A stretch of DNA of 24,015 bases from positions 1-24,015 of IMG/VR virus record IMGVR_UViG_3300042456_000195, one strand, 5' to 3'. The notes below the pieces were generated by a model. The model made no database searches and was not told where the DNA came from. It saw nothing but the letters and a program-made list of their open reading frames with translations. A program made the translations under genes and the position numbers. Positions 1-24,015 of the stretch are shown here, in pieces; within the stretch, counting starts at the first letter, position 1, and each line of letters starts with the position of its first letter. This stretch comes from a virus.

Positions 1-155
1 CGCTTTATGGTATGATTGCTCAAGGAGTGCATAATACTCAGGTATCTGGAGCTACATTAACAGTAACAAAGAGCGACGATACAACTGTATTAGGTACTAG
101 AACTGTAACAACGGATCCAACGGCAGAGCCAATTATCGGTATAAATAGTGACTAA
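1..155 (+). CDS. C-terminal fragment of unidentified phage protein (5' truncated)
   Basis: An open frame runs from the window edge (codon phase starting at base 3) to a TAA at 153-155, giving about 50 residues. The visible tail is rich in Thr, Val and Asp (SDDTTVLGTRTVTTDPTAEP) and ends GINSD, which looks like a beta-rich structural protein. It lies just before the pre-scaffold genes, where many podoviruses carry portal or other head genes, but nothing visible identifies it as a portal. The next possible start (GTG 148) overlaps its end, which fits a continuous late operon. Confidence 0.6.
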   Translation, partial: LYGMIAQGVHNTQVSGATLTVTKSDDTTVLGTRTVTTDPTAEPIIGINSD

Positions 156-456
156 TGGAGGCTTTCAAAATTATTTGCATTTAATGTATGGCTTGCCAAA
201 CGGCTTTATTAAAGCCAAGACGCAAGTCGATACATCCGATATTCTCAATAGAGGGTTAAAAAAACGGCGTAAACGTAAGACCGAAGAAGAGTTACTAGAA
301 GAGTATTTAGCTGCTCAAATTTTAGCGGGTAGAAAAGAAGAAGCACTTGCGGCAAAAAGAGCAATAGAAGAAGCGCTAGAACAAAAAAATTTAAAAGCAG
401 AAGAAAAAGCAAAACAAACAAGATTTTTAATGTTGTTTATGCTAATGGATGATTAA
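148..456 (+). CDS. Small Lys/Glu-rich helical protein, pre-scaffold position
   Basis: About 102 aa from GTG 148; the start is uncertain. A GGAGG at 157-161 lies after that GTG and could instead serve TTG 175 (13-nt spacer) or, less well, ATG 184 (22-nt spacer). A basic patch around residues 40-45 (KKRRKRK) is followed by a long charged helix rich in Glu, Lys and Ala that is probably coiled coil. The frame stops directly against the next gene's ATG at 457. Its DNA is more A-rich than the capsid gene. No family recognised; the position between the upstream head gene and the scaffold suggests a head-assembly role, which is inference only. Confidence 0.6.
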   Translation: MTNGGFQNYLHLMYGLPNGFIKAKTQVDTSDILNRGLKKRRKRKTEEELLEEYLAAQILAGRKEEALAAKRAIEEALEQKNLKAEEKAKQTRFLMLFMLMDD

Positions 457-783
457 ATGGCTCAAAAATACAGATTGTTTCAATACTGTCCGATTAAACA
501 AAAAGTAGTTCCTGTGGAAGAAGTGCAGCGTCGTGCACAATCCAATGCTCGTGACCTGTTTATACAAGACGAGATGGAGCCGACTCGCAATCCGCTAAAT
601 CCAAAGGAAGTCTATACCAGTAAATCAAAGCTACGGGCGGCCTATAAAGCTGCTGGGGCTGTTGAGATTGGCGATTCCTACGATAGGGGGTACATCCCAG
701 ACCAAGAGTCTGGCGCATCCACTCGTAGTATGGCCAAGCATTTAAGCAACCAAATAATTGATAGGTATAGAAATGGAAGATAA
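457..783 (+). CDS. Conserved small protein upstream of scaffold
   Basis: 108 aa from ATG 457, immediately after the TAA of the previous gene. The central-to-C-terminal part has a pattern I associate with small proteins encoded between portal and scaffold in podoviruses: a SKSKLRAAYKAAGAVEIGDS block near residues 56-75, then a basic tail ending RYRNGR. Function is unknown. It overlaps the scaffold start by 11 nt, so translation of the two is probably coupled. The TIKxx-free, soluble, basic composition shows no TM segment or signal peptide. The gene itself is well supported by tight packing; the family resemblance is from memory. Confidence 0.65.
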   Translation: MAQKYRLFQYCPIKQKVVPVEEVQRRAQSNARDLFIQDEMEPTRNPLNPKEVYTSKSKLRAAYKAAGAVEIGDSYDRGYIPDQESGASTRSMAKHLSNQIIDRYRNGR

Positions 784-1804
784 CGAGACCCTTAATCCAT
801 CTGACACTGAGCTTACCGTAGAACGTGAACCAGCCAGTATCTCTATAAGAGAGTCGCTAAAACAGCAATTTAAAAACGTTGTGGATGAGAACGGCAGTGA
901 TAATGATGCTGGTCAAGCAGACCAATCGTCCGATGGCCGGCCCATGGCTAGTGAGCAGGTCAATACACCCAATCCTGCATTGATGGCTCCTCCTGCGGAT
1001 ATGAATGCCGCAGAAAAAGAAGCGTTCTTGAATCCTACTCCGGCTAATGCTCATGTTTTGCAATCCTATTTAAATCGTAGGGCTTATGAGACACGTTCTG
1101 ACTATAGCCGAAAAATGCAAGAAGTCGAACACCTAAAAAAGCAAACTTCAGGCTTGTACGAGACAATTCGTCAGTATGAAGACGAATATGCTAGGGATGG
1201 TATTTCTATTGCCGATGTAGCTAGGCGAGCAGTTGCTTGGGATAAAGCTATGCAAAGCGATCCTATTGCTACGGCGTTGGATTGGCTAGACTCATACGGA
1301 ATCAACCCAGACGACCTATACGGCCAGCAATATCAGCCCCAGCAGCAGCAGCAATACCTCACCAGAGAGGAGGCAGAACGCATAGCTGACGAGCGGTTTA
1401 AGTCGATCCAGTCAGAGCAGGAAAAAAAGGCCCTTGAGTACTACAATCAACAGGTTGTAAACTCATTTATGAGTAACAAGCCGTTATTCAGGGATCCAGA
1501 AACAGCTTCTCAATTAGAGGCTGAGATGGCTCCAGTTGTTCAGGCTCTAAATGCTACAGGGCGGTATTCCTCCCCTGAGCAGGTACTAGAGACTGCATAC
1601 AATTATGTGGTTAACGGCAATCCGACTTTCTCCGGTCTCGTTCAAAAAATGACCGCAAAGCCGGCAATACAGCAGCAGCAAGCAGTAGCTCAAAAGGCGA
1701 AACAAGCTGCCAAATCAATATCTGGCTCCGCCGGTAGCGGGACTCCCAGAGTGCAATCAAAATCACTAGGGGATAACCTACGTCGGCGATTCGTAGGAGA
1801 GTAG
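773..1804 (+). CDS. Putative capsid scaffolding protein
   Basis: 343 aa from ATG 773; a TTG at 758 in frame is possible, but the ATG has an AGGT eight bases upstream. It is acidic and hydrophilic, largely helical, with a disordered N-terminal third, charged helical segments, a Gln-rich stretch near residue 190 (QPQQQQQYLT) followed by an EEAERIADERF-type helix, and a basic C-terminus (LGDNLRRRFVGE), which is where many scaffolds bind coat protein. Its position directly before the major capsid gene is the main reason for the call. The end of the gene carries a sequence arm complementary to the capsid leader (see the hairpin entry). Confidence 0.72.
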   Translation: MEDNETLNPSDTELTVEREPASISIRESLKQQFKNVVDENGSDNDAGQADQSSDGRPMASEQVNTPNPALMAPPADMNAAEKEAFLNPTPANAHVLQSYLNRRAYETRSDYSRKMQEVEHLKKQTSGLYETIRQYEDEYARDGISIADVARRAVAWDKAMQSDPIATALDWLDSYGINPDDLYGQQYQPQQQQQYLTREEAERIADERFKSIQSEQEKKALEYYNQQVVNSFMSNKPLFRDPETASQLEAEMAPVVQALNATGRYSSPEQVLETAYNYVVNGNPTFSGLVQKMTAKPAIQQQQAVAQKAKQAAKSISGSAGSGTPRVQSKSLGDNLRRRFVGE

Positions 1805-1842
1805 CCATAAGGTTATCCCGCAAACTTTAAGGGATAACTAAA
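1769..1842 (+). promoter_or_regulatory. Mutually exclusive hairpins over the capsid RBS
   Basis: Three arms are visible. Arm A (GGGATAACCT, 1770-1779) is inside the scaffold gene; arm B (AGGTTATCCC, 1810-1819) is just after the scaffold stop; arm C (GGGATAAC, 1831-1838) contains part of the capsid Shine-Dalgarno (AAGGGA, 1829-1834). B can pair with A over 10 bp or with C over 8 bp plus a G-U pair, but not both. A local CCTACG/CGTAGG stem (1777-1782 with 1792-1797) competes slightly with A. B:C would hide the capsid RBS and A:B would free it. The pairings are read directly; regulation is inferred. Confidence 0.5.
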
Positions 1843-2799
1843 ATGGCTAATTTGGAAGAGGCAATCGTATCGACCCTCTGGGACCAGTCAGAAGAGATAG
1901 CGGATTTGGTGCTTCACCACAACCCGCTTACTTCGACTCTAGACGAAAAGGGACGAATTAAGAAGATTGGCGGCGGCTATGAGCTGCGTAAGCCAGTAAT
2001 GTACAACGATGCAGCAGTAGGTGGATTCTATCAGGGATACCAGTCTTTTGACTTGTCCTCGATTGATGACCTTACAGCTTTCCGTTTTCAGATCAAGCAG
2101 TGCTATGAGCCTGTTGCTATGAACGGACGTGAGCGTCGTGCAAATCGTGATGAGGCAGCTCTCCTTGACTTGGCTGAGGCTAAGATGGAAGCAGCTATCG
2201 AGCGATTGAAGAACACAGTATCCACCTCCCTTCGTGGCGATGGAACTGGTGCTGGTGGACTAGAGTTTGACGGTGTTAAGAAAGCCGTTTCAACTTCGCC
2301 GTCTTCTGGTACTTACGGTGGAATTGATCGTGGATCCAACCTTTGGGCTAGAAACTACGCTACAAACGTAACTCTAACCGCTGCAAACGTTCAGGAGAAC
2401 ATTACCGATGTTATCAGCCGCTTAACTCGTGGCTCTGAGGCGCCGGATCTTGGTCTTATGGATCGTACTGCGTGGAAGTTTCTCCATAGCTCGCTTACGG
2501 CTATTCAGCGTATTCAGCTTCCTACAAAGAAGGCTGTAGCTGGTTTCCGTACTCTTAGCTATGACGGATGCGACTTCGTATTCGACGGTGGATTTGGATC
2601 GTCAGTTCTTGAGTCGAATTCATGCCGATTGCTCAATACTAAGTATTGGACATTCGATATGGTTCGAGGCGCTGACTTTAAGCCGCTAACACCAACTATG
2701 GACCGTCCGATTGATCAGGATGCTTTCTTCACCGTAATTATCGTTGAAGGAAACCTCTGCTGCTCAGCTCCGGCTCTCCAGGGTGTAATTTACGCTTAA
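1843..2799 (+). CDS. Major capsid protein (HK97-type fold expected)
   Basis: 318 aa from ATG 1843, preceded by AAGGGA. It matches the pattern of a widespread phage coat family: N-terminal helix and the GGGYELRKPVMYND block near 43-56, a central GGLEFDGVKKAVS segment followed by a GGIDRGSNLWARN motif, then FDGG, a RLLNTKYWTFDM block and a C-terminal LCCSAPALQGVIYA. Length suits a minimal coat protein. It forms the icosahedral shell, assembling around the upstream scaffold and probably decorated by the next gene product. GC content and codon choice are more even than in the A-rich small genes, as expected for a highly expressed gene. The HK97 fold is family knowledge, not shown here. Confidence 0.88.
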   Translation: MANLEEAIVSTLWDQSEEIADLVLHHNPLTSTLDEKGRIKKIGGGYELRKPVMYNDAAVGGFYQGYQSFDLSSIDDLTAFRFQIKQCYEPVAMNGRERRANRDEAALLDLAEAKMEAAIERLKNTVSTSLRGDGTGAGGLEFDGVKKAVSTSPSSGTYGGIDRGSNLWARNYATNVTLTAANVQENITDVISRLTRGSEAPDLGLMDRTAWKFLHSSLTAIQRIQLPTKKAVAGFRTLSYDGCDFVFDGGFGSSVLESNSCRLLNTKYWTFDMVRGADFKPLTPTMDRPIDQDAFFTVIIVEGNLCCSAPALQGVIYA

Positions 2800-2814
2800 T
2801 AGGAGGATTGGAAT

Positions 2815-3300
2815 ATGTCACAGGTTGCAGCATTTGGTGTTAATTATAAGAAAACTTTTACAGCAGACACTTTGCCACTACCGGTTCCGGTAGGTGCTAA
2901 GGGTTCGCTAGTAGAGGGTGAGTTTGTATTTGTTCAGGCTGATGGAGCTATCGACCAGTACGCTTTCGTGAAAATCGAGGCTGATGGTCAGGCTGCTATG
3001 CTAACAACTACAAACGCTGGCTCTCAGGGGCTTCTTATTGGCGTGGCTCAAATAGCCGTTGCTGATAACGAGTACGTTTGGGTATGGGTTGGCGGGCTTC
3101 GTGGTGGTGGAGTAGGTTCAGGGATTCGAGGCAAGGTAGCTGCAAACTACGTTGCTAAGAATAACCTCAATACTACTGCAACTGCTGGAGTAGCTGACGA
3201 CGCCTCAACAACTAAGATTGCTTACGTTGTTGGAGTTGCGTCGACAACCCCTGCGGCTGCCGTTGAGCTTGCATCGGTTGCTCACTTGAAAGTGAACTAA
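2815..3300 (+). CDS. Decoration-like head protein
   Basis: 161 aa, ATG 2815 with an AGGAGG nine or so bases upstream. All-beta composition, rich in Ala, Val, Gly and Thr, few charges. The middle holds a YVWVWVGGLRGGG segment and the rest resembles small capsid decoration/DUF2190-like proteins: short strands, a GLLIGVAQ motif, and a C-terminal VVGVAST block. Position directly after the coat gene and before a strong terminator-like hairpin fits a protein made at coat-like levels that binds the outside of the shell. The function is inferred from position and composition; a small spike or fibre base is possible. Confidence 0.6.
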   Translation: MSQVAAFGVNYKKTFTADTLPLPVPVGAKGSLVEGEFVFVQADGAIDQYAFVKIEADGQAAMLTTTNAGSQGLLIGVAQIAVADNEYVWVWVGGLRGGGVGSGIRGKVAANYVAKNNLNTTATAGVADDASTTKIAYVVGVASTTPAAAVELASVAHLKVN

Positions 3301-3307
3301 CCTAAAT

Positions 3308-3332
3308 GGGGGGTAGCAATACCCCCCTTTTT
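3308..3332 (+). terminator. Strong rho-independent terminator after capsid/decoration genes
   Basis: Perfect 8-bp stem GGGGGGTA/TACCCCCC closed by a GCAA tetraloop (GNRA type) and followed by five T. It starts seven bases after the decoration-gene stop. It probably caps the highly expressed scaffold-capsid-decoration message and lets a fraction of transcripts read on. Confidence 0.85.
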
Positions 3333-3342
3333 GTGAGGATTT

Positions 3343-3648
3343 ATGCCAACAGTTTCAAATCTTATTGGACTTGGTATGCCACCTGAGCACGCAGTGCAGA
3401 TATGCGACGGGGTACAACCTGCCGTAGTAGATGCCACCGCTGCCGGTGTTCGTACTAAGCAAGCAGTAAATAACGTAAACGACACAACCCCAACAGCGGC
3501 AGAGCTAACAACTTCGTTTGGCGCTCCTGCTACTGTAGGAACGGGTTTTGTAGGTATTGTTAAAGATAACGACGCTGATACTAACTGCTTTGTAGTGGTA
3601 TCAAATGGAACGTCTTTCTTTTACCTAAAGTTTACTAAAGCTACATAA
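3343..3648 (+). CDS. Small virion-type protein with LGMPPE N-terminal motif
   Basis: 101 aa, ATG 3343 with GAGG six bases upstream, directly behind the terminator hairpin. The N-terminus carries a LIGLGMPPEHAVQI helix; similar GMxPExA helices start many small podovirus head or fibre proteins (remembered pattern). After a Thr/Ala-rich linker the C-terminal 35 residues are beta-like (GFVGIVKDNDADTNCFVVVS, then SFFYLKFTKAT). Flanked on both sides by near-identical GC hairpins, so its expression is probably set below that of the capsid. Likely a minor head or fibre component; exact role unknown. Confidence 0.6.
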   Translation: MPTVSNLIGLGMPPEHAVQICDGVQPAVVDATAAGVRTKQAVNNVNDTTPTAAELTTSFGAPATVGTGFVGIVKDNDADTNCFVVVSNGTSFFYLKFTKAT

Positions 3649-3654
3649 TTATTA

Positions 3655-3678
3655 GGGGGGAGCAATCCCCCCGCTTTA
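3655..3678 (+). terminator. Second GC hairpin, weaker terminator or attenuator
   Basis: Perfect 7-bp stem GGGGGGA/TCCCCCC with a GCAA loop, followed by GCTTTATT rather than a clean T run, so termination should be partial. Loop and stem are nearly the same as in the hairpin at 3308-3332, and each is followed by an RBS and an ATGCCA start. Confidence 0.65.
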
Positions 3679-3689
3679 TTAGGTGATTT

Positions 3690-3944
3690 ATGCCAGATTT
3701 TACCCCAAGTAACCCAGGAGCAATGTTTTCAGCTTATAAGCTAACCGCTGTAACTCCTAGCGATGCAACAGAGCTAGTGGGCGTTAGAGCTTTGTGGGTA
3801 GGCGGTGCAGGAACGGTCGTTGCTATAGCCTGTAACGATACGGCCTCCGTTTCATTAACAGTACCGGCAGGTACATTGCTTCCTATTTTTGCAAGAAAGG
3901 TAATGGCCGCTTCTACCGCAACGAATATTGTAGCTTTTTACTAA
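3690..3944 (+). CDS. Small beta-rich structural protein
   Basis: 84 aa, ATG 3690 with AGGTGA six bases upstream. Hydrophobic strands with few charges (for example VGVRALWVGGAGTVVAIACN and VPAGTLLPIFARKV) match a frequent short phage head protein of unknown exact role that precedes fibre genes. The TAATG overlap at 3942-3946 couples it to the next gene. It shares the hairpin-RBS-ATGCCA leader with the gene at 3343, but the two proteins do not look homologous beyond the first two residues. Confidence 0.6.
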   Translation: MPDFTPSNPGAMFSAYKLTAVTPSDATELVGVRALWVGGAGTVVAIACNDTASVSLTVPAGTLLPIFARKVMAASTATNIVAFY

Positions 3945-4540
3945 TGTTTATTGGCGTATCTCCATCCTGCGTATCTGCTCAGGCTATAAACGCCGGTGGT
4001 GGGGGCACTACGCCTAATCCTAATGTAATAGCCTCTTCTAATGACGGAAACTATCCTGATGGGATTCAGTCCGGTGATATTATACTTACTGCATTATCAA
4101 GCACTGGTCTTATTGTCGTTGCTATGGATTTTACATCCTCAACGGCAGGATCTTCTGGAGGCGTAAACTATAATTTAGCTTATAAAGTAGCTGCTGGAAC
4201 TGAATCTGGTCTTATTGGCTCCTTAGCTCAGTCTATAGGATGTTTGGTTCTTAGAAACGTTGATATAGCTAATTTAGTAATTAGCGTAACTTCTGGTTCA
4301 ACTTGGGATAGCCTAACAGGGCTTGCCGCAAGTAGTACCATTGTTGCTATGGGATACAGCAACAACGGATCTGGCAGTTTTGGAGGGGTTACTATTCCGG
4401 CTGGCTGGACTACCTATCAGTCATCAGGATTAGAAATCGTAGCGGTAAGGGACAATGTTGCTTCAGGAAGCTCGTTTACCTTTACTGGATTAAGTAATGA
4501 TGGAAGTTTAACCTTGTGCTACTCTATAGGAATTGCTTAG
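3944..4540 (+). CDS. Beta-sandwich fibre-like structural protein
   Basis: 198 aa from ATG 3944, coupled to the previous stop. Gly/Ser/Thr-rich, almost all beta, with a GVTIPAGWTTYQSSGLEIV block near residues 148-166 and a C-terminal SFTFTGLSNDGSLTLCYSI; this arrangement recurs in phage receptor-binding or appendage proteins (family memory). No coiled coil and no enzymatic motif. Its location among head proteins rather than beside the S74 fibre suggests a head fibre or decoration appendage. A small stem (TAGGC/GCCTA, 4538-4553) with TTT follows the stop and may be a weak terminator. Confidence 0.55.
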   Translation: MFIGVSPSCVSAQAINAGGGGTTPNPNVIASSNDGNYPDGIQSGDIILTALSSTGLIVVAMDFTSSTAGSSGGVNYNLAYKVAAGTESGLIGSLAQSIGCLVLRNVDIANLVISVTSGSTWDSLTGLAASSTIVAMGYSNNGSGSFGGVTIPAGWTTYQSSGLEIVAVRDNVASGSSFTFTGLSNDGSLTLCYSIGIA

Positions 4541-4568
4541 GCAATAACGCCTATTTAAGGAGATACTT

Positions 4569-5219
4569 ATGGCACAAGTAGACTGGGGGAGCATAATGTC
4601 AGGACAGCAGCAGCAAAAAAAGCGCTATGCTGGAATGAACGTACAGTTTTTCTATGCTTACAACGAGAACGAAGAGAAGTCGCTAAAAGAAGGCCGCCCT
4701 ATATTTGATGAGATTCCGTCTATTAGCATTCAAGTCCCAGGTGGCGATACTACCGTAAGGCGTATTGAGCCGCAGGATATTCAAGAGTACCCAGAGAAGT
4801 ACCAGGCTTTTAAAGCTGGTTCTGAGCCTGTAACTGAGGGTACTCCACTTGCTGAGTGGCCAATGATGCCAGGGACCGCTATGCGCGAGTTTCAGTATCT
4901 TGGCTTTAAAACAGTAGAGCAGGTGGCCAATGCAACAGAGGACGCTAAGCGCAAACTAGGAACACTATCCAAGTTTGTAAAGATGGCTAAAGAGTGGCTG
5001 GCTGCTGCTAATTCTGACCAGAACGATGTGGCTAAGTTGCGCGTTCAGTTGGAGCAGTATCAGACAAAGTACGCAAAGCTAGAAGAGAAGTTGGAGCTTC
5101 TTATGCAGCGTATTGAGGCTAACGAGGGTACAGACTTACGTGATGAGCGTACATCTGACCCGTTAGATGATGAGCCAACAGCAACGCCAAGGTTAAGGGG
5201 TAGACCAAGAAGAGTATGA
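4569..5219 (+). CDS. Conserved structural-region protein with coiled coil and AT-hook-like tail
   Basis: 216 aa, ATG 4569 with AAGGAG seven bases upstream. The N-terminal half has a FFYAYNENEEKSLKEGRP / IPSISIQVPGGDTTVRR pattern followed by GTPLAEWPMMPG and a GFKTVEQVANATEDA helix, which I recall from conserved proteins of unknown function in phage structural operons. Residues 150-190 form a probable coiled coil (LRVQLEQYQTKYAKLEEKLELL). The end is acidic, then PRLRGRPRRV, containing the RGRP core of an AT-hook. It ends by overlapping the adaptor start (ATGAG, 5216-5219). A DNA contact inside the head is possible but unproven. Confidence 0.6.
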   Translation: MAQVDWGSIMSGQQQQKKRYAGMNVQFFYAYNENEEKSLKEGRPIFDEIPSISIQVPGGDTTVRRIEPQDIQEYPEKYQAFKAGSEPVTEGTPLAEWPMMPGTAMREFQYLGFKTVEQVANATEDAKRKLGTLSKFVKMAKEWLAAANSDQNDVAKLRVQLEQYQTKYAKLEEKLELLMQRIEANEGTDLRDERTSDPLDDEPTATPRLRGRPRRV

Positions 5220-6073
5220 GCATAGCTACGGTTATACAGAATGTCGCTAACGAAGCTGGCTACACCGTAGAGTCTAATATCTTTACCTCTACAGAGACGA
5301 CAACTAAGCAGCTTTTAGCAATAGCTCAACGTATTAATCGTGACATCTTTGAGGCGTATCCATGGCCAAAGTGCTACGCCGCTGGCTCAATAACGCTGGT
5401 AGCAGGACAGTCAAGCTATCCTCTACCGGCGGCTTTTTCTAGCTATCAATACGAAACGTTCTGGAATCAAAGCACTAGGTGGCGTGTCCTTGGCCCTATC
5501 TCTGAGCAAGACTACGCCCAGCTTCAGGGCTATGGACTAATGCCTACTATTTACCAGCGCTTTCAGATTAGAGGGCTAAGCAATAACGAAGTATTTATCA
5601 GCCCTACTCCTGGTAGTTCAGGCGATGTGCTTATATTTGAGTATATCGCTGATCGGTCAGTAGTACCTAAAACATGGACAACCTCGACCGTATTTGCAGC
5701 TAACGCATACTGTATTTACAACGGCAACTACTATGTAACTACTGCTGGCGGCACTACAGGAGCCACAGCACCAACGCATACCACCGGAAGTGTGTCAGAT
5801 GGTGGTGTGACATGGACCTACTATAACGGCCCATACAGCGAGTTTAGGGCTGATACAGACACAAGTATTTTCCAAGAAAAGTTACTTGAGCAGGGCATTT
5901 TAGAGCGCTTTGCTCAGATACATGGATTGGAAGGTGTTAGGCCACAGTTTGATATGCAGTTGCATGATGAATATGGCCGCACCAAAGGCGGTAAAGTAGT
6001 TTATGCGGGTGGGTTTAGTAGACCTACTCAGTTTGCAAGAAGTGGAATAGCAGCATTTGGGACTTGGATATAA
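5216..6073 (+). CDS. Head-tail adaptor (gp11/SU10-adaptor type)
   Basis: 285 aa, ATG 5216 overlapping the previous stop. N-terminal helices (residues 1-45, with INRDIFEAYPWP) are followed by the beta core SITLVAGQSSYPLPA, WRVLGPISEQDYAQLQ, YQRFQIRG and VFISPTPGSSGDVLIFEYI, a layout typical of phage adaptors of the tail-tubular-A/SU10 type that join portal to nozzle. Residues about 158-206 form an insertion with a TTGATAPTHTTG and GVTWTYY signature known from fibre modules. The C-terminal helical part (EKLLEQGILERFAQIHGLEG) resumes the adaptor fold. Ends TAATG with the next gene. Confidence 0.75.
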   Translation: MSIATVIQNVANEAGYTVESNIFTSTETTTKQLLAIAQRINRDIFEAYPWPKCYAAGSITLVAGQSSYPLPAAFSSYQYETFWNQSTRWRVLGPISEQDYAQLQGYGLMPTIYQRFQIRGLSNNEVFISPTPGSSGDVLIFEYIADRSVVPKTWTTSTVFAANAYCIYNGNYYVTTAGGTTGATAPTHTTGSVSDGGVTWTYYNGPYSEFRADTDTSIFQEKLLEQGILERFAQIHGLEGVRPQFDMQLHDEYGRTKGGKVVYAGGFSRPTQFARSGIAAFGTWI

Positions 6074-7350
6074 TGGCAATTAATGAACAAGCATTTAATC
6101 CTAATGCGCCAGCTTTTGCTAGAAGTAATCCCAAAGCATATTATGCTTGGCTGACTAGCAACGGTTTGCCACATCGTGCTGCTTACGATCAGACTATAAG
6201 CATTTTTGGCGCTCCCAAAAGTCAAGAGGATATAAATAAAGAAAACGCTGCTAAGGCGCAACAGGCAGGATTGGCCCAAACTGGTGGTGCTATAGCTGGT
6301 GCAATAGGCACTCAGTACATAGCTGGACAATTATTAGGTGGAGGCACAGCAGCAGCAGGCGCAGGTGGGGCGGCGGGCGCAGGTGGAGTTGCCGCTGGTA
6401 CAGCTGGTGCGGCTGGTACTGGGGCAGTTGCCACTCCAACTCTTTTGGGTGGTTCCGGAGCTTTAGGTGGTGGGGCTGCTGCTGGAACCGCTGGAGCCGC
6501 AGGAACAGGAGCAGGGACGGCGGGGGCAGCCGGAGCAGGAAGTACTGCTGCCGGAGGATCTAGTTTAGGTGGGTTTGGGGCAGTTGCTTTGCCGGTAGCC
6601 GCTATTGCAGCAGCAGCTAGCAATGCTTGGGAAACAGGCATGAAAGATATTGTACGTGGTAGGGGCGATAGGGCAGATTGGACGAATCAAGCCTCTAACG
6701 TTTTATTTGGAGGCGCTCCAAATATAGCTATGCGAATGCTTGGTGGGCGCTCTATTGGCGCAATGATGAAATCCGGTAAATCGGGAGTTCAACAAGTCAG
6801 GGATAGTTTTAGAGGGGATTTAAAAGAGGCTGGCGTTGCCGATGACAAGTATATGGTCACGCTTGCCAATGGTAGCAAATTTAACATTGGACTTGATGGT
6901 AAAACTAAATATGAAAATGCTGGCAAAAACATTGATGGCAAAACAACAAGAAATGCTTGGGATGTAGATTTTTCTAACCCGCTGGCTAAATTTGCTACTG
7001 ATAAAATTGAGCCAATGATTCGCAACATATACGGCGCTGATAACAAAAAAGCAAATTATATGCCAGGTCAATTTACTGGTATTTTAGTCAATGCAGCCAC
7101 CAGCAATGCACAATCAGAACAAGATGTAATAGCAAACATTGAAGCAATGCTTGGCAAATCAAAATTTGCTCAACAAGCTGGTGTTGGCGTTCAAACTCCT
7201 AAGCCTCAAAAACCGCCTAAAGGCGAAGTAGTACGTGTGTCTCCTGGCATGTATATGAATGACAAGGGGCAAGTTAAACCAGCCAAAACAGTAAGTGAAG
7301 CACTAAGAATAAATTACAATAAGACTAAAGAAAACAAGGAGAAAAAGTAA
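6073..7350 (+). CDS. Gly/Ala-rich virion protein, ejection-protein candidate
   Basis: 425 aa from ATG 6073 (a TTG at 6064 is in frame but the TAATG overlap favours 6073). N-terminal 60 residues are ordinary (FNPNAPAFARSNPKAYYAW). Residues about 75-185 are an elastin-like Gly/Ala/Thr tract with repeated AAGTAGAAGTGA units, then a hydrophobic GAVALPVAAIAAAA helix. The rest is soluble and Lys/Asn-rich, with VVRVSPGMY near 386-394, a motif shared with the next gene. The tract could insert in membranes, as expected of some internal (ejection) proteins. The G/A tract, late position and the transglycosylase gene downstream support that role, but no homology is recognised. Confidence 0.6.
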   Translation: MAINEQAFNPNAPAFARSNPKAYYAWLTSNGLPHRAAYDQTISIFGAPKSQEDINKENAAKAQQAGLAQTGGAIAGAIGTQYIAGQLLGGGTAAAGAGGAAGAGGVAAGTAGAAGTGAVATPTLLGGSGALGGGAAAGTAGAAGTGAGTAGAAGAGSTAAGGSSLGGFGAVALPVAAIAAAASNAWETGMKDIVRGRGDRADWTNQASNVLFGGAPNIAMRMLGGRSIGAMMKSGKSGVQQVRDSFRGDLKEAGVADDKYMVTLANGSKFNIGLDGKTKYENAGKNIDGKTTRNAWDVDFSNPLAKFATDKIEPMIRNIYGADNKKANYMPGQFTGILVNAATSNAQSEQDVIANIEAMLGKSKFAQQAGVGVQTPKPQKPPKGEVVRVSPGMYMNDKGQVKPAKTVSEALRINYNKTKENKEKK

Positions 7351-8097
7351 ATGGCTAGGCGTGGCGCAACGACAAGAGATCCAAACCTTCGACGATTACC
7401 TTTGCCTCGTAAAGGCGGCGTTGAGCAGATTGTTGGAGATACTGACATTAAGCAAGGTGGCGGCAAGTCGGAAGAGGAAGTAATTCGCGCTGCTGGTCGT
7501 ACTGCTCGTCGTACTCCTGTAGAGCGACTCTCTGCTGGTGTATATCGAAGTGCTAGCGGTGATCTTGTAACGCAGGATGGCAAACCAATTCGACGACAGC
7601 CAACACAAGGTATGGCAGGGCAGGTTGCTGGAGGAATGCAGCAGAATCCTTGGCAGGGCGTCATTGATAACAACATGGGCGGCCAAGTTGCTGACATGGT
7701 AAATCGGCAAGGAGCTCCCATAAATCAGTACGACGATAAAATGTATCGGTATCCGCTTGGAACTAACATGCAGGATGAGATGCGCCGAATTGCTGAAGGT
7801 GCTGGCAATGTAGCGCAACAGCCTAACAATCAAATACAACAGGGCATGTATTGGGCTCCTGGATTTGGGCCAAATGCTCAGCCTATGCCACAAATGCCGC
7901 AAGCATCAGCTAATCAGGGAGGCAAGTACCGTTTAAGCCCAGGCGTATACGGCACTCGTGAGCAAGCTATGCAGCAGTACAATCAGCAAATGCAGCAGAT
8001 GTATCAGTCAGCAATTCCTGGCGCAGCAAATGTTACTGGACAAATGCCTAATTTTTCACGTTTTGGCCCTATGATGCCACAAGTTCGTAAGGGGTAA
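7351..8097 (+). CDS. Pro/Gln/Met-rich protein with GATTRDP N-terminus
   Basis: 248 aa, ATG 7351 directly after the previous stop, with GGAG about ten bases upstream. Starts MARRGATTRDP, nearly the same as the start of the gene at 9708. Contains two copies of an RLSPGVY-type motif (ERLSAGVY near 58-65 and YRLSPGVY near 193-200), the second followed by a Gln/Met-rich helix. Otherwise low-complexity, with NQ, PM and QQ runs and no TM segment. It is packed between the Gly/Ala-rich protein and the nozzle-like gene, so it is probably a virion protein. I know no family for it. Confidence 0.6.
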   Translation: MARRGATTRDPNLRRLPLPRKGGVEQIVGDTDIKQGGGKSEEEVIRAAGRTARRTPVERLSAGVYRSASGDLVTQDGKPIRRQPTQGMAGQVAGGMQQNPWQGVIDNNMGGQVADMVNRQGAPINQYDDKMYRYPLGTNMQDEMRRIAEGAGNVAQQPNNQIQQGMYWAPGFGPNAQPMPQMPQASANQGGKYRLSPGVYGTREQAMQQYNQQMQQMYQSAIPGAANVTGQMPNFSRFGPMMPQVRKG

Positions 8098-8100
8098 ATA

Positions 8101-9705
8101 GTGGCCTTTCAAGGATTCACAATGTCACCGCCTTATGGCGGGTTGGACGCGCTAAGTCCAATAGATAATATGGATCCATCCTTTGCGTTGGAATTGGTAA
8201 ACGTGTTTCCTGGGGCAGGAGCGCCATCAGTTAGGTTGGGGTATACTCAATACAATACTGGTGGCGTTACCATCCCTGCGTCACCAATTAACTTTATGCG
8301 AGAACTTCCGCTTGCTGACGGAACTAAGCATCTGATAGCCGCAACTGATACTAACCTGTACAAGATAGTATCTGGCGGCATTGTTTCAACAGTTACTAAT
8401 CCAACGCCGCATACTGACAGCAGGTTTAATTCAGAGATATTTGCTAACAATCTATACCTCTGTAACGGTGTAGATGTACCGCAAGTTTATACCGGCACAG
8501 GTAACGCTGCTAACGTAACATTTACCTGCTCTGCTGGGCTAAGCAATCTTATTACCTGCGCCGCTTATAAGCGAAGACTTTACTTTGTTCAAAAGAACTC
8601 AATGTCTGTTTGGGTACATGCTTCCGTTGATGTGCCAGGAACTAGCGGCTCTCCTAAGCTAGACGAGATCCTAGATATTAAATATGTAATGACCAAAGGT
8701 GGTTACTTGCTGTTTGCTGGTAGCTATACCAACCAGACTGCAAATACGTCTCAAGACCTATTCTTTGCTTGTAGCTCTGAGGGCGAGATTGTTTTCTACA
8801 GTGGCACTGGCCCTTCAGATTGGTCGTTAGTAGCGCATTACTACATAGCCAAACCGGTAGGATTTAGGGCTTTTATCAGAGTTGATGCAGACGTTTGGAT
8901 TATAACACAAGACGGCATAGTGCCATTGTCGGCTTTGTTTCAGAGCGATTCTGCATCAGCTTTAATGGTAGTAAGCGGCAAGATTAATCCTATTATATCT
9001 GCCGCTGCGGAGAATTTTAAATTCTCTCATGATTGGGCTGGCTTTGTATGGCCTAGAGGTAGAAGGGTATATATCTCAGTCCCGCAATCAAGCAGCGAGA
9101 ACTACTTTCTAGTTTACTCGCTAGACACTAAAGGCTGGACTATTTTTAGGCTATTTGACGGTGCCCACGCCAACTCCTCTTGTTATGCATTTGAACAGCC
9201 GTTTTATGCTTCATTGACCGGCATAGTTTATCAGGGCGAAACGGGCCAGGCTGACGCTATTACTGCTACCTCTACAGGCCAAGCTATTACCTTTGCTGGC
9301 AGGACAGCATTTAGCTTCTATGGTGCTAGAGGAAACTACAAAGCGTTTAAAGATATTAGGCCGTTGCTAAAAGTGAAAAAGGGCGTGACCCTTAGCTTAG
9401 GGTTGGATACTGATTTTAAGAGATCGACGGTGGTTACAAGTGTGACGACTCCTACCAGCGCTTTTACTCCTTGGGGTAGCCCTTGGGGTGTGGCACCAGG
9501 AACGTACTTACCAATTCCTCCGTATACTCTTATTCCAGCCGTTACACCTCTTCCTTGGTCGGCTGACGTAGAATACACGTTTGACCGGTACGCAGTTAAG
9601 GGGCAAGGGCATTGTGCGGCGGTGCGGTTTGGTGGTGCAATAAAGAATACCACCTTAGATATTTACGGATTCGAAATTCGTTATGATGTAGGTGGGCAGG
9701 TATAA
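8101..9705 (+). CDS. Tail nozzle/hub-like structural protein
   Basis: 534 aa, GTG 8101 with AAGGGG about eight bases upstream. The N-terminus (MSPPYGGLDALSPIDNMDPS, then ALELVNVFPGAG) is typical of podovirus tail proteins in the gp10/gp12 nozzle class, and the remainder is a run of beta blades: LPLADGTKHLIAATDTNLYK, FNSEIFANNLYLCNGVDVPQ, RRLYFVQKNSMSVWVH and LDTKGWTIFRLFDGAHAN. A beta-propeller or sandwich fold is likely. The C-terminus ends in strands (YAVKGQGHCAAVRFGG). Order after the adaptor agrees with a tail closed by adaptor and nozzle. The role is assigned by pattern and position. Confidence 0.68.
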   Translation: MAFQGFTMSPPYGGLDALSPIDNMDPSFALELVNVFPGAGAPSVRLGYTQYNTGGVTIPASPINFMRELPLADGTKHLIAATDTNLYKIVSGGIVSTVTNPTPHTDSRFNSEIFANNLYLCNGVDVPQVYTGTGNAANVTFTCSAGLSNLITCAAYKRRLYFVQKNSMSVWVHASVDVPGTSGSPKLDEILDIKYVMTKGGYLLFAGSYTNQTANTSQDLFFACSSEGEIVFYSGTGPSDWSLVAHYYIAKPVGFRAFIRVDADVWIITQDGIVPLSALFQSDSASALMVVSGKINPIISAAAENFKFSHDWAGFVWPRGRRVYISVPQSSSENYFLVYSLDTKGWTIFRLFDGAHANSSCYAFEQPFYASLTGIVYQGETGQADAITATSTGQAITFAGRTAFSFYGARGNYKAFKDIRPLLKVKKGVTLSLGLDTDFKRSTVVTSVTTPTSAFTPWGSPWGVAPGTYLPIPPYTLIPAVTPLPWSADVEYTFDRYAVKGQGHCAAVRFGGAIKNTTLDIYGFEIRYDVGGQV

Positions 9706-9707
9706 TT

Positions 9708-10625
9708 ATGGCAAGGCAAGGCGCAACAACAAGAGACCCAAAAGCAAAAGCAGACCCTAAGCAAAGCAACAATCCTGATGTGCAGAATGTGCCAACTAGG
9801 GAGGCTAATCGCGCTATCTACGACACGCTAACACCTGAGCAGCAAGCTAGGTATCGCACTATTCGCACCAACAAAGGCGGTCGACAAGCTTTAAAATTTT
9901 TGCAGCGATTTCAGCAGCCAGTAGCTCAGCAGCCAACTCCAGAATCAGTTACACAAGATAACTTTATGGATGTTGGCCAGGCTTACAACGATATGGTTCA
10001 GCGATTTGGCCAAGAGCAATACCAGCCGCAATTTGAGCAGGAAATGGAGCGAGCTAGGCAGAATGTAATGGGCCAGTTTGACCGCCGTAATGCTCAAGCT
10101 TTTGCACAACAGCGACAAGACTTTGAAACGAGCATGGCTAACAGAGGTATTGCCCCAGGTGGGGAGCAGTACAATAGAGAGCTAAAAGCGCTTACTGATA
10201 GGCAGGATATGGCTCGTCAGGAGGCTATAAGTTCAGCAGAGCAAGCAGCTTATGGCATACAGCAACAGCAGTTCGGCCAAGCTTCAGACTTAGCTATGCG
10301 GCCATACGAGCAATGGAATGTGCTACAACAACCGTACATGATTGGCATTCAAGCTCAGTACCAAGCAAGAGAGGCTCAGCTACAGCGTCAGTTTGAGGAT
10401 GCTATGAGGCGAGGCGACAGAGCTAGTGCAGAGCGCATAGCTAGAATGTCTCGTGGTGGTGGTGGCGGTGGTGGACAACCAGCACTTACTCCTTATCAGC
10501 AAATGGAAATAGAGAATCTTGATAGGATACAAAATAAAAACCCACAGCCAAATCCAGGTGCGTCTTTTGTTCAGGGAACAGTTGCCGGAGCTGGAGGACA
10601 AATAACTAATAGATTGACTAGATAA
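9708..10625 (+). CDS. Gln-rich internal-virion-protein candidate with GATTRDP N-terminus
   Basis: 305 aa, ATG 9708, two bases after the nozzle gene. Starts MARQGATTRDPKAKADP, matching the gene at 7351. A LTPEQQARYRTIRTNKGG helix near 40-57 is followed by long Gln/Arg/Glu-rich amphipathic helices (EQEMERARQNVMGQFDRR, FAQQRQDFETSMANRGIAPG and onward), a Gly run (GGGGGG, about 249-255) and a loose C-terminus. The RGIAPGGEQYNRELKAL block recurs in phage internal or tail-associated helical proteins as I remember them. Probably packaged in the virion and ejected with the DNA; no catalytic motif. Confidence 0.62.
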   Translation: MARQGATTRDPKAKADPKQSNNPDVQNVPTREANRAIYDTLTPEQQARYRTIRTNKGGRQALKFLQRFQQPVAQQPTPESVTQDNFMDVGQAYNDMVQRFGQEQYQPQFEQEMERARQNVMGQFDRRNAQAFAQQRQDFETSMANRGIAPGGEQYNRELKALTDRQDMARQEAISSAEQAAYGIQQQQFGQASDLAMRPYEQWNVLQQPYMIGIQAQYQAREAQLQRQFEDAMRRGDRASAERIARMSRGGGGGGGQPALTPYQQMEIENLDRIQNKNPQPNPGASFVQGTVAGAGGQITNRLTR

Positions 10626-10626
10626 T

Positions 10627-11973
10627 ATGGCAACATTAGAAGAAGCATTAACAGGGCTGAATTACACACCGCTAGAGACTGGCTACGGAATAGCTGCACA
10701 AACTGTTGGGCAGATGGCTCCAAAGCTAATCAATCCTTACGGTTCTACAGGCCAGGCTATTGGTATAGGCTTAGGCTCAATACTTCTTCAATCGTTACTA
10801 GGCTATCAGGCTAGGCAACAGGCTGCTCAAGATACGTTAGAGCTAAACAGCTTGGCTAATCAGCTTATGACAAAGACAACGCCAGAGGCTCGTATTGAGT
10901 TTATTGGTGGCGTATCTGACCCTATGAATCAGTCTAGGCTTTCTACGCTATCAACTGCATTGTTGCAGCAGGATGCAACTAGAAAGATTAAGCAAGCTGA
11001 AAAATTAGCTGATTTAACTACAGCCGCAGAATTTGAAACATCCCCTCTTGCAACGCAAGTGGCAGATTTAAAAGCTACAAGAGAGGCAGAAGCAAAGCGC
11101 AAACTTGTCCAAGCATTAGTTCCTAGTGGCTCTGTTAGTACAGCTGGCGTAGAAGCCGCTCCAATGCCAGGCGCTACAGAAATGCAATCAAAACGAGATG
11201 CTTTAATTGCTCGTGGTATTGCTATGGGAATGACGCCAGGGCAAGCATCGGAATATGCTGAAAAAAATCTTAAACCTGATACTACTGCAACTAAAGAAGC
11301 TCAAAAGAAAATAGAAACTTCTCGTTCAAGAGGTGTAAATTTAGAAGAAATTGCTGCTACAGCTAGAGCTGGAATGGAAGGCGCTGGGATGACTGGAGGA
11401 GTACTTGGTAGGCCAAGACAACTAGCCTCTAGGATGGCGGCAGTCGTAAGTCCAGGCCAGCAGGAGAAGCAGGACTTTCAAGCAATACTTGACAGTGTAA
11501 GACCTAGAATGGTGCAGATATTACGCTCGCCTGGTGCAGTATCAGATTTTGAAACTAAATTGCTAATGGGGGCTGGTCCAAGTTCTACAAATACGCCAAC
11601 TGAAAACGCTAGGCTTATTGCAGGAATGGAAACTGTTTCTCAGTTAGAGCAAGATTACGCCGATTTCTTAGAAGGTTATGTTCAAAGCAAAGGTAGTTCT
11701 GTTGGAGCTGATGCTGTCTGGAGACAGTACAAGAGCGAGCAAGTATTTCCTACTGGGACTTTTAATCCACAGCGGCAAGATTGGTCTTCGTGGATGGCTG
11801 AAAAGGGAGGCGTAGCTAGTATTGGTATGGCAAATGTTAATGCCGTTCAGCAATCAGGAGCAGAACTTGTTTCTCAGCTTAAATCAAAGTATGGGACTGA
11901 TTGGAAAACTAAGCTAACTGATACTGAAAGAACTACGTTAAAAACACTTGTTGACGCAGCTAAAGGACAGTAA
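10627..11973 (+). CDS. Internal virion protein candidate, helical
   Basis: 448 aa, ATG 10627, one base after the previous stop. The N-terminus ([20 protein letters not shown]) is followed by a hydrophobic [20 protein letters not shown] segment near 45-65 that could touch a membrane, then long Ala/Gln/Glu/Lys-rich helices. The C-terminus is [20 protein letters not shown] followed by a short helix. Its last base pair overlaps the ATG of the next gene (TAATG). Position between a Gln-rich helical protein and a transglycosylase protein is that of ejection proteins in podoviruses; the call rests on context. Confidence 0.6.
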
Positions 11974-14462
11974 TGGCTGATTGGTTAGACGAAGCTGAAT
12001 CATTGTTTGCAGAGCCGGATATGTCGGCTATGCCTACTCCTGCGCCTGTAGCGGCAGCAGAGCCTAGTGGCTATGGATTGCGTCAGCTTGCGTTTGATGT
12101 TCCTGCTGGCGTTGCTAGGGCTGGTGCTGGATTAGCAGATGTATTGTCATACCCTGTAGTAAAGGGGCTAGAGTACGCTGGGGCTCCCGTAGAGACTTTT
12201 GGACTAAGCAAACTACTTAGCGCAGGAGCCGAAGCCGCTGCTCCTACTCTTGGTGTAAGGCCAGAGACGGAAGTTCAAGAATTAGTTAGCTTTCTTACTC
12301 CATCGCCCTTGTCTAAGGCTAAGTTACTTGGTCAGGCTGGCACAGGATTAGCTGCATACCTTGGCAGCGAAGCAGGGCAAGCGATTGCGCCAGAATCTCA
12401 ATATGCTGGATTGATAGGAGCGTTGGCTGCTCCTGCTGCTGTTAGCGGTGCTGCTAAAGCTGCATCAGCTATCGCACCTTCGCTAGAAGATGTTGGTATG
12501 GGCTTACAACGTAAGGCTATGGGCGCAAGGGCTTCTGATTACAAACTAGCTAAAAATGCTATTATTGAAACAGTTGAAGGCGATACTACAACGCAGCTTA
12601 AAAAGAGCTTTGATAATCTTATTGAGAAAGGCACTCTTGGTAAAAGCATAGATCCTGAGTCTATGTATCCAAAGTTACAAGCCGCTAAGGAAGCCGCAGA
12701 AGATTCAATTCAATCTGTTTTAAAAGGAACAGAAGCTAAGGTAGGGCCAGTTCCTCCACCTTCATTTGATAAAACGCTTGAGTATGTTTCTAAAAACATA
12801 GCAGCTAACGATGTTGATAAATATTTAAACGAAGTTATCAGCTTGCAAGATGCTTTGCGTCGAGAAGGCAAGGGAAGTCTTGTATACTTAAATCAGCAAA
12901 AAAAGATTATTGGAGAGAATTGGAAAAACTCACCTCAATCTGACCCTGGTTTTTGGCGCAATCTTTACAGAGATATGAAAGGGCACATTGAAAAGTATGC
13001 GCCTGAAGTAAAAAACCTTAATAAGCAAAAACAGGATTTGATTGTAGTTAGCCCTATTATCGAAAGAGGCTTTAAGGCATCTGGCGCTAGTTATGATATT
13101 GGCAAAGCAATGCAATTATTATACACGTCTGGGGGTGCTGGATTAGCTGGTGGAGCAATTCTTGGGGCGGCAACAGGAGACACTGAGGCTGGTATTTTAG
13201 GCGCTCTCACCTTACGAGCATTAGCTACTCCTAAAGGACAAAATCTTGTCGGGAAATTAACAACTAATTTAAGCAAAGCAATACCTAAAGAAGTTGCCGC
13301 TGTTAGCCTTGGCGATTTGGCTACTATTGCTGGCAAAGCTGCTCCAAAAGATTTGCAAGCTTCAGCAACGGAACCTGCTGCAATGCCTGAGACTGGCGAT
13401 TGGCTTAATGAGGCTGAATCTTTATTTGTAGAGCCTACACCTGCACCAGCTAAAGAATCAGTTAAAGTAGGCAAGCAAAACATCAGCATCCCTACCGGCA
13501 AAGAGTTTGCTCCACCTAGCCTTGTTAGGGCTGTAATGAAAGCAGAATCAGCTGGCAAGCAAGAAGCTATTAGCCCTAAAGGTGCTAGAGGTTTGATGCA
13601 GCTTATGCCAGGCACAGCGAAAGACCTTGGGGTTAATCCTGACGATCCACAAGAGAATGTTGAGGGTGGCAGTAAGCTTCTGCGGCGATTGCTTAACAAG
13701 TATGACAGTCGAGAGATTGCATTAGCGGCATACAACTGGGGGCCTGGGAATATCGATAAGGCCATTAGAAAGGTTAGGGCCGCTGGTAAAGAGGTAACAT
13801 GGCAAAGCGTTCTTGATGAAGTTAAGGTTCCTAAGGAAACTAGAAACTATGTATCGAAAGTTATTAATTTAGAAAAACGAAAGCCAGAGGAAGAAAGTTT
13901 GTTGCGAACTGTAGCTAGCCTTGCACCAATTACAGGTGAAATAATATCGGCACAAGATACTATTGAATCTTTACGTCAAGGTGAATATAGAGGTGCTCTA
14001 ATAAATGCATTGGGAGTTATTCCGGCAGCAGGTATTTTTTCAAGATTACGAAAAGCAAACAAAGTAGTAGACGCAGTTGATAAAATCACACAAGCAAAAA
14101 AAACAGTTGAAAAAGGAAGCAAATTAGTTACTACAGAAAAAGCGAATGAAATAAGTGCTATTGCAAAAGAAATTTTGACTGAGCAGAAGGCAGCAAAAGC
14201 GACAGTATTTAGCAACAAATTGAAACGTCTTAATGAAGATAAGAAATTTGTTGAAACAATGATAGAGAAAGAACAAAAGCGGGCTGGACGAAAATTTAAT
14301 CAAATTGGGTCATCGTACGATGATGCAAAGCAAAAGCAATCATTAAAACAAACAACAAATCAACTTGATGCCGATAAAACCCGATTGGCAAAAATTGAAA
14401 AGCAAATTGAAGAAACTAAAAACGAATTGAAAAAATTATTTGGAATAGAACTTATAAAGTAA
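11973..14462 (+). CDS. Internal virion protein with lytic transglycosylase (SLT) domain
   Basis: 829 aa, ATG 11973. Residues 1-470 are mostly Ala/Gly-rich helices with hydrophobic patches. An SLT domain lies at about 500-615: catalytic Glu in KAESAG (E525), [13 protein letters not shown], and AAYNWGPGN. It should cut the glycan strand of peptidoglycan to let DNA cross the wall, as T7 gp16-like proteins do. A motif DWLxEAESLFxEP occurs at the very N-terminus (residues 3-15) and again at 476-488, just before the SLT domain, as if two genes had joined. The last 200 residues are Lys-rich, likely coiled coil, and encoded by more A-rich DNA. Confidence 0.8.
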
Positions 14463-14471
14463 GGAACTTAT

Positions 14472-15518
14472 ATGGGCTGGAGCGGAGGGAATTACTCAAA
14501 AGGCAATGCGGCAACTGGTGGTTGGGCTGGTGATGCTAGCCTTGGCATAGGCATAGAGGCTGGTCGCCATGATACCCAGGACAATGATTTTGCTACTGGT
14601 ATCAATCAGTGCATAAACAAGGATGGCTCTAATGCCTTTACCGGCAATCCTAACTTGGGCGGTTATATTCCTACCAACTTAGGCGCTGGTACTGCTGCTG
14701 CGCCAGCATTGTGCGTAAATAATGATACTAATACAGGCGTGTTTGGCCCTGCTGCTGATACTTGGGCTGTAGCTACTAATGGCGTTGAAAGAATTCGCGT
14801 TGATAGTTCTGGTTATGTAGGTATTGGAGTTGTTAGTCCCGCAGTTCTTCAAGATTCTGCAAGAAGTGCAAATGATTCGCTAACTCGCATAAGAATACAA
14901 AACGCAAATGCTGGATCGTCTGCACAGACGCATATTGATATAGGTAACGATCAGTCGGCTTCTGCTGCTGGTATGGTGCTTAATTCTAGTACTAATACAG
15001 CCCAAGCTGGAGCTAACAGCTTAAACATTTTTAACGGGCTAAATGCGCCTATAAGTTTACGAACAAATAGCGCTGAGCGTATTAGCATTAGAGGTAACGG
15101 TGATGTGGTTTTTTTCAATGGCCAAATCATTGTTGATGCTACTGCAATTGGAGCTAGTGCTGGCACAAACGCACTGCGGTACAGCACAACAACTGGTTTA
15201 GTAAGTTACGATACATCATCGGCACGCTACAAAGATAATATAGAACCATTGACTCATGGCCTTACAGCGGTGCTGGCAATGTCGCCAAAGCAGTACACCT
15301 ACAAGTCTGATGGCAAGGCTGATGTTGGCTTTATTGCTGAAGAGATGGTTTCGGTGGTGCCAGAGGTTGTATCAATCAACCAAGCTGGCCAGCCAGATTC
15401 TATTAACTATGACAGATTGGTTGCTGTAATGGCGAAAGCTATTCAGGAGCTCAACGCCAAAGTAGAAACGCTAGAGGCTCAAGTAGAAATGTTACAAACG
15501 CAGGTAGCAATAGGATGA
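14472..15518 (+). CDS. Tail fibre/spike with C-terminal S74 chaperone domain
   Basis: 348 aa, ATG 14472 with AAGGAA about six bases upstream. The N-terminal 60 residues (GWSGGNYSKGN, GIEAGRHDTQDNDFATGINQ) match the virion-attachment end common to phage fibres. The middle is beta-rich with NTGVFGPAADTWAVATNGVE, a repeat motif of S74 proteins. The C-terminal peptidase S74 domain begins at SSARYKDNIEPL, with candidate catalytic Ser250 and Lys254, then GFIAEEM, YDRLVAVMAKAIQELN and a terminal coiled coil. Such domains fold the trimer and then cut themselves off. It is short for a fibre, so receptor range may be set by a small domain. Its stop overlaps the lysis block start (ATGA). Confidence 0.87.
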   Translation: MGWSGGNYSKGNAATGGWAGDASLGIGIEAGRHDTQDNDFATGINQCINKDGSNAFTGNPNLGGYIPTNLGAGTAAAPALCVNNDTNTGVFGPAADTWAVATNGVERIRVDSSGYVGIGVVSPAVLQDSARSANDSLTRIRIQNANAGSSAQTHIDIGNDQSASAAGMVLNSSTNTAQAGANSLNIFNGLNAPISLRTNSAERISIRGNGDVVFFNGQIIVDATAIGASAGTNALRYSTTTGLVSYDTSSARYKDNIEPLTHGLTAVLAMSPKQYTYKSDGKADVGFIAEEMVSVVPEVVSINQAGQPDSINYDRLVAVMAKAIQELNAKVETLEAQVEMLQTQVAIG

Positions 15519-15931
15519 AGCTTAGACTCGTCAGGGTAACAGAATTTAACGGCGCAACTATGGGCGTGTTGTGCATCAATGATGCGCCTGAGTTTGTCAC
15601 GCTAGAGGAAGCCTGGCGAGATAATGAGCGCAATGTAAGCTGCATACCTATAGGCAGGTACAAGATTGGGCTGGTTAATAGTCCGTCTCGTGGCTGGGTG
15701 TATAAGGTTATGGATGTTCCCCAACGGGACCATATTCTTATTCATGCTGGTAATACCCACAAGGATACTCAAGGCTGCATCTTGCTTGGTGTGCAGTTTG
15801 GCAGGTTGGGCAGTGATAGCGCTATCTTGGCTAGTCGTGTAGCCATGAAGCAGTTTATGCAGATGATGAAGGGCGTCAAAGAGGCAGAGTTGCTTGTCGT
15901 GGACTCGTACGGTGGGGGGCGTGTTCACTGA
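15515..15931 (+). CDS. DUF5675 protein, possible peptidoglycan-active enzyme
   Basis: 138 aa, ATG 15515 in an ATGA overlap. Follows the DUF5675 pattern closely: LEEAWRDNERNVSCIPIGRY near 30-49, SPSRGWVYKVMDVP, and ILIHAGNTHKDTQGCILLG at 74-92. The last block, with His77 and Cys88, resembles the His...GC active-site layout of YkuD-type L,D-transpeptidases. The gene opens the lysis block and has no signal peptide. The family match is firm; an enzymatic role in cell-wall cutting is inference, and the family has no role I can name for certain. Confidence 0.8.
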   Translation: MKLRLVRVTEFNGATMGVLCINDAPEFVTLEEAWRDNERNVSCIPIGRYKIGLVNSPSRGWVYKVMDVPQRDHILIHAGNTHKDTQGCILLGVQFGRLGSDSAILASRVAMKQFMQMMKGVKEAELLVVDSYGGGRVH

Positions 15932-16170
15932 TGACTGGCGACGTTACTGAGTTACGCTATTGGCTGGATATTATTATAAAGGCTGCAATCGGTGTACTTG
16001 TTTCTATTATTGGCTTGGATTACAGAGCAGTTAAGAATAGCTTGCACGAGCTGGAGACGCATAAGTACATGGTTTCGGCTGAAGTGCAGGTTATTCAGAC
16101 GGAGCTAGCCTATATTAAGGGCCGGCTAGAGAAGATTGACGCCAAGCTGGATAAGGCGCTAGACCGATGA
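15931..16170 (+). CDS. Small membrane protein with coiled coil, lysis block
   Basis: 79 aa, ATG 15931 in a TGATG overlap. One TM helix at about 12-30 (IIIKAAIGVLVSIIGLD) is followed by a charged helix to the end that is probably coiled coil (IKGRLEKIDAKLDKALDR). This layout fits an inner-membrane spanin-like subunit or an accessory holin. An o-spanin partner was not found next to it. Placed between DUF5675 and the Cys-rich secreted gene, so a lysis function is likely; exact subtype is open. Confidence 0.6.
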   Translation: MTGDVTELRYWLDIIIKAAIGVLVSIIGLDYRAVKNSLHELETHKYMVSAEVQVIQTELAYIKGRLEKIDAKLDKALDR

Positions 16171-16973
16171 GATCGGTTGTTGCCTTGCTGCTATTGATGG
16201 TATCAGTAGAAGCATGGGCAGCCCCTAGCTTGCTTGGTATTTGTCATCCGCAGTTTAACTGTGCTGGGGTGGACAGGCTGTATCGGGACCAGGATAAGCT
16301 AGTTATTAGCTGGCTAGAGAATACTTTTGGGCATAAGTGCCAGTGCGTAGAAAGGCTATTAAGCGACGCCAGGCCAAAGATTATACGAGCCCACCTGATA
16401 CAAAGCCCATGCATGAGAAACAAGCGTTGTGGCCGTTATGAGGCGCTATGGGGCTATACAGCGGCATCAGCTAGTAGGGCGGCACAGAATCCAAGAAGCA
16501 GGTTAAGGAAAAGGTTTACGGTAATACTTGAACGATTTAGGCAGCGGATACAGGGCAAGGAGCTTACCTGTTACGTATCGCCATGTTTGGAGTGTGATTT
16601 GTATGAGCCTGCTAGAAGAGTGCTTGCCAATCTTGTATCTGCTGCTTTGCCTACTTGTAACATTGTGGACAATCCATACCGGCGACGCTGCTTACCTGGA
16701 ACCACCTGTGAGCAACACGGAACTAATCCTGCTCTATCTGCCCCTTGTATAATTGACCTAGACGGGATTGACGGAGTTACTATCGACCTAAAAAAATGGG
16801 TGGTCAAATACAAGCATTGTGATTTATCCTTTTATTGGGAGCCCTGGATGAATTGCATACGGGGTAGTTTTATCGATCCCAGAAGCCGCAACTGTAGTTA
16901 CGGAAAGTCTATATTTGAAGGTGCTATATGCCGCTCATTCTTGCATCCATCCTCCGCCATTTGCTTACCCTAG
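16167..16973 (+). CDS. Secreted cysteine-rich protein, candidate novel endolysin
   Basis: 268 aa, ATG 16167 in an ATGA overlap. Signal peptide at residues 1-19 (hydrophobic VVALLLLMVSVEAWA) with cleavage near AWA-AP. The mature part has 18 Cys in about 250 residues, spread over the whole chain, with blocks RAHLIQSPCMRNKRCGRYE, YVSPCLECDLYE, NPYRRRCLPGTTCEQHG and PCIIDLDGIDG. These remind me of conserved phage proteins without assigned function and of a TIM-barrel-like order of strands and acidic loops. Sits in the lysis block before a holin. A periplasmic hydrolase is the best guess; no classical lysozyme motif is visible. Confidence 0.65.
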   Translation: MRSVVALLLLMVSVEAWAAPSLLGICHPQFNCAGVDRLYRDQDKLVISWLENTFGHKCQCVERLLSDARPKIIRAHLIQSPCMRNKRCGRYEALWGYTAASASRAAQNPRSRLRKRFTVILERFRQRIQGKELTCYVSPCLECDLYEPARRVLANLVSAALPTCNIVDNPYRRRCLPGTTCEQHGTNPALSAPCIIDLDGIDGVTIDLKKWVVKYKHCDLSFYWEPWMNCIRGSFIDPRSRNCSYGKSIFEGAICRSFLHPSSAICLP

Positions 16974-17113
16974 CTGCTGGAGCGCTTGTTACCGTAGGCG
17001 TGTCAGAGCATGATGCTGCTAACCTTGCTATGGCTGCTGAGCCAGTGCTAGGCGGCGCTATTCTTTACGGTGCTGCACAAGCTTGGTCGATTGTTGAGAA
17101 GAAGAAGCGCTAG
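16928..17113 (+). CDS. Holin, Pam3_gp28-like
   Basis: 61 aa, ATG 16928 with AAGGTG about five bases upstream, starting 46 nt inside the previous gene. Two TM helices at about 8-25 (ILRHLLTLAAGALVTVGV) and 37-55 (EPVLGGAILYGAAQAWSIV) with a short basic tail KKKR. Hairpin topology, size and the LRHLLT...GALV...WSIVEK pattern match the Pam3_gp28 family of putative phage holins. It probably makes membrane holes that time lysis. Its TAG overlaps the stop of the opposing gene in CTAG. Confidence 0.78.
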   Translation: MPLILASILRHLLTLAAGALVTVGVSEHDAANLAMAAEPVLGGAILYGAAQAWSIVEKKKR

Positions 17114-17406
17114 AAACTACTTGAACGGTAGGAGCGCGTCTTTTCAAAGTGGGTATAGTTAGCTAGGCGCTTCCGTATCTTGCTTACCGCATCTTCTCTG
17201 TCTAGTAGCATGGAACAGATATAGACAAGGTTGTACTGCCTTGGATGTTCTTCGAAAAAGAAGCCATGCAAATCCTGCTTAAAAAAGTCGGTCAGTTCTT
17301 TAGCTGGTGCGCAATAGTCTGCGATTGCTCTTTCTATAACTGCTAGCCATAGCAATACTTCCGGCTGCGTTGGCGCGTCTACGTGCTGAGCTTGTACTTC
17401 TGTCAT
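17110..17406 (-). CDS. Conserved small phage protein, WLAVIERAI motif
   Basis: 98 aa from ATG 17406, which forms an ATGA overlap with the upstream stop; ATG 17430 would give 106 aa. A PEVLLWLAVIERAIADYC helix is followed by KELTDFFKQDL and a C-terminal YICSMLLDREDAVSKIRKRL helix that resembles a small helix-turn-helix. I recall similar small proteins in many phages (W..VI..Ai.D ... ic..l..d...v..ri) without known function. Last gene of the leftward operon; its stop overlaps the holin stop. Confidence 0.65.
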   Translation of the reverse strand: MTEVQAQHVDAPTQPEVLLWLAVIERAIADYCAPAKELTDFFKQDLHGFFFEEHPRQYNLVYICSMLLDREDAVSKIRKRLANYTHFEKTRSYRSSSF

Positions 17407-17735
17407 TTTAATGTCGAAGTCTTTTGACATTGGACTAAAGCTAGGAAGTCCTCCAGGTACATAGTTACTAGCCAGGGCCGGTTGTTCTTACGGTGACATA
17501 CTATTGGAGTTTTGTCACCGCAGTCTCTTGTAGCTTGGTCAATAGCCTTGTCTACGTTAAGATTCTGAACCCGCTTACATTCGATGTGGTAATCAGCCAA
17601 TTCGGTGCAAACTACATCAGAGTCGCCAGCCTTACCGCAGAACTGTTGGGTACGCCTAGCAGTAAATCCATGCTCCTTTAGCTTGTTTGCAAGCTCTCTT
17701 TCTCCTGCGGCGCCCTTGGCTCGTGAGTCCGTCAT
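17403..17735 (-). CDS. PD-(D/E)XK nuclease, Holliday-junction-resolvase-like
   Basis: 110 aa from ATG 17735, one base after the upstream TAA, with AAGG about ten bases upstream; ATG 17756 would add 7 residues. The chain has the resolvase layout: AKGAAGERELANKLKEHGF with Glu12, GDSDVV with Asp38/Asp40, and IECKR with Glu52 and Lys54. These residues would bind metal and cut branched DNA. The size fits the Hjc-like phage nuclease family. Lies in the early operon with RecT and an SSB-like protein, so it likely resolves recombination or replication intermediates before packaging. Confidence 0.8.
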   Translation of the reverse strand: MTDSRAKGAAGERELANKLKEHGFTARRTQQFCGKAGDSDVVCTELADYHIECKRVQNLNVDKAIDQATRDCGDKTPIVCHRKNNRPWLVTMYLEDFLALVQCQKTSTLK

Positions 17736-17736
17736 A

Positions 17737-18342
17737 TTAGTAATAAACCTTATCACTATTAGCTACTGACCAGCGGTTACAATCTTCTGCTGACCAGATT
17801 GTTTCAAGTGTAGCATATTCTTTTGTCGGTGCAGTCGGATTATTTCCAATAAAGAAGGCATCTTTAAAAACTAATCTATTGGTAGGCAAAGCTGCAACTT
17901 GTCCGTTATCAAGCAAAACAACGTGGGCACACTTGTTTTGGTCTGGCTGTAACAGAAAAGCAGATTCAGACTCAGAATCAGGTAACCAATCAATCGTAAA
18001 CCAATACGTGCCAGATACCTTAGTTTTGTCTTTAAGCAGTGCATCGCATTGATAGCCTTTAAACATATCAAAGGTAGTTACTATGGGGCGGTAACTGAAA
18101 CAATCCCATAGTTGAAGTAAGTCCAAAGAGTATTCACCAGAGTTGCCAACATCAAGGTCATGCCACAACCAATGCAAAGGGATATGACGAAAGTGCGCGC
18201 CTGATTCAAGTAATACGTGGAATTGTAGCGCTCTTGCTTTGTATGATTGTATTGCAAATGCGTAGCCATGTTCAAAACCTTCTTTACCGTTTAAGTTCTT
18301 GTTCTCTATCCAAACTTTAAGGGGCGGTATATCTGCGTTCAT
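17737..18342 (-). CDS. Conserved phage protein of unknown function
   Basis: 201 aa from ATG 18342, preceded by a strong AAGGAGGAGGG and in an ATGA overlap with the DUF551-like gene; the longer frame to 18378 lacks this. The pattern YAFAIQSYKARALQFHVLLE, HIPLHWLWHD, LDLLQLWDCFSYRP and DQNKCAHVVLLDNGQVAALP is one I remember from a family found in many phages, with no assigned function. It has no TM or signal peptide, and it is rich in aromatic residues. The family is probably a beta-rich fold. Confidence 0.7.
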   Translation of the reverse strand: MNADIPPLKVWIENKNLNGKEGFEHGYAFAIQSYKARALQFHVLLESGAHFRHIPLHWLWHDLDVGNSGEYSLDLLQLWDCFSYRPIVTTFDMFKGYQCDALLKDKTKVSGTYWFTIDWLPDSESESAFLLQPDQNKCAHVVLLDNGQVAALPTNRLVFKDAFFIGNNPTAPTKEYATLETIWSAEDCNRWSVANSDKVYY

Positions 18343-18779
18343 CCCTCCTCCTTCGGCGGCGCAGGTAGCTCTTGCCAATGCGTAACGCCTTCTACAATGT
18401 CATCATATTTATCGTACCATTTTGCAGAATAATAATAAGCAACGTCATGGTCATGCCAACCATCGCCACTAATAAGTACCAACACTGTTATTTCCTCATC
18501 CTCCGGCAGCCTCTCCTTTACGCTAATCCAACCATTTACATCCACCATTTTGCTCATGTCGAGAATATGCTCGCAAGTATCCGGCATCACCTTGTCGACA
18601 TCAGCAACCTGATCTTGTAACTCTTGTATCCTAGCCTCTGCCTCCTCTAGCGCTGCGTGCGCATGTTCCTGTGCTGCTTTATAGCCAGCGAGGAAGGCGT
18701 CTTTGCTTAATATATAAGCATTGGTTGTTAAACAAGAATTCGCATACTCCTCTGCTAGTTCTTCTGGTGTTTTACTCAT
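18339..18779 (-). CDS. MSKTPEELA-module protein fused to DUF551
   Basis: 146 aa from ATG 18779, in an ATGA overlap with the upstream HTH gene. N-terminal MSKTPEELAEEYANSC and AFLAGYKAAQ form a module shared with its neighbours; residues 37-57 are a coiled-coil-like linker; the C-terminal 65 residues match DUF551 (WISVKERLPEDEEITVLVL to VTHWQELPAPP). DUF551 is common in phages but has no known function. Its first 32 bases of coding strand are identical to those of the gene at 19465 (18748-18779 and 19434-19465), which points to duplication or exchange. Confidence 0.75.
   Translation of the reverse strand: MSKTPEELAEEYANSCLTTNAYILSKDAFLAGYKAAQEHAHAALEEAEARIQELQDQVADVDKVMPDTCEHILDMSKMVDVNGWISVKERLPEDEEITVLVLISGDGWHDHDVAYYYSAKWYDKYDDIVEGVTHWQELPAPPKEEG
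18748..18779 (-). repeat. 32-bp direct repeat, copy 1 (start of module gene)
   Basis: Identical to 19434-19465. It covers the first ten codons of the gene starting at 18779. The partial third copy near 19003-19030 differs at a few bases. Confidence 0.85.
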
Positions 18780-19030
18780 AACGTAAAAAACTCAATAAAC
18801 GGAATGTTCAATTTATTTGCCATAGCTACTAAGTCATGTAGCATTATTCGCTGCTTGCCTAATTCTAAATTTGTAATTGAGCTACGACACAACTTTACTT
18901 CAGGCAAAAGATATTCAGCGAATTCTTTTTGCGTCATGCTCAGTCGCACTCTGTGTGTTTGTATTTTGCTGCCCACGATTGCATAAATGCGATTATTGCT
19001 TGCCGCCAACTCTTCAGGTGTTTTACTCAT
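18776..19030 (-). CDS. MSKTPEELA-module XRE-type HTH regulator
   Basis: 84 aa from ATG 19030, overlapping the upstream stop. After a shared start MSKTPEELAASNN, residues 22-82 are a Cro/CI-type HTH: HRVRLSMTQKEFAEYLLPEV (first helices), then LCRSSITNLELGKQR as the recognition helix region and DLVAMANKLNIPFIEF. This would bind an operator as a dimer. It lies in the early operon with two closely related module genes. Possible targets are the palindromes near 22055 and 23906, but that is inference. It may instead control its own operon. Confidence 0.78.
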   Translation of the reverse strand: MSKTPEELAASNNRIYAIVGSKIQTHRVRLSMTQKEFAEYLLPEVKLCRSSITNLELGKQRIMLHDLVAMANKLNIPFIEFFTL

Positions 19031-19220
19031 CTTTTAGCTCCTTTTCTTTGCCTCTTTCCCCTGCTCTATATCCAGCAATAAACGCATAAGCCAACCAATG
19101 GCGATCAAATGGCCCGTCGTTTAATAGGTTGGAAAAATCATTTGCTAATTCCTGCATTGTTTTGTTTTGACCATGAGTTTTGCGTTCAAACATAGCCATA
19201 AAATCGTCCGGTGTTCTCAT
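19023..19220 (-). CDS. Small module-family protein (AFIAGYRAG)
   Basis: 65 aa from ATG 19220, in a TAATG overlap with the upstream gene. Starts MRTPDDFMAMFERK, a diverged form of MSKTPEELAEEY, and ends with WLAYAFIAGYRAGERGKEKE, the second block of the family module. No other domain is present, so this is close to the bare module. Function unknown; the neighbours suggest it belongs to a small expanded gene family. Confidence 0.62.
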   Translation of the reverse strand: MRTPDDFMAMFERKTHGQNKTMQELANDFSNLLNDGPFDRHWLAYAFIAGYRAGERGKEKELKDE

Positions 19221-19465
19221 TAAAAAAATCCCTTTTTTTCGATATAGGTAAGCTTAAACTTTTCAATTAAAGGTTTTGCATCGGGCTCCTTCTCGCCATG
19301 TTGCTTGCGAAGCTCTACATACAAATCAAAAATTTCCTTTTCTGACATTTCCCGTCCAGCCTTATATCCAGCGATAAACGCCTTCTCGCAAGCTGCTGTC
19401 ACTGAGTGTGTATCGTTAATCCTATCGCCATATTCCTCTGCTAGTTCTTCTGGTGTTTTACTCAT
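19220..19465 (-). CDS. MSKTPEELA-module small protein
   Basis: 81 aa from ATG 19465, in an ATGA overlap with the 51-aa TM gene. MSKTPEELAEEYGDR and KAFIAGYKAGRE are the shared blocks; the rest is a charged helical tail of unknown type (KPLIEKFKLTYIEKKG). First of four family genes in transcript order. It shares 32 identical bases at its start with the gene at 18779. Confidence 0.66.
   Translation of the reverse strand: MSKTPEELAEEYGDRINDTHSVTAACEKAFIAGYKAGREMSEKEIFDLYVELRKQHGEKEPDAKPLIEKFKLTYIEKKGFF
19434..19465 (-). repeat. 32-bp direct repeat, copy 2 (start of module gene)
   Basis: Identical to 18748-18779 over 32 bases, covering the first ten codons of the gene starting at 19465. Confidence 0.85.
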
Positions 19466-19617
19466 TTTATTTCCTTTGCTTCAACACACACATAACTCCC
19501 AGCGCTGCTTAAAAGTACGCCCCCTTTTGCAGCGCAATTATTTTTAGAAACGCGAAGAAAATAGAAACTAGCGAATACAATCAATAGTCCGATTGCAGCA
19601 ATTAAAAGCTCTTTCAT
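19462..19617 (-). CDS. 51-aa single-TM protein with two-Cys tail
   Basis: Frame from ATG 19617 to TGA 19462-19464, the TGA overlapping the next ATG. RBS GAGAGG lies six bases upstream. One TM helix at about 4-21 (LLIAAIGLLIVFASFYFL), then a CAAKGGVLLSSAGSYVCVE tail with two Cys around a GG. Similar TM plus C...GGVL...VC proteins recur in phages (memory). It is well supported by overlaps on both sides. Function unknown. Confidence 0.72.
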   Translation of the reverse strand: MKELLIAAIGLLIVFASFYFLRVSKNNCAAKGGVLLSSAGSYVCVEAKEIK

Positions 19618-19619
19618 AT

Positions 19620-20093
19620 CTACCTCTCAAATGATTCCATGCCCCACAGTTTGTCCTGTGACACAAACCAAGCCTCTTTATAGCCGCCAGGATTAGCCCT
19701 GACGCCTCTTTCTAGTGCCAGATAACCTTCAAGCCAGCCCAGCAGTTTAACACTACAGCGGCTCACATAGGTGAGTATGTAGCGCCTATCTGCTGAGTCA
19801 TTATCACGAAAGACTAGCTTGCCATCCTCTTTACGCACTGCCCTAACCTCAACGTCATGCCCACAGTCTGCAACGTCTTTAAATGTGCCATGGGTTAGCT
19901 GTACTTTCTTGCCTAGCCACTGCGATACTTTAAGCTCTGCCAAAGCTCCTACAGTGTGAATCTCTAGCGCATCTAATACAGACTTAACCGGCATTCTGTC
20001 TTTGCAGCCTAGTAGCTCTGCTTCGTACTGCCTAACTTCAGCAGTTTTTACAGCTACAAGCATTTCTTTGAACGTATAGGGCAGTGTAATCAT
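19620..20093 (-). CDS. Conserved phage protein, PD-(D/E)XK-like
   Basis: 157 aa from ATG 20093, two bases after the upstream stop. The pattern HTVGALAELKVSQWLGKK (helix with Glu), then DVADCGHDVEVRAVRKEDGK (Asp and Glu-x-Arg) and KLVFRDNDSADRRYILTYV with GWLEGYLALE fits a nuclease-like fold I recall from several phages. The usual Glu-x-Lys has Arg in place of Lys, so activity is uncertain. Neighbouring genes are replication or recombination related. Alternative: a non-catalytic member. Confidence 0.62.
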   Translation of the reverse strand: MITLPYTFKEMLVAVKTAEVRQYEAELLGCKDRMPVKSVLDALEIHTVGALAELKVSQWLGKKVQLTHGTFKDVADCGHDVEVRAVRKEDGKLVFRDNDSADRRYILTYVSRCSVKLLGWLEGYLALERGVRANPGGYKEAWFVSQDKLWGMESFER

Positions 20094-20095
20094 GG

Positions 20096-20488
20096 CTAGA
20101 ACGGCAGATCATCCATGTCTATTTCTTCGTGCTTTGCACCGCTCTTTCCCTCGCTGAAACCTCCAGACGCCATGTGCTCTACGTCATGCTCTGCCCTGTT
20201 ACTAGCGTATTTAACTGCTTGCTGTAGAAGCTCGATCAGCTTCTCTAGCTCTTCTTTGTAATAATACTTCGTTTCTATGTACTGCTGTGTCTCTTTGTTC
20301 TTGTATGTCTTGCGTATGGTAAAGCTGTAACCGCCGTTTTTAGCTGTCCATACTGCTACGTCTACGCCTCTATCTCTAAAACTTTGTACTGGCTTATTCA
20401 TACTTTTTTTTACCTTCTTAATAATTGTCTCTAGTACGTTGTTTATCTTTACTGCGTCTCGTCTTTTCTGATATTCTGAACTTCTCAT
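20096..20488 (-). CDS. ssDNA-binding-protein candidate with SSB-like acidic tip
   Basis: 130 aa from ATG 20488 or 101 aa from ATG 20401. The first has the GAATATATGA start context shared by four other genes; the second has a good AAGAAGG site. The core is VDVAVWTAKNGGYSFTIRKT, KYYYKEELEKLIELLQQAVK; similar short proteins in phages and plasmids are thought to bind ssDNA with a non-OB fold. The tail HEEIDMDDLPF is like the DDDIPF tip of bacterial SSB that recruits repair proteins. A hairpin (20497-20528) abuts the first start. Binding is inferred. Confidence 0.62.
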   Translation of the reverse strand: MRSSEYQKRRDAVKINNVLETIIKKVKKSMNKPVQSFRDRGVDVAVWTAKNGGYSFTIRKTYKNKETQQYIETKYYYKEELEKLIELLQQAVKYASNRAEHDVEHMASGGFSEGKSGAKHEEIDMDDLPF

Positions 20489-20496
20489 ATATTCTG

Positions 20497-20533
20497 GCCC
20501 CGTTGATTATTAATTTAATCTTCGGGGCTTTTT
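20497..20533 (+). terminator. Terminator-like hairpin on the strand opposite the genes
   Basis: Stem GCCCCG/CGGGGC (20497-20502 with 20523-20528), an internal TT/TT mismatch, an inner GATTA/TAATC stem, and five T at 20529-20533. Oriented to stop rightward (+) transcripts, though the genes here run leftward. It also overlaps the leader of the SSB-like gene. Confidence 0.62.
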
Positions 20534-20682
20534 ATATCCCTCACTACATCTAGGGCCCAGCGCAAGCCGTCTTCTTGCCCCTTTTCGAACTCAGAGAGCG
20601 GCTCTTTGCTGGTTTCTAGTAAGTTAATAAGCTTCTCAATCACGTCGATTGCTAGATTTAACTCTTTCGATGTACTGCTCAA
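20515..20682 (-). CDS. Possible 55-aa helical protein (TTG start)
   Basis: Frame from TTG 20682 to TAA 20515-20517, with a GGAG about seven bases upstream. Fills the otherwise empty gap after the ribbon-helix-helix gene and overlaps its end. Predicted product has charged helices (LAIDVIEKLINLLE, EKGQEDGLRWALDVVRDI) with no known match. The weak start codon and small size keep confidence modest. Confidence 0.45.
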   Translation of the reverse strand: MSSTSKELNLAIDVIEKLINLLETSKEPLSEFEKGQEDGLRWALDVVRDIKSPED

Positions 20683-20824
20683 AAGCGTCTCCTATTATGT
20701 CTGTGAGTCTCAGCTTGTTGCGCTTCGCGTAATTCCGCAAAAAGCTCACAAATCGTTTTTCCACAATCACTGTAAACCGTACTGCCCCGTCTCTGGGTGC
20801 ATCGTCTCGCCTTTCTTCTGTCAT
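20636..20824 (-). CDS. Ribbon-helix-helix (Arc/CopG-like) DNA-binding protein
   Basis: 62 aa from ATG 20824 with GGAG about ten bases upstream. A polar N-terminus, a beta strand VRFTVIVEKR near 15-24, helix FVSFLRNYAKRNK, turn LRLTDIIGDAFEQYIERV; this is the Arc/CopG layout. Such proteins bind operators as dimers of dimers. Downstream of RecT in the same operon; probably an early regulator or a plasmid-type copy-control-like factor. Confidence 0.7.
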   Translation of the reverse strand: MTEERRDDAPRDGAVRFTVIVEKRFVSFLRNYAKRNKLRLTDIIGDAFEQYIERVKSSNRRD

Positions 20825-20865
20825 ACCCTACTACTCCTTTTAGTCTAACCAACAATCTGAGTCTT

Positions 20866-21627
20866 TTACGCTTCCACAGGTTGCTCATCTTTGACATCCT
20901 CCGTAATACACTGAGTTAATCGCTCAAGCCTAATAGGTGAGCGGAAAATTGACCCTGTCACCTCCTTAGCCCCACAGTTGCGCAAGTATCTCTCTGCTGC
21001 TAACCGCTGCTCACCATCCAGCCTAGACGTATCGTAAAAGGTGGGAATGCGCCTTGTTTTGGGCTCGTCGGGCTTCCTTACTTCTATAATATCGCCATGT
21101 ATTGTGTGGTCGATTGGTGGCGGCTCATACGCTTTAGGCGGGGCAAACTCGCTGGGCATCTCTTCTGCTGTGTAGAGTCCTCCCAGCTCGTTAATAAACG
21201 CCTCACGTATAGCCAAGCTCTTTGCGCATTTACTTAGCATTATACTAGGCATCGTTTTCCATATGGGAGTTTGCTTGCCGTACTCAGCCATATACGCCGT
21301 TGCTATGCTAGGGAAACGCCTGTCTTTACGGTAAACCTTAGCGGTTGCGCTGACTAGCTGCTTGTCATCCCACTCGAACGTGACCTCCATGCCGTCAAAC
21401 TGTGGGTGACTATTAGCTATTTTTAGGAACCCGTTGATTCCTGTCATTAGCTGCAAGCGCCCACCTGCTTTAATCGCCCAAATCTCTTTGGTAGCTGGAT
21501 TCAAGCCAGTTGCCCTACACATCTCAGCAAACAGCACAAACTCAGGGTCAGTCAGCCCTGGTGCTACTGTGTTGCGCAGCGCGTTAAGCATCTCTAAGTT
21601 ATTTCCTGCGGTTAATTCTTTGCTCAT
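20866..21627 (-). CDS. recT: RecT-family single-strand annealing protein
   Basis: 253 aa, ATG 21627 with AAGGAAGG seven bases upstream. Matches the RecT/Bet pattern: FAEMCRATGLNPATKEIWAI, LQLMTGINGFLKIANSHPQF, EWDDKQLVSATAKVYRKDRR, KTMPSIMLSKCAKSLAIREA, EELGGLYTAEEMP. It anneals complementary ssDNA and would be used in phage recombination and replication. The C-terminal 70 residues beyond the core are variable. No RecE or lambda-exonuclease partner is next to it, so the partner may be elsewhere or the small nucleases may serve. It starts inside the end of the Zn-ribbon gene. Confidence 0.9.
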   Translation of the reverse strand: MSKELTAGNNLEMLNALRNTVAPGLTDPEFVLFAEMCRATGLNPATKEIWAIKAGGRLQLMTGINGFLKIANSHPQFDGMEVTFEWDDKQLVSATAKVYRKDRRFPSIATAYMAEYGKQTPIWKTMPSIMLSKCAKSLAIREAFINELGGLYTAEEMPSEFAPPKAYEPPPIDHTIHGDIIEVRKPDEPKTRRIPTFYDTSRLDGEQRLAAERYLRNCGAKEVTGSIFRSPIRLERLTQCITEDVKDEQPVEA

Positions 21628-21826
21628 ATCCTTCCTTTTCTTCAGTTGTCATTTGATTGTCTTCGGCATCGAACCCACTTATTAACAGCATTCTGGGCCC
21701 AAAATCAGTTTCGCAAAACTCGCACTCTTGCCACTCGTCTCCCTCGTCGTCAAAAAATGCGTCTTCACGTACTGGTTGCCAATTTTCACAACTATAACAT
21801 TCTACCCAGCGCCTATTCTTGCTCAT
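21599..21826 (-). CDS. Small zinc-ribbon protein
   Basis: 75 aa from ATG 21826 with GGAGAAAT directly upstream; this site lies in the tail of the previous gene, and the longer frame to 21862 lacks an RBS. Two CxxC knuckles (Cys10/Cys13 and Cys35/Cys38) are separated by an acidic loop, which fits zinc binding. Ends 29 nt into recT. Function unknown; perhaps a DNA or protein contact in recombination. Confidence 0.68.
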   Translation of the reverse strand: MSKNRRWVECYSCENWQPVREDAFFDDEGDEWQECEFCETDFGPRMLLISGFDAEDNQMTTEEKEGYEQRINRRK

Positions 21827-22037
21827 ATTTCTCCGGTGTAGCGTTATAAATTGTGTCGTCAATATCCTCTAGCAGTGACTCGCTATCCTGCTGGCAATGC
21901 ACCGTTAGGTCGTCCCAACCCTCGATAGGGTCGAATGTCAATCGGCCGTCCTCCAACCGCATAGCAAGCACATTAAAGATGTGCCCGTTCCTATGTTGCA
22001 AACGATAGGATGGGTAGTTTATTTGTATTAGTTTCAT
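21813..22037 (-). CDS. Small acidic early protein
   Basis: 74 aa from ATG 22037, with GGAG and the GAATATATGA context; ATG 22079 is in frame but without RBS and overlaps a palindrome. Starts MKLIQINYPSYRLQHRNGH, with a beta-rich first half and acidic second half ending EKYEQE. No match known. Directly downstream of the palindromes at 22055-22094, so probably first gene after that control region. Confidence 0.65.
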   Translation of the reverse strand: MKLIQINYPSYRLQHRNGHIFNVLAMRLEDGRLTFDPIEGWDDLTVHCQQDSESLLEDIDDTIYNATPEKYEQE

Positions 22038-22054
22038 ATATTCTTCTCCTTTGC

Positions 22055-22094
22055 TGTATTGTATACAGTAACCAGACACTATCAGTACACAGTA
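22055..22094. promoter_or_regulatory. Candidate operator pair (palindromes)
   Basis: A perfect 15-bp palindrome CTGTATTGTATACAG at 22054-22068 has a half-related site GTACACAGTA at 22085-22094. The related 13-mer TGTACTGTGTACA at 23906-23918 has compensating changes (C and G in place of T and A) that keep symmetry. Both lie just upstream of - strand genes. They look like binding sites for one dimeric repressor. Confidence 0.5.
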
Positions 22095-22567
22095 GATAGT
22101 GCTAGTACTTTTTTTGCATATTTTTGACCCTCAGCACATTTAACCCTTCCACAATTGTAGACTGTTAAAGCACGCTGTAGATCGCCATGTACGTCAAGCT
22201 CCTCGCGCAGTATTTGAGCCCCACACCGTAGGTTGGTTGTTGCATCCCAGAGATGATCGGCGTCAGGTAGACCGCAGCGCTTAGCGTTAAACGGCATGAT
22301 TTGAGCTATCCCACGAGCCCCAACCGGCGATACCGCCTTAGGGTTGTAAGCACTCTCGACCTTAACTAATGCTTTGAGTACTCGCCTGGGTATTCTGTGA
22401 GCATCAGCGGCTCGCTCTACCTCTGCCTCCAGAACAGCCCTAGAAGCCTCAACAGGACGCCGTAACAAGCGCGCCTGATGGTAGACTAGGGTTTCAGGAA
22501 GCGAGACGTAGCAAGCCGCTACGACTAGGGCAGCGACTACCCAGCCGCCGCCCTGATCGCTACTCAT
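22082..22567 (-). CDS. Membrane-anchored lytic transglycosylase (SLT)
   Basis: 161 aa, ATG 22567 in an ATGA overlap with the 54-aa gene. TM helix at about 9-28 (WVVAALVVAACYVSLPETLV), then an SLT domain: catalytic Glu71 in KVESAYN, GARGIAQIMP (84-92) and ALTVYNCG (133-140). It would cut peptidoglycan glycan strands, anchored in the inner membrane and facing the periplasm. It is unusual in an early operon, since lysis enzymes here are in the late block. It has extra Cys residues (Cys98, 115, 139, 144). Confidence 0.83.
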   Translation of the reverse strand: MSSDQGGGWVVAALVVAACYVSLPETLVYHQARLLRRPVEASRAVLEAEVERAADAHRIPRRVLKALVKVESAYNPKAVSPVGARGIAQIMPFNAKRCGLPDADHLWDATTNLRCGAQILREELDVHGDLQRALTVYNCGRVKCAEGQKYAKKVLALSTVY

Positions 22568-22728
22568 TTACGCCCCATGGTTGTTTGTACTGCCCTGGCA
22601 GGGTCATCTCCAAGCACATAGATGCGCACGCCTATGATGCAAGTGATGACGCCAACAAAAAAACAGACGTGCAGGACGGTCACAGCGATCCCCGTAGGGG
22701 TGAATAGGAGCTCTTTGATCTTAGTCAT
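22564..22728 (-). CDS. 54-aa single-TM protein
   Basis: Frame from ATG 22728, RBS AAGGGGGAA five bases upstream, to TGA 22564-22566 overlapping the next ATG. Short basic N-terminus, TM helix at about 11-40 (GIAVTVLHVCFFVGVITCII), then a polar tail DDPARAVQTTMGRK. No family known. Coupled directly to the transglycosylase gene, so it may help place or control it, like a small holin or anchor; inference only. Confidence 0.68.
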   Translation of the reverse strand: MTKIKELLFTPTGIAVTVLHVCFFVGVITCIIGVRIYVLGDDPARAVQTTMGRK

Positions 22729-22738
22729 ACGTTCCCCC

Positions 22739-22930
22739 TTACTTTACGTTATCCACAGGTTGTGAGCAGTCTGCCCACAGGTAGCACTTTAGCGGCGTGT
22801 TAGTGGTGCGCTGTGACTCTTGGCGCTCGTCAACACGAGTTATCCACAGTTTGCCCCCAGCCTCAATGCCCGTACATCCAGATACAGCCGCAGCGATAAG
22901 CCCCAATAGTCCCAAAAGTATTTTTCTCAT
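22739..22930 (-). CDS. Small outer-membrane lipoprotein
   Basis: 63 aa, ATG 22930 with AAAGGA and the ATATATGA context. Signal peptide MRKILLGLLGLIAAAVSGC with lipobox VSGC (Cys19); +2 is Thr, not Asp, so an outer-membrane fate is expected. The mature part holds KLWITRVDERQESQRT and LKCYLWADCSQPVDNV with two Cys. Similar small RVDERQ lipoproteins appear in podoviruses as I remember. The coding sequence carries two DnaA boxes. May be an o-spanin-like or exclusion protein. Confidence 0.72.
   Translation of the reverse strand: MRKILLGLLGLIAAAVSGCTGIEAGGKLWITRVDERQESQRTTNTPLKCYLWADCSQPVDNVK
22749..22848. other. Two perfect DnaA boxes
   Basis: TTATCCACA at 22749-22757 and at 22840-22848 on the + strand, 91 bp apart, inside the lipoprotein gene and read in different frames there. 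AT-rich DNA follows at 22917-22970. Possible replication origin or DnaA site. Confidence 0.5.
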
Positions 22931-22960
22931 ATATCCTTTTTTGTCTTACACGTTAAACAA

Positions 22961-23290
22961 CTACCTACCCCAACCTAGATCGAGACCTCTCATCGGCTGG
23001 CCTAATCCATCGTTAGGCACAACACGTTGAACAGTCTCGCTCCCAGTTAGATCACGATCCCACAAGTTTCGTTGCGGCCTTGTGGTTGTTACTATCGAGT
23101 AACCTGTCCCCCATGGCCCGTTATCCTGCGGTATAGGCAATACCGGCTGTACCGGCAGCCCGTAGGCTGGGGCAGGAGTAGCTACAGCTGGCAGCCCGTA
23201 AGCCTCTCTGAACACCTGGCACACGCTATCGCACTCCTGCGCTAATGCCGTCACCGGCAGGAATGCTAGGGTTAAAAGTAATTTTCTCAT
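22961..23290 (-). CDS. Small secreted protein
   Basis: 109 aa from ATG 23290, with GGAGAC about eight bases upstream (the longer frame to 23341 overlaps the previous gene and lacks an RBS). Signal peptide MRKLLLTLAFLPVTALAQE with cleavage at ALA-Q. The mature protein has a two-Cys motif ECDSVCQVF, two YGLP repeats with Pro/Ala-rich spacers, and an Arg/Gly-rich tail (GQPMRGLDLGWGR). Function unknown. Sits with the lipoprotein and membrane transglycosylase. Confidence 0.7.
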   Translation of the reverse strand: MRKLLLTLAFLPVTALAQECDSVCQVFREAYGLPAVATPAPAYGLPVQPVLPIPQDNGPWGTGYSIVTTTRPQRNLWDRDLTGSETVQRVVPNDGLGQPMRGLDLGWGR

Positions 23291-23303
23291 GATTATGTCT
23301 CCT

Positions 23304-23621
23304 TTAGTAGTTACCAATTTGAAACTCTCCAACCATTTCACGAGCTAAAACCTCAGCAAGTTTAGCCCGTTCTTGTGCTGGGAACATGTTTTTAATGGAA
23401 TCGGTCATCGATCCAAATTGAGCGCGATACTCCTTAGCCGCAGGCAATACTAGGTAGCGGTTTAAATAGGCAATAGCTCGATCAAGACTAAATGTGCCTT
23501 CTTTGTGGAACTTGCCTAGTGTTTTATAAGCTGGGGAATAATAAGCTGGCGAAAAAAACGAGTCATTTACTGTGTAAAAGTAAAGCTCTCGACCCTCTGA
23601 AGATAAATCCTGAAGTTTCAT
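23304..23621 (-). CDS. Conserved early phage protein
   Basis: 105 aa, ATG 23621 with AAGGAACGGAAT before it. The first part LSSEGRELYFYTVND and later FSLDRAIAYLNRYLVLPAAK and LAEVLAREMVGEFQ resemble a family I remember in podoviruses, where it is near the early end. Helical, soluble, function unknown. Its leader repeats the GGCAATTAAGCC and GGAATATATGA elements of the next gene upstream. Confidence 0.65.
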   Translation of the reverse strand: MKLQDLSSEGRELYFYTVNDSFFSPAYYSPAYKTLGKFHKEGTFSLDRAIAYLNRYLVLPAAKEYRAQFGSMTDSIKNMFPAQERAKLAEVLAREMVGEFQIGNY

Positions 23622-23639
23622 ATATTCCGTTCCTTATTG

Positions 23640-23651
23640 GGCTTAATTGCC
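23640..23651 (-). repeat. Leader repeat GGCAATTAAGCC, copy 1
   Basis: 12-nt element on the - strand 19 nt upstream of ATG 23621. Identical copy at 23868-23879, 17 nt upstream of ATG 23851. GGC/GCC can form a tiny stem. Confidence 0.7.
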
Positions 23652-23656
23652 TCTAA

Positions 23657-23851
23657 TTAAAATGGGTTTGACCAATTAAACGCTTGCGAATCTGTAACGA
23701 GACGATCCTTATTTAGCATGTCGACATAGTTGTTAAACTCTTCTCGCTTGGCTACAGAATCACCTTTTAGGTCTGGATTATTTTTGACTAGTTCTGCCCA
23801 CATTTCTCTAAACTGCGCTAAAACTTCCTGCTTAGTCATTTTGTATCTCAT
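23657..23851 (-). CDS. Small early protein with NPF C-terminus
   Basis: 64 aa from ATG 23851, with AAAGGGAATAT before it; longer in-frame starts up to 24001 lack support. Matches a recurring podovirus pattern: EVLAQFREMWAELVKNN, then a REEFNNYVDMLNKDRLVTDS helix and a final FNWSNPF. It is the first gene of the leftward operon after a 150-bp leader with a palindrome. Function unknown; early position hints at host takeover or regulation. Confidence 0.7.
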   Translation of the reverse strand: MRYKMTKQEVLAQFREMWAELVKNNPDLKGDSVAKREEFNNYVDMLNKDRLVTDSQAFNWSNPF

Positions 23852-23867
23852 ATATTCCCTTTCGTTT

Positions 23868-23879
23868 GGCTTAATTGCC
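23868..23879 (-). repeat. Leader repeat GGCAATTAAGCC, copy 2
   Basis: Identical to 23640-23651; both precede a gene that starts in the GGAATATATGA context. Confidence 0.7.
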
Positions 23880-23905
23880 CTACTCCTTAACCGTACCAAA
23901 TAAGA

Positions 23906-23918
23906 TGTACTGTGTACA
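23906..23918. promoter_or_regulatory. Candidate operator TGTACTGTGTACA
   Basis: Perfect 5+3+5 palindrome upstream of the first leftward gene; pairs by compensating changes with TGTATTGTATACA at 22055-22067. Probably bound by a dimeric repressor such as the HTH product at 18776 or another early regulator. Confidence 0.5.
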
Positions 23919-23948
23919 GATATTAGTTGCGGAATATATAAAAATTTC

Positions 23949-23977
23949 TTGAGGGATTTTTGCCAGACGGGTATAAC
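23949..23977 (+). promoter_or_regulatory. Sigma70-like promoter on the + strand
   Basis: TTGAGG (23949-23954), 17-bp spacer, TATAAC (23972-23977). Points out of the window to the right, divergent from the leftward genes. Best sigma70 match seen; nearby - strand promoter boxes are unclear. Confidence 0.42.
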
Positions 23978-23990
23978 TGGCTGAAACAAT

Positions 23991-24015
23991 AAAAAAACCA
24001 CCTCTACCGGCTAAA
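23991..24015. terminator. Half of a terminator at the window edge
   Basis: Seven A, then CCACCTCTACCGGC and TAAA to the edge. It has the look of the left half of a bidirectional terminator: on the - strand this reads stem arm followed by seven T. The other arm would lie outside. Confidence 0.5.

Follow-up and report, generated by a model that had tools for sequence, protein, structure and literature searches.

Four overlapping genes near the end of a leftward operon

The window, by which we mean the whole stretch of DNA analysed, is a virus record of 24 kb (24,015 nucleotides) in which the structural genes lie on the plus strand and a leftward operon lies on the minus strand. This operon includes a gene for a RecT-family annealing protein (20866..21627, minus strand; PF03837, E 2.9e-29), and near its end four consecutive minus-strand ORFs, overlapping head to tail, span 19465-18339. 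The genome that carries the array thus also carries a RecT-class gene, which lies upstream of the array, on the same strand and in the same leftward operon. Downstream lies a PDDEXK / RusA-like resolvase-class gene (17403..17756, minus strand; PF24608, E 4.6e-7; phrog_244, E 1.9e-23). Promoter-like sites showed no excess in the operon.

Gene 1 (19220..19465, minus strand) encodes 81 aa and consists of a start block, the cassette GDRINDTHSVTAACEK, a second block and a tail that begins MSEKEIFDLYVELRKQHGEKEP. Gene 2 (19023..19220, minus strand; 65 aa) starts with MRTPDDF and carries the module internally, at residues 24-54 (profile E 2e-6), where it reads KTMQELANDF...AFIAGYRAG behind an N-terminal extension. 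Gene 3 (18776..19030, minus strand; 84 aa) is a start-block stub joined to an XRE-type HTH (HTH_3, PF01381; residues 26-81, 18788..18955, minus strand), which scores 27.6 bits and is above the Pfam gathering cut-off of 23. Gene 4 (18339..18779, minus strand; 146 aa) combines a start block, a cassette, a second block, a coiled coil and a DUF551 domain (PF04448; residues 83-143, 18351..18533, minus strand) with an E-value of 2.8e-13 and 51 bits, above the gathering cut-off of 22. The initial annotation, made from the sequence alone, had described four genes built on one N-terminal module, one of them joined to an XRE HTH and another to DUF551. Both domain assignments hold, and the MSKTPEELA start is present in three genes as described; the second block, which had been attributed to all four, occurs in three (AF[IL]AGY[KR]A in genes 1, 2 and 4) and is absent from the HTH gene. 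The proposal that MRTPDDF is a variant of the start is not clearly borne out, with the module of gene 2 aligning inside the protein.

The two blocks are direct repeats in the window. Block 1 of gene 1 (19429..19465, minus strand) and block 1 of gene 4 (18743..18779, minus strand) are identical at 36/37 nt, and this match contains the perfect run of 32 bases that had been noticed between two of the starts. The block 1 stub of gene 3 (19005..19030, minus strand) is an exact copy of the family DNA consensus AAAACACCTGAAGAGTTGGC; searching the window with the 20-base block-1 consensus (at most 3 mismatches) returned one match, against 0.00 expected in shuffles. Gene 3 shares only about nine codons of the start and has no second block, and its start encodes the same nine residues as genes 1 and 4 with other synonymous codons. 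Block 2 was recovered both as repeat family D2 and by the module profile in gene 1 (AFIAGYKAG, 19355..19381, minus strand) and gene 2 (AFIAGYRAG, 19059..19085, minus strand); the copy in gene 4 reads AFLAGYKAA (18672..18698, minus strand).

Two further ORFs adjoin the array. Directly upstream, a 51-aa ORF (window 19462-19617) with a hydrophobic N-terminus overlaps gene 1 by 4 nt, and sequence related to it is present in few loci. The gene just downstream (window 17737-18342) matches phrog_3704, labelled 'ferredoxin', with no Pfam match; we consider this label doubtful. The same gene is a constant downstream neighbour of arrays, in 28 loci.

A family of module genes in viral contigs

Relatives were gathered by IMG/VR scans with gene 1, gene 4 and the module alignment as queries. 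The two-block profile identified 171 distinct genes in 90 IMG/VR loci, with parts in the order start block (KTPEELAEEY), variable cassette of 8-34 residues, second block (FLAGYKAA) and tail. The tails are highly varied. DUF551 is present in about half of them, either immediately or after a linker or coil; other sequences make up the remainder. In total, the parts fall into about 100 clusters of cassettes and about 90 of tails. Up to five module genes occur per contig stretch examined, all on one strand in 58/58 contigs, and most of their starts overlap the preceding ORF (by 4 nt in 70/170 and by 8 nt in 27). Orthologues of gene 2 were found in two loci, L001 and L002; for the HTH protein of gene 3, no close relative was found in viral contigs.

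Counted where the DNA was long enough, RecT is co-oriented with and upstream of the arrays in 30 loci and the PDDEXK/resolvase-class gene is downstream in 39 loci. Arrays often lie between these two genes, and their genomic position is conserved. Many arrays are on contigs on which RecT was not seen, the contigs being fragments.

We searched for the module outside IMG/VR using exact degenerate patterns or BLAST, which distant forms could escape. At the sensitivity used, the module profile had no consistent family match in Pfam or PHROGs and the module as a unit was not found in cultured phages; two contig scans of bacterial and archaeal genomes gave no confirmed relative, and we therefore name no host. 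Within cultured phages, the window segment 16900-24015 had no nucleotide match, gene 1 had no credible relative, and gene 4 was matched only via its coil/DUF551 half. In six regions surrounding DUF551 genes of cultured phages, the module profile likewise matched nothing significantly. Common descent with the N-terminal end of a DUF551 protein from a Bacteroides phage (EEAA...FIAGAEW) was tested and is not supported (hhalign probability 5%). The presumed capsid protein is only 25-34% identical to the capsid proteins of several cultured phages. The family is thus without a name in the libraries searched; its general kind, modular mosaic phage accessory proteins, is known, and what is unusual about it is the repetition of the joints in a tandem array.

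Some relatives depart from the standard order. In L060 (3764-4399) and L012 (4001-4540), the module or its second block occurs twice in one protein, as would result from in-gene duplication or from fusion of neighbouring array genes. Bare block-1 starts on unrelated sequence, like that of the HTH gene in the window, are seen at L183:1324, L035:4460, L036:3606, L051:3536 and L172:1216, where they join tails found elsewhere behind a full module, or a predicted membrane segment. DUF551 tails, for example those of L023, L036, L037, L042 and L043, begin with a constant WISVKDRLP and end with a constant THWMPLP while their middles are exchanged, so that DUF551 itself looks cassette-like.

Cassettes and tails re-assort at the blocks

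In a first set of 105 genes, 16/18 recurrent cassettes were found with at least two tails and 14/16 recurrent tails with at least two cassettes. The larger set gave 28/34 and 22/26, respectively. These counts vary with the clustering thresholds, and at a tail threshold as low as 0.40, single linkage joins unrelated tails and the counts fall. Strict pair counts, which are independent of clustering, comprise 38 pairs with the same cassette and unrelated tails, 66 with the same tail and unrelated cassettes, and 11 in which both are shared. Mean nucleotide identity in the same-cassette/different-tail pairs is 0.86 in the cassette and 0.45 in the tail; in the different-cassette/same-tail pairs it is 0.43 in the cassette and 0.78 in the tail. 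Among recent exchanges, identity is lost at or inside block 2 in 20/23 and 15/19 cases, a crossover position that can be given to the block only and not to a single base, since block 2 is itself conserved. Sequence comparison shows a modular build, combinatorial shuffling of the parts and exchange points at the blocks.

Within-contig paralogues are no closer to each other at block 1 (mean identity 0.66) than are genes taken from separate contigs (0.69), a result that counts against a single recent local duplication. The initial annotation had proposed a recombination-driven family in which one leader module is attached to different C-terminal parts, and this description held on some 170 relatives. 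What was to speak against it, a single recent duplication with no domain variety in relatives, fits neither these identities nor the varied tails.

Recombinants involving the window

The window itself takes part in this re-assortment. The tail of gene 1 recurs behind a different cassette in L002 and L003. L028 is a syntenic relative in which both flanks of the array match the window at 82-89%; within the array, 18779..18685 of gene 4 corresponds to the first part of one L028 gene (gene X, 94.7%) and 18696..18501 to the second part of the next (gene Y, 90.3%), and the two matching parts overlap by 12 bases inside block 2, at 18685-18696. By this comparison, gene 4 is a chimera relative to two adjacent L028 genes, joined in block 2. 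Either the window lineage lost the intervening DNA by recombination between tandem genes or the L028 lineage gained DNA; both histories would involve an exchange in block 2. Assembly chimerism is an unlikely source of such a join, with a junction of 12 bases and the same type of join in many samples. Usual assembly k-mers are much longer than 12 bases.

A second join would lie in block 1. Homology between the window and L002 extends across gene 2 and 26 bases into gene 3, ending together with block 1; beyond this point L002 has a cassette gene and the window has the HTH. The starts of genes 1 and 4 depart from AAAACACCTGAAGAGTTGGC at synonymous positions while that of gene 3 matches it exactly, which argues against the gene 3 start having been copied recently from a neighbour. 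The stub is best read as the trace of a block-1 join.

Selection on the genes and on block codons

Values of pN/pS of 0.17 and 0.21 for cassettes and tails indicate purifying selection, and therefore working proteins. In the blocks, several codons are unusually uniform among genes with unrelated cassettes (Thr is ACA in 85/86 cases and Ala is GCT in 83/88). The mean normalised codon-conservation excess is 0.27-0.39 in the blocks and 0.35-0.38 at the start and end of DUF551, compared to 0.10-0.21 in the control, which used conserved columns of genes that neighbour the arrays in the same loci (RecT, PDDEXK and others). The excess in block codons is real but moderate, and it is uneven between codons. 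It may come from repeated exchange, from DNA-level constraint, or from both.

Homologous exchange and its alternatives

On balance we favour, as somewhat more probable than its alternatives together, a cassette-shuffling array of small phage accessory genes with early host-directed products, diversified by block-directed homologous exchange with a RecT-type protein as the likely agent. Paralogues often resemble each other at the DNA level in the blocks and nowhere else. Whether between co-infecting phages or inside a single array, homologous exchange at these blocks would create in-frame chimeras in which cassettes are swapped, duplicated or deleted, and the phage's own RecT-type annealing protein would be the most likely agent. 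Recombinases of the Rad52-like kind in phages tolerate divergence and require a stretch of 23-27 identical bases; for Red beta, the minimal pairing length is 23-27 bp (PMC3945230). At about 23-27 bases, the blocks are near this minimum. Among within-contig pairs, at least 23 identical bases are found in 4/121 for block 1 and 5/121 for block 2, while genes 1 and 4 of the window share 32. Because few within-contig pairs reach 23 bases, exchange within an array would be inefficient, or exchange would take place mostly between phages. The best-supported mechanism is homology-driven block exchange, which would occur mainly between co-infecting phages and sometimes within the array.

The array shares with the phage mosaicism attributed to Rad52-like recombinases (PMC3945230, PMC2327257) the exchange of diverged sequences via short identical segments and the presence of a RecT-family gene in the same genome. 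Those studies concern genome regions, whereas here the blocks are repeated in one operon and focus exchange inside genes. A more far-reaching proposal is that the blocks are kept as DNA-level recombination joints, served by RecT, which continually re-assort cassettes and tails for varied host-directed proteins; its logic would resemble that of gene-cassette or antigenic-variation arrays, here applied to the early proteins of a phage. We regard this as possible, though doubtful.

Conservation of the blocks could also reflect the needs of the protein only, helix packing or oligomerisation, with the blocks playing no part as recombination substrates; chimeras would then arise by random or illegitimate recombination and only those joined in the conserved hairpin would survive selection. 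Such an account agrees with the strong residue-level conservation of both blocks, with pN/pS of about 0.2, with a block identity of only about 0.66-0.69 between random pairs, and with the small number of paralogue pairs that reach the minimal pairing length. It does not explain why codon conservation in the blocks exceeds that in conserved columns of neighbouring genes (the ACA and GCT codons above), why the L028-type join sits in a 12-base identity, or why the HTH gene kept block 1 though the hairpin was lost. We give this account a limited chance of being correct.

More remote is a programmed system of the shufflon or cassette type, in which the blocks are dedicated DNA sites for a recombinase or nuclease. 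Two short motifs conserved at the nucleotide level, joins at both blocks and the proximity of arrays to RecT and a resolvase-class gene would all be expected of it, but the single strand in 58/58 contigs implies no inversion, and neither an invertase nor an integrase was present among the neighbours examined. Unlike a shufflon or other invertible array, the array has direct repeats and no inverted copies of a site. The low identity of blocks in random pairs and the similar codon excess at the start and end of DUF551 also speak against dedicated sites, and we judge this very unlikely.

The least probable account, by our estimate close to dismissible, is local tandem duplication followed by divergence and decay, with start likeness due to descent or translation-start constraint and an array largely without function: the tandem arrangement, the overlap of most starts with the preceding ORF (through which coupling may constrain start regions) and the 32-base identity in the window suit it, but it is already contradicted by the combinatorial re-assortment of cassettes and tails, as well as by within-contig paralogues being no closer than genes of other contigs, by purifying selection, and by block 2 being internal yet codon-conserved.

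Predicted protein layout and comparison with known systems

An AlphaFold model of gene 4 (mean pLDDT 82, pTM 0.40) has a helix at residues 5-15, corresponding to block 1, a turn, a helix at 19-64 that runs through block 2 into the coil, and a beta-rich DUF551 domain. The model of gene 1 had low confidence (pLDDT 66) and was set aside. With the gene 4 model, a fold search of the PDB returned nothing significant, and a viral structure library returned only DUF551 proteins and unnamed ones. In the favoured reading, the product of an array gene would begin with a short helix (block 1), followed by a turn within the cassette; a long helix would then pass through block 2 and present the exchangeable tail, in many cases a coiled coil with DUF551.

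A close counterpart among known systems is lambda Ea22, a very early, pro-lysogenic and tetrameric protein (PMC10834534); phages exchange its C-terminal domains, which include DUF551 (PMC10834534, PMC7093339). Lambda Ea22, with the lambdoid Ead-Ea22 proteins, and the array proteins share an N-terminal segment, a coiled coil and an exchangeable C-terminal domain that includes DUF551; both lie near recombination genes and are mosaic between phages, and the Ea22 gene lies in an early operon. The gene 4 model has the Ea22-type layout of N-terminal segment, long coiled coil and separate C-terminal domain, and exchange of the C-terminal domain between relatives is found in the array family. In contrast to Ea22, the array module is short, has two blocks and is repeated in tandem genes, the cassette between the blocks is exchanged too, and the phages are uncultured and, by the searches made, not lambdoid. 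Among gene 4's Pfam matches with E-values of up to 1, none was the Ead_Ea22 signature (IPR025153), and we therefore do not file the array proteins as Ea22 members. By analogy, they may work like Ea22. Taken together, the array is best read as a set of modular accessory proteins of Ea22-like type, whose diversity would come from homologous recombination, probably RecT-type, at the short constant blocks.

Most likely, the array proteins act early, as host-interaction or regulatory factors built on a constant scaffold, and varied arrays probably vary the action of the phage on bacterial hosts. The annotation had suggested an adaptive early-gene array; we infer 'adaptive' from pN/pS of about 0.2 and 'early' from the same-strand position downstream of recT.

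Domain shuffling is also described for phage regulators of the KilA-N, Bro-N and Rha type (Iyer et al. 2002, as cited in PMC6145125). As far as that citing account goes, the likeness lies in one N-terminal module occurring, in phage genes, together with several C-terminal parts that are unrelated to one another; the KilA-N/Bro-N/Rha modules it describes are DNA-binding domains of known families, whereas the array module is a putative short helical hairpin, not in Pfam or PHROGs, with two separate joints. For known functional classes, mosaic phage proteins are amply documented, and the authors of PMC10684548 anticipate more among uncharacterised accessory proteins. The array shares with the shuffled protein fragments of that survey domain-level mosaicism and signs of ongoing exchange; the survey covers mainly known functional classes and the array is an example among unknown accessory proteins. 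The family is a dense natural example of such mosaicism: recombinants are many, the joints are two and well defined, the parts recur and some exchanges are recent. With it one can test whether phage recombination is focused by short repeated coding blocks so as to diversify early proteins, and its parts list of cassettes and tails is usable for finding host targets.

Elsewhere in the window, GTTATCCACAGGTTG (22748-22762) and GTTATCCACAGTTTG (22839-22853) contain two TTATCCACA DnaA-box-like 9-mers, 91 bp apart. They lie on the early side of the genome, and the pair is possibly part of a phage replication origin.
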